This document shows positions 1 through 62,033 of a stretch of DNA of 62,033 nucleotides, one piece after another. Every line of letters starts with the position of its first letter. Position 1 is the first letter of the stretch. Source of the DNA: SAR202 cluster bacterium Io17-Chloro-G2 (GTDB taxonomy: Bacteria > Chloroflexota > Dehalococcoidia > Lucifugimonadales > UBA3495); the NCBI GenBank assembly GCA_002816875.1, contig MUCP01000026.1, forward strand, positions 1 to 62,033, given 5' to 3'. A model generated the notes under the pieces. That model searched no databases, had not been told where the DNA came from, and saw nothing but the letters and a program-made list of their open reading frames with translations. The position numbers and the translations under genes were made by a program.

Positions 1-28
1 AAAAAAACCCGGCCTTCGTGGCCGGGTT
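1..28 (-). terminator. Intrinsic terminator after the left cobalamin riboswitch
   Basis: Read on the minus strand, a 9-bp stem (AACCCGGCC / GGCCGGGTT) with loop ACGAA is followed by an uninterrupted U run that reaches the window edge. It lies about 50 nt past the B12 box of the riboswitch at 76-285, the usual place for a transcription-terminating expression platform. The controlled gene must be left of base 1. Confidence 0.85.
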
Positions 29-75
29 CTGAACGTCACAGCTCCTACCTCTATTCCGCGAAGGCGTCAAGTCGA

Positions 76-285
76 ACCTGAGAGCAGGTCTCCTGGCTTC
101 TGGCTAAAATTCGCGCTCTCCATGCCTTCCCATCCGCCTGCGGCGGACAGTGACTCCGCCTAGGGCGGATGCGGGGAGCGCTCACCAGTTACAGTGGCGG
201 GACCGCGCCGGACTTACACCGGCTTCCCTTTTCAGCCCCGAGTACTCGGGGCCGCAATCAGGCTAGATTCGGTTGTTAAAGATGT
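76..285 (-). promoter_or_regulatory. Cobalamin (B12) riboswitch
   Basis: The minus strand shows the B12 box (GCCAGGAGACCTGC, within 82-100) and the conserved upstream core: a GGGAAGCCGGTG segment, then AGTCCGGCGC and CCCGCCACTGTAACTGG. Both are hallmarks of the adenosylcobalamin riboswitch family. The variable arm at 131-171 is an unusual nested palindrome (outer arms CATCCGCC / GGCGGATG) resembling interspersed repeats elsewhere in the window. The element follows the 141-aa gene at 341-766 and precedes an intrinsic terminator, so it probably represses a B12 synthesis or uptake gene beyond the left edge. Confidence 0.92.
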
Positions 286-340
286 TGCCCTTACAAGAGC
301 GGCAAGCCGTTAGTTGGCGCCTATGTACGTGCTGACCGGG

Positions 341-766
341 TTAATTCGCGGGTTGCCGGGGCCGTTTCGCGAAGATGATGCCATCCCGGCCCACATATCT
401 TTCCCGCATGTCCTCGAACACCTTCATTTTATCCGGCTGTAGCTCGGTGCGCTTCTGGTTCTCGTCCAGATACGGGTTGGGGAAATAACTGCGCAAGAGC
501 GTTTCTTCCTTTTCGTTGGAGAACCTCACGTAATACGAGAGAAGATCGCCGTGGCTTTCCGCCTCTACGAACTGGATCCCCGTGACGGTGTCGATCCCCA
601 AGTGGAAGTGCCAGTTGTCCGCCTCAACCGTGACCCAACCATTGGAAAACTCTGGCTCTTTGATGCCCGTGGAGTCATTCTCGCTCACCACATCACCGCC
701 GCCCACGACCCACATCATCTTATCGTCTTTGGCCAGTTCTGTAACAAGTTCCAACGCTATTTCCAC
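341..766 (-). CDS. Conserved-looking hypothetical protein, third gene of the B12-regulated unit
   Basis: This 141-residue protein is not one I can assign to a family with confidence. It has no signal peptide or membrane segment and looks like a soluble alpha/beta protein. A central aromatic- and His-containing stretch (DNWHFHLG, residues about 50-57) is followed by IQFVEAESHGD and then LRSYFPNPYLDE. The start is GTG at 766, supported by an AGGAGG Shine-Dalgarno at 773-778 with a 6-nt gap. It lies 40 bp after cobN on the same strand, downstream of a cobalamin riboswitch, so a role linked to B12 or tetrapyrrole metabolism is plausible. A ChuX-like tetrapyrrole-binding fold was considered but is not supported by a clear motif. 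Confidence 0.75.
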   Translation of the reverse strand: MEIALELVTELAKDDKMMWVVGGGDVVSENDSTGIKEPEFSNGWVTVEADNWHFHLGIDTVTGIQFVEAESHGDLLSYYVRFSNEKEETLLRSYFPNPYLDENQKRTELQPDKMKVFEDMRERYVGRDGIIFAKRPRQPAN

Positions 767-806
767 AGATCGCCTCCTTTTTTAAGGATACAAGCTGTTA
801 CCTGCA

Positions 807-3800
807 TCAGGTCCGGCCAACCTCTTGCCGGGCTTCCAGGTCGGCCTCCAGTTCCAGGTAGAGTTCCTCCAGCTTCTGCCGCATGTCCGGCGGTGGTGAT
901 TCCCAGAGACCCCGCTGGATGGCCTCCAGAAGCCGTTCAACGACGCTTTTCAACGCCCAAGGATTGCTTTCCTGGAAGAACTGCCGCGTTTCCGGGTCAA
1001 ACACATACGACTCGGTGACGCCCTCGTACATCCAATCTTCCACCACCTGGGCCGTGGCGTCGTAGCCGAACATGTAATCCACCGTGGCGGCCAGTTCGAA
1101 CGCGCCTTTATAGCCGTGCCGTTTCATGGAAGAGACCCATTTGGGGTTGACCACTCTGGTGCGAAAAACCCGGCGGGCCTCGTCCTGCAGGTCCCTGACC
1201 CTAGACCGCGAAGGGTCTGCGCTGTCGCCGAAGAATTGGCGGGGGCTGCGGCCCGTCAAGGCCCGCACGGTGGCAATCATGCCGCCATGGTACTGCATAT
1301 AATCGTCGCTGTCGAAGATGTCATGCTCGCGATTGTCCTGATTTTTTGCGGCCACCACGATCTGGCCGAACCGTCGGCGGAATTCCTGGCGGGCATGAAC
1401 GCCGTGCTCCTGTTGGGTGTAGGCGTACCCTCCCCAGGCGGCATACACCTCGGCCAGGTCGTTCACCGTCTCCCAGTTGCGCTCCTCCAGCACCTGTAGG
1501 ATGCCCGCGCCGTAGGTCCCCGGCTTGCTGCCAAAGATCCGATATAGGGAAGCGGCCTTGGAGCCCTCACCCTCGGTCCCTCTCCCTGAGGGAGAGGGAA
1601 GGTCGTCGGACCAGGGTGAGGGCGTCGTGTCCTCTGCCAAGTGCTTTGCCACTAGGTTGTCTTCAGCAGATTCATCCAAAGACGCGGCAAGTTCCACCCC
1701 CTGGTCCAACAGGTTTATCAGGTTGGGAAAGGCGTCGCGGAAAAAGCCGCTGATGCGGACGGTAACGTCTATGCGAGGCCGGCCCAAGTCTTCTAGAGGA
1801 ATGACTTCCAGGCCCACCACCCGGCGGCTCTCTTGCTGCCAAACTGGGCGCACGCCTAGAAGGGCTAGGATTTGGGCGATGTCGTCGCCGTGGGTGCGCA
1901 TGGCTGAGGTGCCCCAGACCACCAAACCCACCATCTCCGGGTACGCCCCCTCCTCGGCGAGGTATTTCTCCAACAGGGCGTCCGCCAGGGCCTTGCCCGT
2001 CTCCCAGGCGGCCGGTGAAGGTATCGTCTTCGGATCGACCGAATAGAAGTTGCGGCCGGTTGGGAGGATGCCGGCCATGCCCCGGGTGGGCGCGCCGCTG
2101 GGACCGGGCGGCACGAACCGGCCTTCCAGACCATTAAGGAGATTACCGATTTCGTCGGGGGTTTTCAGCAACGCCGGATACAGTATCTCCGCGGTGTAAC
2201 CCAAGACCGTCTCGGTGGCGGGATCGGCCTTGCCAAGGAGCCGGCGGACGACGTTGGGGACCTCTCCGGAACGGAAGTTCTCGTCCAGCAACTTTTGGAA
2301 GCATAGGCGGGCTAGGGTCTCCAGTCGCTCCAGCAGGTCTCCGTTGGTGCGCGCGGGGGATTCTAAGTCGAGACCGGCCAAAACTTCCGGAGCGGCGCTG
2401 GAAAGAGGCGCTCCCAAATCGTCATTGATCTGGTCATAATCCAGGTCCAGCGCCTCGGCCAACGACCGCCTCAGGCTGGGGACCTGGCTGGAATTGGGCA
2501 GGCGGGTCAAAGAACTCAACAACCCAATGAGCTGATCGCCCTGGGGAGTTTCGCCCAGGGTGTGGAGCCCGTCTTTGATTTGGGCGTCTTTTAACTCGCA
2601 CAGATAACCGTCGATCTCCAGTATGAATCCGCCAAAGTCCTCGGGCTGGTCGTAGATGCCCAGGTCCCGGTTTAGCTCGGCTTCCTGGGTCAATTCCCAG
2701 ATCTGCTTTTCCAGTATGGGCAGCTTGCTGGGGTCCAAGGTCTGGCACTGGTAATGCTCGTCCATCAACTGTTCCAGCCGGGCGATTTCGCCGTAGCTAT
2801 CGGCCGAGGTCATGGGCGGGATCAGGTGGTCGACGACGGTGGCGTGACTGCGCCGTTTTGCCTGGGCGCCCTCACCGGGGTTATTGATTATGAAGGGGTA
2901 GAACAGCGGCAGGTCGCCCAAGGCCACCTCGGGGTAGCAGGACTCGGAAAGGCCGATCCCCTTGCCCGGAAGCCATTCCAGGGTGCCGTGTTTGCCCACG
3001 TGGACCATGGCGTCGGCCTTGAATATCTCACGGATCCAGTGATAGTAGGCAATGTAATGGTGGGTGGGAGTGAGGTCGGGGCTATGGTAGACGGCGATGG
3101 GATTTTCGCCGAATCCCCGGGGCGGTTGGACCCCAACGAAGATGTTTCCCAGTTGGATGCCGGCGATGGCCACGCTGCCGTTGGAGCGGTACACCTGCCC
3201 CGGCGGGTCGCCCCAAGCCTCTTGCAACTCGTTCTTGACCTGGCCAGGGAAACCCTTGAACCACCTGGCGTATCTTTCGCTGGACACATGCCCCACCGCC
3301 AAGCGGAGCTGCTCCTCGGTCAGGGTGTCGACATCGTTGCTGCACCGCTCGATGATGCGGTGGACTAAAGCATCGGCGCTTTCGGGAATGTCGTCCACCC
3401 GGTATCCGGCGCCCTTCATGGCGTGGAGAAGGTTTATCACCGAAGCGGGGGTGTCCAATCCAACGGCGTTGCCGATACGGGCGTCCTTGGTGGGATAGTT
3501 GCTGAGGATTATTGCCACGCGCTTGTCGGCGTTGGACCTCAGCCGCAACGACGCCCACTTGACGGCCAGCCTGGCCACCAGGTCCACCCGGTCTTTCCTT
3601 GGGACATATCGCTGCAACTTGGCGTTCAATGGGCCGTTGCGGGCGGATTGGGTCTCCTCTTTGAAAGAGATGGGCACGGAGATGATGCGGCCGTCGAATT
3701 CGGGCAGTGCCACGTTCATGGCCGTGTCGATGGGGCCTAGGCCCAGGGAGCTCTCTTGCCAATCGCCCTCCGTACCGGTGCTGATGATGGCCTGGATCAT

Positions 3801-4685
3801 GGGCACGTCGAGCTGTTGGAGGTAATCCGCCGGCCATCCCGTGGCAAAGGTGGGGCCGCCGAACTCGGGTTCGCTGTTTAGGTCGCTCATGGACATGGCC
3901 ATGGTGTTGACTATGCAATGGACCCTGGGAAGGCCATCGGCGCTGGTTAATATCTGTGTGAAGGTGCGATTGGGCTCGCTTTCTCCATCGGGGTTGTGCT
4001 TCAGGCTGTAGCTGAACACCGGTAAAACGTTGGCGCCCAGTTCCTCCAGACTGCGGATCAATGCGTCGATGGCTTGGAGATTGCCGCTCATCCAATGGGC
4101 CCGGTAGAAAAGCACCCCCACCGATGGCGCTCCGGGCTTAAAATGGTCTTTGACGTAGGTATCGGCGTCGACTGGCCCAGTGAGGTCCGCGGTGTGATCG
4201 GGATGGTAAACGCCCTCCCAAGGAAGGGGGGCAGGGGCATCGTGGCCGTGATCCGTGCTTAAGTAAGAGTCGCTGAGGAACAGAAACAGGTTGGCCATAT
4301 TCTGGATGCCGCCCCGCATCAGGTACGAGAAAACCGTGTCCACTTCCGCCGGCGGGACCGAACAGGCTGCCACCAAATCCTGGTCCCATTCCTCATGCCC
4401 TGGACAGGCGATGAGCGGCACGCCCTTGGCCCGGCAGATGCTCACCAACGCATCGAATACCTCGGGCATCGCCTGTTTCCCGCCCAGCAACCGCAACAGG
4501 ACCACATCAGCGGAGGACGCCGCTTCTAGCAGCCCTTCTTGGGTCTCCTGGGTGGTTACAAACACCGGATTGTAGGCAGTTACCCTTGCAAAGCCTTTAG
4601 GCAAACCGGCCAGTGCCCGGTCGGCGGCAAGAATGTCGGTGTCGGCCGTGGAGACAAAGAGGATGGTTTTTCGTTTGGCCGGCAT
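807..4685 (-). CDS. cobN: Cobaltochelatase subunit CobN (CobN/Mg-chelatase H family)
   Basis: The 1292-residue length matches the large CobN/BchH-type chelatase subunit, which inserts cobalt into the corrin ring with ATPase partner subunits; no partners are visible here. The family signature HVGKHGTLEWLPGK and the following NNPGEGAQAKRRSHATVVDHL are present, as is a C-terminal region with MKRHGYKGAFELAATVDYMFGYD. The ATG start at 4685 is 18 bp after cbiE, so the two are cotranscribed behind the cobalamin riboswitch at 5645-5830. Residues about 1022-1041 are encoded by an in-frame palindromic repeat (1564-1622), which adds a Pro/Ser/Gly/Glu-rich insert to a variable linker without breaking the frame. 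A paralogous magnesium chelatase H role is unlikely given the B12 context. Confidence 0.93.
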   Translation of the reverse strand: MPAKRKTILFVSTADTDILAADRALAGLPKGFARVTAYNPVFVTTQETQEGLLEAASSADVVLLRLLGGKQAMPEVFDALVSICRAKGVPLIACPGHEEWDQDLVAACSVPPAEVDTVFSYLMRGGIQNMANLFLFLSDSYLSTDHGHDAPAPLPWEGVYHPDHTADLTGPVDADTYVKDHFKPGAPSVGVLFYRAHWMSGNLQAIDALIRSLEELGANVLPVFSYSLKHNPDGESEPNRTFTQILTSADGLPRVHCIVNTMAMSMSDLNSEPEFGGPTFATGWPADYLQQLDVPMIQAIISTGTEGDWQESSLGLGPIDTAMNVALPEFDGRIISVPISFKEETQSARNGPLNAKLQRYVPRKDRVDLVARLAVKWASLRLRSNADKRVAIILSNYPTKDARIGNAVGLDTPASVINLLHAMKGAGYRVDDIPESADALVHRIIERCSNDVDTLTEEQLRLAVGHVSSERYARWFKGFPGQVKNELQEAWGDPPGQVYRSNGSVAIAGIQLGNIFVGVQPPRGFGENPIAVYHSPDLTPTHHYIAYYHWIREIFKADAMVHVGKHGTLEWLPGKGIGLSESCYPEVALGDLPLFYPFIINNPGEGAQAKRRSHATVVDHLIPPMTSADSYGEIARLEQLMDEHYQCQTLDPSKLPILEKQIWELTQEAELNRDLGIYDQPEDFGGFILEIDGYLCELKDAQIKDGLHTLGETPQGDQLIGLLSSLTRLPNSSQVPSLRRSLAEALDLDYDQINDDLGAPLSSAAPEVLAGLDLESPARTNGDLLERLETLARLCFQKLLDENFRSGEVPNVVRRLLGKADPATETVLGYTAEILYPALLKTPDEIGNLLNGLEGRFVPPGPSGAPTRGMAGILPTGRNFYSVDPKTIPSPAAWETGKALADALLEKYLAEEGAYPEMVGLVVWGTSAMRTHGDDIAQILALLGVRPVWQQESRRVVGLEVIPLEDLGRPRIDVTVRISGFFRDAFPNLINLLDQGVELAASLDESAEDNLVAKHLAEDTTPSPWSDDLPSPSGRGTEGEGSKAASLYRIFGSKPGTYGAGILQVLEERNWETVNDLAEVYAAWGGYAYTQQEHGVHARQEFRRRFGQIVVAAKNQDNREHDIFDSDDYMQYHGGMIATVRALTGRSPRQFFGDSADPSRSRVRDLQDEARRVFRTRVVNPKWVSSMKRHGYKGAFELAATVDYMFGYDATAQVVEDWMYEGVTESYVFDPETRQFFQESNPWALKSVVERLLEAIQRGLWESPPPDMRQKLEELYLELEADLEARQEVGRT
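1564..1622. repeat. Nested palindromic repeat inserted in frame in cobN
   Basis: Outer arms CCCTCACCCT (1564-1573) and AGGGTGAGGG (1613-1622) enclose an inner palindrome CCCTCTCCC-TGA-GGGAGAGGG. The copy is 59 bp and translates on the cobN strand as an LPSPSGRG...EGEG-type peptide with no stop. Peptides of this kind are frequent in environmental bacterial proteins and mark a mobile palindromic element. Confidence 0.85.
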
Positions 4686-4702
4686 CTTTTAGATCACATC
4701 CA

Positions 4703-5428
4703 TCAGATGACGCTCCGGGCGTCGGCTTCCCGCCCCGCGTGGAGCTCCGGTATTGGGAAAACCAAAATGGTCAGATCACTGAACTCCTGGGACAGGGCGG
4801 CGCACTCCTCAAGGCTTCCCTGCCACTCCGCTTCGCCCTCCAGGCTTAACCTCTGATAGACCGTCAACGGGCGGGTACGAGAGATACCTTCGTCCAGCAG
4901 CCGGGACGCTATAACAGCGGGCATAAGGTCGAACGGGCGGGGCAGCAACACGACGTGGCGCTGGTTTTCCTTGAGATAGTGGACCAATTCAAGCAGGTCG
5001 GATACGGGTTCCTTTCGCTGGTGCAGGGTGATGAACACCACGTCTTCCAGGGAGATACCCGCTTTGGCACAGGCCATTTGCACCGAGCTAATGCCCGGGA
5101 TCAGCTCTAGCCGGTCTACCCGGCGCTTGACTCGCAACAGCAACTCCCTGGCTGACACGTTCAGGTCGCCCCAGCAGCAGACGACGCAGTCCTTGCCCAG
5201 GGCTGCTTGCTGGCCGGCATATTCCAGGACCTCTTCTTGGTCCCGGTAAGCCATGGGCCGCACCTCGGCGTTTTCCAGCCATGGTGTCACCACGTCCAGC
5301 ACGGTCTTGAATCCCACCACCAAATCGGCCTTCTGCAGGGCTTGTTGGCCCCGCAAGGTTAGCATCCTGGCGTCCCCCGGACCGACGGCTACTATGGTGA
5401 TAGATGTGTCTTTGTTTTCATGGGTCAT
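4703..5428 (-). CDS. cbiE: Precorrin-6Y C5,15-methyltransferase, CbiE-type (C5-methylating) domain
   Basis: This 241-residue protein has the tetrapyrrole methylase fold: an N-terminal ITIVAVGPGDARMLTLRG motif with the SAM-binding GPGD, then LIPGISSVQMACAKAGISLED near the middle, and a C-terminal strand (FSDLTILVFPIP). The GISS-x-Q and L-E-D pattern is closest to CbiE, which methylates C5 of the corrin ring in cobalamin synthesis. The CbiT decarboxylating half found in CobL-type fusions is absent. It is the first gene behind the riboswitch at 5645-5830 and is followed closely by cobN. Other members of the CobI/J/M methylase superfamily are the main alternatives for the exact position methylated. 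Confidence 0.85.
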   Translation of the reverse strand: MTHENKDTSITIVAVGPGDARMLTLRGQQALQKADLVVGFKTVLDVVTPWLENAEVRPMAYRDQEEVLEYAGQQAALGKDCVVCCWGDLNVSARELLLRVKRRVDRLELIPGISSVQMACAKAGISLEDVVFITLHQRKEPVSDLLELVHYLKENQRHVVLLPRPFDLMPAVIASRLLDEGISRTRPLTVYQRLSLEGEAEWQGSLEECAALSQEFSDLTILVFPIPELHAGREADARSVI

Positions 5429-5520
5429 GATTTGCTAGGGTTCCAAACCTTCATTTAGTACGGTCACGTTATTTCAAGACGGGATATTTCGTTAACGGCC
5501 CCACTGCCAAACCCCGGGGC

Positions 5521-5551
5521 AAAAAAAGCCCCGGCTCCATCGACGCCGGGG
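5521..5551 (-). terminator. Intrinsic terminator (expression platform of cobalamin riboswitch)
   Basis: On the minus strand CCCCGGC, a 9-nt loop and GCCGGGG are followed by C and seven U. It lies between the riboswitch B12 box (about 5652-5669) and the cbiE start at 5428, the position needed for ligand-controlled termination. Confidence 0.88.
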
Positions 5552-5644
5552 TAAATGTACGTTCCGTATAGCAAGATAGCGACGGCGGCCACTGGGGGAC
5601 GCCTCGCACCGGAACCTTTCTGTTCAGCGCAGACTAGAGCTCCG

Positions 5645-5830
5645 CCTTCCCGGGCAGGGTTCCTGGCTCACGAGATGAATCATATTCTGGGAGGTGGGGG
5701 TCTGCCCGCGGCAGGCCCAGGTCCCAAGAATCATCAACCCCGTACACAGTGGCGCAACCGCGGCGGATTCGCACCGCCTTCCCCAAATTAAGCCGGCTGG
5801 GCGCCTCGGGAGGACAATCTGTTGTTAATG
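5645..5830 (-). promoter_or_regulatory. Cobalamin (B12) riboswitch controlling cbiE-cobN
   Basis: The minus strand has the B12 box (GAGCCAGGAACCCTGCC, about 5652-5669) and the upstream conserved core GGGGAAGGCGGTGCGAATCC followed by GCGCCACTGTG. A promoter sits at 5877-5905 and a terminator at 5521-5551, giving the complete architecture of a B12-repressed transcription unit. The 186-nt span is approximate at its 5' end. Confidence 0.93.
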
Positions 5831-5876
5831 TTGTGGTCCGGGAGATACGGTGGAACTAGGGTCCCGGAGCACAATC

Positions 5877-5905
5877 ACTCTAAACCGGCGGCCGTTGTAT
5901 GTCAA
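5877..5905 (-). promoter_or_regulatory. Sigma-70-type promoter of the cbiE-cobN unit
   Basis: On the minus strand a perfect -35 TTGACA (5905-5900) is separated by 17 bp from TAGAGT (5882-5877). Transcription would start near 5870, about 40 nt before the riboswitch core. Confidence 0.7.
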
Positions 5906-6004
5906 TAAGAAGGACGGGCCGTTGCTCCAACGCCCTACCGGCGGAGGGACCACACCGCCGGGGTAAAAATGGCCTGTTTTGTATTCGGCCAAGCGGTATT
6001 TTAG

Positions 6005-6033
6005 TTGACACGCGAGCCCAGGATTGGTACAGT
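6005..6033 (+). promoter_or_regulatory. Sigma-70-type promoter of the str-S10 ribosomal cluster
   Basis: TTGACA (6005-6010), a 17-bp spacer and TACAGT (6028-6033) lie 35 bp before the rpsL ATG. It is divergent from the cbiE promoter, leaving about 100 bp between the two -35 boxes. Confidence 0.72.
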
Positions 6034-6068
6034 AGCAGGCGTTGTCTTTCGACAAGCGGGGATTACGC

Positions 6069-6485
6069 ATGCCTACAGTAAATCAACTAGTCCGAAAAGG
6101 CCGAAGCCCGGTCCATAAGAAGACCAAAGCTCCGGCGTTGCACTATGTTCAAAACTCTTTGAAGAACCGGGTGCGGTACGGTCCGGGGTGCCCTCAGAGG
6201 CGGGGCGTGTGCATTCAGGTGCGCACCATGACCCCCAAAAAGCCCAACTCGGCGCTACGCAAGATCGCCCGTGTCCGCCTGACCAATGGGGTCGAGATCA
6301 CCGCCTACATCGGCGGTGAAGGGCATAACCTTCAGGAACACTCTGTGGTGCTGGTCCGTGGCGGAAGGGTCAAGGACCTGCCCGGCGTCAGATATCACGT
6401 TGTTCGCAGCGCCCTTGACTGTGAAGGGGTTCAGGAGCGCCGCCAAGGCCGCAGCAAATACGGGGCAGACCGGCCCCGGGCCTAG
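6069..6485 (+). CDS. rpsL: 30S ribosomal protein S12
   Basis: The 138-residue protein belongs to the decoding center. It begins [11 protein letters not shown] and contains the universally conserved [11 protein letters not shown] loop and [14 protein letters not shown] roughly 12-residue insert (around [14 protein letters not shown]) precedes CPQRRGVC, as in the longer S12 proteins of several phyla. I chose the ATG at 6069 because it gives the canonical MPTVNQ start; an upstream in-frame start at 6042 would add nine non-conserved residues. No strong Shine-Dalgarno is visible, and the inferred leader is only about 30 nt. First gene of the str-type segment. Confidence 0.97.
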
Positions 6486-6560
6486 ACCCAGCAGGACCGT
6501 CGCTAAACTACAGCCATTCCCCTCGATTTTTCGCCGGGATTTGGGCAAGGTGTATTTTTT

Positions 6561-7031
6561 ATGTCTAGAAGAAGACCGGCCGTTCTCCGGGAGATCCCTC
6601 CCGATGCCCTCTATGGAAATCTGGAATTGGCCAAGTTCATCAACCGGTTGATGCAAAGGGGCAAGAAGACCACCGCCCAGCGCATCGTTTACAAAGCATT
6701 CGAGATCATCCAGGAACAGTCCAATCGGGACCCCGTGGAAATATTCGAGATGGCCATGAGAAACGCCACCCCCATGGTGGAAGTTAAACCCAAACGGGTG
6801 GGCGGGGCCACTTATCAGGTGCCTACGGAATTGCGGCGCAACCGCAGTGAAGCCTTGGCCCAGCGCTGGTTGATCCGGGGGGCCCGGGCCCGTGCAGGCA
6901 TGCCCATGCGGAACGGACTTGCCCAGGAACTGATGGAGGCCTCACGGGGCGAGGGTTCGGCGGTGCGCCGAAAGGACGAATTGCACCGCATGGCGGAAGC
7001 CAACCGGGCCTTCGTTCACTACCGCCGTTAG
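6561..7031 (+). CDS. rpsG: 30S ribosomal protein S7
   Basis: The 156-residue length is the family norm. S7 nucleates assembly of the 30S head by binding the 16S rRNA 3' domain. The N-terminal MSRRRPAVLREIPPDALYGN, the central RVGGATYQVPTELR and the basic C-terminal ANRAFVHYRR are all characteristic. It follows rpsL by 75 bp and precedes fusA, the usual str order. The start ATG is preceded by a U-rich stretch rather than a clear Shine-Dalgarno. Confidence 0.97.
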   Translation: MSRRRPAVLREIPPDALYGNLELAKFINRLMQRGKKTTAQRIVYKAFEIIQEQSNRDPVEIFEMAMRNATPMVEVKPKRVGGATYQVPTELRRNRSEALAQRWLIRGARARAGMPMRNGLAQELMEASRGEGSAVRRKDELHRMAEANRAFVHYRR

Positions 7032-7207
7032 TCACTGCCTGGTGGGGAGTCAACGCAACAGCGATCCAAAACGCAAGCAAGATTGATCTAAGAGAAGATC
7101 AATAAGGAAATTTTAAAGGAGAAGTTAGACCTAGTCCCTCGCAACCTCCCGCTAAATCAGGCGGCCCCCTTGTTTAGTAGGCAGCCAGGCCCTAAGTCGA
7201 CCGCATC
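7032..7207 (+). other. rpsG-fusA intergenic leader with a hairpin
   Basis: This 176-bp spacer holds an exact 8-bp inverted repeat, ATTGATCT (7082-7089) and AGATCAAT (7096-7103), with a 6-nt loop. A Shine-Dalgarno-like AAAGGAG follows near 7117-7123 but has no start codon close by; fusA starts 85 bp later. No U run follows the hairpin, so it is not an obvious intrinsic terminator. It may be an mRNA control site or the remnant of a lost small gene. Confidence 0.5.
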
Positions 7208-9301
7208 ATGGACACCGCCGGTCCCATTGACAAGATCAGAAACATCGGATTCATCGCCCATATTGACGCAGGCAAGACCACCGTCACCGAACGGGTTTTA
7301 TTTCTCACCGGCCGTATCCACCGGATGGGTGGAGTAGACGAGGGCACCACCACCATGGACTGGATGCCCCAAGAAAGGGAGCGGGGGATAACCATCACCG
7401 CCGCTGCCACCACCTCAACCTGGAAAGACCACCAAATCAACATCATCGACACCCCTGGCCACGTGGACTTCACCGCCGAAGTGGAAAGGAGCCTTAGGGT
7501 CCTTGACGGCGGGATCGTCGTGTTGGATGCCGTGGCTGGCGTTCAATCCCAGTCGGAAACCGTGTGGCGGCAGGCCGATACCTACAACGTTCCCCGCATT
7601 TGTTTTGTCAACAAGATGGACCGGGTCGGGGCCAGCTACGAACGGACCATCGAGTCCATCAGGCGGCGGCTCAACGGCAATCCAGTGGCGGTGCAACTGC
7701 CCATAGGAGAAGAAGCCAAGTTTAAAGGGGTCATCGACCTAATAGGCGGCCGGGCGACCATATATCCCAACGGCGACTCCGGTCATTCTCAGAAAGATCA
7801 CGACGCGGCACCGGTCGAAGGACCGGTGCCCGAAGACTACCAAGAGGCCTTTCACAACTACCGCCAGGCAATGATCGAAAAGATCGTAGAGACCGACGAA
7901 ACGTTGTTGGCGCGGTATTTGGACGGGGAAGAGATTGAGGAAGAATCCCTGCGCAATGCCCTTCGCCGGGCGACCATCGCCAGGGATTTGATTCCGGTCC
8001 TTTGCGGCAGCGCCATCCGAAACAAGGGTGTAGAACCCTTGATGGACTCTGTGCTCCATTATCTACCCTCACCTAAAGATGTCCCTCCAGTGGAGGCGGT
8101 GAGAGCTGACAACAATGAAACCGTCCTACGCCATTCAGACCCCGACGAGCCCCTAGCCGCCCTGGCGTTCAAGGTCGCCACCGACCCATACGTGGGCCGG
8201 TTGGTTTTCTTAAGGGTATATTCAGGCACGGTGAAAGCAGGGGCAACAGTCAAAAACGTGACCAAGGGTCAAAACGAGCGGTTGGGCCGCCTGCTGCACA
8301 TGCACGCCAATCACCGGGAAGAGCTGGAAGAAGTTAGCGCGGGCAACATATGCGCCGCCATCGGCCTGAAAAACACTTTCACTGGGGATACGATAATAAC
8401 CGGTGCGGAACCGGTCATATTGGAACCGCCCAAGTTTCCCCAACCCGTGGTTTCGGTGGCGATTGAACCCACCACACGGGCCGACCAGGACCGTCTCACC
8501 GACTCCCTGCGCAAATTGTCGGATGAAGACCCGACATTCGTCGTCAGATTCGACTCGGAAACCGGCCAAACCATCATCTCCGGAATGGGTGAATTGCATC
8601 TGGAAGTGTTGGTCGACCGTATGCGCCGTGAATTCCAGGTGGAATCCAAAGTCGGCCCGCCCAGGGTTTCCTACCGGGAGTCCATCACCCAACCCACCAG
8701 GGTGGAAGGGCGCTTCGTCCGTCAATCAGGGGGCCACGGCCAGTTCGGCCACGTTTGGCTGGAAATGGAGCCCTTGGAGCGGGGCGGGGGCGTGATCTTC
8801 GAGAATGCCATCGTCCGCGGCGCCATACCCAGGGAGTATATCCCGGCAGTGGAAAAGGGGGTTCGCGCGGCATTGGACAACGGCCCGTTGGGGGGCTATC
8901 CTCTGGTCGATGTTAAGGTGCGGCTGGTTGACGGCAGCTTCCATGACGTGGACTCGTCGGAGATCGCCTTCCGCAGCGCCGCCATGATCGCGGTGCGGGA
9001 AGGGTCCAGGAAGGGGAAGCCGGTATTGTTGGAGCCCATCGCAGACCTGGAAGTAGAAACCCCGGGAGAATTCCTCAGCGACGTGCTGGGCGATTTGGGC
9101 ACCAGGCGGGCGCAGATTCGCAATATCGAGGGCCAGGAAACCACCCAGGTGGTGCGGGGCCTGCTGCCCCTGGGGGAGACTTTCTCCTACACCACAGCCC
9201 TGCGGTCCATCACGAAAGGCCGGGCCACATTCTCAATGGAGTTCAAGTACTACCAGCCGGTCCCGGAGGGCCTGCTTAGCGGCGTGTTGAAGACGGGATG
9301 A
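7208..9301 (+). CDS. fusA: Translation elongation factor G
   Basis: The 697-residue GTPase that drives ribosomal translocation. G1 is AHIDAGKTT (residues about 17-25), G3 is DTPGHVDF, and G4 is NKMD. Domain IV carries the RQSGGHGQFGHVW loop followed by ENAIVRGAIPREYIPAVEKG, and the C-terminus ends in the usual EF-G tail (FSYTTALRSITKGRATFSMEF). The GTPase-family N-terminus PIDKIRNIGFIAHIDAGK fixes the start at ATG 7208. tuf is missing from its common place after fusA, so EF-Tu must be encoded elsewhere. No strong Shine-Dalgarno is seen directly upstream. Confidence 0.97.
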   Translation: MDTAGPIDKIRNIGFIAHIDAGKTTVTERVLFLTGRIHRMGGVDEGTTTMDWMPQERERGITITAAATTSTWKDHQINIIDTPGHVDFTAEVERSLRVLDGGIVVLDAVAGVQSQSETVWRQADTYNVPRICFVNKMDRVGASYERTIESIRRRLNGNPVAVQLPIGEEAKFKGVIDLIGGRATIYPNGDSGHSQKDHDAAPVEGPVPEDYQEAFHNYRQAMIEKIVETDETLLARYLDGEEIEEESLRNALRRATIARDLIPVLCGSAIRNKGVEPLMDSVLHYLPSPKDVPPVEAVRADNNETVLRHSDPDEPLAALAFKVATDPYVGRLVFLRVYSGTVKAGATVKNVTKGQNERLGRLLHMHANHREELEEVSAGNICAAIGLKNTFTGDTIITGAEPVILEPPKFPQPVVSVAIEPTTRADQDRLTDSLRKLSDEDPTFVVRFDSETGQTIISGMGELHLEVLVDRMRREFQVESKVGPPRVSYRESITQPTRVEGRFVRQSGGHGQFGHVWLEMEPLERGGGVIFENAIVRGAIPREYIPAVEKGVRAALDNGPLGGYPLVDVKVRLVDGSFHDVDSSEIAFRSAAMIAVREGSRKGKPVLLEPIADLEVETPGEFLSDVLGDLGTRRAQIRNIEGQETTQVVRGLLPLGETFSYTTALRSITKGRATFSMEFKYYQPVPEGLLSGVLKTG

Positions 9302-9363
9302 ATGTAGGGTCATTTCAGGCAGATTTTTAAGCCGGATTCTTTTAGTGATGAAGATATACTGAC

Positions 9364-9675
9364 ATGGTAACCAGGCAGAAAGTCCGGATCATACTCAAGG
9401 CATTCGACCACAAGATGCTCGACCTGTCCGCCGGGCAGATAGTAGAAACGGCGGAACGGACTGGCGCGCGAATCGCCGGGCCGGTGCCTCTGCCCACCCA
9501 TATCAGGCGGTTTTGCGTTATCCGCAGTCCCCACGTGGACAAGGATTCCCGGGAGCATTTTGAGATACGCACCCATAAACGGCTCATCGACATTCTGGAG
9601 CCAACGTCCAAAACCATCGATTCGCTTACCAGGCTAAACCTGCCCGCAGGAGTTGATATCTCCATCAAGCTCTAA
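9364..9675 (+). CDS. rpsJ: 30S ribosomal protein S10
   Basis: A 103-residue protein of normal length with the S10 core: [42 protein letters not shown] and RTHKRLIDI. It forms part of the 30S head and is also the NusE transcription-antitermination partner in other bacteria. It opens the S10-type gene order 62 bp after fusA, so the str and S10 segments are contiguous here. Confidence 0.97.
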
Positions 9676-9722
9676 AGGGCTTGCACGCTCTAGACGGGGC
9701 TGACGGAAGACAAAGATTTATC

Positions 9723-10631
9723 ATGATTAAGGGATTTCTGGGCAAAAAGGTAGGGATGAGCCAGGTTTTCCGGGAGGATGGCATAGTCGTTCCGGTGACC
9801 GTGGTGGAGGCCGGCCCCTGCGTCGTGACGCAGATAAAAACCCAGGATACCGATGGGTACGAGGCGGTCCAACTGGGGTTCGGAGAGGTCAAAAGGTCCA
9901 ACAAACCGATGATCGGCCACTTCAGGAACAGCCGCCCTGCACGTTATGTAAAAGAGGTAAAGGCGGATAACGTCAATGAGTTCCAGGTGGGGCAAAACCT
10001 GAATGTGGATGTCTTCCAAGCTGGAGAGTTCGTCGATGTGATAGGGAGGTCGAAGGGCCGCGGTTTTTCCGGCGTGATGAAGCGCCATGGGTTCGGCGGA
10101 GGCCCACGCACCCACGGCCAATCGGACCGGGCGAGGGCGCCGGGCTCCATTGGAGGGGGCACCACTCCGGGCAAGGTTTACAAAGGCATGAAGATGGCCG
10201 GCCACATGGGAAACCGGCGGATCACTGTCAAAGGTATCGAGATAATCCAGGTGGACGCCGAACGGAACCTTTTGTTGTTGAAAGGAGGCGTTCCAGGGTC
10301 GGTCAATTGGCTGCTGGAGATCCGCCGCAGCGTAAAGCCGGCGGTAGACCCCGTGACATTGTTTGGCCAGGTGCGGCAAGCCCCGCCGGCCGAAGTACCC
10401 GACAATGAGGGACCCGAGGTTTCGGAAGGCGACGGGGAGGGTACGGCGGTCCAACAACCTGAAAATCAAGAACCTGACGTTCAAGAGACCGAAAGCGAAG
10501 AAGCCGATGCTCAAGCTTCGGAAGATCAAACTCCGGAAGATCAAACTCCGGAAGATCAAACTCCGGAAGATCAAACTCCTGGCGATCAAGCAAATGCGGA
10601 CCCGGAATCGGAAGAGCAAAAACCGGAGTAG
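9723..10631 (+). CDS. rplC: 50S ribosomal protein L3 with long acidic C-terminal tail
   Basis: Residues 1-206 are a complete L3: MIKGFLGKKVGMSQVF, the GRSKGRGFSGVMKRHGF loop that reaches the peptidyl-transferase region, and the GKVYKGMKMAGHMG segment. The protein then continues to 302 residues with about 96 residues almost devoid of basic and hydrophobic side chains, rich in Glu, Asp, Gln and Pro. Four tandem copies of a 15-bp unit (10521-10580) encode EDQTP repeats in this tail. L3 is usually about 205-215 residues. I chose ATG 9723 because it gives the canonical MIKGFLG start. rplD begins 18 bp after the stop, so the tail is not a frameshift artefact of a neighbouring gene. Confidence 0.96.
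   Translation: MIKGFLGKKVGMSQVFREDGIVVPVTVVEAGPCVVTQIKTQDTDGYEAVQLGFGEVKRSNKPMIGHFRNSRPARYVKEVKADNVNEFQVGQNLNVDVFQAGEFVDVIGRSKGRGFSGVMKRHGFGGGPRTHGQSDRARAPGSIGGGTTPGKVYKGMKMAGHMGNRRITVKGIEIIQVDAERNLLLLKGGVPGSVNWLLEIRRSVKPAVDPVTLFGQVRQAPPAEVPDNEGPEVSEGDGEGTAVQQPENQEPDVQETESEEADAQASEDQTPEDQTPEDQTPEDQTPGDQANADPESEEQKPE
10521..10580 (+). repeat. 15-bp tandem repeat in the rplC tail, four copies
   Basis: The unit GAAGATCAAACTCCG occurs three times exactly (10521, 10536, 10551) and a fourth time with one change in the last base (10566). It encodes Glu-Asp-Gln-Thr-Pro each time and keeps the reading frame, so copy-number change would lengthen or shorten the acidic tail without disrupting it. Confidence 0.95.
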
Positions 10632-10649
10632 CGCTCCGGAATAGGATTT

Positions 10650-11462
10650 ATGGAAGTAGCGGTAATATCCCAATCGGGTCAGGTGGTTGACACGGTCAAC
10701 CTCAACGATGCGGTGTTCAACGTGCCGATGAATCATGCGCTGGTGCACCAAGCGCTGGTAGGGTATCAACTGAACAAGAGGCACGGCACCCACGACACCA
10801 AGACCAGGGCTCAGGTTTCCGGCGGAGGCCGCAAACCTTGGATCCAAAAGCACACCGGCCGCGCGCGTCAGGGAAGCATACGCTCGCCCCAATGGCGTCA
10901 CGGCGGCGTGGTCTTCGGTCCTCATCCCCGCAGCTACCGAAAGGCGTTGCCCAAGCGAATGCGCCGCACGGCGTTGCGTTGCGTGCTCTCGGAAAAAGCC
11001 AGGGAGGGCCTGTTGGTGTGCCTGGACTCCTTTGACACCGTTAACGGCAAGACCCGCTCGATGGTAGACCTGCTGAATAATCTGGGCATCAATGGCTCTG
11101 CTCTGTTGGTGACCCAAGGTTCACAAGATGGCGTGGTCAGAGCAGCCCACAATATCCAAAAGATCTGGACCCTGCCGGTAAACTTGCTCAACGCCCAGGA
11201 ATTATTGAGCCGGGAAACGTTGGTGATAACCTTGGATGCGGTCCGGTGGGCCGAGGAGAGCCTGGCTTCGGACCCCCACGGCCGCCGGGGAAGCAGCGCC
11301 GTGGGCTCCGCCCAACAACCCGTCCTGGAAGTTGAACAAGAGGTTGAACAGGAAGCTGCCGGGCCGGAGGCCTCGTCTCCGGAACCGGCGCAAGAGCAGC
11401 CCGAATCCGACCCGGCTAGCGAGGCCGGGTCCGATGAGGCTGGCGAAGAGGAACAGAGCTAA
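10650..11462 (+). CDS. rplD: 50S ribosomal protein L4 with acidic C-terminal tail
   Basis: L4 of the large-subunit exit-tunnel wall. Residues 1-206 hold the family core, including KTRAQVSGGGRKPWIQKHTGRARQG and the following RSPQWRHGGVVFGPHPRSY extended loop. Residues about 207-270 are an extra low-complexity tail rich in Glu, Gln, Pro, Ser and Ala (for example VEQEVEQEA), whereas typical L4 proteins stop near 205-210. The stop codon abuts the rplW ATG, indicating translational coupling. The bacterial r-protein autoregulatory role of L4 is known in enterobacteria; nothing here shows whether it applies. Confidence 0.95.
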   Translation: MEVAVISQSGQVVDTVNLNDAVFNVPMNHALVHQALVGYQLNKRHGTHDTKTRAQVSGGGRKPWIQKHTGRARQGSIRSPQWRHGGVVFGPHPRSYRKALPKRMRRTALRCVLSEKAREGLLVCLDSFDTVNGKTRSMVDLLNNLGINGSALLVTQGSQDGVVRAAHNIQKIWTLPVNLLNAQELLSRETLVITLDAVRWAEESLASDPHGRRGSSAVGSAQQPVLEVEQEVEQEAAGPEASSPEPAQEQPESDPASEAGSDEAGEEEQS

Positions 11463-11747
11463 ATGGACATCCACCGGGTGTTAATAAAGCCCACCATCAC
11501 GGAAAAGAGCACCCTGCTTCAAGAGTCGGGGAAATACACTTTCCGGGTGGCCATGAATTCCAATAAAGTTGAAGTGAAACAGGCCGTTGAACAGAGCTTC
11601 AACGTGACGGTCCTAGACGTGAATATGACCAAGCTACGGGGCAAGCAAAAGCGCTACGGCCCCCGGTTCAGCAAACAGCCCGATGTCAAAAAAGCCGTAG
11701 TGACCCTAAAATCGGGCGACCGGATCGACCTCGTTGAGGGAGTCTAG
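11463..11747 (+). CDS. rplW: 50S ribosomal protein L23
   Basis: A 94-residue protein of normal length that sits at the tunnel exit and docks SRP and trigger factor in bacteria. It has IHRVLIKPTITEKSTLLQE, KYTFRVAMNSNKVEVKQAVE and the C-terminal KKAVVTLKSGDRIDL. The ATG follows the rplD TAA with no gap. No unusual extension is present. Confidence 0.96.
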   Translation: MDIHRVLIKPTITEKSTLLQESGKYTFRVAMNSNKVEVKQAVEQSFNVTVLDVNMTKLRGKQKRYGPRFSKQPDVKKAVVTLKSGDRIDLVEGV

Positions 11748-11804
11748 GACCAAGACGTAAGTCACCGGTAGTTGACTTAGCAAGTTGACACAGGAATTTT
11801 TTAG

Positions 11805-12638
11805 ATGCCGTTAAAAAATCTTAGGCCCGTTACCCCTGGCACCCGCAACGCGGTGCGTCCATCCTTTGAAGAGATAACCCGCTCCAAGCCGGAAAAGTCG
11901 CTGTTGGAACGGAAGATCAAGCACTCGGGGAGAAACAACCGGGGCAAGATAACCACCCGGAGTCGGGGCGGAGGTTCCCGTCAGATGTACCGGAAAGTGG
12001 ACTTCAAAAGGAAGAAGGACGGCGTTCCGGGCAAGGTGATTTCCATAGAATACGATCCAAACCGGACGACCAGAATCGCTTTGATCTATTACGTGGACGG
12101 TGAAAAAAGCTATATTCTGGCCCCGTTGGGCCTGTCGCCCGGAGATATGATCGAATCGGGCCCTCAGGCGGAGATCCGTCCGGGCAACTGCCTCCCCCTG
12201 CAGAACATCCCAACGGGAACGGTGGTTCACAACCTGGAACTCACTCCCATGAGGGGGGGCCAGCTAGCAAGGAGCGCCGGCTCCGGCGCCCAAGTGCTTT
12301 CCAGGGAAGGTGAGCATGTGTTGATCCGCCTGCCATCGGGGGAGATGCGGCGGATACTTCTGGTGTGCCGGGCCACCGTGGGCCAGTTGTCGAATCCAGA
12401 CCATAAAAACGAAAGCTTGGGTAAAGCCGGCGCCAGACGCCATCTCGGCCGCCGCCCACAAGTGAGGGGCGTAGCCAAAAACCCGGTGGACCATCCCCAT
12501 GGCGGTGGAGAAGGCCGGTCACCCATAGGGATGCCGGGTCCCAAGTCGCCCACTGGCAAACCCACTTTGGGCCACAAGACGCGGCGAAAAAACAAGGCGT
12601 CGGAGAGCTTGATAATCCGGCGCGGCAGGAGAAGGTAG
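11805..12638 (+). CDS. rplB: 50S ribosomal protein L2
   Basis: 277 residues, the standard L2 length. It binds 23S rRNA near the peptidyl-transferase center and is needed for subunit association. The signature [15 protein letters not shown] (about residues 225-240) includes the conserved histidine of the family, and the basic C-terminus ends [10 protein letters not shown]. The N-terminus [15 protein letters not shown] supports the ATG at 11805. No acidic tail is present, in contrast to L3 and L4 just upstream. Confidence 0.97.
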
Positions 12639-12639
12639 A

Positions 12640-12924
12640 TTGTCCCGGTCGATAAAAAAGGGGCCATACGTGCATCCGAAATTGGCCAAAAAAGTTGAAG
12701 CTGTACAGCGCTCCGGCGCCCAGACCGTCATCCGTACTTGGTCCCGGGCGTCAATGATCATGCCGGATATGGTTGGCTTGACCTTCGGCGTCCATGACGG
12801 GCGCCGCCACGTGCCCGTGTTCGTCACCGAAAACATGGTGGGCCACCGGCTGGGAGAGTTTTCCCCCACCCGAACCTACCGGGGCCATTTGGGACGTTCC
12901 GAACGGTCCAGCAGGGCAAGGTAG
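12640..12924 (+). CDS. rpsS: 30S ribosomal protein S19
   Basis: 94 residues starting [19 protein letters not shown], the usual S19 N-terminus, with [23 protein letters not shown] and the ending [11 protein letters not shown]19 contacts S13 and the A-site finger in the 30S head. The start codon is TTG at 12640, one base after the rplB stop; an upstream AGGAGAAGG serves as ribosome-binding site. Confidence 0.96.
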
Positions 12925-12928
12925 CGCC

Positions 12929-13273
12929 ATGCCTCCTGTTAGAGCATTCGCCAAGTCACTGGGTGCATCCCAAAAAAGATTGAAGCCAATCTTGGATCTG
13001 GTCCGTGGCCAGCCTGTGAACGACGCGATAAACACCCTGGGACTGTTAACCTCTCCCTGGGCCAAAACGGTTTCCAAAGTGGTTCAGTCAGCGGCCGCCA
13101 ATGCGGAAAACAATATGATGATGGACCGGGATACATTGAAGATAGTCCGGATCACCGCCGACCGCGGGACGCCCTTGAAGCGGTTCAGGCCCCGGGCCCG
13201 AGGCCGCATGGGGCGGATCCTGAAGCCAACCTGCCACCTGACCGTGGTGGTCAACGACCAAGAGGAGGCCTAA
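12929..13273 (+). CDS. rplV: 50S ribosomal protein L22
   Basis: 114 residues beginning MPPVRAFAKSLGASQKRLKPILDLVRG. The tunnel beta-hairpin is visible toward the C-terminus (ITADRGTPLKRFRPRARGRMGRI), the site of macrolide-resistance changes in other bacteria. I selected ATG 12929, four bases after the rpsS stop, over longer in-frame starts that would overlap rpsS and add non-conserved residues. Confidence 0.95.
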   Translation: MPPVRAFAKSLGASQKRLKPILDLVRGQPVNDAINTLGLLTSPWAKTVSKVVQSAAANAENNMMMDRDTLKIVRITADRGTPLKRFRPRARGRMGRILKPTCHLTVVVNDQEEA

Positions 13274-13277
13274 GACC

Positions 13278-14015
13278 ATGGGCCACAAGACACATCCATA
13301 CGGGTTCCGGCTAGGTATCATCAAGGACTGGAAGACCCATTGGTACGCCAATAATGCCACTTCCTACCGGCGGTTAGTGCTAGAAGACCTGCGGCTGCGT
13401 GACAGCATCCGAGACGAATATAAAGGGTTTGCCGACGCCGGTATCTCCAGGGTGGAGATCGACCGGGGCGCCCAGGACAGTGTCATCAACATCCACTCCG
13501 CCCGTCCGGGAATCCTCATCGGCCGGGATGGCGAGCGGGTAAAAAATCTGCGGGGAAAGCTGGAAGAGATAACCCAGAAGAGGATTCAGCTTAACATTAT
13601 CGAAGTCGAACAGCCTGAGATCGACGCCTACCTGGTGGGCCGGAACATCGCCGACCAGTTGGAACGGCGGGTGGCTTACCGCCGGGCCATGAGGCAGGCG
13701 GGCCAGAGGGCCATGCAGGGAGGGGCCCAGGGCATCAAGATCATCGTGAAAGGGAGGATCTCCGGCTCGGAGATCGCCCGGGTCGAAAAGTTCATGCTGG
13801 GCCGGGTGCCCCTGCACACCTTGAGGGCCGATATCGAGTATGCTCTAGCAGAAGCCCACACCGCTATGGGCAGGGTGGGAGTTAAGGTTTGGGTTTATAA
13901 GGGCGAGATTTTGCCCCCGCCCCCTGAGGTAGTTGAAGAATTGGAAACCATCGAGGTAACCGTGCAGGCTGGCGAGCCCGATGAAGAAATACTGCTTGAT
14001 GATGACATCATCTAA
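13278..14015 (+). CDS. rpsC: 30S ribosomal protein S3
   Basis: 245 residues. The N-terminal MGHKTHPYGFRLGIIKDWKTHWYA, the KH domain (ILIGRDGERVKNLRGKLEEI) and the C-terminal ARVEKFMLGRVPLHTLRADIEY with GRVGVKVWVYKGE mark S3, which lines the mRNA entry channel. After the family core comes a short, strongly acidic end of about 30 residues (PPPEVVEELETIEV to EEILLDDDII), a milder version of the extensions on L3, L4, S17 and L5. Confidence 0.96.
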   Translation: MGHKTHPYGFRLGIIKDWKTHWYANNATSYRRLVLEDLRLRDSIRDEYKGFADAGISRVEIDRGAQDSVINIHSARPGILIGRDGERVKNLRGKLEEITQKRIQLNIIEVEQPEIDAYLVGRNIADQLERRVAYRRAMRQAGQRAMQGGAQGIKIIVKGRISGSEIARVEKFMLGRVPLHTLRADIEYALAEAHTAMGRVGVKVWVYKGEILPPPPEVVEELETIEVTVQAGEPDEEILLDDDII

Positions 14016-14093
14016 CGAAAATGCCGATGACCAGCCATCTCGTTAGCTGGTTGGCAGGCCGAGGGTCCCGCGTCAGAGATTGAGGAGAACTTG

Positions 14094-14531
14094 ATGTTAC
14101 AGCCCAAGCGCACAAAATTCCGAAAGCAATTCCGGGGCCGCCGGAAAGGCGCCGCTACCGGAGGCAATACCGTTGACTTTGGCGAGTTTGGCCTTAAGGC
14201 TATGGGCGCCGACTGGATCACCGCCCGGCAAATAGAGGCGGCGCGGGTCGCAGTGACCCGCCACCTAAAGCGGGGCGGCCAAGTTTGGGTCCGGGTTTTT
14301 CCCGATAGGTCGGTCACCAAAAAAGCAGCGGAGACCCGCATGGGCGGCGGCAAGGCGGCAGTGGATTACTGGGCGGCCGTGGTTAAACCGGGGCGTATCC
14401 TCTTTGAGGTGGCCGGCGTCCCGCAGCAAGAAGCCGTGCAGGCCCTGAAATTAGCAGCACATAAACTGCCGATTCCCACTAGGACCGTACAACGCGACCG
14501 GTTGGGGGTTTTGGCCGGCGGCGCTGGTTAA
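14094..14531 (+). CDS. rplP: 50S ribosomal protein L16
   Basis: 145 residues; L16 organises the A-tRNA binding region of the 50S subunit. It begins [15 protein letters not shown] and contains [29 protein letters not shown], then [24 protein letters not shown] 14094 is preceded by TGAGGAGAACTTG, a good Shine-Dalgarno. A TTG one codon upstream would only add one methionine. Confidence 0.96.
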
Positions 14532-14542
14532 GGGGGCGGGCC

Positions 14543-14740
14543 ATGTCGATATCTGAGACCAGGGCGCTGACCGACGAGCAACTCAAAGAGGAGTTGGCAA
14601 AGTCCTATCAGGAGCTCATGAATCTGAGGTTCAGGGCGGCCACGAATCAGCTGCCCAATACCAATCTACCGCGCTTGCTTCGAAAATCCATTGCGCGTTT
14701 GCAAACGGTGATGCGCGAACGACAGTTGGTGGAGGGCTAA
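14543..14740 (+). CDS. rpmC: 50S ribosomal protein L29
   Basis: 65 residues, helical and of normal length: MSISETRALTDEQLKEELAK followed by NLRFRAATNQLPN and a basic helix ending RLQTVMRERQL. L29 sits at the tunnel exit beside L23. It is 11 bp after rplP and one base before the rpsQ start. Confidence 0.94.
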   Translation: MSISETRALTDEQLKEELAKSYQELMNLRFRAATNQLPNTNLPRLLRKSIARLQTVMRERQLVEG

Positions 14741-14741
14741 C

Positions 14742-15356
14742 TTGGCCAAATCTATGCGAAAGGGCCGCATCGGATCGGTGGTGCGGACTGGACGAGAAAA
14801 GACCGCCGTGGTGGAGATGGTGTGGAAACAACGACACCGTATCTACGGCAAACAGATGCGCCGGGTGGCCCGGTTCCAGGTTCACGACCCGGAAAACCAA
14901 TGCAGATTGGGTGACGTGGTCAGGATAGAGGAGACCAGGCCCATCTCAAAGACCAAGCACTGGCGGCTCATGGAGATATTACAGCGCCGTCAGGTTGCGG
15001 ACGTAGCCCCCATAGAGCTGGAGTCCGACGCGGTGATCTCCGTTCCCGAGCCTGAAAACGTCGAAGAAACGCCTGTGCCCGTGGTGGAAAACCCAGCGGC
15101 CGCGGACCCGCCGCCGGAAGACTCGCTTGAAGACTCCCCAGCGAATGAAGCCGCTGCTGACGCCCCGAACGACGATACCCCTGAAGATACACCGGCGAAT
15201 GAGGCAGCTGATGCCCCAGAAGCCGCGGAAGATGCCCCGGCGGAAGATACTGAGGGTGATGAATCCGCCGGCGTAACGCCGGATCAACCCGCCGAAGAAC
15301 AGGAAGAAGACGAAACACCCCCGGAAGCTCAGGATGACGAGGATGGCCAGCGATGA
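14742..15356 (+). CDS. rpsQ: 30S ribosomal protein S17 with a ~115-residue acidic C-terminal tail
   Basis: Residues 1-85 form a normal S17 OB-fold protein ([24 protein letters not shown], then [27 protein letters not shown]). S17 is normally 80-90 residues, but here the frame continues to 204 residues. The added part is Glu/Asp/Pro/Ala-rich with near-repeats such as EDSPANEAA and EDTPANEAA, and has essentially no hydrophobic core. The start is TTG 14742. The stop TGA overlaps the rplN start as ATGA, so the tail is bounded by a coupled gene and is part of the expressed frame. Confidence 0.95.
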
Positions 15357-15721
15357 TCCAAACCTATACCCGCCTGACGGTGGCGGACAATAGCGGAGCT
15401 AAAGTCATCCGCCTGATCAATATACCCGGCAGCAGCCGCCGCAGGTACGCCCATGTGGGTGACATCGTGGTGTGCAACGTCAGGGAGGCAGCGCCGAATT
15501 CCCCAGTCAGGAAAGGCGAGGTGGTCAGGGCGGTGGTGATACGCCAGGCCCAAGGGCGCCGCAGGCCCGACGGGACCTATATAAAATTCGACGACAATGC
15601 CGCGGTGTTGCTCCTGGAAAACCAGTTGCCCCGGGGCACCCGGATCTTTGGACCGGTGGCCCGGGAGCTACGGGACAAGGGATTCATGCGCATCATATCC
15701 CTGGCTCCAGAGGTGGTATAA
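15353..15721 (+). CDS. rplN: 50S ribosomal protein L14
   Basis: 122 residues, exactly the usual length: [22 protein letters not shown], the [14 protein letters not shown] strand, and [24 protein letters not shown]14 forms the bridge with 16S helix 14. The ATG overlaps the rpsQ stop by four bases, and its own stop overlaps the rplX ATG (TAATG), indicating tight coupling across three genes. Confidence 0.97.
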
Positions 15722-16041
15722 TGCGCATCCGCAGCGGGGACACCGTGTTGGTAGTGGCCGGAAAGGATAAGGGAAAAACCGGCAGAGTGGATAGACAAGA
15801 CACCAAGGCCAACCGGGTGGTGGTGGAAGGTGTGAACATGATCACCCGCCACGTCCGGTCCCGGCCCGGCGTCCGCCAATCAGGCCGCATTCAACAGGAA
15901 GCGGCCATCCACGTCTCAAACGTGGTGTTGCTATGCAACAAATGCAACCAGCCTACCAAGCCAAGGACGGTGTTCCTGGAAACGGGCTCCCGGGTTAGGA
16001 GCTGTCCCAAGTGCCAGGAAGTCATTGACGATGTTGGATAG
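15721..16041 (+). CDS. rplX: 50S ribosomal protein L24
   Basis: 106 residues with the KOW motif in [24 protein letters not shown]24 is an assembly initiator at the 5' end of 23S rRNA. A Cys pair-pair, CNKC and CPKC (residues about 75-98), suggests a zinc-binding form. The last 17 bp may overlap the start of rplE if the TTG at 16025 is used. Confidence 0.96.
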   Translation: MRIRSGDTVLVVAGKDKGKTGRVDRQDTKANRVVVEGVNMITRHVRSRPGVRQSGRIQQEAAIHVSNVVLLCNKCNQPTKPRTVFLETGSRVRSCPKCQEVIDDVG

Positions 16042-16873
16042 CGAGCAAATGAACGAAACCACGGACGGCTCCGAAGAAACTTCCCAGTCCGATGCCTCGG
16101 ATCAGGTTGAAGAATCCGTGAGCGAGGCGCCCCCGGAAGATCAACCCGAAGCTCAACCTGAAACTCAATCCGAAGTTCAATCAGAGGGGCAGGCGGAAGA
16201 GGCTCAGCCACCGGCCAGGCGGCGCCAACGTGCAGCCTCGGGGACACGGCCGGCCCGGGGCCGGAGGGCCGCCGCCGCTGAAGTTGCCGAGGAACCCGCT
16301 GCAGACGATGGGGATGAGGATGTTCCATCGCCCCGGCTGCGTGAGATGTACCGTAGCGAGATCATTCCCAGCATGATGCGGGATTTTGGATTTACCAACC
16401 CCATGGAAGTCCCCAGGGTCCAGAAGATAGTGCTTAACATCGGCTTGGGCGAAGCTTTGACCAACGGCCGCGCCATGGAGAGCGCCACGCGGGACCTGGG
16501 GACCATCGCGGGCCAAAAACCGGTGATCACCCGGGCGCGAAAATCCATAGCGGGATTCAAGATACGTGAAGGCAACCAAATAGGTACCTCGGTAACCCTG
16601 CGGGGGGCCCGCATGTATCATTTTCTAGACCGGTTCATCAACACGGCCCTGCCCCGTATCAGAGACTTCAGAGGTCTTCCCCGCCGGGGTTTCGACGGCC
16701 GCGGGAATTTTTCCATCGGCATCCGGGAGCAGATCATATTCCCTGAGATCGATTACAACCAGATCGATCGGCTCAGGGGCTTGCAGGTGACGATAACCAC
16801 GTCGGCGAGAAACGATTCCGAGGCCATCCGTCTGCTGGAGCTGTACGGGATGCCATTCATCAAAGAAACGTAA
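16025..16873 (+). CDS. rplE: 50S ribosomal protein L5 with a ~90-100-residue acidic N-terminal extension
   Basis: The L5 core runs from about residue 101 ([18 protein letters not shown]) to the end and includes [16 protein letters not shown], the P-site-tRNA loop [21 protein letters not shown], and [19 protein letters not shown]. In front of it is an open, in-frame extension rich in Glu, Gln, Ser and Pro, then an Arg-rich patch ([12 protein letters not shown]) and another acidic run. Family members are about 180 residues; this is 282. Starts are uncertain: TTG 16025 (overlapping rplX), ATG 16031, or ATG 16049 just after the rplX stop. No good ribosome-binding site precedes an internal start at the core boundary, so most of the extension is probably translated. 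Confidence 0.94.
16136..16183 (+). repeat. 12-bp imperfect tandem repeat in the rplE extension
   Basis: Four 12-bp units starting with GAA and containing a TCAA core (16136, 16148, 16160, 16172) encode the pattern Glu-x-Gln-x. Units differ at a few positions, so this array looks older than the 15-bp array in rplC. Confidence 0.85.
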
Positions 16874-16893
16874 GGAAACCTAAGGGAGGCCCA

Positions 16894-17079
16894 GTGGCCA
16901 AGGCATCCAAAATTCAAAAATGGTTGCGGGAACCTAAATTCGCCGTTCGTAAAAACAGCCGCTGCCATCGGTGTGGCCGGCCTAGGGCGTACATTCGTCA
17001 TTTTGGGCTGTGCCGGATCTGCTTCAGAGAGTTGGCCCTGGCCGGTGAGTTGCCCGGGGTGCGAAAAGGTAGTCTGTAA
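16894..17079 (+). CDS. rpsZ: 30S ribosomal protein S14, zinc-binding type Z
   Basis: 61 residues with two Cys pairs, CHRC (about 28-31) and CRIC (about 44-47), which define the short zinc-binding S14 form. The core [22 protein letters not shown] is standard. The start is GTG 16894 with an upstream GGGAGG. It occupies the usual place between L5 and S8. Its N-terminus ([16 protein letters not shown]) is consistent with type Z. Confidence 0.95.
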
Positions 17080-17148
17080 ATCGCCAGACTGTATGGGGGA
17101 TAGCTTTGAAATGGGCGCCCCACACGCAGAGGCAGCAAGGTTGAGGTT

Positions 17149-17547
17149 ATGCCCGTCACAGATCCAATCGCCGATATGCTAACCCGGATTCGAAACGCTA
17201 TTCAAATGCGCCACGATTCCGTAACCATGCCCCACTCCAAGATGAAAGTGGCAATCGCCAGAATCTTCAAGGAGCAGGGCTTCATCCGTGATTTTGATAC
17301 CCCCCGGGGAAAACTCCACCAGATGTTAAGGGTGCACCTGTCCTACCGGGAGCACCGCGAGCCAACCATTGTAGGATTGAAACGCATCAGCAAGCCGGGC
17401 CTTAGGGTCTACGTGGGCCGCGGGGAGATCCCCCGGGTGTATGGCGGGTTGGGCATAGCTGTCGTTTCGACCTCAAACGGAGTCATGTCGGGACGGCAGG
17501 CATGGCGCGAAGGTGTCGGAGGAGAATTGCTCTGTTATGTCTGGTAA
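17149..17547 (+). CDS. rpsH: 30S ribosomal protein S8
   Basis: 132 residues: MPVTDPIADMLTRIRNA at the N-terminus and the conserved end GLGIAVVSTSNGVMSGRQAWREGVGGELLCYVW. S8 binds 16S helix 21 and is the translational regulator of the spc operon in E. coli; whether it regulates here is unknown. The ATG at 17149 follows GCAAGGTTGAGGTT. Confidence 0.96.
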   Translation: MPVTDPIADMLTRIRNAIQMRHDSVTMPHSKMKVAIARIFKEQGFIRDFDTPRGKLHQMLRVHLSYREHREPTIVGLKRISKPGLRVYVGRGEIPRVYGGLGIAVVSTSNGVMSGRQAWREGVGGELLCYVW

Positions 17548-18118
17548 CGGCGTGCAAGGCGAAGAGCGGACCCTTTCCCGGATAGGCAGGAAACCCATCC
17601 CGGTCCCGGCTGGGGTGGTGGTGGACATTGGAACAGGCGAGGTCACGGTCAAAGGCCCGCTGGGGACGTTGACCCAGACCTATCATCCGGAAGTAAACGT
17701 GAGCTTGGAAGACGGCAACGTGATCGTGGAACGGTTGTCCCAGCGCAAATTCCACCGGTCGCTGCATGGATTGACCAGGAGTCTCATCGCCAATGCCGTT
17801 ACCGGCGTTACCCAAGGCTACACCAAGACCTTGGAGTTGATGGGGGTCGGATACCGGGTTCAGGAAGCAGGCAACGGCATCACCCTAAGCGTGGGTTACT
17901 CCCACACGGTGGATATCCATCCGCCCGAAGGCGTCACCATGGAAGTGGAAGGCAACAACCGGGTCCACGTCCGCGGCATCAACAAGCAACAAGTGGGTAG
18001 CCTGGCGGCCCAGGTCAGAAGAGTCCGCCCACCCAATGCCTATAAAGAGAAGGGAATCAGGTATTCCGACGAAGTGCTGCACCTCAAGCCTGGTAAGGCG
18101 GCGGCCCGTAAAGCCTAA
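17537..18118 (+). CDS. rplF: 50S ribosomal protein L6
   Basis: 193 residues from ATG 17537, which lies inside the last codons of rpsH (11-bp overlap) behind a GGAGGAG at 17518-17524. The L6 body SRIGRKPIPVPAGVVVDI starts about 14 residues in, so there is a short non-conserved N-terminal addition (MSGNGVQGEERTL). The second domain carries the signature RRVRPPNAYKEKGIRY. An earlier GTG at 17513 is possible but lies in front of the ribosome-binding site. Confidence 0.94.
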   Translation: MSGNGVQGEERTLSRIGRKPIPVPAGVVVDIGTGEVTVKGPLGTLTQTYHPEVNVSLEDGNVIVERLSQRKFHRSLHGLTRSLIANAVTGVTQGYTKTLELMGVGYRVQEAGNGITLSVGYSHTVDIHPPEGVTMEVEGNNRVHVRGINKQQVGSLAAQVRRVRPPNAYKEKGIRYSDEVLHLKPGKAAARKA

Positions 18119-18177
18119 ATGCGGCCACACGACCCGGTCGTTTGGTTTCCCTCATCATTCCGGAGAAATAAAAGGCA

Positions 18178-18540
18178 ATGCCCAAGGATAGAAACGCAGT
18201 CAAACTCAGGACCGTCCGCCACGCGCGGTTGCGGAAAAAGCTATCGGGAAGCGCAACCCGCCCCAGACTGTGTGTTTTTCGCAGCCTGAGGCATATCTAT
18301 GCCCAGGTCATTGACGACACTGCCGGCAACACCTTGGCTGCCGCCTCCAGCCATGAGGCGGTTAAACCCGGTGACGGGGCTTCCAAGATAGGGGCGGCGG
18401 CCGCGGTGGGAAAACTGGTGGCAGAAAGGGCCAAGGCGGTGGGAATCACCACGGTGGTTTTCGACCGGGGCGGGTACAAGTTCCACGGCAGGGTCAAAGC
18501 CTTGGCCGAAGCAACCCGCGAAGAAGGGATACTGTTCTAG
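18178..18540 (+). CDS. rplR: 50S ribosomal protein L18
   Basis: 120 residues, normal length. The core [20 protein letters not shown], the [17 protein letters not shown] helix and the terminal [26 protein letters not shown] identify L18, which carries 5S rRNA with L5. The 226-bp gap after it is unusual for this tightly packed cluster and contains an interspersed repeat. Confidence 0.96.
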
Positions 18541-18571
18541 TAGTCCGCCGCAACAATCAAAGTTATCGAAC

Positions 18572-18639
18572 CCGTCCGTGGTGAGCCCGTCGAACCACCG
18601 GCTCTGCCAAGGACCCTTCGACAAGCTCCGGGCGAACGG
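18572..18639. repeat. Interspersed palindromic repeat in the spc operon (rplR-rpsE gap)
   Basis: Left arm CCGTCCGTGGTGAGCCCGTC and right arm CTTCGACAAGCTCCGGGCGA form a degenerate copy of the palindrome found again at 33694-33777 and 52559-52630. It accounts for much of the 226-bp gap; the rest (18640-18766) ends in a GGAGG ribosome-binding site for rpsE. Confidence 0.8.
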
Positions 18640-18766
18640 AAGATTCTAACGGGTATTTGTCGAAATAATCAGGCCAAGGGGTTTTGACGGCCACCGCCGT
18701 CTGCCACTAGTAATATAGTTGGTAAGCGGGCGGGCCGCCGTCTAATCTCGGAGGAAACGACATTTA

Positions 18767-19330
18767 ATGCAATCTTACGGTGACCGGGGGTCCTTCGGGC
18801 GGCAACGCTTCGAAGAAACAGGCGGATTTTCCGAGCGGGTGGTCTATACCAGGCGCATCGCCAAAGTCGTAAAAGGAGGCCGCCGGATGAGGTTTAATGC
18901 CTTGGTGGTGGTCGGCGATGGAGAAGGCCAGGTTGGCGCGGGGCTGGGAAAGGCTTTGGTGATTCCCGACGCCGTCAGGAAGGGCAACGCGATCGCCCGT
19001 GCCGGCGTCCTACAGGTTCCCTTGAAGGGAAGCACCATCCCCCAGATGATCACGGTGAAGAAAGGCGCCACGATCGTGATAATCAAACCGGCCCGTGAAG
19101 GAACCGGAGTGATCGCCGCCGGCGCCATGAGGGCCATCTTGGAACTGGCGGGCGTGAAAGATGTGGTGGGCAAGACCCTGGGTTCCCGCAACCCCATCAA
19201 TATCGTTTACGCCACGTTAGAGGCTTTGCGGCAGCTCCGGGACCCGGAAGTCGAATTGGCACGCCGAGCTACCGCTATGGCTGCGGCCGCGCCCCCTCCC
19301 CGCAGAGAGCCAGCCCCCGCGCGCAATTGA
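18767..19330 (+). CDS. rpsE: 30S ribosomal protein S5
   Basis: 187 residues. RMRFNALVVVGDGEGQVGAG and the later RAILELAGVKDVVGKTLGSRNP are the S5 signature; the protein acts in accuracy and mRNA unwinding at the entry channel. A GGAGG at 18749-18753 supports ATG 18767. The last 20 residues (APPPRREPAPARN) are a short Ala/Pro/Arg extension, basic rather than acidic. Confidence 0.96.
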   Translation: MQSYGDRGSFGRQRFEETGGFSERVVYTRRIAKVVKGGRRMRFNALVVVGDGEGQVGAGLGKALVIPDAVRKGNAIARAGVLQVPLKGSTIPQMITVKKGATIVIIKPAREGTGVIAAGAMRAILELAGVKDVVGKTLGSRNPINIVYATLEALRQLRDPEVELARRATAMAAAAPPPRREPAPARN

Positions 19331-19403
19331 CCGGGCTTCCGCTGGGCTTCCGATAAAAGACTGAGTATATCCAATAATCAGGACAGATTCGTTAGGTATC
19401 ATC

Positions 19404-19586
19404 ATGACTCAACTTAAGATCACCTGGAAAAAGAGTTGTATCGGTTGCCCCGAGAACCAGCGCCGGATCATCAAATCCTTGGGATTGCACCGCCTTAATC
19501 ACAGCGTGATCCATGCGGATACGCCGTCGATACGCGGTATGATCGACAAGGTGCCCCACTTGGTAAGCATAGAAGCGGTGGAATAG
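19404..19586 (+). CDS. rpmD: 50S ribosomal protein L30
   Basis: 60 residues, the standard L30 length. MTQLKITWKKSCIGCPENQR is followed by LGLHRLNHSVIHADTPSIRG and the terminal VPHLVSIEAVE. It lies between S5 and L15 as in most spc operons. The 105-bp gap to rplO contains short GGGACCAAC near-repeats (19617-19665) with no evident gene. Confidence 0.95.
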   Translation: MTQLKITWKKSCIGCPENQRRIIKSLGLHRLNHSVIHADTPSIRGMIDKVPHLVSIEAVE

Positions 19587-19691
19587 ATAGTCAGTTCATA
19601 GAATACAACCACTATTGGGACCAACACTGAGGCAAACATGGGGACCAACATTGGGACCGGAATTTAACGAGCACCCCAAGAGGCACAACAG

Positions 19692-20135
19692 ATGATGGAG
19701 CATAAGCTGGCCCCTCCTAGAGGCGCCAGGAAACGAAGAAAGCGGATTGGTAGGGGCGATGCCGCTGGTCAGGGCAGCACCGCGGGCCGGGGTATGAAAG
19801 GTCAAAAGTCCCGCGCCGGACACAGCCGCCAGATAGGTTTTGAAGGTGGCCAATTACCCCTGATCAAAGGCCTACCGATGTTGAGGGGATTTACCAACAT
19901 CTTTAAGACCTATTATTCCCTGGTTGGTTTGGAGGCCCTTAACGGCTTTGACGATGGTCAAAGGATAACGCCAGAGGACTTGGTCCAGCGGCAGATACTG
20001 CGAAATTTGAAGCAACCGGTGAAGGTGGTGGGCAACGGTGAGATCACCAAAGCGGTGACCGTGGCCGCCCATAGATTCACGCGCTCCGCTAGGGAAAGAA
20101 TAGAGGCGGCAGGTGGTAGGGTAGAGGAGCTGTAA
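19692..20135 (+). CDS. rplO: 50S ribosomal protein L15
   Basis: 147 residues. The Gly/Arg-rich N-terminal arm (RKRRKRIGRGDAAGQGSTAGRGMKGQKSRAG) that threads into 23S rRNA and the C-terminal ITKAVTVAAHRFTRSARERIEAAGG domain identify L15. Two adjacent ATG codons at 19692 and 19695 are both possible starts. The gene ends 5 bp before secY. Confidence 0.95.
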   Translation: MMEHKLAPPRGARKRRKRIGRGDAAGQGSTAGRGMKGQKSRAGHSRQIGFEGGQLPLIKGLPMLRGFTNIFKTYYSLVGLEALNGFDDGQRITPEDLVQRQILRNLKQPVKVVGNGEITKAVTVAAHRFTRSARERIEAAGGRVEEL

Positions 20136-20140
20136 CCGGG

Positions 20141-21469
20141 ATGATGGCGGCCGAGGCCCAGGGAGGGCGGTATCCCCGTTTAGTTCAGGCGGCAATTGAC
20201 GCGTTTAGCTTGCCGGACCTGCGCGCAAAGATTTTGTTCACCCTGGCGATGCTGGTGATCTACCGGTTCGCCGCCCATATCCCCATACCCGGCATCATCC
20301 CCGAGCAACTCGACAACCTATTCCGCAATAACCAACTGCTGGGATTCTTAGACTTGTTCAGCGGCGGAGCCCTTCGCCGCATGAGCATCGTGGCCCTGGG
20401 GGTATTCCCATACATCACGGCTTCCATCGTGATCCAATTATTGACGCCGGTGATCCCAAGCCTTCAGGATATTTCCCGGGAAGGGGAGTCGGGCCGCATC
20501 AAGATGAACCGCATGGTCCACGGGCTGACAGTCCCCATAGCAGTGGCCCAGGGATACGGCCAGTTGATCCTCCTTCAGCAAAACAATGTGCTACCCGCGG
20601 TGGGGTTCACGGGCGCGGCATTGTTGCCAACGATGGCAGCCCTTTTGTCCATCGTGGCAGGCACCATGTTTCTGGTTTGGCTGGGTGAGCTCATAACGGA
20701 ACGCGGTATCGGCAACGGTATATCGTTGATAATATTCGCGGGAATAGTCGCCGGGTTCCCCAACATGATCACCCAGGGTTTTCTGGACCGGGACAACGTC
20801 TTGGGAGTCGGCTTCTTCGCCATTTTCGGCGTATTGATCATTGCGCTGATCGTGATGTTCAACGAAGCCCACCGGAGGATCCCCGTTCAATACGGCCGGA
20901 GCATATTCCGCGGCGGCCGCATGTACCGTCAAAGCGGGGCCACCTACCTGCCATTGCGGATCAACTCGGCAGGTATGATACCGCTGATCTTCGCCTTTTC
21001 CATCGTGATCCTGCCGGGGACGGTGGCCACCTATTTCGCCACCAACTCGGGATGGTTTGGAGATGTGGCCCGTTTCTTCGCTGACCTGTTGATCCCTTCA
21101 TCTCCCCTATATTGGGTATTGGTCTTCGTGCTGGTGGTCATCTTCACCTTCTTCTATACCCTGGTGGTATTCAATCAGCAGAACTTGGCCGAGGGGTTGC
21201 AGCGCAACGGAGGGTTTGTCTTGGGCATACGGCCGGGCCGGCCCACCCAAGATTATTTGAACCGGGTGATAGTCCGAATCACTATGGGAGGAGCTCTTTT
21301 CCTGGGGTTCATCTCCATCGTGCCCTATATCGCCTCTCTGGTGACGGGTGTGCAGGCAATATCCCTAAGCAGCACAAGTTTGTTGATCATGGTAGGCGTG
21401 GGATTGGATACTCTGCGTCAGTTGGAAGCCCAACTAATGATGAGAAATTACGAAGGGTTCCTGCGTTAG
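20141..21469 (+). CDS. secY: Protein translocase subunit SecY
   Basis: 442 residues with ten predicted transmembrane helices, forming the channel of the Sec translocon. The plug/TM2 region GALRRMSIVALGVFPYITASIVIQLL, the sequence RTHER-equivalent MVHGLTV loop, and ERGIGNGISLIIFAGIVAG are characteristic. The C-terminal cytosolic end LRQLEAQLMMRNYEGFLR is conserved. The stop TAG directly abuts the adk ATG. An N-terminal hydrophilic leader of about 15 residues precedes the amphipathic start. Confidence 0.97.
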   Translation: MMAAEAQGGRYPRLVQAAIDAFSLPDLRAKILFTLAMLVIYRFAAHIPIPGIIPEQLDNLFRNNQLLGFLDLFSGGALRRMSIVALGVFPYITASIVIQLLTPVIPSLQDISREGESGRIKMNRMVHGLTVPIAVAQGYGQLILLQQNNVLPAVGFTGAALLPTMAALLSIVAGTMFLVWLGELITERGIGNGISLIIFAGIVAGFPNMITQGFLDRDNVLGVGFFAIFGVLIIALIVMFNEAHRRIPVQYGRSIFRGGRMYRQSGATYLPLRINSAGMIPLIFAFSIVILPGTVATYFATNSGWFGDVARFFADLLIPSSPLYWVLVFVLVVIFTFFYTLVVFNQQNLAEGLQRNGGFVLGIRPGRPTQDYLNRVIVRITMGGALFLGFISIVPYIASLVTGVQAISLSSTSLLIMVGVGLDTLRQLEAQLMMRNYEGFLR

Positions 21470-22159
21470 ATGGCCAAAGGTTTAAGATTGGTCCTATTTG
21501 GGCCTCCCGGCGCCGGGAAAGGCACCCAGACCAGGCTTCTTTCCGGCCATCTGGAAGTGCAGGCCATTAGCACCGGAGACCTATTTCGCAGTAATCTCCA
21601 GCGGCAGACGCCTCTGGGTTTGAGGGCGTCCGAGTACATGAACCAGGGCATCTTGGTGCCAGATGAAGTTACGATAGACATCGTTCTGGAAAAGGTGATG
21701 TCGCTCAACTCGGACGACGGCTTCATCCTGGATGGATTCCCCAGGAATCCAATCCAGGCTAGCGCCCTGGAAGAAGCCCTTGACCGGCGCTCCCGGCCCG
21801 TGGACCTGGTCATATTCATCGATGTCCCGGATGAAGAGTTAGTGAGACGGCTTGGTGGCCGGCTGATGTGCCGGAACTGCCAGACTCCGTACACCATGGA
21901 GGAAGACGGCCAACCTGAAGGCGCGGCTAACAGAGTTTGCGACAGTTGTGGCGGAGATCTGTACCAGAGGGATGACGACAGTCCCGCCGCAGTGAGCAAG
22001 CGCATAGAGGTGTACCATAGCGAGACGCTTCCCGTGTTGGATTTTTACCGTGACAAAGGTTTGTTGGCGAGAGTAGATGGCGTCGCCGCGGTGGAAAAGG
22101 TGCATAACCGGGTTTTGAAGCAAATCCAGCGGGTTTCCAAGACCGAGGATAGGGAGTAG
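21470..22159 (+). CDS. adk: Adenylate kinase (zinc-binding LID form)
   Basis: 229 residues; interconverts ATP + AMP and 2 ADP. The P-loop GPPGAGKGTQ is at residues 12-21, the AMP-site STGDLFR at about 40-46, and DGFPRNPIQA at about 87-96. The LID domain has CRNC and CDSC pairs, typical of structural-zinc adenylate kinases in Gram-positive and other lineages. It starts immediately after secY, a common spc-operon arrangement, and was likely translated by coupling. Confidence 0.97.
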   Translation: MAKGLRLVLFGPPGAGKGTQTRLLSGHLEVQAISTGDLFRSNLQRQTPLGLRASEYMNQGILVPDEVTIDIVLEKVMSLNSDDGFILDGFPRNPIQASALEEALDRRSRPVDLVIFIDVPDEELVRRLGGRLMCRNCQTPYTMEEDGQPEGAANRVCDSCGGDLYQRDDDSPAAVSKRIEVYHSETLPVLDFYRDKGLLARVDGVAAVEKVHNRVLKQIQRVSKTEDRE

Positions 22160-22169
22160 AATAAACCAG

Positions 22170-23006
22170 TTGAATCAGGTTCAGAAAATAGATACTGCCT
22201 CTAATTCGCCTTCCAACTACACCGGCGGCATCACCATAAAGTCTGCCCAGGAGAGGCAGGCCATGGCTCGCGCCGGTGCTATAGTTGGCGCTGTGTTGCG
22301 CCTGCTAAAAAGCGCTGTCGAGCCTGGAATCACCACCAAAGAGTTAGATGAGATAGCGTATAAAGAGATCACCCGCCGCGGCGGCAAACCGACGTTCAAG
22401 GGCTACCGGGGATTTCCTGCCAGTATCTGCGCCTCGGTAAACGAAGAGATCGTACACGGTATCCCCGGCAAGAAGATCCTGCGGGAGGGCGATATCGTCA
22501 AGATGGACGTGGGCGCCACGCTGGAAGGGTTCATCGGCGACGCGGCCATATCAGTGCCGGTTGGCGCCGTCAGCGAGGATGCCCAGCGGCTGATCGACGA
22601 TACCCGCCAAAGCCTTCTGGAAGGGATAAAAGCGGCACGGCCTGGGGGCCGTATAGGCGACATCGGCGCGGCGGTGCAAGAATATAGCGAGACCCGTGGC
22701 TACGGCGTGGTTCGCGAGTACGTGGGCCACGGGGTGGGACGTTTCCTCCATGAAGACCCCCAGGTGCCCAACTGCGGGCAGGCGGGCCGGGGGCCACTCC
22801 TGCGGCCTGGAATGTGTATCGCCATAGAGCCGATGTTGAACATCGGCGGCTGGCAGACCCGGATATTGGACGATCAATGGACGGTGGTCACGGCAGACGG
22901 CAGTCTATCCGCCCATTTTGAACACACAATAGCCATTGATGAAGATGGCCCGGTGATACTGACCGTGCCAGATGACTCTGAAGACCTAAAGAAAGACCTC
23001 CCTTAG
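22170..23006 (+). CDS. map: Methionine aminopeptidase type I
   Basis: 278 residues; removes the initiator methionine from nascent proteins. The five metal ligands fall in KMDVGATLEGFIGDAA (two Asp), GHGVGRFLHEDP (His), AIEPM (Glu) and HFEHTIA (Glu). The catalytic core starts about residue 21 (GGITIKSAQERQAM), so the start TTG 22170 gives a 20-residue extension. The ribosome-binding site GGGAG near 22152 supports this start, though it is not certain. Confidence 0.95.
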   Translation: MNQVQKIDTASNSPSNYTGGITIKSAQERQAMARAGAIVGAVLRLLKSAVEPGITTKELDEIAYKEITRRGGKPTFKGYRGFPASICASVNEEIVHGIPGKKILREGDIVKMDVGATLEGFIGDAAISVPVGAVSEDAQRLIDDTRQSLLEGIKAARPGGRIGDIGAAVQEYSETRGYGVVREYVGHGVGRFLHEDPQVPNCGQAGRGPLLRPGMCIAIEPMLNIGGWQTRILDDQWTVVTADGSLSAHFEHTIAIDEDGPVILTVPDDSEDLKKDLP

Positions 23007-23032
23007 AGGAGCAGGCAACCTAAAGGGGCAGA

Positions 23033-23251
23033 ATGGCTAAAAAGCAAGCGATCGAAGTTGAAGCCAGCGTAACCGAGGCATTGCCCAACGGTATGTTCCG
23101 CGTGGAACTGCCCAACGACCACCAGGTGTTGGCGCATATCTCCGGGAAGATCCGGATGCACTTCATCCGGGTGCTGCCGGGAGACCGGGTCTTAGTGGAG
23201 TTGTCTCCCTACGACCTGACCAGAGGCCGTATCACCTATCGCTTCAAGTAA
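23033..23251 (+). CDS. infA: Translation initiation factor IF-1
   Basis: 72 residues, the invariant length of this S1/OB-fold protein. It has [45 protein letters not shown] and ends [17 protein letters not shown]-1 occupies the 30S A site during initiation. Its place between map and rpmJ is the standard order. Confidence 0.97.
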
Positions 23252-23311
23252 TAGCCGGAAAATTCCGGCTGGAAAAATTCAGGCCGAAAAACCAGGCCGG
23301 GAACAAGCATA

Positions 23312-23425
23312 ATGAAAGTCTCAGCATCGGTAAAACCAAGATGTGACAAATGCCGCGTGATCCGGCGTAAGGGAGTTGTCAGGATAATCTGCTCCAATCC
23401 CCGCCATGCCCAACGGCAGGGCTAG
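23312..23425 (+). CDS. rpmJ: 50S ribosomal protein L36
   Basis: A 37-residue protein too short for standard gene-length cut-offs. It reads [20 protein letters not shown] and then [17 protein letters not shown]. The ligand set C11, C14, C27 and H32 is that of the zinc-binding C+ form of L36. It sits between infA and rpsM, as in most bacteria. Confidence 0.96.
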
Positions 23426-23479
23426 CATAAGACACCCTTTAAACCCCCGGAATGGGACTCCCAGATTTGGAGGCTAAAC

Positions 23480-23872
23480 TTGGTTCGCATAGCAGGCGTA
23501 GACGTACCTGACCGGAAAAAGGCCCATGTGGCCCTTCGGAGCATCTTTGGAATCGGCCCTAAGATGGCAGCGGAGATCTTGGTAAAAGCGCAGATCGATT
23601 CCGATTCGCCGCCCAGGATGAACGAGCTTTCTGAGGACCAGGTGGACCGGATTCGCGAGATCGTGGACCGTGACTACAACGCCGAAGGCGACCTGCGGCG
23701 GGAAGTAGGCCAAAACATTCGCCGCCTCATTGAGATTGGGGCGTACCGGGGACTGCGTCACCGGCGTGGATTGCCTGTGAACGGCCAGCGCACCCGCACC
23801 AACGCGCGGACCCGCAAGGGACCACGCCGCACCGTAGCCGGACGCGGCAGGCGCACCGGCGGCAAGAAGTAG
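23480..23872 (+). CDS. rpsM: 30S ribosomal protein S13
   Basis: 130 residues: [25 protein letters not shown] at the N-terminus and the strongly basic C-terminal tail with [19 protein letters not shown], which contacts the P-site tRNA. The start is TTG 23480, giving the canonical MVRIAGVD. S13 makes intersubunit bridges with L5. Confidence 0.96.
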
Positions 23873-23917
23873 CCGCCAAGCCGGAACATTAAAACCTTAG
23901 ACAGGTGAATTTCATAT

Positions 23918-24301
23918 ATGGCTAGGCCAAGAGCAAGAAGGCGGGAGCGCCGCGCCGTGCCCCAGGGCAGGGCATACATTTACTCTACTTTCAACAACAC
24001 CTTGATCAGCATCACCGACCCCCAAGGCAATGTGATCTCGTTCGCCAGCGCGGGCACGGTGGGGTTCAAGGGCTCACGCAAAGGGACGGCATTCGCCGCC
24101 CAACGTGCCGCTGAACAAGCGGCCCGCAGGGGTATGGATCAGGGGCTCAGGCACATAGATGTGTTGATCAAGGGCCCCGGCGCCGGCCGGGAGGCCGCCA
24201 TACGATCGTTGCAGGGCGCTGGTTTGGTGGTCACCAGCATCAGAGACGTAACGCCCATCCCCCACAATGGATGCCGGCCGCCGAAAAGAAGAAGGGTTTA
24301 G
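23918..24301 (+). CDS. rpsK: 30S ribosomal protein S11
   Basis: 127 residues: [20 protein letters not shown], the [20 protein letters not shown] helix, and the platform-binding end [17 protein letters not shown]11 lines the mRNA exit/E-site platform. Normal length and normal location after S13. Confidence 0.97.
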
Positions 24302-24313
24302 AGAAAAGCATTT

Positions 24314-24940
24314 ATGGGTAGATATACAGGACCATCCTGCCGGCTTTGCCGCCGCGCAGGCGAAAAACTGTTTCTGAAAGGGGACCGGTGCTTCACCCCC
24401 AGGTGCGCGGTGGAAAAACGGCGCAACCCGCCGGGTAACGTTAGCCGCCGGAGACGCCGGCCTTCGGACTACGGCGTGCACCTGCTGGAAAAGCAGAAGG
24501 CCAAATACATTTATGGCGTACTGGAATCCCAGTTCCGCCGGTACATGACCGAGGCCTTCAATACACCCGGCGTCACCGGGCTAAACCTGCTCCGCACCCT
24601 GGAGCGGCGCCTAGACAATGTGATATTCCTTTTGGGTTTTGCAGATTCACGCAAGCAGGCGCGGCAAATGGTCTTGCACGGCCACTTCAAGGTCAACGGC
24701 GTGAAAACCGACATACCTTCTTACCTGGTGAAGGAGGGCAATCAGATTGGCTGGAAGGAATCGGACAAAGCCACCGATTATTACAAAGAACGGACCGATG
24801 GCTTGCCCAAGAAGCCGGTGCCGGCGTGGCTGATGTTGGACACCACGGAAATGTCTGGCCAGGTCATATCGATGCCTGCAGACGAAGATTTAAAGCAAAC
24901 GATTGATTCGCGTTTAATCGTAGAGTTTTACTCGAGGTAG
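24314..24940 (+). CDS. rpsD: 30S ribosomal protein S4 (zinc-binding N-terminus)
   Basis: 208 residues; a primary 16S assembly protein. The N-terminal zinc site is visible (CRLCRRAGEKLFLKGDRC then C about five residues later). The S4 domain follows with NLLRTLERRLDNVIFLLGFADSRKQARQMV and GHFKVNGVKTDIPSYLV. It precedes rpoA by 7 bp, the usual alpha-operon arrangement. Confidence 0.97.
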   Translation: MGRYTGPSCRLCRRAGEKLFLKGDRCFTPRCAVEKRRNPPGNVSRRRRRPSDYGVHLLEKQKAKYIYGVLESQFRRYMTEAFNTPGVTGLNLLRTLERRLDNVIFLLGFADSRKQARQMVLHGHFKVNGVKTDIPSYLVKEGNQIGWKESDKATDYYKERTDGLPKKPVPAWLMLDTTEMSGQVISMPADEDLKQTIDSRLIVEFYSR

Positions 24941-24947
24941 TAAGGAT

Positions 24948-26141
24948 ATGCTGGATACTTTCATACTACCCGCCGGTCCCGCTGAGGGAGTGGTTGAATC
25001 GCTCAAGCCTGAGGTATTGGTGCTTGAAACCGACGATACCTACGGTAAAGTCGCCGTTGAGCCGCTGATGCGGGGCTTTGGGCTCACTATTGGAAACCCA
25101 TTGCGCCGTATTTTGTTGAGCTCCACCAACGGCAGCGCCGTCACCTGGGTGAAGATAGAGGATGTGGTCCACGAATACACGGCCATCCCCGGCGTCAAAG
25201 AAGAGGTGATGGAGCTTCTGCTGAATATAAAGCGCATACGGATCAGGTCTCAATCCGACCGGTCTGGCAAGATGCGCTTGGAAGTCACCGGTGAAGGTCT
25301 GGTTTGCGCCGGTGATATTTCCACCTCCAGCGACTTCGAGATAGTAAATCCTGACCTGCACCTCGCCACTCTCGACGGCCCCAGCTCGCGGCTGTTTATC
25401 GAGTTCAACGTAGAGCAAGGTGTGGGCTACCAACAAGCTGTCCAGAGCGATATGTCGGACACGACGCCGGTGGGCGTTTTGCCCGTGGATGCCATTTTTA
25501 GCCCCGTGACCAAGGTCAATTACAACGTCGAACGGACCAGGGTCGGGCAGGTCACCGATTACGAACGATTGGTGCTGGAAGTTTGGACCGATGGCACCAT
25601 CAAGCCGGTGGACGCCGTTAGGGAAGCGGCGGACAACTTGGTTAACCACTTCTTCCTTTTCAGCAACCTGAACAAGGCCATCGAGCCGGGTGTCGAACGC
25701 ACTTCTTTGACGGTGTCGCCGGAGATTTTCCAGACTCCCATCGACCGGCTGGAGTTGTCGCCACGCACGCTGAATTGCCTGAAGCGTGCCCACATCACCA
25801 AGGTTGGCGAAGTGTTGGAGATGGCCGACGAAGACCTTCTCAAGATACGGAATTTCGGCGAGAAGTCCCTGACCGAACTTCGGGACAAACTGGCGGAGCG
25901 TGGCATCGGCGCCCAATCGGGCAATGTCTCCAGCCTGGAGGAGGGCTCAACAGGGAGCGTTGGCGTGGCTGATCTAGAAGCCGCCGGCGGGGCCTTGACC
26001 GCCCAGGACATTAGAGATCTGCTGGCTGCCGGAGACGCGCCGGAGTCAACGGCGGAACTTCCAAGGGACGCCGCGGGTTGGAGTACGGAAGACGATCAGG
26101 ACGACGACCAGGACGATGATGACGAAGAGGATGACGAATAG
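24948..26141 (+). CDS. rpoA: RNA polymerase alpha subunit with acidic C-terminal tail
   Basis: 397 residues versus a usual 310-330. The N-terminal dimerisation domain contains [20 protein letters not shown], and the C-terminal domain (about 262-322) has [20 protein letters not shown] with the helix-hairpin-helix ending [17 protein letters not shown]. Residues about 323-397 are an extra tail: a Ser/Gly/Ala-rich linker, a helix-prone [12 protein letters not shown] segment, and a run of almost only Asp, Glu and Gln at the end. The acidic run is encoded by short GAC/GAT repeats at 26092-26138. rplQ starts 2 bp later. Confidence 0.96.
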
Positions 26142-26143
26142 CA

Positions 26144-26497
26144 ATGGCCTCCCACCACGTCAAAGGTAGAAAATTAAGCCGGTACAAGGACCAGCGAACC
26201 GCCCTTCTTCGGGGATTGGTGTCAGAATTGATCCGGCACGACCGAATAACCACCACGCTGGCGAAAGCGAAGGAAACCAGGGTGGTGGCCGAAAAACTCA
26301 TTACCCACGGCAAGAAAGGCACCGTGCACCACCGCCGGCTGGCATTGGCTCAGGTCCCGGATAAACGGGTGGTGAAAAAGGTGTTCGACGACTTGGCTCC
26401 CAAGTACGAAGACCGCGCCGGTGGTTATACCCGAATCCTCAAGCTGGGCAGGCGCCAAGGCGACGGTGCAGCCATGGCCTTGATTGAACTGGTCTAA
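26144..26497 (+). CDS. rplQ: 50S ribosomal protein L17
   Basis: 117 residues, normal. [29 protein letters not shown] is the standard N-terminus and [25 protein letters not shown] the C-terminus. It completes the alpha-operon order S13-S11-S4-RpoA-L17. Confidence 0.97.
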
Positions 26498-26520
26498 CCG
26501 GATACAGCCCGGCCTACACC

Positions 26521-27435
26521 ATGCAGTTAGCAAATCCCTCCACATCAGGCAGTCCCGAAATTCATCCCGATGATTCTCCAGGCCAACCCGCAGTCGCAGG
26601 GGCCCGAAGGTTGGCGTTGGTAGTGGAGTATGACGGGACGGGATATGCCGGCTTCCAACTGCAAGATGGACAGTCCACCATTCAAGGGGAAATCGAAATT
26701 GCTCTGAAGCGCTTCACCGGTGAATCGATCCGGATACGAGGCGCCAGCAGGACCGATGCGGGGGCCCACGCCCAGGGTCAAGTGGTGGATTTCCTTACCA
26801 GCAGCCGTCACCACACCGACCTGTTTCCCCGGGCCCTTAACCATTACCTGCCCGATGATATACAGGTCCAGGCCGTCCATCACATGGCTGGTGACTTCCA
26901 TTCCCGTAAACACGCCTCGGCAAGGACCTACCGGTATAATGTCCTGAACAGGCCGTGGCCTTCCCCGCTTGCCAGGAACAGATGGTTTTGGGTCAGGGGC
27001 GATTTGAACGTGGAGCGGATGGCGTCGGCCGCCCAAACCCTGGTCGGCAAGCACGATTTTCGGCCCTTGGCGCCTGGTTATCCTGCCGGGAGATCGGCGG
27101 ACCGGCGCGTTACCCGGTGGGATGTCTGGCGTGAGGACGAGGCTGTCATATTTGAATGTGAGGCCAATGGGTTCCTTAAGCATCAGATCAGGCGCACCAA
27201 CGGACTGCTGCTGGCGGTGGGCAAAGGCCGCTGGCCGGTCAGCGTGGTGGCGGACGTATTGACGGGAAAATGCGAGGAAGAGATCGGATGGCCGTCGATC
27301 CCTGCCCGCGGTTTATGCCTAATGAAAGTCACTTATCCGGACTTCCTTTCGATGAAACTGCCACCGGAGTTCCCGGAGGAGTCGTTGGATGACGGTGGGT
27401 CCGGACGCGGAGTTAATCGTAATGAAGAGAACTAG
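26521..27435 (+). CDS. truA: tRNA pseudouridine synthase A
   Basis: 304 residues; forms pseudouridine at positions 38-40 of tRNA anticodon arms. The catalytic Asp is in GASRTDAGAHAQGQVVDF (about residues 75-92). The core begins about residue 33 (LALVVEYDGTGYAGFQLQ); the first 30 residues are non-conserved, so a later start is possible. KHQIRRTNGLLLAVGKG is the family's C-terminal motif. A short extra tail after it overlaps the rplM start. Confidence 0.94.
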   Translation: MQLANPSTSGSPEIHPDDSPGQPAVAGARRLALVVEYDGTGYAGFQLQDGQSTIQGEIEIALKRFTGESIRIRGASRTDAGAHAQGQVVDFLTSSRHHTDLFPRALNHYLPDDIQVQAVHHMAGDFHSRKHASARTYRYNVLNRPWPSPLARNRWFWVRGDLNVERMASAAQTLVGKHDFRPLAPGYPAGRSADRRVTRWDVWREDEAVIFECEANGFLKHQIRRTNGLLLAVGKGRWPVSVVADVLTGKCEEEIGWPSIPARGLCLMKVTYPDFLSMKLPPEFPEESLDDGGSGRGVNRNEEN

Positions 27436-27880
27436 CACTTATTTCGCCAAGTCTGGCGAAGTGCCCGCCAATTGGCGGGTCATCGACGTGGATGGGAAGG
27501 TTTTGGGCCGGGTAGCTCGGGACATTTCCATGGTCCTGCAGGGCAAAGACAAACCCACTTACACCCCACATACCCTCACCGGCGATTTTGTGGTGGTGTT
27601 GAATGCCGCTAAGATCAAAGTCACCGGCCGGAAACCGGAACAAAAGATGTACTATCGCCACAGCGGTTACGTCGGTAATTTGAAGACCACCAGCCTTAGG
27701 GTTATGATGGAAACCCACCCGGAAAGGGTGATTCAGTTGGCGGTAAAGGGTATGTTGCCTAGGAACAACCTAGGCCGGCAAATGTTAACGCGGCTAAAGG
27801 TATACGCTGGGGACCAGCACCCCCATGAAGCCCAGGTCAAGGGCTCTGAGAATCGGCAAAATACATCAGATGAAGGGTAG
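27422..27880 (+). CDS. rplM: 50S ribosomal protein L13
   Basis: 152 residues from ATG 27422, which overlaps the end of truA by 14 bp. The conserved start KRTSTYFAKSGEVPANWRVI and the middle section GKVLGRVARDISMVLQGKDK and YRHSGYVGNLK identify L13. An ATG at 27389 would add 11 non-conserved residues and is less likely. The last 20 residues (KGSENRQNTSDEG) are a short polar extension. Confidence 0.95.
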   Translation: MKRTSTYFAKSGEVPANWRVIDVDGKVLGRVARDISMVLQGKDKPTYTPHTLTGDFVVVLNAAKIKVTGRKPEQKMYYRHSGYVGNLKTTSLRVMMETHPERVIQLAVKGMLPRNNLGRQMLTRLKVYAGDQHPHEAQVKGSENRQNTSDEG

Positions 27881-27889
27881 GTATATCGC

Positions 27890-28300
27890 TTGGTAGAGGC
27901 ATCCACCGAACAACAATATTATTACGGCACCGGCAAAAGGAAGACATCCATCGCCAAGGTGCGGTTGTATCTGGACGACGGAGGTCCGATCCTCATCAAC
28001 AATAAGCCTATGGACGAGTATTTCAACTGGAAACCCTGGCAAGACGAAATACTTGAGCCATTCAAGATCAGCGACACCCTGAACCGTTTCCGCGTGGTGG
28101 TAAGGGTGATTGGCGGAGGTGTCCACTCCCAGTCTCATGCCATCCGCCATGGGATCGCCCGCGCGCTGGTGGTCTACGATGAGAATTTCAAATCCGGGCT
28201 GAGACGGGCAGGCTTTATCACCAGAGACGCCCGCATCAAAGAAAGTAAGAAGTATGGCCTGAAGCGGGCCCGCCGCGCGCCCCAATACACCAAGCGCTAG
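27890..28300 (+). CDS. rpsI: 30S ribosomal protein S9
   Basis: 136 residues: YYGTGKRKTSIAKVRLY at the start and the basic C-terminal tail KKYGLKRARRAPQYTKR that reaches the P-site tRNA anticodon. The start is TTG 27890. It pairs with rplM in the common L13-S9 unit and is the last gene before the terminator at 28331. Confidence 0.96.
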   Translation: MVEASTEQQYYYGTGKRKTSIAKVRLYLDDGGPILINNKPMDEYFNWKPWQDEILEPFKISDTLNRFRVVVRVIGGGVHSQSHAIRHGIARALVVYDENFKSGLRRAGFITRDARIKESKKYGLKRARRAPQYTKR

Positions 28301-28330
28301 CCCACTAATCCCAACGGCGCAAAGGATTTC

Positions 28331-28363
28331 GAACCCCCGCTAGTGCGGGGGTTCGCTGTTTTA
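28331..28363 (+). terminator. Intrinsic terminator of the ribosomal cluster
   Basis: A perfect 10-bp stem, GAACCCCCGC / GCGGGGGTTC with loop TAGT, is followed by GCTGTTTT. It lies 30 bp after the rpsI stop and separates it from the convergent phosphohexomutase gene. The opposite strand lacks a good U run, so it is mainly a plus-strand terminator. Confidence 0.88.
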
Positions 28364-29779
28364 AACCCCCAGGTACTCCTGGGCTGCGTCCAAAAGGGCG
28401 GCCAATTGCTCGGCACTGCCGGCTTCGGCATAGATCCGCAGAAGAGGCTCCGTCCCGGAAAACCGGGAAGCCAGCCAGGCGTTGTCGAACTTCAACCGGC
28501 GACCGTCGATCTCGTCTGAACCGGTCACGGGCATTCCGGCCAGCCGGTCTGGCCCCTCGTCCGACAGCAACCCCTCTATCCGCTGCCGGTCGTCCGGGTC
28601 GAATTCCACGTCGCGGCGGTGGTAGTAATGCGGGCCGACCTGGTCGAACAGGTGTTGCACCAGTTGCGATGGGGTGCGCCCGGTGCGGGTCATATACGCC
28701 AAAAAGAGCAGGCCGCTTAGGATTCCGTCCCGCTCTGGTATGTGGCCCTGGAAAGCGAATCCTCCGCTTTCCTCACCACCGATCAAGGCATTCACACTGG
28801 TCATCTGGGGGCCGATGTATTTGAAGCCAACCCTCATTTCGTGGACATCCACGCCAAACTTATCTCCTAGTTTGTTCAGCATCATGGACGAGGTGACACC
28901 CTTCACCACCGGCCCGCGCCGGCCTTGCTCTTGTAGCAGGTAGAGGGTCAATAGAGTGAAAACCTCCAGGGTGGTGATGAACCTTCCATTTTCGTCCACC
29001 ACGCCCAGCCGGTCGGCGTCACCGTCTAGGGCTAGGCCCACCGAGGAGCGTTCGTCTCGCAAGCCCTCCATCAATTCGGGCAGATTTTGGGCGATGGGTT
29101 CCGGTTGGGCTATGCCGGGAAAGGCCGGGTTTACTTGGGAGTGGAGCTCCTGCACCTGGGTGGAACCGCCGGTGAGAAGCCTGGTTAGATAACCGGCGCC
29201 TGCGCCGAACATGGCATCCACCAGCAAGCTCAACCCTGCATTGCGGATCGACTCCAGGTCCACCAGGCTTCCCAGACGCTCCATGTAAGGCGGATCCGGA
29301 TCGAAAACTGTGACCAGGCCTTGGGCGCCTGCCTGATCCAGCGGCATAGACCGGGGCGGGTCAGCCGAGGCGATTGCCGCCTCCAGCTCATCGGTGATCT
29401 CCTGAGTGGCGCTGCCGGCGTAGCTAGGTTTGAACTTGAAGCCGTTCCATAGGGCGGGGTTGTGGCTGGCGGTGATGATAGCCGCGCCCGCCGCTTGAAG
29501 GTGCAGAACGTTGTAGGTGACCACCGGGGTGGGGGCGGTTTTGCTGGACAGGTAGACCTTTATTCCGTTGGCGGCGCAGACGGACGCCACTGTCTCTGCG
29601 AACTGCCTGGAGAGGAACCGGGTGTCGTAGCCTATCACTAGACCTTGATCCGATGTGCCCTGGGTTTTCAGGTAATCCGCCACGCCTTGAGCGCAGCGGG
29701 ACACATTGGCGAAGGTGAAATCTTCGGCGATCCGCCCCCGCCAACCGTCTGTGCCGAAACGAATTACCGAATCTAGGAT
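28361..29779 (-). CDS. Alpha-D-phosphohexomutase (phosphoglucomutase/phosphomannomutase), apparent AUC/AUU start
   Basis: The enzyme isomerises hexose-1- and hexose-6-phosphates. The catalytic-serine loop [12 protein letters not shown], the Mg loop [11 protein letters not shown] and the sugar-specificity loop [10 protein letters not shown] are all present. The first GTG (29704) yields a protein lacking the family N-terminus, but the same frame reads back through [20 protein letters not shown], exactly the missing conserved part. No ATG, GTG or TTG occurs before the next upstream stop. An ATC at 29779 lies 7 nt after GGAGG (29787-29791), and an ATT at 29764 directly precedes the conserved block; the ATC would give 472 residues, the usual size. 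It overlaps the metK stop, suggesting coupling. Confidence 0.88.
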
Positions 29780-30987
29780 AGGCCGGCCTCCGATCTCAAG
29801 ACGGCCGCTTTGTCCGTCTGCTCCCAGGGCAGGTTGATGTCATCCCGGCCGAAGTGCCCGTAGGCGGCGGTCTGCTTGTAGATGGGCCGGCGCAGGTTCA
29901 AGTCACGGATGATGGCGGCGGGCCGAAGGTCAAAATGCTTGGCGACCAGATCGTGAATGACCTGGTTGTCCACGTGATTGGTGTCAAAGGTTTCCACGGA
30001 CACCGAGATGGGATTGGCGATACCGATGGCATAGGACACGATGAGCTCGGCCCTGTCAGCCAACCCTGCGGCAACAATGTTCTTGGCCACGTACCGGGCG
30101 GCGTATGCTCCGGAACGGTCCACCTTGGTGGGGTCTTTCCCGGAGAAAGCGCCGCCGCCGTGGCGTGCGATGCCACCGTAGGTGTCGACCAATATTTTTC
30201 GCCCGGTGAGGCCCGAGTCTCCGGCGGGGCCGCCGATGACGAACCGGCCGCTGGGATTGACGTATATCTTGGTGTCGGCGTCGATGAGATTGGCGGGGAT
30301 GATCTTCTTTATCACTTGTTCGGTGATGTCCCGGGTTATCTTTTCGTTGGAAACATCGGGGCTATGCTGGGCGCTGATCACCACCGTGTCAACCCGCTTG
30401 GGGATTCCGCGGTCGTATTCAACCGTTACTTGAGACTTCCCGTCGGGCCACAGATAGGGCAGGACCCCTTCTTTGCGCACGATACTAAGCTGGCGCACCA
30501 GTTTATGAGACAGGTCCACTGTCAAGGGCATCAACTCCGGCGTTTCGTTGCAGGCAAACCCTACCATCATGCCCTGGTCTCCAGCGCCGATGGTGTCCAG
30601 TTCCTCCGAGGTGCCCTGGTCGCCGCGCCGCTCTAAGGCGGTGCTAACGCCGGTGCTGATGTCGTTGGATTGCTCTTGAATAGAAACGCTGACGCCGCAG
30701 CTTTTGGCGTCAATGCCGTAATCCGCGTTGGTGTAGCCCGCGTTTCGCAGCGCCTCGCGGACCAGGCCGGGCACGTCGACGTAGGAATTCGTGGTGATCT
30801 CACCCATCACCATCACCAGGCCGTTGGTGACGGCCGTCTCGCAAGCTACCCGGCCGGTGGGATCGCCGGCGAGGACCGCGTCCAACACCGCGTCGGAGAT
30901 CTGGTCGCACAGCTTGTCGGGGTGGCCTTCGGTCACCGACTCTGAGGTCAGCAGGTATTTGCGTGACTCATTGAACAACAATGGCAT
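29773..30987 (-). CDS. metK: S-adenosylmethionine synthetase
   Basis: 404 residues; makes SAM from methionine and [22 protein letters not shown], the [12 protein letters not shown] hexapeptide region and the P-loop-like [19 protein letters not shown] are diagnostic. It is the penultimate gene of the SAM-riboswitch cluster and lies 57 bp after ahcY. Its stop overlaps the proposed start of the phosphohexomutase. A good ribosome-binding region (ACACAGGAGTAAACAC) precedes ATG 30987. Confidence 0.97.
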
Positions 30988-31044
30988 GTGTTTACTCCTG
31001 TGTTAATAACATGAGATATCTGATTGGCGTGAACTTTGGCTTTG

Positions 31045-32343
<1,299 letters not shown>

Positions 32344-32371
32344 CTATCTATGTGGTCCTGCCTATTGGGCC

Positions 32372-32388
32372 GTACCGGTGACCGGTAC
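32372..32388. promoter_or_regulatory. Perfect 8-bp palindrome upstream of ahcY
   Basis: GTACCGGT-G-ACCGGTAC occupies most of the rhodanese-ahcY gap. The one-base center makes it a poor RNA hairpin but a good dimeric DNA-binding-site shape. No known regulator is assigned. It could instead be a chance structure. Confidence 0.35.
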
Positions 32389-32406
32389 AGCCAGGCCGCC
32401 GCCAGT

Positions 32407-32766
32407 TTAAGGGTCGGTCCCGTATGAGGTGGGATGGCTGCCCTGGATCCAAAACGGAGTACCGTCTTCTATGTTGTACAGGTTATCCGAATCGTAACCC
32501 ATGGCGGCGGCCATCTCGCAGGCCAACCCGCTGCGAACCCCCGCGGCGCAAATGAATAGCACCTTTTTGTCCTGGGGGACTTCATCCATCCGGTCGGGTA
32601 AATCGTCGATGGGTACGTGAATGGCGCCCGTGACGTGGCCGGTGACCCATTCGTCATCCCTGCGTACGTCCACGACTACCGTGTTCTCCCGGTCCGCATC
32701 CAGGATGGACCGGGCCTCGTTGGAATCTACCCGGAAGTAAGGCTCGCCGGGGTCTTGTCTAGGCAT
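32407..32766 (-). CDS. Single-domain rhodanese-like sulfurtransferase
   Basis: 119 residues. The active-site loop is CAAGVRSG with the catalytic Cys at about residue 73, and the preceding VVVDVRRDDEWVTGHVTGAIHVPIDDL is the standard CH2A region. Such proteins move sulfane sulfur between thiols. Its position between mtnP and ahcY, in a sulfur-metabolite salvage cluster, suggests a sulfur-transfer or detoxification job connected to methionine recycling, but the substrate is unknown. Confidence 0.92.
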   Translation of the reverse strand: MPRQDPGEPYFRVDSNEARSILDADRENTVVVDVRRDDEWVTGHVTGAIHVPIDDLPDRMDEVPQDKKVLFICAAGVRSGLACEMAAAMGYDSDNLYNIEDGTPFWIQGSHPTSYGTDP

Positions 32767-32799
32767 GTAACAGCCTCCTGATATTTAAACCCATTGGGT

Positions 32800-33675
32800 T
32801 TATGTCAAATAGTGGCCCACCAGCGGGCCCAGCTTGCGTTTGGCCTCTTCAGGGACACCCTCGCGAGGGGTGATGATGGCATCTTTCAATGCGGAGCCGC
32901 ATGTGCAATCCCGTGGGCCATCCAGATTGGGGACCAACGTCCTCAACAGTTCTCTTGAGGTGGCCACGTTCTTCATAAGATTTTGAATCACCATGTCCAC
33001 GGTTACGGTTTCCGCCCCCTGGCGCCAGCAATCGTAATCAGTGACCCAGGCCATGGTCGTATAGCACATTTCGGCTTCCCGGGCCAGCTTGGCTTCGGGG
33101 AGAGCGGTCATGCCTATGATATCGGCGCCCCAGGACCGGTACATGAACGACTCGGCTTTGGTAGAGAATGCCGGGCCCTCCATCACCACCATGGTGCCTC
33201 CGGGGTGAACGTTAAGGTCCATCTCTTGAGCGGCGTGGTGCAACAAATGGTTGGTCACGGGGCAAAAGGGCTCGGCAAAGGCCACGTGCACCACCATGTC
33301 TTGGTCGTAGAATGTGTTGTCCCGCTGCCTGGTCCGGTCGATGAGCTGGCTGGGTATCACCAGGTCCAACGGAGCGAACTCCTCTTTTAGGCTTCCCACG
33401 GCGCTTACCGATATGAGCCGTTCAACCCCCAGGGTTTTCATGGCGAATATGTTCGCCCTGGCGGGAATGTGGGTGGGATTGAACCGGTGGCCCCGACCAT
33501 GGCGTGGCAGGAAGGCGACGGGGACCTCCTCCAACAGACCCAGGACGATGGCGTCGCTGGGTTTGCCAAAAGGAGTGTCGATCTCGATGAACCGGACATT
33601 GGACAGCCCCTCCATCTCGTAGAGGCCGCTGCCGCCAATCACACCTATTGCAGCTTGTCTATTACTTCCTTCCAT
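32800..33675 (-). CDS. mtnP: S-methyl-5'-thioadenosine phosphorylase
   Basis: 291 residues; phosphorolyses 5'-methylthioadenosine to adenine and methylthioribose-1-phosphate. GVIGGSGLYEMEGL, the phosphate-binding LPRHGRGHRFNPTHIPARAN, and MEGPAFSTKAESFMYRSWGADIIGM are typical. It is transcribed after mtnA across a 197-bp gap containing a repeat element, and its product is the substrate of the mtnA enzyme. Confidence 0.95.
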   Translation of the reverse strand: MEGSNRQAAIGVIGGSGLYEMEGLSNVRFIEIDTPFGKPSDAIVLGLLEEVPVAFLPRHGRGHRFNPTHIPARANIFAMKTLGVERLISVSAVGSLKEEFAPLDLVIPSQLIDRTRQRDNTFYDQDMVVHVAFAEPFCPVTNHLLHHAAQEMDLNVHPGGTMVVMEGPAFSTKAESFMYRSWGADIIGMTALPEAKLAREAEMCYTTMAWVTDYDCWRQGAETVTVDMVIQNLMKNVATSRELLRTLVPNLDGPRDCTCGSALKDAIITPREGVPEEAKRKLGPLVGHYLT

Positions 33676-33693
33676 AAGCCGGCGCTACCAATC

Positions 33694-33777
33694 CCGTTCG
33701 TGGTGACCCCGATGCAATCGGGGGAACCATCCGCCTCAGGCGGACCCTTCGACAAGCTCAGGGCGAACGGATGGTTC
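33694..33777. repeat. Composite interspersed palindromic repeat between mtnA and mtnP
   Basis: Arms CCGTTCGTGGTGA and CTTCGACAAGCTCAGGGCGA enclose two smaller palindromes: CCCCGATGCAATCGGGG and TCCGCCTCAGGCGGA. The second also occurs in the variable arm of the B12 riboswitch at 131-171. The remaining bases of the 197-bp gap hold no gene. Confidence 0.85.
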
Positions 33778-33872
33778 TAACGGTTATTTCAGCAACCAAC
33801 TACTGGTTGCCCCATGTCCGGGTGTTTTTCTCTCTTGATTTAACTTGATTGCCGGGTGGCCGGCGAAAACAA

Positions 33873-34958
33873 CTACCCTTTTGCAGTCTCCATGGCCGAC
33901 ATCAGGCTTTCCTGATAGGGAGGCCGCGCCACCCCCATCTCGGTCACTATCCCGCTGATATACCGGTTCGGGGTTACATCGAAGGAGGGATTGATTGCTT
34001 CAATCCCTGGAGGCGCGGTCGGTGCGCCTTGGAATTGGTACACCTCATGGGGTGGCCGCTCTTCGATTTGAATCTCATCTCCAGATGACAAACGTGCGTC
34101 GATGGTGCTGGTTGGGGCCGCCACGTAAAAAGGTACTCCGTTTTCTCTGGCCAATACCGCCAGGGTGTAGGTGCCGATCTTGTTGGCGGTATCGCCGTTG
34201 GCCGCGATTCGGTCGGCGCCCGTTATGACGCAGCTTATCTTGCCTTGGGACAGCAGCATCCCGGCGGCAGAATCCACCAATAGGGTGGACGGTATCCCCA
34301 GTTGCTGGAATTCCCAGGAGGTTAGCCTGGCCCCTTGAAGCCAAGGCCGCGTCTCGGTGTTGTATACCTGGAACCGCTTGCCAGATTCCCATCCAGCCCG
34401 TATCACCCCCAATGCGGTGCCGAATCCGGCGGTGGCCAGCGCTCCCGTATTGCAGTGGGTGAGGACGGCGCCGCCGTCGGGCATCAGTTCCTGGCCGTGG
34501 CCGCCCATCTTCCGGTTGATAGCCACGTCCTCCAGGTGAATGCGCTGTGCTTCCAGCAGAAGCCGCGCTCCGATCTGACCGGCGGATTCCACCGATTCAG
34601 CCAGGTCCATCTGCTTCCGGACCGCCCATCCCAGATTGACCGCCGTGGGACGTGCTAAGGCTATCTTCTCGGCCGCCTGGCGGAGTTGGGACAGAAACTC
34701 GTTTTTATCGATCGAATCGTCATTGGCACTGATTTGGCCGGCTGCCAGGGCCATGGCATATGCTGCGGTGACACCGATGGCCGGGGCCCCCCTGACCCGC
34801 ATCAGGCTGATCGCCTCCACGGCGTCCTGGTAGCGGCCTATCTCCACCGTTACCTGCTCAGCGGGCAGCCGTGTCTGGTCAAGGAGTAACAGGGTCTCAC
34901 CGGACCAACGGATGGGTTCGATTTCCATTACTTTATCCGCAAGATTCTTGAGATTCAT
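33873..34958 (-). CDS. mtnA: S-methyl-5-thioribose-1-phosphate isomerase
   Basis: 361 residues; converts methylthioribose-1-phosphate to methylthioribulose-1-phosphate. MRVRGAPAIGVTAAYAMAL, the THCNTGALATAGFGTALG Cys region and TGADRIAANGDTANKIGTY with the catalytic Asp are conserved, and the C-terminus is FDVTPNRYISGIVTEMG. It is the first gene behind the SAM-I riboswitch. ATG 34958 is the assigned start, although ATG 34928 (MEIEPIRW) would better match the usual N-terminus. Confidence 0.93.
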   Translation of the reverse strand: MNLKNLADKVMEIEPIRWSGETLLLLDQTRLPAEQVTVEIGRYQDAVEAISLMRVRGAPAIGVTAAYAMALAAGQISANDDSIDKNEFLSQLRQAAEKIALARPTAVNLGWAVRKQMDLAESVESAGQIGARLLLEAQRIHLEDVAINRKMGGHGQELMPDGGAVLTHCNTGALATAGFGTALGVIRAGWESGKRFQVYNTETRPWLQGARLTSWEFQQLGIPSTLLVDSAAGMLLSQGKISCVITGADRIAANGDTANKIGTYTLAVLARENGVPFYVAAPTSTIDARLSSGDEIQIEERPPHEVYQFQGAPTAPPGIEAINPSFDVTPNRYISGIVTEMGVARPPYQESLMSAMETAKG

Positions 34959-34998
34959 CCACGTATTAATGTGTCATACGCAATATGATTTTGGGCAA

Positions 34999-35023
34999 GA
35001 AAAAAGCCTCTCTAAGAGAAGCT
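34999..35023 (-). terminator. Intrinsic terminator of the SAM-I riboswitch
   Basis: In the minus-strand RNA AGCUUCUC, loop UUA and GAGAGGCU pair along 8 bp (one G-U), followed by UUUUUC. It lies 14 nt past the riboswitch P1 helix and 40 bp before mtnA. Confidence 0.88.
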
Positions 35024-35036
35024 CAATCTTTCCAAG

Positions 35037-35172
35037 CCCCTCATCTTTCGCCATAACCAGCATTGCCGGTTTAGACGCCGGAATTAGCACCGTATCCCCC
35101 AAGTTATTACCGCTGGCGGGACCGGTTGCTAGGCTTCGTCGGGCCGTCCCCTCCGCCGTTCTGTATAAAGGG
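35037..35172 (-). promoter_or_regulatory. SAM-I (S-box) riboswitch of the mtnA-mtnP-ahcY-metK cluster
   Basis: The minus strand contains the S-box core CGGAGGGGACGGCCCGACGA then AGCCTAGCAACC, and later ACGGTGCTAATTCCGGC, with consensus spacing. P1 is closed by CCCUUUAU (35172-35165) against the complementary GAUGAGGGG (35045-35037) using two G-U pairs. With the terminator at 34999-35023 this is a full transcriptional OFF switch responding to SAM. Confidence 0.95.
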
Positions 35173-35206
35173 TTCCAGGGTCGCTATTCGATTGTTAACG
35201 CACGTT

Positions 35207-35235
35207 ATGTTACTAATCCGCTCCATGGCTGTCAA
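35207..35235 (-). promoter_or_regulatory. Promoter of the SAM-riboswitch cluster
   Basis: On the minus strand TTGACA (35235-35230), a 17-bp spacer and TAACAT (35212-35207) put the start near 35200, about 28 nt ahead of riboswitch P1. Confidence 0.72.
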
Positions 35236-35246
35236 GGCTGGCCAGT

Positions 35247-35276
35247 TTGACAGATGTTTGCCAACGCCAACATAAT
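35247..35276 (+). promoter_or_regulatory. Promoter of the selenoprotein gene
   Basis: TTGACA (35247-35252), an 18-bp spacer and CATAAT (35271-35276) lie 74 bp before the ATG at 35350. The -35 boxes of this and the divergent SAM-cluster promoter are only 11 bp apart. Confidence 0.65.
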
Positions 35277-35349
35277 TGTAGGCTGGCGGCGGTGTTGATT
35301 CGCTGCTGAATTTCCGGGCAAGTCTCAAGATTAGCCGGGGTGGTGCGAA

Positions 35350-36447
35350 ATGCCGGCCGAATACAAAGATTGGGTATTTGACGAGTCCGAGAAGACCAAG
35401 TACCAGACTTGGATGGACCGCATAAAAACAGGCCATACCGGCACCCAGGATGTTCGTAACCAACGGATCAACTGGACTCCCTTGGAAAAACCGTTGTCCC
35501 AGTGTACCGTCAGCCTGTTCACCACCGGTGGAGTGCATCTTAGTTCCGATAAGGCGTTCGATGTGGCCAGCGCCCACGGTGATTGGACCTTTCGGCAGGT
35601 CCCTGCGAATATCGACACGGCCCACCTGGCGGTCACCCACACCCACTATAACCACGTCGACGCGGACCGGGACGTGAACTGCATGTTCCCGCTGGACCGG
35701 CTGCGGGAGTTGGCGGGCCAGGGAGTCATCGGCGGCATCGCGCCCAACGCCTATAGCATCATGGGCTTTAATCCCGACCCTGCCCGTTTGATTGAAGAGA
35801 CCGCCCCGGAGCTGGCTCGCAGGTATCAAGAAGAGGGGGCCGACCTGGTGTTGATGACCTGTGGTTGACCCATTTGCCACCGGTCCGTGGGACTGGTTCA
35901 GAATCAGATCGAGGGCGCCGGGGTCAGCACGATCTCCATGACAGTCCAACCCCATATCACCGGCTCGGTGGGAGCTCCCCGGGCGGCATACATTCGATAT
36001 CCTGCCGGCAATCAGTTGGGGGAAGCGGGCAAACCCCAACAGCAACGTGCCATAGTCACGGCGGTCCTGGAAGCGGCTTCCCAAATCGAGCGCCCCGGGT
36101 CTATCATAGAGCTCCCCTATCGTTGGCGGAGATTCCCCGTCCAGGAAGAGCCACGGTTCTTGGGAGAGTCCATGGGACCCAGACATCCCCAGGTGGAAGC
36201 CATCGGCGAATCCCTGGACCAACTGGTGAATCTCGCTAAAGATTACCAGAGCTACTTGGAAAAAAGGGTGGCCGATGCCGCGGCGGCTGAACCATCAATA
36301 GCAGGCCTGGAGCGCACATTGGCCACCCAGGCGCAGCGGGTGGAGCACCTGGTTGATGTCCTGGACGGCGAGGCGCTAGACCAACTCAGAGAGATCGCCA
36401 ACGCCATTGCTACCCTGGAACTTCGGGCCACCGGCAAGTTCGTGTAG
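35350..36447 (+). CDS. GrdB/PrdB-like reductase-family selenoprotein (in-frame TGA decoded as Sec)
   Basis: The frame from ATG 35350 meets TGA at 35866-35868 and continues open to TAG at 36445-36447, giving 365 residues with Sec at 173. Protein features on both sides belong to one family: upstream are THTHYNHVDADRDVNCMFPL and GVIGGIAPNAYSIMG, and around the TGA the sequence is VLMTCG-U-PICHRSVGLVQN, the redox-active UxxC plus histidine of the glycine/sarcosine/betaine/proline reductase selenoprotein B family. A hairpin at 35879-35897 matches a bacterial SECIS. The C-terminal ~90 residues form a helical extension (likely coiled coil). Members of the family reduce or cleave C-N bonds in some anaerobes; the substrate here is unknown. 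A plain stop codon or assembly error is the alternative, but would leave two matching halves of one protein. Confidence 0.88.
35866..35897 (+). promoter_or_regulatory. Sec codon and bacterial SECIS-like hairpin
   Basis: After UGA (35866-35868) and a 10-nt spacer, ACCGGUCC (35879-35886) pairs with GGACUGGU (35890-35897) over 8 bp (one G-U), leaving the apical loop GUG. Bacterial SECIS elements are short stem-loops just downstream of UGA with a G in the apical loop bound by SelB; distance and loop agree. Confidence 0.8.
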
Positions 36448-36468
36448 AATCCCCAGACCGGTGTGATC

Positions 36469-36633
36469 ATGCCCAGACGTGAAGATGAAAGATACAGGAA
36501 CCTTTCTGGGGTCCACCCGGCGGCCTGTACCTGCGTGGACTGCGTGAACAAATTTCTGAGCCGAAGGTCATCACAGACAAGGGGCCCTCTGGCCAAGCTG
36601 GGATTTTTGAGACGCCTTTTCCGGCGCAGGTGA
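36469..36633 (+). CDS. Small Cys-rich basic protein, 54 aa
   Basis: This short frame encodes 54 residues with a CTCVDC cluster at about 20-25, a His-Pro just before it, and a basic Arg-rich C-terminus ending RRLFRRR. The CxCxxC spacing is compatible with metal binding. It lies 21 bp after the selenoprotein stop and 43 bp before pncB on the same strand, so cotranscription is likely. I do not recognise a named family. Evidence is the compact fit and the non-random Cys motif only. Confidence 0.6.
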   Translation: MPRREDERYRNLSGVHPAACTCVDCVNKFLSRRSSQTRGPLAKLGFLRRLFRRR

Positions 36634-36676
36634 CGGCGTTTGCCGCGGGCGCCGGGGCATTTGGCTGGATGCGTCG

Positions 36677-38056
36677 ATGAACCTACCATCGCCACATATT
36701 TCAGGCCAAAACTCTAGCCACGACTTGGGCCTCTTCACCGACCTTTACGAATTGACCATGGGCCAGGCATTCTTCTCCCAGGGCATGTTTGCCCCAGCCA
36801 CCTTTAGCCTGTTCATCCGCAGCTATCCTCCTAACCGGGGATATTTGGTGTCGGCCGGTCTGGAAGATGTCCTGGATTACCTGGAGGCATTAAGCTTCGG
36901 GCCTGCCGCGCTGGAATACTTGGAGTCCACGGGCATATTCACCAGCGATTTTCTGCAATATCTGGCGAAGTTGCGGTTCACGGGCTCGGTACGCGCCATC
37001 CCCGAGGGCAGTTTATTCTTCACGGACGAGCCCGTGCTGGAGGTGAGCGGGCCGATGATCGAAGCCCAACTGGCCGAGACCTTCATCATCAACCAGATCA
37101 ATCTTCAGACCCTATTGGCTACCAAATCTGCCCGGTGCGTGTGGGCGGCCCAGGGCAGGCCGTTATCCGATTTCTCCGCCCGCCGTGCCCAGGGGACCGA
37201 CGCCGCCATGAAGATGGCCCGTAGCAGCTACCTGGCTGGGTTTCAATCCACCAGCAACGTAATGGCCGCCCAACGGTATGGCATCCCGCCGGCCGGCACC
37301 ATGGCCCATTCCTTCATATCCAGCTTCATCTCGGAAGAAGACGCCTTCCAAGTCTATGCCGATACTTTTCCGGGCCGGACGATATTGCTGCTGGATACCT
37401 ACGACACCGTGGCGGGGGCCGAAAAGGCTGTCCGGGTGGCCAAGGCTATGGAAGAACAAGGCCATAGGCTGGTCGCGGTGCGTCTGGACTCGGGAGATTT
37501 CGACTCTTTGAGCCGGCAGGTAAGAAGAATCCTCGACGTTGCCGGCCTGGATTATGTAAAGATACTGGCCAGCGGCGGAATGGACGAATTCGAGCTGGAA
37601 ACGCTGGTTGCGGCGGGCGTTCCCATAGATCTGTTTGGAGTGGGCACCAAGGCGGGTGTGTCCGCCGACGCGCCATGGTCGGACATGGCTTATAAGTTGG
37701 TCTGTTACGACGGGCGCCCGGTGATGAAATTAAGCGAGGGAAAGATGTACCGGCCCGGGGCCAAACAGGTGTTCCGCCTTCAAGACACCTCCGGGATGTT
37801 CTCCAGGGATGTCATTGGCGCCGAAGACGAGGAACCGTTGGGCGGGACGGGTCTATTGGAAGAGGTGATGGCTGGAGGTTCGCGTACCGCGCCCAGTCCC
37901 TCGTTGGAATTGGCTAGGGAGCGATTCAACCAAGATTTTAGCCGCCTAGACGGCCGGTTCAAGGTGCTGTCTAACCCGCCTCGCTACCCGGTGGCCGCCA
38001 GTCCCGCCCTGGAGCGGCTCACGGCAAAGGTGCAGGGTGGTATTGGGCTGGAATAA
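36677..38056 (+). CDS. pncB: Nicotinate phosphoribosyltransferase
   Basis: 459 residues; salvages nicotinate to NaMN for NAD synthesis. LGLFTDLYELTMGQAFF is the family N-terminus; DFSARRAQGTDAAMKMARSSYLAGFQSTSNVMAAQRYGIPPAGTMAHSF contains the active-site histidine, and LASGGMDEFELETLVAAGVPIDLFGVGTK is the PRPP/phosphate end. It is read in the same direction as the selenoprotein. A weak terminator follows at 38066-38085. Confidence 0.95.
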   Translation: MNLPSPHISGQNSSHDLGLFTDLYELTMGQAFFSQGMFAPATFSLFIRSYPPNRGYLVSAGLEDVLDYLEALSFGPAALEYLESTGIFTSDFLQYLAKLRFTGSVRAIPEGSLFFTDEPVLEVSGPMIEAQLAETFIINQINLQTLLATKSARCVWAAQGRPLSDFSARRAQGTDAAMKMARSSYLAGFQSTSNVMAAQRYGIPPAGTMAHSFISSFISEEDAFQVYADTFPGRTILLLDTYDTVAGAEKAVRVAKAMEEQGHRLVAVRLDSGDFDSLSRQVRRILDVAGLDYVKILASGGMDEFELETLVAAGVPIDLFGVGTKAGVSADAPWSDMAYKLVCYDGRPVMKLSEGKMYRPGAKQVFRLQDTSGMFSRDVIGAEDEEPLGGTGLLEEVMAGGSRTAPSPSLELARERFNQDFSRLDGRFKVLSNPPRYPVAASPALERLTAKVQGGIGLE

Positions 38057-38065
38057 CCCTGGCCA

Positions 38066-38085
38066 GCCGGTGTCCGGCCCTTTTT
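38066..38085 (+). terminator. Possible short intrinsic terminator after pncB
   Basis: GCCGG-TGT-CCGGC is followed by CC and five T. The five-base stem is short, so this may be only a partial terminator. Confidence 0.45.
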
Positions 38086-38127
38086 CGCGCCTCCTCGGCA
38101 ATCATCAATTTAGGGGATATCAATACC

Positions 38128-40008
38128 ATGAAAATCGCGGTCTGCGTCAAGTACGTCCCCGTAATCGCCAGAATCAAGTTCGACTATGAGCAAAAGACCA
38201 TTGTCCGGGACGGCGTGCCGTCGGAGGTCAACCCCTTCGACCTTCTGGCCTTGGTCCGGGCAGTGGAGCTCAAAAGAGGACCGCAGGACCAGGTGGTAGT
38301 CATTTCCATGGGGCCACCTCAAGCCAGAGAAGGGCTCTTGGAGTGCCTTGCCTTGGGCGCCGACCGGGGAGTGCTGCTTACCGACCGGGCCTTGGCAGGT
38401 TCTGACACCCTGGCCACCGCCAGGGCCTTATCCCTTGTGTTGCGGCGGGAAGAGCCGGACCTGATCCTTTGCGGACGAAACAGCGCCGACGCGGAAACCG
38501 GCCAGGTGGGGCCAGGGATAGCTGAATTGATGGCCATGCCCCACGTGGCGCCCGTGCGGCGGTTGGACTGGGACATTGACGGCAAAAAGATCAGGGCCGA
38601 GCGGGTCATCGACCAGGGATATCAGGTCATCGAATGCCCGCTTCCGGCTGTGGTGTGCGTCACAGAAGGTATCGCCCCGGAACTGTTTTCCAACCGGGAG
38701 CAAATGGAGGAAGCCCAGGGGAAGCCTTTGGAAGAACTTGGCTGTGCTGAGCTTTCATCAGACCTGTCCCAATTCGGCGAGCAAGGTTCCCCCACCTGGG
38801 TCCAGGACATACGCATGTTGGAGCCGGACCGTTTGGGCATCACCATAGAGGGCGGAGACCCCCAGGAAGCGGCGCAACAGATCGCCCAGGGTCTTCGGGA
38901 GCGGTTGAGCCATTTGGCGTCCCAAGAAGGGACTGGAGGACCGGCGCCTTCATCTGAAAGATTCCCTGCAAGCGTTGACCGCAGCATCTGGGTGGTGGCT
39001 GAATCGTTTCAGGGAGGATTGCTCCAGGTGACCATGGAGATGCTGGGCAAAGCCCGGGCATTGACCTCGGTGACCAAAAGCCAGGTGGCGGCGGTGCTGA
39101 TCGGCGGCCAGGGCCAAGATTCAACCGGCGCTGCTGCCCAACAGTTGTCGGATTTCGGGGCCGACAAGGTATTGACGCTAGATAATACTCGACTGGGGCC
39201 TACCTACGGACGGGCGGTCAGCGGGACGTTGGCGGCTGCCATATCTCAGGCACGGCCATACGCCGTGTTGTTCGCGGCCACGGCTGATGGCCGGGACCTG
39301 GCGTCACGCATCGCGGTCCGGCTGGAGTTGGGCCTTACCGGCGATGCCATCGACCTGGAGATCGATGATGAAGGCCGGTTGGTGCAGCTCAAACCTGCCT
39401 TGGGCGGCAACGTCGTGGCGCCCATCCTATCTAAAACTCTGCCTAATCTGGTAACCATCAGGCCGGGATTGTTGACACCCATAACCCCTGAGCCCGGGGC
39501 CCCGGTCAATCTAGAGACCATCGAATCCTCACCGGCTCAATCAGGTTCCTCTGGGGCCGATATAGATGTGATCGAAGAGCATTACCAGGAAGACATAGGG
39601 GCCACGGCATTAGCTCAAGCCCCAGTAGTCTTGGGCGTGGGGATGGGAATCGGCGGGTTGGAGGGATTGGCGGAAGCGCAAAAAATGGCCGGCTCTATAG
39701 GCGCAGTCCTAGGAACCACCAGAGACGTGACCCACGAAGGTTGGCTGCCGCATCAAATACAAATAGGCATCAGCGGCCGGAGCATCGCCCCCAGAGTCTA
39801 CTTGGCGGTGGGGATTCGCGGCGCGTTCAACCATACCGTGGGCGTTCAGCGGGCGGGGGTGATCCTGGCCATAAATTCCAACCGCCGGGCCACTATCTTC
39901 CGCTCGGCCGACTACGGCATCGTAGGAGACTGGAGGGAATATCTGCCACCGCTCGTAGAGGCATTGAAGCCGGTGCTGGCGGAGGCGTTTGGGTCGGCGG
40001 CTGATTAG
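38128..40008 (+). CDS. Fused electron transfer flavoprotein, beta-alpha (EtfBA)
   Basis: 626 residues joining two normally separate subunits. Residues 1 to about 265 are the ETF-beta type (MKIAVCVKYVPV, ILCGRNSADAETGQVGPGIAE); residues about 286-626 are ETF-alpha (IWVVAESFQGG, then GRDLASRIAVRLELGLTGDAI, and the FAD domain with AVGIRGAFNHTVGVQRAGVILAINSN and ADYGIVGDW). ETF carries electrons from acyl-CoA dehydrogenases to the quinone pool, and two such dehydrogenases follow. The FAD-binding Arg and the catalytic-style motifs look intact. An about 20-residue Gly/Pro/Ser-rich linker joins the halves. Confidence 0.93.
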   Translation: MKIAVCVKYVPVIARIKFDYEQKTIVRDGVPSEVNPFDLLALVRAVELKRGPQDQVVVISMGPPQAREGLLECLALGADRGVLLTDRALAGSDTLATARALSLVLRREEPDLILCGRNSADAETGQVGPGIAELMAMPHVAPVRRLDWDIDGKKIRAERVIDQGYQVIECPLPAVVCVTEGIAPELFSNREQMEEAQGKPLEELGCAELSSDLSQFGEQGSPTWVQDIRMLEPDRLGITIEGGDPQEAAQQIAQGLRERLSHLASQEGTGGPAPSSERFPASVDRSIWVVAESFQGGLLQVTMEMLGKARALTSVTKSQVAAVLIGGQGQDSTGAAAQQLSDFGADKVLTLDNTRLGPTYGRAVSGTLAAAISQARPYAVLFAATADGRDLASRIAVRLELGLTGDAIDLEIDDEGRLVQLKPALGGNVVAPILSKTLPNLVTIRPGLLTPITPEPGAPVNLETIESSPAQSGSSGADIDVIEEHYQEDIGATALAQAPVVLGVGMGIGGLEGLAEAQKMAGSIGAVLGTTRDVTHEGWLPHQIQIGISGRSIAPRVYLAVGIRGAFNHTVGVQRAGVILAINSNRRATIFRSADYGIVGDWREYLPPLVEALKPVLAEAFGSAAD

Positions 40009-40103
40009 CCGTTGGGGGGGTTATGCACCAACAGAGGTTGTCATGGCCGCCTAATCCAAGCAGCAAAGCTCTCGAAGCACCCTGCGGCGCGACTACGGAA
40101 CCC

Positions 40104-40132
40104 TTGACACCATCTTTGGACGGGGACACAAT
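40104..40132 (+). promoter_or_regulatory. Promoter upstream of the acyl-CoA dehydrogenase pair
   Basis: TTGACA (40104-40109), 17 bp and CACAAT (40127-40132) lie in the 217-bp gap after etfBA. The dehydrogenase genes could therefore be transcribed separately from etfBA. The remainder of this gap shows no gene. Confidence 0.6.
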
Positions 40133-40225
40133 AGCAACGGGTTTGCCGCCGGATTTCGGATGCAGCCGGGACATGTGGGGAGAAGGTTCGCGCCGGTGGA
40201 TACCGCCCCGCGGGAGAAGATTGAA

Positions 40226-41428
40226 ATGGACTTTGGTTACAGCCCGGAACAAGAAGCTCTTAGAGATGAAGTGCGTCAATTCATTGACGACTACGTTACC
40301 GACGAAGTGCAGGACGAGATAGAGAACTGGGGCGAAGGTGGACGCGGCCCTCTGGTGCGAGAGCTGTACAAGATCATCGCCGAGAGGAAATGGGTTGGTA
40401 TAACTTGGCCCAAGGAGTACGGCGGCCAAGAAGGCAACCGCCTGGACCAGTATATCGTTGAAGAGGAATTCTCCAGAGTAGGGATCAGCGTGGGTGGAGC
40501 CGGCAGCGGCGCCCCGGCCATCCTGGCGGCGGGGACCGACGAGCAGAAGAAAGAGTTCCTGCCGGGCTTGCTCAAAGGCGAGATCACCCTGGCCCTGGGC
40601 TTCACCGAGCCCCAGGCAGGGGCCGACCTGGCAGGCCTGCAGTGCCGGGCGGTGAAAGACGGCGACGACTTCGTCATCAACGGCCAGAAGATGTACACCT
40701 CTTCGGCCCACTACGCCTCCCACATATACCTGATGGCGCGTACCGACCCAGACGCTCCCCGTCACAGGGGCATTTCCATATTTTTGATTCCTATGGACAC
40801 CCCTGGGATAACCGTGCGTCCGCTGTGGACCATTCAAAGCGACCCTCGGGCGCCCAGTAAGACCACTTACGGCCAGCAACGCACCAACGAGACCTTCTTT
40901 GAAGACGTGAGAGTGCCCCGTTCCTGCATGTTGGGAGAGGAGAACCAGGGATGGTACGTCGGCGCAATGGGTCTGAATCTGGACCGTGTAGGCGCCAGCC
41001 GTTACTTGATCTCCGTGCGCCGCGACGAAGACATCATCAACTACATCAAGGAAACTGAATTTGACGGGGACTCACCAGCTCAAGACCCTGCCGTGCGGGA
41101 TAAGCTGGCCGAGCTTTGGATAGAAGCCCAGGTGTGCCGGCTGATGACCATGCGCAGCATGTCGTTGGTCAACCGGGACGTCAACTTCACCTATGAAGGC
41201 TCGGCGGAGAAGGTCTGGGCGCCGGAGCACGGTGTCCGCACCACAGAGACTATAACCCAAATCCTGGGGCCCTATGCCCAATTGCTGCACGGGTCCGACG
41301 AAGCCATCGAAGACGGCTTGTTTGCCCACAACGTCATGGGCGCGTTCCAGTCGGGCATCAACCACGGCAGCGTGCAGGTCATGCGGGACCAGGTGGCCCG
41401 GCGTGGACTCGGGATGCCGCGAGGGTAG
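40226..41428 (+). CDS. Acyl-CoA dehydrogenase family protein (large/catalytic type)
   Basis: 400 residues from ATG 40226, which follows GGGAGAAG and gives the familiar MDFGYSPEQEALRDEVRQF start. The substrate/FAD loop LALGFTEPQAGADLAGLQCRA and the C-terminal helix bundle (around RLMTMRSMSLVNRD) are conserved. The catalytic-base position was not resolved by eye. It probably oxidises a CoA thioester and hands electrons to EtfBA just upstream. A longer frame from 40160 adds non-conserved residues and lacks a ribosome-binding site. Confidence 0.92.
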   Translation: MDFGYSPEQEALRDEVRQFIDDYVTDEVQDEIENWGEGGRGPLVRELYKIIAERKWVGITWPKEYGGQEGNRLDQYIVEEEFSRVGISVGGAGSGAPAILAAGTDEQKKEFLPGLLKGEITLALGFTEPQAGADLAGLQCRAVKDGDDFVINGQKMYTSSAHYASHIYLMARTDPDAPRHRGISIFLIPMDTPGITVRPLWTIQSDPRAPSKTTYGQQRTNETFFEDVRVPRSCMLGEENQGWYVGAMGLNLDRVGASRYLISVRRDEDIINYIKETEFDGDSPAQDPAVRDKLAELWIEAQVCRLMTMRSMSLVNRDVNFTYEGSAEKVWAPEHGVRTTETITQILGPYAQLLHGSDEAIEDGLFAHNVMGAFQSGINHGSVQVMRDQVARRGLGMPRG

Positions 41429-41572
41429 GGGCGCCGGGTATACATCAGGCGGCCGGCCCGTCCAGGGTGGTCTGCTCTGTCCGATAACCGCGTTTTTTCA
41501 TGCGCTGCCCGGGGGTTCCCCCCGTGGGCGCCCACGTCTTTGTAAATCTTTAAAGGGACATGTTTTATAGCG

Positions 41573-42748
41573 ATGGACGTACTTCTCAGCGAAGAAGAGC
41601 AAATGGTCAAAAACCTGGCCCGGGAGTTCCTGGAGGCCGAATGCACTCCTGCCCTGGTCCGGGAAATGGAACTAGACGAGCTGGGATATCCGCCGTCCTT
41701 GTGGCAGCAGATGGCGAATCTGGGTTGGTTCGGGATGGCGCTCCCAGAGACCCATGAAGGCCAGGGCCTGCCCTTGACCTACCTGGGAATAATTCTGGAA
41801 GAGGTGGGTCGGGCCATCGCGCCGGTGCCCTTCCATTCAACCATGGTCGCCGCCTTGACCATCGTCAGCGATGGATCAGAAGAGCAAAAGCGGGAAGTGT
41901 TGCCCAAGGTGGCCGCCGGCGAGTTGATTCTGACCTGGGCTTTTACCGAACGAAATCCCAAATACCTGCCGGAAACGATCCACACCGAGGCCAAGAAAGA
42001 CGGCGGCGATTACGTGATCACCGGCGCCAAGCTGTTTGTAGACAATTTCAACGTCGCAGAGAAGTGCCTGGTGGTGTGCCGGACATCCCCGGAATCGTCC
42101 TCAAGTAAAGGGATTTCCCTGTTTATGGTAGACACCCTCAGCCAGGGCATAACCCATACGCCGCTAGTTACCATTGCCAAAGACAAGCAGAGCAAGGTTA
42201 CATTCGATCAGGTCAGGGTCCCGGCCGCGAATATGATTGGCGAGCTAGACCAAGGATGGCCCATCGTCGAGAACATGCTGGACCGGGGCACGGCCCTTCT
42301 GTGCGCGCAGATGGTAGGCGCCGCCAGGAAGGACGCTGAGTTGGGCATAGAGTACGCCAAGGGCCGGGTGGCCTTCGGCCGGCCCATCGGATCATTTCAG
42401 TCAATCCAGCACATGTGCGCCGATATGACGATCTGGGTCGACGGCGGACAGATGTTGACCTTTGAGGCCCTCTGGAAGATGGACCAGGGCCTTCCAGCCA
42501 GTATCGAAGTGTCCCAGGCCAAATCTTTCTGCAATGAGAAATGCGAAGCGGCTGTGCGCTCATCCCAGGTGATCCATGGCGGCATCGGTTTCATGATGGA
42601 ATTCGACCTTCACCTGTGGTTCCGCAGGGTTTCAGCCTGGTCCATGCGTATGGGCACCAGCTTCGAACACCGGGCAAGGATCGCCCAGATGCTTATAGAC
42701 CAACCGGGGAGGGTGCGCCTCGGAATGCCGTTGACTCCGGTTGCCTGA
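41573..42748 (+). CDS. Acyl-CoA dehydrogenase family protein (second subunit/paralogue)
   Basis: 391 residues. MDVLLSEEEQMVKNLAREFLEAE starts a standard acyl-CoA dehydrogenase N-terminal domain; LTWAFTERNPKYLPETIHTEA is a divergent form of the usual EP-x-x-GS loop. The C-terminal half has YAKGRVAFGRPIGSFQSIQHMCADM and SSQVIHGGIGFMMEFDLHLWFRR. Divergent paired paralogues of this sort often form heteromeric acyl-CoA dehydrogenases, as in steroid side-chain degradation of actinobacteria; that pairing is inference. The 144-bp gap before it has no gene. Confidence 0.92.
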   Translation: MDVLLSEEEQMVKNLAREFLEAECTPALVREMELDELGYPPSLWQQMANLGWFGMALPETHEGQGLPLTYLGIILEEVGRAIAPVPFHSTMVAALTIVSDGSEEQKREVLPKVAAGELILTWAFTERNPKYLPETIHTEAKKDGGDYVITGAKLFVDNFNVAEKCLVVCRTSPESSSSKGISLFMVDTLSQGITHTPLVTIAKDKQSKVTFDQVRVPAANMIGELDQGWPIVENMLDRGTALLCAQMVGAARKDAELGIEYAKGRVAFGRPIGSFQSIQHMCADMTIWVDGGQMLTFEALWKMDQGLPASIEVSQAKSFCNEKCEAAVRSSQVIHGGIGFMMEFDLHLWFRRVSAWSMRMGTSFEHRARIAQMLIDQPGRVRLGMPLTPVA

Positions 42749-42820
42749 CTAAGTCTCGAAACAGCCACATCTCCGGCTAACCCGTCATGGTTGAGCGCCG
42801 GACCTTAGGGAGAACGATCA

Positions 42821-43024
42821 ATGGCCAAAGACCTGGTTTGCGGAAAAGAAATCGACGAGTCAGATGCCAGGGCCGAATCCGGCTTAACCAGGCACGGCGC
42901 CAGCGAAGTAGACCCCACCAAGGGCACCCGTATATTCCACGACGGGGCTTGGATGTATTTCTGCGGCCTGGAGTGCCGCACCAAATTTCTGGCCAGCCCG
43001 GCCACCTATTTGGAACAAGCTTAG
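42821..43024 (+). CDS. YHS-domain metal-binding protein
   Basis: 67 residues. KDLVCGKEIDESDAR supplies the first Cys and WMYFCGLECRTKFLASPATYL the CGxEC pair and hydrophobic end, the pattern of small YHS/TRASH domains that bind metals and often serve as metallochaperones or fused sensors. ATG 42821 is preceded by TTAGGGAGAACGATCA. It stands between the dehydrogenase pair and a convergent exporter; what metal it binds cannot be read from sequence. Confidence 0.85.
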   Translation: MAKDLVCGKEIDESDARAESGLTRHGASEVDPTKGTRIFHDGAWMYFCGLECRTKFLASPATYLEQA

Positions 43025-43126
43025 CCCGGCCCGATTGGGCCGCCGCACCTCGATCTCCCGAATTACGCTGCCGGCGCCCAGGCGGACGTCATCACTGGTT
43101 TTCGATCATCTACCTGCGTGAACCGC

Positions 43127-43155
43127 GTAGGGGCGAGTTTTAACCTCGCCCCTAC
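43127..43155. repeat. GTAGGGGC...GCCCCTAC palindromic repeat
   Basis: A 29-bp palindrome GTAGGGGCGAG-TTTTAAC-CTCGCCCCTAC in the 230-bp gap between the YHS gene and the MFS gene. The same family occurs in frame in the kinase gene at 56664-56692. The rest of the gap (43025-43126, 43156-43254) shows no gene. Confidence 0.8.
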
Positions 43156-43254
43156 CATGTCAACAGCTCACCCTAGGTCAGCCAGCATCTATGGGTATTG
43201 ACCGGGGCCTGAGAAGTACGAATCAATGCGACTTTCGAATGACTCATGCCGGGG

Positions 43255-44559
43255 TTAAGGCAGGCGCCGGACCAGCCTGAAGGCGGCAAACTGGATCAGC
43301 GCCAGCGCCAGCGCCAGGATTCCCACGGCGGTGAACGCGTCTTGGGGGTTCCAGACGTGGACCATCAGGCTGATCACCAACGTGGCCAAGGGCACAAAGC
43401 CGCTGTCCAGCATGTAGAGGCTCATCACCCGTCCCCGCAAATCATCGGGAACAGTACTTTGAATCAGGGTGCTGTTCCCCACCCGGAAGATATACTGGCA
43501 AAATCCCAGGCCTGCCAACGCGGCAATGGATACCGGATACCATTCGGACTGGGCGAACAAGACGACGAATACACATCCGCCCACCAGCCCCCAAAAGGTG
43601 GCCATCCCTTTTCTAAGCACGAAACCCACGGTGGCGATGATGATGCCGGCAATCACTCCGCCCGCGCCGATGGCTGCCGCCAAGATGCCTCCGGCTTCGG
43701 CCCCACGGTTCAACACCTGGCTGGTGAAAACCGGGAGTATGAAGACCAGCGGGTTGAACACGAAGTTGGGAATGAACGACATGACGATCAACTGGAGGAT
43801 GCTCTTTTCCCGCCAAACGTAGACGATGCCGTCGCGCAAACTGGCAAACATAGAGGGCTGCTTTCCCGAGGACTCCGTCCGGAAGGGCAGCCGGGCGGGA
43901 ATAAGCAGCAAAACCATGGTGACGTAGGCCATGGCTTCCAGAAAGAAATTCCATTTGAAACCCAGGGTGGCGATCAAAAGACCGCCCAATGCCGGCGCCA
44001 CTATGCGGGTGGAAGGATAGACCATTCCGTTCAGCGCCAGGGCGTTGGTGAGGGATTCTCTGGGGACGGTGTTGGCGATCATCGCTTGCCGCACCGGCTG
44101 GATGATACTGTGGGCGACTCCCGAAATGAGCATATAGATAAAGGGGTGCCACCACAGGAGTGGTCCGCCAGGCGTTTTTGAATCCAGGTCGGTGGCGATG
44201 ACCAGAAAGGCGAAGAACACCGCCGCTGCTGCCATCAACGTCTGGGTGGCCATGATCAGCTTGCGCCGGTCCACCCGGTCGGCCAAAACTCCAGCCCACG
44301 GGCCGACGAGCAGGATTGGCAAGGTTCGGACGCCGACAACGGTTCCCGTGAGCAACGCGTTGCCATCGGTGAGCTTTAAAACCAGCCAGCCAATGGTCAG
44401 TATCTGAAGCCATTGGGCGCCCTGGGCGAAGAAATTCCCGATCCAGACCAACCGGAAATCTTTAAACCGTCTGACCGTGTCGAAGGTGGTAAAGCGGGAG
44501 GGGGGTCGCCGTCCAGTTGAAGGCGCAGGAGTTTCGGTTTGGGAGATGTTTTCCGCCAT
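43255..44559 (-). CDS. MFS transporter (EntS-like, 12-TM)
   Basis: 434 residues with about twelve hydrophobic helices. The signature loop GPWAGVLADRVDRRKLIM between TM2 and TM3 is that of the major facilitator superfamily; the arrangement resembles siderophore/drug exporters of the MFS_3 group (N-terminal FRLVWIGNFFAQGAQWLQILTIGW). The substrate is unknown. It is convergent with the YHS gene and divergent from the molybdopterin oxidoreductase. ATG 44559 has a modest ribosome-binding site. Confidence 0.88.
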   Translation of the reverse strand: MAENISQTETPAPSTGRRPPSRFTTFDTVRRFKDFRLVWIGNFFAQGAQWLQILTIGWLVLKLTDGNALLTGTVVGVRTLPILLVGPWAGVLADRVDRRKLIMATQTLMAAAAVFFAFLVIATDLDSKTPGGPLLWWHPFIYMLISGVAHSIIQPVRQAMIANTVPRESLTNALALNGMVYPSTRIVAPALGGLLIATLGFKWNFFLEAMAYVTMVLLLIPARLPFRTESSGKQPSMFASLRDGIVYVWREKSILQLIVMSFIPNFVFNPLVFILPVFTSQVLNRGAEAGGILAAAIGAGGVIAGIIIATVGFVLRKGMATFWGLVGGCVFVVLFAQSEWYPVSIAALAGLGFCQYIFRVGNSTLIQSTVPDDLRGRVMSLYMLDSGFVPLATLVISLMVHVWNPQDAFTAVGILALALALIQFAAFRLVRRLP

Positions 44560-44958
44560 TAAAACCTTGTGTTAGGCGGAATCGTTCCGCGTACCAAAGG
44601 GTAGCACAACCGTAAGCCTGATTCATGGTGCTTAGGTCCGGAATTCCGGCTCATTTCACAGGAATAAACCTGAATTCGCTGGATATCTCCTATACGTAAT
44701 GCCCCGAAGGGAGCGGCACGTCATGGGCTTACGGTTTGTCAATAACCGCCGATGGCCTGATCCTGCCCCTACGCTGGCATGGGACCGACCATGGGACTGC
44801 TTCCCGTTGTCCCCGCCCGCGTATTGACACCCCCGATTACCCGCTGTAAGCTCGGCCCGGCTTAAATGACCGGGACCCGCCCGCTCCGGTGCAGGCCAAC
44901 TCCACAGCCCAGCACCCGTCCCAATTGCCTTGATATTGGTAACCAAATGGAGGCGCGC
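44560..44958 (+). other. Intergenic region with a candidate promoter
   Basis: This 399-bp divergent gap contains no convincing gene. A TTGACA at 44824-44829 with a 17-bp spacer and TAAGCT at 44847-44852 could drive the downstream oxidoreductase; the -10 is a poor match (3 of 6). An ATG at 44866 opens a longer frame, but its first 30 residues are unlike the family. Confidence 0.5.
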
Positions 44959-47226
44959 ATGGTTTCTTCCTACTCCGTAGTAGGCCGATCTGTGACCCGG
45001 GGTGAAGGACCGGACAAGGTTTCCGGAAGCGCCACCTATGCCGCCGACGTGCTACTCACCGGCATGTTGACTGGGAAAGCCCTGCGCAGCCCGTATCCCC
45101 ACGCCAGGATCGTGAAGATCGACATCTCCCGGGCCCTCAACGTGCCGGGGGTCCATGCGGTGATCACCGCACAGGACTTGCCCGATAGAAGGGTGGGCCG
45201 GCTGCTTCGAGACATCCCGGTGCTGGCCAGGGACCGAGTGCTTTTCGTGGGTGAGAAGGTGGCCGCGGTAGCGGCCGAAGATTCAGACGCCGCTGAAGAG
45301 GCGCTGTTGCTCATCGACGTGGAATATGAGGAGCTGCCGCCGGTCTATGATCCCATCGAAGCCATGAAGCCGGGGGCCGTGGTGTTGCATCCTGGCCTGG
45401 CGTCCTACCAGGGACTGCCTCAACCGGCGTCTTCGATCAATAACGTCTTTGCCCACAATAGCTGGTCCAAAGGTGATCTGGAGCAGGGATTTAGAGAGGC
45501 GGACCAGGTGTTTGAGAACACATTTACCGCCCAGCTTATGCACCAGGCCTACATAGAGCCCCACGCCTGCGTCATCCGAGTGGACGACGCCGGACGCGTT
45601 GACGGATGGGTCAACAACAAAGGACCGTTCAATCTTCGCCAACAGGTATCGGCCGTTTGGGACGTGCCCCAGGACCAGATAACCTTCAACCCCTTGAGCA
45701 TAGGCGGGGACTTTGGCGGCAAAGGTTCTTTCATGGACGTGCCCCTATGCTATTACCTGGCCCTGCGGTCGGGCCGCCCGGTCAAGATGGTGATGAACTA
45801 CATTGAGGAACTCATGGCCGGCAACCCCCGGCATCCGGCCATCATAACCTTGAAAACCGGCGTCAATAATGACGGCAAGCTCTGGGCGCACCAGGCTAGA
45901 TTGGTATTCAACAGCGGCGCCTATGGGGCCTTTAAACCCCGGGTTACCCTGGGGGGCGCCGACCGCAGCGGGGGACCGTACGTTATTCCCAACGTGGCGA
46001 TAGACAGTTACATGGTCTACACCAACAATGTCCCCTGCGGCCACATGCGGTCTCCCGCCAAACCCCAGACCATATTCGCGGTGGAGTCCCACATGGATAT
46101 GATCGCACGGGAAATGGGCATTGACCCGCTGGAATTCAGGCTGCGCAATGTGATGCACGACGGCGATCTCTCCCCAACGGGAGCTAGTTGGAATGAGATC
46201 AGGGCCGAGGAGACGCTGATAGAAGCCGCCCAGGCGGCCGGCTGGGGCGAGCCGCGGGCCAATCCCGACACCAACGTACATGTAGGATTGGGCATCGCCA
46301 TCAGTGACCAGCCGCCGGGAGCAGGCCAGTCGTCGGCCAAGGTGACCATGGACGAATCCGCCAAAGCCACCCTGCATATGTCTCTTTGGGACACCGGCAC
46401 CGGCGCCCACACAATACTGCGCCAGGTGGTAGCCGAAGAGCTCACCATCCCCGTGGAAGACGTAAGCATCGTAGCCGAAGACACCAACGCCGTAGATTTT
46501 GAATCCGGTCCCGGCGGCAGCCGGGTCACCTACACTGCCGGGCAGACGGTCTTAGGCGCGGTGACCGATTTGAAGGAAAGGCTCAGGTCATTTGCCGGTG
46601 AGTTGTACGATTGCCCCCAGGATCAGGTACGGCTGCAAGACGGCCGGGTCATCTTAGAGGGACCTGCAGGGGGAGAACCCAGGGAGGTGCCGCTGCCGGA
46701 ACTCGCCGCCCGGGCGGTGGACGCCACCGACGGAGAGATCACCGGTGAATTCACCTTCACGGCCCCGCCTTCTCAAGTGACGGGGTTTTCCGCTCAGGTA
46801 GCTAAGGTAGAAGTGGATGCCGAAACGGGCCAGATAAAGGTCAATAAGATCGTGTCCGCCCATGACGTTGGAATGGTCCTCAACCCTTTGGCCCACCAGG
46901 GTCAGGTTGAAGGCGGCGTCATCCAGGGCCTGGGATACGCCTTGATGGAAGAGATCACCACCCAGGATGGGCGCATATCCAGCCTGAGCTTGGGTGACTA
47001 TAAGATTCCAACGATCCAAGACATACCTGAGCTGGAAACGGTGTTGGTGCAATCCGAATCAGGCCCTGCCCCGTATGAAAGCAAAGGGATTGGAGAAAGC
47101 AGCAACGTTCCGGTGGCGGGGGCCATCGCCAACGCCGTTCACGACGCCATCGGCGTCCGCATTACCGGCCTGCCCATCACCGCCGAAAAGGTGCTGAAAG
47201 CCTTGCGGTCCCGGCCCAAAATATAG
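44959..47226 (+). CDS. Xanthine dehydrogenase/CoxL-family molybdopterin-binding subunit
   Basis: 755 residues from ATG 44959 behind GGAGG (44949-44953). N-terminal SVTRGEGPDKVSGSATYAADV, the molybdopterin loops IGGDFGGKGSFMD and MRSPAKPQTIFAVESHMDM, and the C-terminal KGIGESSNVPVAGAIANAVHDAIG with the catalytic Glu show a member of the aldehyde oxidase/xanthine dehydrogenase large-subunit family. It oxidises or dehydroxylates a carbonyl or aromatic substrate. The FAD- and [2Fe-2S]-binding subunits usually beside it are absent nearby, so it may recruit them from elsewhere or act alone. The exact substrate is unknown. Confidence 0.92.
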   Translation: MVSSYSVVGRSVTRGEGPDKVSGSATYAADVLLTGMLTGKALRSPYPHARIVKIDISRALNVPGVHAVITAQDLPDRRVGRLLRDIPVLARDRVLFVGEKVAAVAAEDSDAAEEALLLIDVEYEELPPVYDPIEAMKPGAVVLHPGLASYQGLPQPASSINNVFAHNSWSKGDLEQGFREADQVFENTFTAQLMHQAYIEPHACVIRVDDAGRVDGWVNNKGPFNLRQQVSAVWDVPQDQITFNPLSIGGDFGGKGSFMDVPLCYYLALRSGRPVKMVMNYIEELMAGNPRHPAIITLKTGVNNDGKLWAHQARLVFNSGAYGAFKPRVTLGGADRSGGPYVIPNVAIDSYMVYTNNVPCGHMRSPAKPQTIFAVESHMDMIAREMGIDPLEFRLRNVMHDGDLSPTGASWNEIRAEETLIEAAQAAGWGEPRANPDTNVHVGLGIAISDQPPGAGQSSAKVTMDESAKATLHMSLWDTGTGAHTILRQVVAEELTIPVEDVSIVAEDTNAVDFESGPGGSRVTYTAGQTVLGAVTDLKERLRSFAGELYDCPQDQVRLQDGRVILEGPAGGEPREVPLPELAARAVDATDGEITGEFTFTAPPSQVTGFSAQVAKVEVDAETGQIKVNKIVSAHDVGMVLNPLAHQGQVEGGVIQGLGYALMEEITTQDGRISSLSLGDYKIPTIQDIPELETVLVQSESGPAPYESKGIGESSNVPVAGAIANAVHDAIGVRITGLPITAEKVLKALRSRPKI

Positions 47227-47628
47227 CAACCCAGCACAGGGGCCTAAAACGAGATATGACCAAGAAGCTCCAGCCAAAGGGAACCAATCCCTGGTTAGAT
47301 TCGTCTAATCTGACGGTTGCCTCATTCGGAAAGCCTGAGCGGCGGCGTTTGAATACAGCCCTTGATGTTTAAATACGATTGAGACCAGACGCAAGGCCGG
47401 GCGGGATGTGTAGGCGCAACCTGGGTATTCCCGGAAGGGCGTTGGCGGTTCCGGTTTCCTGGAGGCCGGATATGGCGAAGAATAATCTCAAGGATCGCCG
47501 GTTTTAAGGGAAAACCCTAACCCGAATGGGTGCCTAACTCCCTTGTTGTTGGTATATGCCCTGGCTTAATGTGGTGTGTACCGGCAAGCTAAAGCGAAAC
47601 GCCGGATCGGTTCCAAAAGGGGTGCATC
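47227..47628 (+). other. Intergenic region without recognisable features
   Basis: About 400 bp between the molybdopterin subunit and a small gene. I see no conserved motif, terminator with U run, RNA gene or repeat family member. Small open frames here lack ribosome-binding sites. Confidence 0.5.
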
Positions 47629-47856
47629 ATGCAAGGTTCCGTTCTTACCAGCCCGAAAGAACGCATGGGAAATCACCTGGCGGTCCTCAAGAAATATGCA
47701 GAACGTGTCCTGACCGAGGGTGAGTACCTCATGCCCTGGGAAGAGGCGGATAAGGCCGCCCGGATGGAAGACTTCTTCGACATCGGCGCTTCGTTCAAGT
47801 GCACCCAGCGGGACCTGGTATCCGTCATAGTCCGCGATGCGTGTCAATCTGGTTAG
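47629..47856 (+). CDS. Small hypothetical protein
   Basis: 75 residues with a predicted helical N-terminal half (LAVLKKYAERVLTEGEYL) and the sequence EDFFDIGASFKCTQRDLVSVIV; one Cys near the middle and a second at the end. A purine-rich AAAAGGGGTG precedes ATG 47629. I recognise no family. The opposite-strand frame of similar length has no better support. It precedes the TPR gene by 92 bp on the same strand. Confidence 0.55.
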   Translation: MQGSVLTSPKERMGNHLAVLKKYAERVLTEGEYLMPWEEADKAARMEDFFDIGASFKCTQRDLVSVIVRDACQSG

Positions 47857-47948
47857 CAAGGTCTCATAACTTACCATCAATCACAACGATTAATAACTAC
47901 GATAGGAGGAAGTCCGATCCTCCGAATCGACTGGGAGCTGGTTTAGAA

Positions 47949-48734
47949 ATGAGTATGCAGTTGGCCGAAATGGTAGATTCTTCCCGCCAGGCTAAAGACT
48001 TGAACCGGGACGCCATCAATATGGCGATGAGTGGAGAGTGGGAGCAGGCGGTACAGGCCAATCGCACAATCCTGGAATCGTCGCCCGGCCAGGTTGATGT
48101 GATGAACCGGCTGGGTAAGGCGTTGATGGAGTTGGCCCGTTACCAAGAATCCAGAGAGATCCTGGAAGAAGTTGCTAGCTTGGCTCCCCACAACAATATC
48201 GTCAAGAAAAACCTGGCCCGGCTGGACCAGTTGGAGCAACAGCCCGCGGCGGCGAAACAAGAGCGTAGGTCCGCCGGCAATATGCGGATATTCATTGAGG
48301 AGGGTGGAAAAGCAGGCATCACCGTGCTGCAAAAACCCGCCCCCGGCCAGACCGTCCCCCGGGTCATGCCAGGGGACCCGGTCGAACTCAAATTCCAACA
48401 AAACCGCATATTTGCCTACACCCAACACGACGAATGTCTGGGCCAGATCGGACTCAAACTTGCCCTGCGGCTGAACCGTTTGACGGCGGCGGGCAACAAG
48501 TACGAAGCGGCGATAATCGGCGCCGGTCAGCAAGGGATCTCGGTGATCCTTAGGGAAACCTTTCGCCATCCCAGCATGCGGGGCGTTTGTTCCTTCCCCG
48601 CCAGGGCCAAAGAGGAGAACCGGGTCTATGTGGAAGATGATTTCTCCAAATATGGAACGGAGACCGACATAGACGACGAGTACAACGCTCCCGGCGATTT
48701 CCCAGGTTCCCAAGACGTGGAGTACGACGAGTAA
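47949..48734 (+). CDS. TPR-containing protein with an uncharacterised C-terminal domain
   Basis: 261 residues. Residues about 18-90 are two to three tetratricopeptide repeats (for example GEWEQAVQANRTILESSPG and NRLGKALMELARYQESREIL). After a charged linker, residues about 110-210 form a distinct domain with PVELKFQQNRIFAYTQHDEC and GNKYEAAIIGAGQQGISVILRE that I do not recognise. The C-terminus is acidic (DDEYNAPGDFPGSQDVEYDE). ATG 47949 gives the most compact reading; the frame is open further upstream. A strong terminator follows at 48760-48797. Confidence 0.8.
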   Translation: MSMQLAEMVDSSRQAKDLNRDAINMAMSGEWEQAVQANRTILESSPGQVDVMNRLGKALMELARYQESREILEEVASLAPHNNIVKKNLARLDQLEQQPAAAKQERRSAGNMRIFIEEGGKAGITVLQKPAPGQTVPRVMPGDPVELKFQQNRIFAYTQHDECLGQIGLKLALRLNRLTAAGNKYEAAIIGAGQQGISVILRETFRHPSMRGVCSFPARAKEENRVYVEDDFSKYGTETDIDDEYNAPGDFPGSQDVEYDE

Positions 48735-48759
48735 GAAAGAATCCCGGTAGATCACACGA

Positions 48760-48797
48760 GGCCAGCCCCGATTTTATTGGGGCTGGCCTTTCTATTT
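48760..48797 (+). terminator. Intrinsic terminator after the TPR gene
   Basis: GGCCAGCCCC and GGGGCTGGCC form a 10-bp stem with loop GATTTTATT, followed by TTTCTATTT. It ends the 47629-48734 unit. Confidence 0.85.
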
Positions 48798-48900
48798 GCA
48801 ACAGCTTGCCAAAATGCACGCATCTCAGCACACCGGTATAGCAATCGCGTCCTAACCCATGCCTGTAGGATTACGCAGGCCACTCACATCCGGCCAGACC

Positions 48901-49000
48901 GTCATTTCGGCGCAGGCCGGAATCCAGAGACCCTTGAGCTGCGGACTTTACTCATGGGAACAATGACACGCTTAGACTCAGGCTTTCGCCGGAGTGACGA
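48901..49000. repeat. Diverged GTCATT..GGAATCCAG-type interspersed repeat
   Basis: GTCATTTCGGCG at the left and CGCCGGAGTGAC at the right are near-inverted arms around AGGCCGGAATCCAG. This pattern is common as an intergenic repeat in environmental bacteria. The rest of 48798-49181 shows no gene. Confidence 0.65.
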
Positions 49001-49181
49001 AGCTGGGCCAACAGGTCACATTTAGGACGCGATTACCTCGGCACGCCGGGGTGGCTACCCGGATCTCAGCCAGGTCTGATGTATCATTGTTCCGCAACCT
49101 TTGGGCCCCGGCTGGCGGCCACAATTAGTTGGAAAACGAACTGCGCCGCGCGATTCAAATGACGGCGGGAGGAATTGAGCG

Positions 49182-50561
49182 ATGAACGATGACACCCTGA
49201 AGATCCAAGGCGCCCGGTTCATCTTGACCGTAGACCCCGATCGAAGGATCATCCAAGACGGCTCAATCTTGGTCAGGGGAAACCGGATCGTCCAGATCGG
49301 CAAAGCCCGTGAGTTGGATGATGTTCCCGCAGGGCGGACCATCGACGCCAGGGAAATGGTTGTCACCCCCGGGTTTTGCAACGGGCATATGCACATCAGT
49401 TACGCCCACGCCGCACGGGGGGTTTTCCCGGACGATCTGGGCCCGGAATACCTGCCCAACGTGTTCCAATTGCAGGCGGCCATGACCGAAGAGGAGGAAT
49501 ATCACACGTCCCTATTGGGCATCACTGAATTGCTGAAATACGGCACAACCTGCTTTCTGGACCCCGGCAGCACCAAGTACCTTGGTGCCTGCATGGCGGC
49601 CTACCAGGAATCAGGGTGCCGCATCGTGGTGGGTTGGCATGTGGCGGACCGCCCGAATCCCATCAATGTCCCGGTATCCTCCACCGGCGACGCCATTGCC
49701 CGGATGGAGCGGATCATTCAGAAATATGACCAGGCGCTGCAAGGGAGGGTAAGGGCTTGGGCGATGCCCTTTTCCTTGTCTTTTTCCTCCAGGGAACTAC
49801 TGTTGGCGGCGAAAGAGTTGGCAGACCAACACCACTCGGGCATGACCCTGCACCACAACAACAACCCCAGAGCGGTGGAGGCTTGCGTTGAGCAGCACGG
49901 GATGCGGCCCACCGAATACCTGGAAGACATGGGAGTGCTGGGGCCTAATGTGCTGTTGGCCCACGTGCTGGGATTGGATGAGGCGGAGGTGAACAGCATG
50001 GCCCGCACCGGGACCAAAGCGGTGGTCTGCCCGACCGCCGCCATCAAGGGTGGCGCGGGCATGACCAACACGGGGTTGCTTCCCGAAATGCTGAGCAAAG
50101 GTGTAGAGGTGGCCTTGGGCACCGACGCCGGCAACAATTCCAACCTGATCGAAACCATGCGCTCCATGTACTTGATAGCCGTCTTGTACAAAGACGCCAG
50201 GGAGACCACCCAGGTCATCCCGGCGGAGACGGCGTTGGAGATGGCCACCATTCAAGGCGCCCGAGCCCTGGGGTTAGGCGACGACATCGGGTCTATAGAG
50301 GAAGGGAAGAAGGCAGACTTGGTACTGTTCGATACCCGGCGTCCGGAATGGCGCTCCCTATTCAATCCCGTGAACAATCTGGTGTATAACGCCGACGGAC
50401 GAAGCGTCCACACGGTGATCGTCGACGGCAAGGTGGTGGTGGAAGACCACACGCCGGTATTCGTCGACGAATGGGACCTCATCCAAAAGACCCAGAAGCT
50501 GGGCGAGGGCCTGCTGGCTCGTACCGGCGTCTCCTTCCCATCTAGATGGCCCGTGGTCTGA
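49182..50561 (+). CDS. Amidohydrolase (cytosine/SAH-MTA deaminase or chlorohydrolase-like)
   Basis: 459 residues with a TIM-barrel metal-dependent hydrolase pattern. The metal ligand HxH is in GFCNGHMHISYA (about residues 65-76); the conserved Asp is in LGTDAGNNSN (about 310). Terminal strands at both ends (INRIVQIG-type, HTVIVDGKVVVEDH) form the small beta-sandwich. Substrate could be an N-heterocycle, methylthioadenosine/SAH or a chlorinated ring; none is fixed by sequence. GGGAGGAATTGAGCG precedes ATG 49182. Confidence 0.9.
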   Translation: MNDDTLKIQGARFILTVDPDRRIIQDGSILVRGNRIVQIGKARELDDVPAGRTIDAREMVVTPGFCNGHMHISYAHAARGVFPDDLGPEYLPNVFQLQAAMTEEEEYHTSLLGITELLKYGTTCFLDPGSTKYLGACMAAYQESGCRIVVGWHVADRPNPINVPVSSTGDAIARMERIIQKYDQALQGRVRAWAMPFSLSFSSRELLLAAKELADQHHSGMTLHHNNNPRAVEACVEQHGMRPTEYLEDMGVLGPNVLLAHVLGLDEAEVNSMARTGTKAVVCPTAAIKGGAGMTNTGLLPEMLSKGVEVALGTDAGNNSNLIETMRSMYLIAVLYKDARETTQVIPAETALEMATIQGARALGLGDDIGSIEEGKKADLVLFDTRRPEWRSLFNPVNNLVYNADGRSVHTVIVDGKVVVEDHTPVFVDEWDLIQKTQKLGEGLLARTGVSFPSRWPVV

Positions 50562-50611
50562 TCCCTGCGGCAAAGTGCGGCCGCGACGAATCGCCAACCC
50601 CACGAGGTTGA

Positions 50612-51067
50612 CTACGGATTAACCGCGCTCACCCGCCGTTGAATTAACCCGACGGCCGCCGATACGGCCATGGCCAAAGCCGCCGGCAGATAGAACATCC
50701 CGATGGAAAAAGCGCCCGCAACGCAAAATCCCAGGAGCAACAACGTGGCCAGCCCCAGGGGCGCCCTGCGCCAGACCAGTCCCGGACCAGCGAAGATCAC
50801 TCCCAACAATCCGGCCCCTGAGATCACCACCGGTGCCAGCACGATGGGAATAACTCCCCAGCCGTTGATCTCGATCAAGGTCGCCGTGGTCTGTACCGGC
50901 TGGCTGGGAACCGCTTCGGCAGGTGTGGCCGTGACCGACTCACCCTGGTAGAACGGCGCGAACACCAGCAGGCCAAAGGCAACCCAGGCCAATAGGTGAG
51001 AGCACAAAGCCGCAGTCAACGCCAAGTCCCTTAGTCTCCCATTGCCCTTAAGAGCCGTATTGGTCAT
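50612..51067 (-). CDS. Small membrane protein, hypothetical
   Basis: 151 residues from ATG 51067 with a long hydrophobic N-terminal segment (LALTAALCSHLLAWVAFGLL) and three further segments, so probably four transmembrane helices with an extracytoplasmic loop after the first. No catalytic motif or family recognised. It is convergent with the amidohydrolase. A longer frame to 51130 adds a Cys/His-containing start with no ribosome-binding site. Confidence 0.65.
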   Translation of the reverse strand: MTNTALKGNGRLRDLALTAALCSHLLAWVAFGLLVFAPFYQGESVTATPAEAVPSQPVQTTATLIEINGWGVIPIVLAPVVISGAGLLGVIFAGPGLVWRRAPLGLATLLLLGFCVAGAFSIGMFYLPAALAMAVSAAVGLIQRRVSAVNP

Positions 51068-51149
51068 GGCTTGATTATAGCGGCTCGTAGATACGGTATT
51101 TTCGTGGCCAAACGTGATACCACATTGCAAATATGGTTCGAAAAGCCTG

Positions 51150-51275
51150 TCCTGACCCCGATGAAATCGGGGCTAAGGGCTCACTGCGAACGAAGGTTGA
51201 TGCATTACCGTTCGTCTTGATCCCCGGCCGGAGGTCGCGAGCCGCCCTGACTGCGTTGGGCGACCTGTCGAAGGG
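51150..51275. repeat. Degenerate interspersed palindromic repeat
   Basis: Contains the CCCCGATGAAATCGGGG palindrome and CGTTCG/CTGTCGAAGGGCG fragments also seen at 33694-33777, but arms are scrambled. It lies in the 338-bp region between the small membrane gene and the LLM oxidoreductase. Confidence 0.6.
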
Positions 51276-51329
51276 CGCCCCTTGGAATGCGCGGTTTTGA
51301 GGCAGTTCCGAAATGGTTCTGCCGTTGGA

Positions 51330-51358
51330 TTGCCAGCAAAAAGTGTCCGGCCTACAAT
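51330..51358 (+). promoter_or_regulatory. Promoter of the LLM oxidoreductase
   Basis: TTGCCA (51330-51335), a 17-bp spacer and TACAAT (51353-51358), each 5 of 6 to consensus, 71 bp before ATG 51430. Confidence 0.7.
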
Positions 51359-51429
51359 AGAGTCTTACCAGATGTAATCGCCAAACCCGCGGCTTCGGCA
51401 CAATCTTGATCCCCAACAGGAGTTACTCC

Positions 51430-52524
51430 ATGCACGTCGGCATGTCCACGGTGTTTCAGAGCCCCCAGCGCAAGATCTCCGACCAGCAGATATACCAAAA
51501 CGAGCTGGCCTTGGCCGACCTGGCCGAGCCGCTGGGATTTCAGTCGGTCTGGGGTGTGGAACACCATTTCACCGATTACACCATGTGCCCCGACGTGATC
51601 CAGTTTCTTTCCTATATGGCCGGGCGCACCCAGCACGTCCAACTGGGCTCCATGGTAATGGTGTTGCCGTGGCATGACCCCATGAGGGCTGCCGAGGAAG
51701 TATCCATGCTGGACAACCTAAGCGGCGGGCGCATGATATTGGGCATAGGCAGGGGCCTCGCCAAAGTGGAGTTCGAGGGGTTTGGGCTGGATATGTCAGA
51801 ATCCAGGGGGCGCTTTTTAGAATCGGCGCAAACATTATTGACCGGTTTGGAGCAGGGGTACTGCGAATATCAAGGAGAATTCATCAAGCAGACCCGGCGG
51901 GATATAAGGCCGGAGCCTGTCAAGAGCTTCCGGGGCAGGACCTACGCCGCCGCCGTTTCGCCCGAGTCGTCTCGGGTGATGGCCGAGCTTGGCGTGGGGC
52001 TTTTGATCATCCCCCAGAAGCCGTGGGACGATGTCCAGGAGGAACTCGAAAACTACCGCCGCATCTATCTTGAGGTGAACCAAGAGGAGGCGCCCCCTCC
52101 GGTGGTGGTGGGGTTCACCTTCTGCGATGAAGACGAGGCACGGGCGGAGGAAATGGCCCGGCGTTACGTGGGCGGTTACTGGGAATCGGTCATGGAACAC
52201 TACGAGATCCGCGACGATCATTTCAAGGATTATCGGGGCTACGAGTATTACAGCAAGATGACCGAGAAAGTGGCCGAATATGGGGACGACGACGTCAGAG
52301 ACTTTTTCTTGAACCTACAGGTTTGGGGCACGCCCGAACAATGCCTTGAGAAGATCAAGCGCATCCACCAGAGGGTGGGACACGACTCCTACGTGGCCGT
52401 TTTCAGCTACGGGGGCATGCCCCATGCCGATGCCGAGCGCAGCATGAGACTATTCGCCGAAAAAGTCATGCCCGAGTTGAAGGCGTTTGACCCAGCGGCC
52501 GCCGGGAGTAGGCAGAAGGTTTAG
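51430..52524 (+). CDS. LLM-class flavin-dependent oxidoreductase
   Basis: 364 residues of the bacterial luciferase-like fold. LAEPLGFQSVWGVEHHFTDYTM, LGSMVMVLPWHDPMRAAEEVSMLDNLSGGRMILGIGRG and the C-terminal LQVWGTPEQCLEKIKRI are typical. Members are FMN- or F420-dependent monooxygenases; the cofactor choice is not visible. AGGAG at 51417-51421 selects ATG 51430 over an upstream TTG (51406). Another LLM gene is at 57867-58871. Confidence 0.93.
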   Translation: MHVGMSTVFQSPQRKISDQQIYQNELALADLAEPLGFQSVWGVEHHFTDYTMCPDVIQFLSYMAGRTQHVQLGSMVMVLPWHDPMRAAEEVSMLDNLSGGRMILGIGRGLAKVEFEGFGLDMSESRGRFLESAQTLLTGLEQGYCEYQGEFIKQTRRDIRPEPVKSFRGRTYAAAVSPESSRVMAELGVGLLIIPQKPWDDVQEELENYRRIYLEVNQEEAPPPVVVGFTFCDEDEARAEEMARRYVGGYWESVMEHYEIRDDHFKDYRGYEYYSKMTEKVAEYGDDDVRDFFLNLQVWGTPEQCLEKIKRIHQRVGHDSYVAVFSYGGMPHADAERSMRLFAEKVMPELKAFDPAAAGSRQKV

Positions 52525-52558
52525 AAACTTTTTTTGAACCGTGCATCCCATATGGGAA

Positions 52559-52630
52559 TCCTTCGACAAGCTCAGGACGAACGGCCAGGAAGAACCTCTT
52601 CCGTTCGTGGTGAGCTTGTCGAACCATCCT
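52559..52630. repeat. Complete interspersed palindromic repeat
   Basis: CCTTCGACAAGCTCAGGACG and, after a 23-nt spacer, CGTTCGTGGTGAGCTTGTCG form long inverted arms. It is the least disturbed copy of the family in this window. The bases around it (52525-52643) hold no gene. Confidence 0.88.
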
Positions 52631-52643
52631 TCGGAATGGTTAA

Positions 52644-53798
52644 CTAAGGTTTGGCAACCGCTAAGATCTCTCTAAGCCTCTGGGCGATGATCTTCTCGCC
52701 GCCTTCCTTCAATGTGGGCATGCGTATAACGAACGAGTTTTGGCCTTCTGGATAGGCGTCTGGACGGGCGTTGGGAGACCTTACCCAGATGCTGGGATTA
52801 CCCTCCCGCAACTCTTTCACCACGTCGACGGCGGTCTTTCCCAGGGCTGGGGAATCCAGGTGGACCAGCAGGCCTTCCGGTGGACCGTCCTGCGGATAGT
52901 TGGACAGCTCGATGTGGGGGATGTCCATTAAATCATCCCGCAAACCAGATATCCGGACCTCATAGACAGCGAACCGGTCCTCGTGGTTGGTGGTCAGCCA
53001 CTCCCGAAGCGCCGCGTAGACTCCCACGACTTCCTGGCGGTCAACCTTCATCGGCCGGCCAAAGGAGCTGGAGTCGCCGGCCTCGAAGCCGATGAAGCTA
53101 TGTTTTCGGGCTATGTCCACCAGATCGCCCCTGCCCGTGAGGATACCGCTGGAGTTGACCGCACCGAAATATTTGGCCCCGTAGGCCACCAGGTCGGCCC
53201 CCATCTTCACGTAGCTGCTGAGCAGATCGGTGGGATACACCTGGCCGGCCGCGTCCACGATCACGGGAACATTGTTTGAGTGAGCGATGCTGATCACCTC
53301 TTGGATGGACAACGCTCCCGGCTGAGTTCCCGGCGCTAGGTAATGCACCCCGGCTGTATTCGGGCCGATAGCCGCCTCCAGGTCATCCGCCGTAGTCTCT
53401 TCCTCGTTCCCGATCTCCACCAGTTTTCCGCCGGGGATGGTCATGCATCGGTCGTACCGGACGCGCAGCTGTTTCTGGATGATGAACTCGTTGGGCATAC
53501 CGGTGACGTCGGGGATCTGCTTGATCTTCTCCGGGTCGTCGCCGGTCATGCAGGCCGCCGCGCCCACCGCCAGGGCCGCCGAACAGCCCGAGGTGACCAG
53601 CGACCGCTCCACGCCCAACATCTCCGATATCTTGATGGCCACCGAGTCCATGAGTTCGCCCAGGTCCACGTAGTACTCGCCCATCGCCGCCATCAACTCG
53701 CTGACGGCCGGCGACGGCGTGCTGCCGCCCAAGAGGGTACGGTTCCCTTGGGCGTTCAGGACCGGTCGGACTCCCAACTCATCGTAGATACTGGTCAT
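52644..53798 (-). CDS. SelA-like PLP-dependent enzyme (not a clear selenocysteine synthase)
   Basis: 384 residues from ATG 53798, 5 nt after GGAGG (53804-53808). The fold is of the SelA/DgaE type of PLP enzymes: GVRPVLNAQGNRTLLGGSTPS, VTSGCSAALAVGAAACMTGDDPEKI, VIVDAAGQVYPTDLL with the cofactor Asp, and GADLVAYGAKYFGAVNSSG with the likely Schiff-base Lys. True SelA is about 460 residues with an N-terminal domain and different motifs; this protein more resembles D-glucosaminate-6-phosphate ammonia-lyase-like members. The substrate is unknown. Confidence 0.85.
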   Translation of the reverse strand: MTSIYDELGVRPVLNAQGNRTLLGGSTPSPAVSELMAAMGEYYVDLGELMDSVAIKISEMLGVERSLVTSGCSAALAVGAAACMTGDDPEKIKQIPDVTGMPNEFIIQKQLRVRYDRCMTIPGGKLVEIGNEEETTADDLEAAIGPNTAGVHYLAPGTQPGALSIQEVISIAHSNNVPVIVDAAGQVYPTDLLSSYVKMGADLVAYGAKYFGAVNSSGILTGRGDLVDIARKHSFIGFEAGDSSSFGRPMKVDRQEVVGVYAALREWLTTNHEDRFAVYEVRISGLRDDLMDIPHIELSNYPQDGPPEGLLVHLDSPALGKTAVDVVKELREGNPSIWVRSPNARPDAYPEGQNSFVIRMPTLKEGGEKIIAQRLREILAVAKP

Positions 53799-53857
53799 GG
53801 TAGCCTCCAACCTTGTTTATCTTGGAATTCTGGACGTTCGCAAGGGTGCATAGGCCG

Positions 53858-56800
53858 CTAGGCCCGCAGGATCTCCCGCCTGGCCAGCACCCGCTCCATC
53901 AAGGGCCTCATGCCCAACTCGCTGGAAATAGCCAGAGACTCGTCCAGCATTGAAATGGCTTTGGCCCTATCGCCCTCGCTGTCCCGCTCTCGAAGTGTGT
54001 CGGCGTAGTCGCAGCAGGTCCAAGCCAGTTCGGGCCGGAATCCTTTGCGGCAAAATTTCAGCGCGTCCTCGAAGTGGATAGTCGCCTGGTCCAGGTTACC
54101 CATGGTCTGACACAGGAGCCCTAACAGGCGGTCGACAACAAGTCCAGGGCAAACGCTGCTTTGTGGAGACATGGTGCCTTGGATCGGCTGCAACGCGTCA
54201 TATAGCTCGCTGGCTGCCTTTGTGTCCCTTCGCTGCACCGCCATCAGCGCCTGACCGATTCGTGCCGCGTAACCGAAGTCCGGGGTAAGCAGTGTTGAAT
54301 CCAAGATGGGGCGAGCAAGCTCCTCGGCCACGTCAAACCTGTCCATTTTGCCTGTGATGTAGGCGGCTATCGCTATGACCACCGCTGGGACCGTGAAATT
54401 TGCAGCCTGTATCCTAGTGATTTCGGTTGGCGGATTGAACCAGCCTCCCGGTACGAGGCCGATAAGCGATTCCAGATCGGCTTTACCCGCATCGGTTTCA
54501 CCCGACTGGTACGCCAATAACGCCCTGGCGCCCAGGAGAGGGGATTCCTGTGGAGACATCGCCAGACCTTGCTCGATGAAGTCTCTGGCGGTCCGCCAGT
54601 CTCCCTTGGCGCTGCTTACACTTTCCTTGGCAGTCATCGCGCGGACGCGCCAAACCATGATACGGGTCCGTTCCGCGGGTGCCAACATAGCCTCCGCCTG
54701 GCGGGCTGCCTCCTCCAAGTCGCCCAACGCGTAGGAGGCGTGCTCCAGGTCGTAGCGGCTGTGGGCCTCGTCAAATGGCCGATCCACCAGTTTTGCTAGA
54801 TCGATGGCCTGCAGGTTCCGTTCCAGGCTCTGGGCATTGCGACAGTTGTGATGATCCACACAGCCGCCCGCGACCAGTGCCTGCATCTGCAACGATTTGT
54901 CTTGTTGCCGGTGCGCGATGGAAAGAGCCTGATCGAAGGCTTCTTGGGCCTTTTCATATTCGGCGCTCAGCGGAAGGATGCAGTTGGCATGGAGCCTCCC
55001 GGCATCAAGAGAGTCTGGCGATACTAACTTCAGCGCGCTTTCGTAGAGTTCAAGTCCCAGGTTCCCTGGAAAGGAGTGGGAGAGAGCGGTGGCCACGGCC
55101 TGCTGAGAATCTCCTGTTGCCGAATAATAGTCGAAAGCCCGGGTAAGGCTTTGAAACACTTGGGGCATATTTATCCTGGCAAGGGTACCCACAAGTGCGC
55201 GCCCGAGACCCGATAACAAACCTGCGGCCGCCTCATCTTCGGCCGGCTCCGAGCCCGTCAACGCCACACCTTTGGCCGTCAATCCCCTTCGGAAATGACC
55301 CGACGCCTCTTCGTAGGCGCGGACCGTCACGGCTCTTTCGCCTGCCAACAATGAATACTGAACCAGTTTTTCCGTCCCCACGACAGCTTCAGCTTCGGCG
55401 AAATGGTGGACCAGCTCCGCGGCGTGGGCCTCGGCGTCTTCTCCGTACAGCTCCTCCAGTGACTCGGCGATCCGGGCATGGAGACGAACCTTTCGGGTCA
55501 GGGACAACTCGCCAGCCAACGTTTCCTGGATCAGGGCGTGGGTGAATTGGTACCGGCCCACGGATTGGGGCAACTCCTCGATGACCCGAGCGGCCAGGGC
55601 CTCCTCCAGGACCTCAAACAACCGGTCCTCGGACGTATCTTCCGAAAGCGGTTTCAACTGGTCCAGGGTGAACTCCCTTCCAAGTATCGAGGCCACCGTA
55701 AGGGTCTCGTTGCAGCGTTGGGACAGCCGGTTCAGGCGCCGCCCGATCACCTCCCGCACCCCCTCGGGGATGCGGACGTTCCAAGATTCGCTGTCGGCGC
55801 CGGCAGGGGCATCCCGATCCGATCGGGATGCCCCTACAACTCCTTCTTGCACCAATAGGCGCACCACCTCCGTCACGAACAGAGGGTTCCCTTCCGTCTG
55901 CGAATATACGGATTCGACCAGGCCCATTTGAGCGCTGCTGCCTGAGGTCATCTCGATGAAATGGGCGACGTCTTCCTGGGTTAACCCTCGTAGGAGCACA
56001 CGCTGGAAAAGCCGTTCCCGGGTCAGCTCGCCCAGGGTTTCGGCCAGAGGATGTTGGCGGTTAAGCTCAACGTCCCGGTACGTTCCGACCAGCAACAATC
56101 GCCCACCGCCAAGTTCCCTGGCCACGAACTGGAGCAACGAAAGTGACGGTTGGTCGGCCCAGTGCAGGTCGTCCAGCACCAAGACCAGGGGCCGTTTCTG
56201 GGAGGCTGCCTTCAAAAAGGTGGTGATGGAATCAAATAACCGGAACCGGGCTTGTTCCGGGCTCTCCGCTTGGGGCGGAGGTCTCAGATCGGGCAACCGG
56301 TCCTTCACGTCGGATACTACTTCGGCGATGTCGGCGGCCCCGGAACCCATGTCTAACCGCAACTGCTCTGAATCAGAGTCACGCACGTAAGAACGGATGG
56401 CCTGAACCCAGGGCCAGTAAGGCGGCACGCCCTGCTCTTCGTAGCGACGGCCCCACAGCACCTGAGCCCCGCGCAGGCCGGCGTAGGTGGCCAACTCTTG
56501 GGCGATACGGGTCTTCCCGATTCCCGGCTCGCCTACCAAAGTCACCAACCGGCCTCGCCCTGACAGAGCGTCTTCCAGGCAGGCTTTCAAGTCGCCCATC
56601 TCCTGCTGGCGTCCAACGAAGACGCCGCCTGCCAGACTATCCAGGGAGTGTTCTTCGCCGTGTGTAGGGGCAGGTTTAAAACCTGCCCCTACGTCTTGCA
56701 GATCTAACGCTTCCAGGGCAGCCAACACGTCCGATGCCGACTCGGGTCGTTCCGCCGGGTCTTTGGAAAGCATTCGTAAAATCAGCGCTTCCACCGCGCG

Positions 56801-57736
56801 CGGACACTCGCTGTTATGCCATGTTGGCGCCACCGGCGGAGTGTTTATGTGCTGGCCGATGATGGCCACTGTGTCGTCCCCAAGGAACGGCGGCCTGCCC
56901 GTCACCATCTCGTAGAGCATGGCTCCCAAGGAGTAAAGGTCCGACCGCGGGGTCACATCACCGCCCATGGCTTGCTCTGGCGGCATGTAGGACACGGTGC
57001 CAACCATCATGCCTTCGGTGGTCAGGCGGGATCGGTCCAGGGCCACGGCCAGGCCAAAGTCGCCTATCTTTGCTATGCCATCAGATGTTAACCATACGTT
57101 GCCCGGTTTCAGGTCCCGGTGGACGATTCCTCTGCTATGGGCAAACTCCAAGCCCCGGCAGGTTTCGGCAGCGATACTGATCGCCTGCTGTAGCGGAAGC
57201 CGTTGGTCGCCGGCCTTCTCCACCAGTCCTTCGACATCGCCGCCGCCCATCAGTTCCGTAACCATGTAAAGCTGGCCGTTTTCCTCGCCCAGGTCGAAAA
57301 CGGTGACGATGTGGGGATGGGAGCCCAAGCGCCCCATGGCCTGCGCCTCACGTTGGATGCGGGTGCGTGAGGTCTCGTCCAGGCCCTCGGTCTTGATCAG
57401 GGCGAAGGCTACCTCCCGGTCCAAAGTGGCGTCGTTGGCCTGGTAGACCTTCTTCTTACCGCCTTCGCCCAGGAAACGTTGGACTTTGTATCGCCCGCCG
57501 GCGAAGGAGGAGGGTTGATGGTTGACGGGCGTAGTTGCGACGGCCGGCGCCGGAGTTGTTGCGCTTGTATCCATAGCCAGGTTTATGTCGTGTCCGCATT
57601 GGTCGCAGAAATTCTGGTCCGCGGGATTCGATTGGCCGCAGGAGGGGCATGAGATCGCCACCACCAACGAGGTCCGGCAGTTCCCGCAGAATCTGGCGCC
57701 TTCGCGATTTTCGTGGCCGCAACTGGGGCAGAGCAT
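53858..57736 (-). CDS. Zinc-ribbon Ser/Thr kinase fused to AAA ATPase and TPR regulator
   Basis: 1292 residues. Order: two zinc ribbons (CPSCGHENREGARFCGNC and CPSCGQSNPADQNFCDQC), a Hanks-type kinase (about 83-345) with LGEGGKKKVYQA, Lys in VAFALIK, HRDLKPGN, DFG and PPEQ, then an AAA/STAND-like ATPase (P-loop GEPGIGKTRIA at about 402, Walker B LVLDDLHWAD) and long TPR-like C-terminal helices. Large kinase-ATPase proteins of this kind act in signal response. The stretch at about 348-358 (VGAGFKPAPTH) and 634-644 is encoded by inserted palindromic repeats, both in linkers. ATG 57736 is used; an overlapping TTG 57739 adds one residue. Confidence 0.93.
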   Translation of the reverse strand: MLCPSCGHENREGARFCGNCRTSLVVAISCPSCGQSNPADQNFCDQCGHDINLAMDTSATTPAPAVATTPVNHQPSSFAGGRYKVQRFLGEGGKKKVYQANDATLDREVAFALIKTEGLDETSRTRIQREAQAMGRLGSHPHIVTVFDLGEENGQLYMVTELMGGGDVEGLVEKAGDQRLPLQQAISIAAETCRGLEFAHSRGIVHRDLKPGNVWLTSDGIAKIGDFGLAVALDRSRLTTEGMMVGTVSYMPPEQAMGGDVTPRSDLYSLGAMLYEMVTGRPPFLGDDTVAIIGQHINTPPVAPTWHNSECPRAVEALILRMLSKDPAERPESASDVLAALEALDLQDVGAGFKPAPTHGEEHSLDSLAGGVFVGRQQEMGDLKACLEDALSGRGRLVTLVGEPGIGKTRIAQELATYAGLRGAQVLWGRRYEEQGVPPYWPWVQAIRSYVRDSDSEQLRLDMGSGAADIAEVVSDVKDRLPDLRPPPQAESPEQARFRLFDSITTFLKAASQKRPLVLVLDDLHWADQPSLSLLQFVARELGGGRLLLVGTYRDVELNRQHPLAETLGELTRERLFQRVLLRGLTQEDVAHFIEMTSGSSAQMGLVESVYSQTEGNPLFVTEVVRLLVQEGVVGASRSDRDAPAGADSESWNVRIPEGVREVIGRRLNRLSQRCNETLTVASILGREFTLDQLKPLSEDTSEDRLFEVLEEALAARVIEELPQSVGRYQFTHALIQETLAGELSLTRKVRLHARIAESLEELYGEDAEAHAAELVHHFAEAEAVVGTEKLVQYSLLAGERAVTVRAYEEASGHFRRGLTAKGVALTGSEPAEDEAAAGLLSGLGRALVGTLARINMPQVFQSLTRAFDYYSATGDSQQAVATALSHSFPGNLGLELYESALKLVSPDSLDAGRLHANCILPLSAEYEKAQEAFDQALSIAHRQQDKSLQMQALVAGGCVDHHNCRNAQSLERNLQAIDLAKLVDRPFDEAHSRYDLEHASYALGDLEEAARQAEAMLAPAERTRIMVWRVRAMTAKESVSSAKGDWRTARDFIEQGLAMSPQESPLLGARALLAYQSGETDAGKADLESLIGLVPGGWFNPPTEITRIQAANFTVPAVVIAIAAYITGKMDRFDVAEELARPILDSTLLTPDFGYAARIGQALMAVQRRDTKAASELYDALQPIQGTMSPQSSVCPGLVVDRLLGLLCQTMGNLDQATIHFEDALKFCRKGFRPELAWTCCDYADTLRERDSEGDRAKAISMLDESLAISSELGMRPLMERVLARREILRA
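55805..55835. repeat. In-frame palindrome in the kinase-ATPase gene
   Basis: AGGGGCATCCCGATC and its complement GATCGGGATGCCCCT abut around one central base. It encodes ASRSDRDAP in the linker after the ATPase. Confidence 0.85.
56664..56692. repeat. In-frame GTAGGGGC palindrome in the kinase-ATPase gene
   Basis: GTAGGGGCAGGTTT, a short center, and the complement ACCTGCCCCTAC form a 29-bp palindrome, the same family as 43127-43155. It encodes VGAGFKPAPT between the kinase and ATPase domains. Confidence 0.88.
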
Positions 57737-57866
57737 CAACTAGCGTTCCTATAACGTTCCTGGGATTGGTTGGGAGTTTAGCAATCGCCTTCGGGGTGGT
57801 CAACCGGAAATGAACGCTGAGAGCAAGTGGTAGGGGCGTGCCGGTGCCGTAGGGGCGCCTCTACGG

Positions 57867-58871
57867 TTAACGTGGCAACAAAGGTAACAGCTCTTCTGAA
57901 ATGAATTGCAGATGCTCCAAACGGGCACTGTGGTCCTTGGGAAGATTCAGGTGGCCCAAGCCCAAATAACGCAGTCCTTGCTCCTCGTAGCACCGGGTGA
58001 TGGTTTCGGCACAGTCTTGCGGGCTGCCCACGATGGCCCATTCCGACAGCTCCCTCCCGCGGGTGAGGCCCAGATCGACGGTGGAGCCTTCCTGCATGGC
58101 CCAACCGCCGTACATCCCGGCCTTGCCCTCGGCGGCGGCTTCAGCCTGGCGAATGGCGGCCTCCCGGTCTTTGGCGATGGCGATGCTGCGGTGGGCCCCC
58201 AGCATGGAAGACGATTGGGTGCCGTGCCGTTCCACCGCGTCCCAATACATGCGGGCTAGATACCGTATGTCTTTCCACGCCGGCTGCGGGCCCAGCAGGC
58301 AGGCGTCGGCCATCACAGCGGCCCGGCGGGCGGCCCTCCTGCTTTGGGCGGCGATCCATACCGGAGGATGGGGTTTTTGTAGAGGGGTTATGGCCACCCG
58401 GGCATTGTGGACCTGCCAATGTTCGCCATCGAAGTTAACCTCCTCCCCGGACCACAGGAGCTTCATCAGGGTAAGACATTCTTCGAAGCGGCTGGCCCGG
58501 TCTTTGCGGGTCGTACCGGCGGCCTCCAACTCGGTCTCCCGGTATCCGACGCCGGCGCCCAAAACGAACTGGCCGTTGCTGATGTGGTCGAGGGTTATGA
58601 TCTGCTCCGCCAAGTTGACCGGATTTTGCATTGGCAGCAACATCACGCCGGTGATCAGTTTCAATCCCGCCGCTTCCGGCGCCAGCCTGGCCAGTAGCGG
58701 GATGGGCTGCATCCATACCGTGGGGTGGCCCACCCAGTGCTGGGGCGTGTAGATCCCCATAAAGCCCCAAGAGCGTGCCCGGCGGACTATCTCAGCCGCA
58801 TCTTCGATCTGCTGGAACATGGGCTTGACCGGGTCATCCACGAAATCTCTTATGTAAAGCGCGACGTCCAC
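57867..58871 (-). CDS. LLM-class flavin-dependent oxidoreductase
   Basis: 334 residues of the luciferase-like monooxygenase fold: RARSWGFMGIYTPQHWVGHPTV, ITGVMLLPMQNPVNLAEQIITLDHISNGQFVLGAGVGYRETELEAAG, and VWIAAQSRRAARRAAVMADACLLGP. Cofactor (FMN or F420) is undecided. ATG 58871 is preceded by AGGAGGACTGAAGTGG. The gap of about 130 bp before the kinase gene contains partial GTAGGGGC repeat fragments (57831-57865); the 199-bp gap to the next gene shows none. Confidence 0.93.
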   Translation of the reverse strand: MDVALYIRDFVDDPVKPMFQQIEDAAEIVRRARSWGFMGIYTPQHWVGHPTVWMQPIPLLARLAPEAAGLKLITGVMLLPMQNPVNLAEQIITLDHISNGQFVLGAGVGYRETELEAAGTTRKDRASRFEECLTLMKLLWSGEEVNFDGEHWQVHNARVAITPLQKPHPPVWIAAQSRRAARRAAVMADACLLGPQPAWKDIRYLARMYWDAVERHGTQSSSMLGAHRSIAIAKDREAAIRQAEAAAEGKAGMYGGWAMQEGSTVDLGLTRGRELSEWAIVGSPQDCAETITRCYEEQGLRYLGLGHLNLPKDHSARLEHLQFISEELLPLLPR

Positions 58872-59070
58872 TTCAGTCCTCCTCTGGTCCTAGATCACTA
58901 TCCGAAAATGGTTCGACGGGTCCTGTTCTGATGTGAGTGGAGCCGTAGGAATCTCTGCCAGCGGAAAGTGGTCTTCTTGCCCGCTGGTCTCGGCCTGGTC
59001 AAAGGACCGTCCATGTGGGATAGGAGTATTGAGATATATCCCAAATATCCCGTGGGAGCAATCCCCGGGA

Positions 59071-60576
59071 TCACCGGGACGTGGGCTGTTCGGCCATTTC
59101 GGCCGCATCTTGGGTTGGTTGGGGTTCTAGGGCCTGCTCTCCTTTCAGAAAAGAAATGAACATCGCCAACAACGCCAAGGCCCCCAGCACCGTGAATGCC
59201 GTATGCAGTCCGGCGACGAATGCTCTGGGGTCATTGGAGACCGCGTCTAGGCTTGGCTCAGCGCCCATGGCAGCCATGGTCCCCACTATGATGGCGGTGG
59301 AAACCGCGATACTGGTGATGTTGGCTGAGTTTCGTGTAAGAGGGCGCAGCGCTGAAACTATGCCGTACCTGGACCGGTCTACCGCGCTGAGGATGGAACT
59401 GTTATTCGGCGTGCTGAATAAGCCGTTGCCGCAGCTTTGAAGCATCATGATCAGCATGGGCAATAACACCGGCGAATCCGTCCGCAGAGTGGTGGCAAAT
59501 AGGAACAAAGCGGTGGAGGTCATAGCCAGCCCGGCCACCGTGAATTTCCGCCATCCATAGCGGTCCGATAATCGCCCCGATATGGGCCCCATAAAGGTCA
59601 TGACGATGGCCGCCGGAATGATTATCAGCCCGGCTTCCCTGGGGCTATACCCCAAGACGCTTTGGAAATATATGGCCATCATGAACCGTGCCGCCGCCAT
59701 ACCCAGAAAGGTCAACCAACCGGCGCCCATGCCCATGGCAATCAGTTTGCGCTTGAAGAGAGTCAAGTCGAGCATAGGCGATTCGGTGCGAAGTTCCCAC
59801 CAGATAAAGGCCGCCAGCAGGCCAACAAACAATAGAAGGCCGGCAATGATGGGCAAAGAAGCCCACCCGGCCCGGTTGGCCAAGGTCAGCGCCAGCAGAA
59901 TGGTGAGCAAGGCCGCCGCCGATAGGAACGAACCCAGCCAGTCGAAACTGGGACGGCGCACCTGGCAGAGATCGGGTAGAAACCGCTTGGGGTCCAAGAT
60001 GATCGATGATAGGAGGATGGCCACCAACCCTACCGGCACGTTGATCAAAAACACCCAACGCCACCCCAAGCCGCTTACCAGAAAGCCTCCCAAAGCCGGG
60101 CCGATGATTGCGCCGGTCCCCACCACGCTGCTGTGTGAGCCCAATGCTTTGCCCCGCTCCCTGCCGGGAAACACTGATATGATCATGGCGGCGCCGTTGG
60201 CCTGGATCATTGCCGACCCAGCGCCTTGAAGCACCTTGGCCAGGATCAAGATCTGAAGGTCGTTGGCTACGCCGGCCAACCCGGCCGCCGCGATGAACCC
60301 AGCAAATCCTGTGATGTACACCCGCTTCCGGCCCAGGATGTCCGACAAACGCCCCATGGGCAACAACAGGGCCGAAACCGTGAGCGTTTCCCCCAAGATC
60401 ACCCACTGGACCGCGGGCAAGTCAGCATGGAAATAGGCGGCGATGCTTGGCAGGGCGATGATGAGACCGCTGTTGCTGGCCACGGCCATGAACGTTCCCA
60501 CGCCAATGGTGGCCAGCACCCACCATTTGTAGTTAGGACTTGCGGTGATGGATTGTCGGTTCGGAATGGTCGGCAT
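59071..60576 (-). CDS. MFS transporter, DHA2 (EmrB/QacA-like, 14-TM)
   Basis: 501 residues with about fourteen hydrophobic helices. WVILGETLTVSALLLPMGRLSDILGRKRVYITG and the central GPALGGFLVSGLGWRWVFLINVPVG (motif C of drug/proton antiporters) identify the DHA2 group, exporting drugs or metabolites against protons. The substrate is unknown. It is followed on the opposite side by a 465-bp gap. Confidence 0.92.
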   Translation of the reverse strand: MPTIPNRQSITASPNYKWWVLATIGVGTFMAVASNSGLIIALPSIAAYFHADLPAVQWVILGETLTVSALLLPMGRLSDILGRKRVYITGFAGFIAAAGLAGVANDLQILILAKVLQGAGSAMIQANGAAMIISVFPGRERGKALGSHSSVVGTGAIIGPALGGFLVSGLGWRWVFLINVPVGLVAILLSSIILDPKRFLPDLCQVRRPSFDWLGSFLSAAALLTILLALTLANRAGWASLPIIAGLLLFVGLLAAFIWWELRTESPMLDLTLFKRKLIAMGMGAGWLTFLGMAAARFMMAIYFQSVLGYSPREAGLIIIPAAIVMTFMGPISGRLSDRYGWRKFTVAGLAMTSTALFLFATTLRTDSPVLLPMLIMMLQSCGNGLFSTPNNSSILSAVDRSRYGIVSALRPLTRNSANITSIAVSTAIIVGTMAAMGAEPSLDAVSNDPRAFVAGLHTAFTVLGALALLAMFISFLKGEQALEPQPTQDAAEMAEQPTSR

Positions 60577-61041
60577 TAAAACAAAACAATAAGCCCAAGG
60601 CCCCGCATCAGTTGCAGGTCACCGGTGAATGCCGGCTCCGGCACACCAAGCATCGCGAGGCATGTAGGCTTCAGGCCTAGGTTACCACATTGGACCCCCG
60701 GCCAAGGCGCGATGCGGGTGGCCTTCCCTTGCGTCTCCGGGAATCTAGGACACCGTGGCGCTGTTGGGCTATGCAGGGGTGGAGCATCTGGTGCGATCTC
60801 CCGCGGCGATTCATCGATTCCATACAACAATCCGCAATCGACGCCGATGTCTCGCATTGGTGCGGATGGATGCGTATTTCGAATTGACAGAGATTGGCCT
60901 CGGTCTTATTATTGAGCTTAGAAGTTGCCCCTGAAGGTACCAACGATCCTGCGAAATCCATGGATTTGGAAGGGTATCTAAAGCCAAACCAAGAACCAAT
61001 CAAAACCACTCAAATGGGACCCACTTTAAGGAGGCTGCTGC
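60577..61041 (+). other. Intergenic region with a strong promoter before the DUF1800 gene
   Basis: In this 465-bp divergent gap TTGACA (60884-60889), a 17-bp spacer and TATTAT (60907-60912) make a near-consensus promoter 130 bp before ATG 61042. No other gene or RNA is recognisable; an AAGGAGG ribosome-binding site lies at 61028-61034. Confidence 0.65.
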
Positions 61042-62033
61042 ATGGCCAACAAAGAAGACCTGGCATTGATGGCTCACCTGATGCGCCGCGCCGGATTTGG
61101 CGCGAATCGGGAGGAGTTGGAACGATTAGCCGATAAAGGCTACGAAGCCGTTGTGGAGGAGTTGATCGACCCGCCGGAAACCATGCGGGCCGGTAAGACG
61201 GCAATGCTCCTCCGGTATCAGCCCGGTTGCTTGCTCCCCGGCGGGACCCCCAATCCCGGGCAGTACAATTGGCTTTACCACATGATAACCACCCAGCGGC
61301 CCCTGCATGAAAAGGTCGCCCTCTTCTGGCACCACGTATTCGCCACCGGAAACGCCAAGGTGGACAACTGCGACCAGATGCTGGAGCAGTTGGTGATGTT
61401 CCGCAAGTTCGGCATGGGCAACTACCGGGACATGCTTTTAGAGGTATCTAGGAACCCGGCCATGATCTTCTGGCTGGACAACAACGAGAACCATCGGGAT
61501 GCGGTGAACGAGAACTGGGGCCGGGAGCTGCTGGAGCTCTTCTCCATGGGCGTCAGTAACTACACCGAGGTAGACGTGCGGGAAGCCTCCCGGGCCTTCA
61601 CCGGCTGGACGATAATGCCCAAGCTGCCTCGCCAGCCCTTTGGACGCTTCCCCTGGCGGTTCCAGTACCTGGGTGAGGACCACGACGACGGCGAAAAGAC
61701 CTTCCTGGGTCACACGGGCAACTTGAACGGTGAAGACATCATCGACATCATCGTCAAAGAGCCCGCCACCGCCCGGTTCATCTGCCGCCACCTTTACAAC
61801 TTCTTCGTGGCCGATGAAGTGCAGGTCCCGGCTTGGACTATCGAAGACGCCCGAGACGAGGAAGCGCTGGATATGATGACCACCGTCTTTGAAGAGTCGG
61901 GCTACGACATGACAGCAGTGCTGCGCACCATGTTCAACTCCGACTTCTTCAAGAATTCCCGCTACGCTAAGGTAAAGAGCCCAGCGGAAGTGGTGGCCAG
62001 TACCTTGAAGATGGTGGGTACCTATAAGTTCCC
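61042..62033 (+). CDS. DUF1800 family protein, 3'-truncated by the window edge
   Basis: A complete start (ATG 61042, 7 nt after AAGGAGG) and 330 codons are present; the stop is beyond base 62033. RRAGFGANREELERLADKGY, the MLEQLVMFRKFGMGNYRDMLLE block, NENWGRELLELFSMG, and SRAFTGW are diagnostic of DUF1800. In known genomes these often neighbour a DUF1501 gene and are suspected to be exported or envelope-linked, but no signal peptide is visible here. Function is unknown. Confidence 0.9.
   Translation, partial: MANKEDLALMAHLMRRAGFGANREELERLADKGYEAVVEELIDPPETMRAGKTAMLLRYQPGCLLPGGTPNPGQYNWLYHMITTQRPLHEKVALFWHHVFATGNAKVDNCDQMLEQLVMFRKFGMGNYRDMLLEVSRNPAMIFWLDNNENHRDAVNENWGRELLELFSMGVSNYTEVDVREASRAFTGWTIMPKLPRQPFGRFPWRFQYLGEDHDDGEKTFLGHTGNLNGEDIIDIIVKEPATARFICRHLYNFFVADEVQVPAWTIEDARDEEALDMMTTVFEESGYDMTAVLRTMFNSDFFKNSRYAKVKSPAEVVASTLKMVGTYKF

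Follow-up and report, generated by a model that had tools for sequence, protein, structure and literature searches.

Does the TGA that interrupts a conserved reading frame in a SAR202-type member of the Chloroflexota end a protein, or is it read as selenocysteine (Sec), and what kind of protein would the frame then encode? We address these questions for a locus on contig MUCP01000026.1 (SAR202 cluster bacterium Io17-Chloro-G2, assembly GCA_002816875.1), the whole analysed stretch of which, 62,033 nucleotides in length, is referred to here as the window. The explanation that we favour with considerable confidence, derived from sequence comparison, is that of one Sec-decoded gene of the PrdB family, encoding a UxxC redox protein that probably acts independently of PrdA.

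Gene and reading frame

A single forward-strand frame of 365 codons extends from ATG 35350 to TAG 36445–36447, its sole interruption being an in-phase TGA at 35866–35868. These coordinates match those of a first-pass annotation, which had described the gene (35350–36447) as one selenoprotein hidden in two frames. Read through, the frame yields a 365-residue product whose residue 173 is Sec (U173), in the motif TCG-U-P-I-C. Both halves fall into one family, as had been claimed, with model TIGR04483 matched at positions 19–147 before the TGA and 151–235 after it, that is, in consecutive register. Standard open reading frame (ORF) calling returns exactly the two short proteins that had been foreseen for a conventional caller, one of 172 aa (35350–35868) and one of 186 aa (GTG 35887–36447). 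It was fair to add that such a caller misses the active site, although as a Sec protein the family is already well known (PMC2398784; PMC1088965).

The two-piece ORF call is what one would obtain if the TGA were a real stop, the locus being either a pseudogene or the source of two proteins translated separately from ATG 35350 and GTG 35887. At the base composition of the window, a random open run of 192 codons has a probability of about 0.001. Moreover, protein-level selection is equally strong on both halves of the gene, with dN/dS at about 0.1: against the nearest relative (L008, 88% identity), the ratio is 0.10 before the TGA and 0.12 after it, and in a second pair (L009 and L010) it is 0.14 before and 0.11 after. 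In both pairs, the differences on either side of the TGA are biased toward third codon positions. Similar ratios and third-position differences beyond the TGA are unlike what would be expected of a frame lying past a true stop, and such equal purifying selection argues against both forms of the real-stop explanation.

The selenocysteine column

Judged by their matching lengths, loci L007–L011 are on the same contigs as the loci of genomes G009, G001, G024, G014, and G010, respectively, and independent relatives were counted accordingly. TGA occupies the Sec column in all window-clade members that were read (five genera plus locus L012), and the same TGA is kept in relatives down to 56% identity. 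The aligned column, which the first-pass annotation had put forward as a check, holds either Sec (TGA) or Cys in homologues: TGA in 25 of 28 and Cys in three of 28 from a wider sample of the phylum. Genuine clostridial and enterococcal PrdB genes have TGA at this very column, and the homologues from Paraclostridium and Roseomonas have Cys. Within family f57, selA was detected in the Sec-bearing genomes G139 and G174 and went undetected in the Cys-bearing G107 and G237; G213, from another family, has Cys at the column yet retains selA. Conservation of the TGA across relatives and genuine PrdB is difficult to reconcile with a functional stop.

That some homologues have Cys at this position would also fit a sequencing or assembly error, in which TGA stands for a TGC or TGT codon. 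We consider this an exceedingly remote prospect, as the same TGA recurs in many independent assemblies, including that of a relative assembled into a single contig. An altered genetic code, under which TGA would specify another residue such as Trp, would likewise leave the frame open. TGA is, however, the ordinary stop of neighbouring genes (e.g. those encoding adenosylhomocysteinase [AHCY] and the acyl-CoA dehydrogenase ACAD2), which argues against genome-wide reassignment, and the column in homologues is occupied by TGA or Cys codons and never by the Trp codon TGG; an altered code is therefore just as far-fetched. Elsewhere in the window, in-frame TGAs flanked by long open stretches (21082 and 55929 on the forward strand; 50252, 41072, and 8726 on the reverse strand) overlap or oppose long ORFs and were regarded as shadows of these.

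A conserved hairpin and the decoding machinery

The bacterial SECIS element is the signal bound by SelB. A SECIS-like hairpin of 8 bp with a GUG loop, placed by the first-pass annotation 10 nt past the UGA, was indeed located there, at 35879–35897 (+), its arms being 35879–35886 and 35890–35897 and its loop 35887–35889. Over 31 distinct hairpin sequences, 97.2% of cells are paired, compared with 8–48% in slid controls, and two pairs have changed on both sides. The covariation score of 0.205 exceeds that of shuffled alignments (0.153 ± 0.011) and was reached by none of 500 shuffles, although kinship among the sequences inflates such tests and the region is also under protein constraint, so that the conservation of the hairpin is strong evidence while not being independent proof. 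The folding energy of the hairpin region in the window is by itself unexceptional (z = −0.72), and Sec and Cys homologues were not separable by folding energy alone; support for the hairpin thus comes from its conservation. This conservation counts against a real stop, as does the position of GTG 35887 inside the hairpin loop: initiation at this codon would leave the conserved U-P-I-C-H-R-S out of the product.

The first-pass annotation had also expected a full selB/selC/selD/selA set elsewhere in the genome. Its selC part was found, as a tRNA-Sec gene with anticodon TCA (G000:C28:7992–8084, 66.9 bits); the assembly that contains the window, 56% complete, yielded no selA, selB, or selD. Their lack in this assembly is the second point that a real-stop explanation can claim. 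Among relatives, selB exceeds the cut-off in 86 of 99 and selD in 36 of the 40 searched, and, of the six further genomes in the family with a window-type gene, five have selA (G001, G006, G010, G014, and G024). The same-genus genome G001, in 320 contigs, has selA and selD above the cut-off, with selB and tRNA-Sec falling short of it. Genome G014, a single contig of 4.0 Mb with a 61%-identical, TGA-containing gene, encodes tRNA-Sec, selA, selB, and selD. An in-frame TGA was also seen within selD itself in nearly all genomes of the order that were searched.

Taken together, the conserved TGA column, the alternation of Sec and Cys, the conserved SECIS-like hairpin, and the tRNA-Sec in the same genome back the reading of the first-pass annotation: what looks like a gene broken by TGA is almost certainly one intact gene whose apparent stop is read as Sec. 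A real stop is correspondingly very improbable. The comparative evidence indicates that the ribosome reads UGA 35866 as Sec using the downstream hairpin and tRNA-Sec, and that the product is a PrdB-family protein, 365 residues long, whose redox pair is Sec-x-x-Cys. On the basis of PrdB chemistry and the UxxC motif, we further infer that, during catalysis, the U173 selenolate may act on a small organic substrate, either as nucleophile or as reductant, and that a Se–S bond between U173 and C176 may form and then be re-reduced by thiols or thioredoxin.

Affiliation with PrdB

The first-pass annotation had named the product ‘GrdB/PrdB-like’, of which ‘PrdB-like’ is the better half. The joined protein matches the PrdB model TIGR04483 over residues 41–260 with an E-value of 1.2e-61, whereas GrdB-type models match far more weakly (1e-12 to 1e-15); these comparisons place the protein with PrdB and not with GrdB. 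It shares membership in the GRDB superfamily (PF07355; 39.4 bits against a gathering cut-off of 22, E = 6e-10) and the UxxC motif with GrdB, selenoprotein B of glycine reductase (PF07355, TIGR01917), but the PF07355 alignment covers solely model positions 211–346 of 347.

The PrdB-homologous core (residues 42–260; 35473–36129, +) is 40–42% identical to the plasmid-borne PrdB of Ligilactobacillus, Terrisporobacter, Enterococcus, and Acetoanaerobium, and has the same Sec column and UxxC motif. In a tree of 67 sequences, the window clade is one supported group (99/92) inside a larger supported group (98/95) that also holds genuine PrdB, yet it stands apart from PrdB; the Cys label requires at least two changes on this tree. 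Further differences from PrdB are the motif itself (U-P-x-C instead of U-G-T-C) and the length, since PrdB has about 241 residues and lacks the extra N- and C-terminal parts of the window protein. Similar to the latter in being PrdB-like with no prdA annotated adjacent are alphaproteobacterial proteins of about 300 residues named ‘Glycine/sarcosine/betaine reductase selenoprotein B family protein’ (Roseomonas and Haematobacter plasmids), but their identity is 25–28% and they have Cys at the Sec column (C-P-V-C in Roseomonas). The window protein is thus almost certainly, by homology, a marine-type Chloroflexota relative of the D-proline reductase subunit PrdB.

Is the protein a D-proline reductase subunit?

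PrdA is the pyruvoyl subunit that binds proline. The core identity to genuine PrdB and the tree group shared with it would be expected if the protein were a true subunit of D-proline reductase with a PrdA as its partner. However, the PrdA/GrdE family PF09338 was not found in G000 (the window's own, incomplete genome), G009, G010, G014 (one contig), or G024, and of 59 relatives overall, 50 gave no match; two carriers of the gene, G001 and G006, do have PF09338 proteins, encoded on other contigs. No prdA was seen adjoining the gene in the relatives that were read, and no prdA, prdD, or proline racemase gene is beside it, whereas in Ligilactobacillus, Terrisporobacter, and Enterococcus prdA is located two genes upstream of prdB. 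The TIGR04483 score, 208.2 bits, also remains below the equivalog cut-off of 300 bits. The missing PF09338 in most carriers and the missed cut-off argue against the name D-proline reductase, and we regard a PrdA-dependent proline reductase as unlikely. Because PrdA was not found in most gene-bearing genomes, the selenoprotein instead probably acts without PrdA, on a substrate other than that of proline reductase.

The C-terminal extension

Two long helices are predicted in a C-terminal extension that the window clade carries (residues 280–312 and 320–360; 36187–36429, +) and that is absent from genuine PrdB. In one relative (L069, G084:C154), the counterpart of this extension is a separate ORF directly downstream (1519–1794), which fits the C-terminal part being a fused subunit. 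This helical hairpin probably serves assembly or partner binding. The AlphaFold model, built with seven sequences, has a mean pLDDT of 73, and a Foldseek search with it found nothing at E ≤ 0.001; among solved structures, none is related by sequence. Structural matches to common alpha/beta arrangements were middling, and hence no function was drawn from the fold.

Genomic neighbourhood

The selenoprotein gene is followed in the window by a 54-aa ORF, a nicotinate phosphoribosyltransferase gene (36677–38056, +), a gene for a fused (beta–alpha) electron-transfer flavoprotein (ETF; 38128–40008, +), and two acyl-CoA dehydrogenase-like genes (40160–42748, +). The phosphoribosyltransferase gene also stands between the selenoprotein and ETF genes in L007/G009. 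An ETF gene is near the selenoprotein gene in genera g1, g9, and g10, accompanied by both acyl-CoA dehydrogenase genes in g9 and g10 and located directly behind the selenoprotein gene in g10. This arrangement is a weak hint that the substrate of the redox chemistry may be linked to CoA or derived from an amino acid. The ETF gene is nevertheless family-wide and not specific to selenoprotein carriers; in G006, G014, and G024, it is not close to the selenoprotein gene, and in g14 the latter is found among ABC-transporter-like genes. The link to acyl-CoA chemistry is therefore suggestive at most. Sec-dependent reductases that act independently of PrdA, have a helical subunit fused at the C-terminus, and work with an ETF/acyl-CoA dehydrogenase system in SAR202-type Chloroflexota may form a class of their own; we deem this tentative proposal rather doubtful, and if correct, it would amount to a selenium-dependent reaction not described before.

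The 54-aa ORF (36469–36633, +) contains the motif HPAACTCVDC and is kept at the same place in L008; it was not seen in L007 or L011. Upstream, a divergent cluster behind a SAM riboswitch (RF00162, 60.9 bits; 35038–35171, −) comprises genes for mtnA, MTAP, a rhodanese, adenosylhomocysteinase, and SAM synthetase. A functional tie to the methionine-salvage genes mtnA and MTAP was considered and rejected, because they are divergently transcribed and were seen beside the selenoprotein gene only within the genus. The window also contains two cobalamin riboswitches (RF00174), at 66–274 (−; 104.3 bits) and 5636–5824 (−; 48.3 bits).

Distribution and relation to earlier surveys

PrdB-type UxxC selenoproteins were abundant in the Sargasso Sea, with 42 genes (PMC1088965), and the Global Ocean Sampling (GOS) survey recorded 235 Sec and 110 Cys sequences of ‘proline reductase PrdB’ (PMC2398784); PrdB is also listed in the current selenoprotein catalogue (PMC13188914). 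The proteins from both surveys resemble the window protein in being marine, PrdB-type, and UxxC-containing, and in having Sec with some Cys homologues, but they are metagenomic sequences. Sec decoding, the PrdB-type family, and its abundance in seawater metagenomes are hence already known, and what is added here is the host assignment, a clade of its own, the helical extension, and the lack of PrdA. Within the literature library that was covered, a search combining SAR202 and selenoproteins gave no match, and the SAR202 genome papers that were checked make no mention of selenium.

In seawater surveys, few selenoproteins are commoner than those of PrdB type, and where PrdA is lacking, proline reduction cannot be assumed; the point of most interest is the PrdA-less spread over SAR202-type Chloroflexota. 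A defined clade, partly conserved neighbours, and the Sec/Cys contrast make the function testable. As gene callers split the family at its catalytic residue, its spread is easily underestimated.

At least one homologue is present in 65 of 99 related genomes, nearly always with the in-frame TGA. Viral contigs yielded no relative of the window protein. One clade member, L012 (JACZXM010000167.1), is carried by a contig labelled Acidobacteria and groups with the Chloroflexota genome G006, possibly reflecting a mis-binned contig or a transfer. Several genomes, G003 and G020 among them, contain up to six PrdB/GrdB-like genes each, nearly all with one in-frame TGA, and, judged from these genes, the order has a large paralogous set of selenoproteins.
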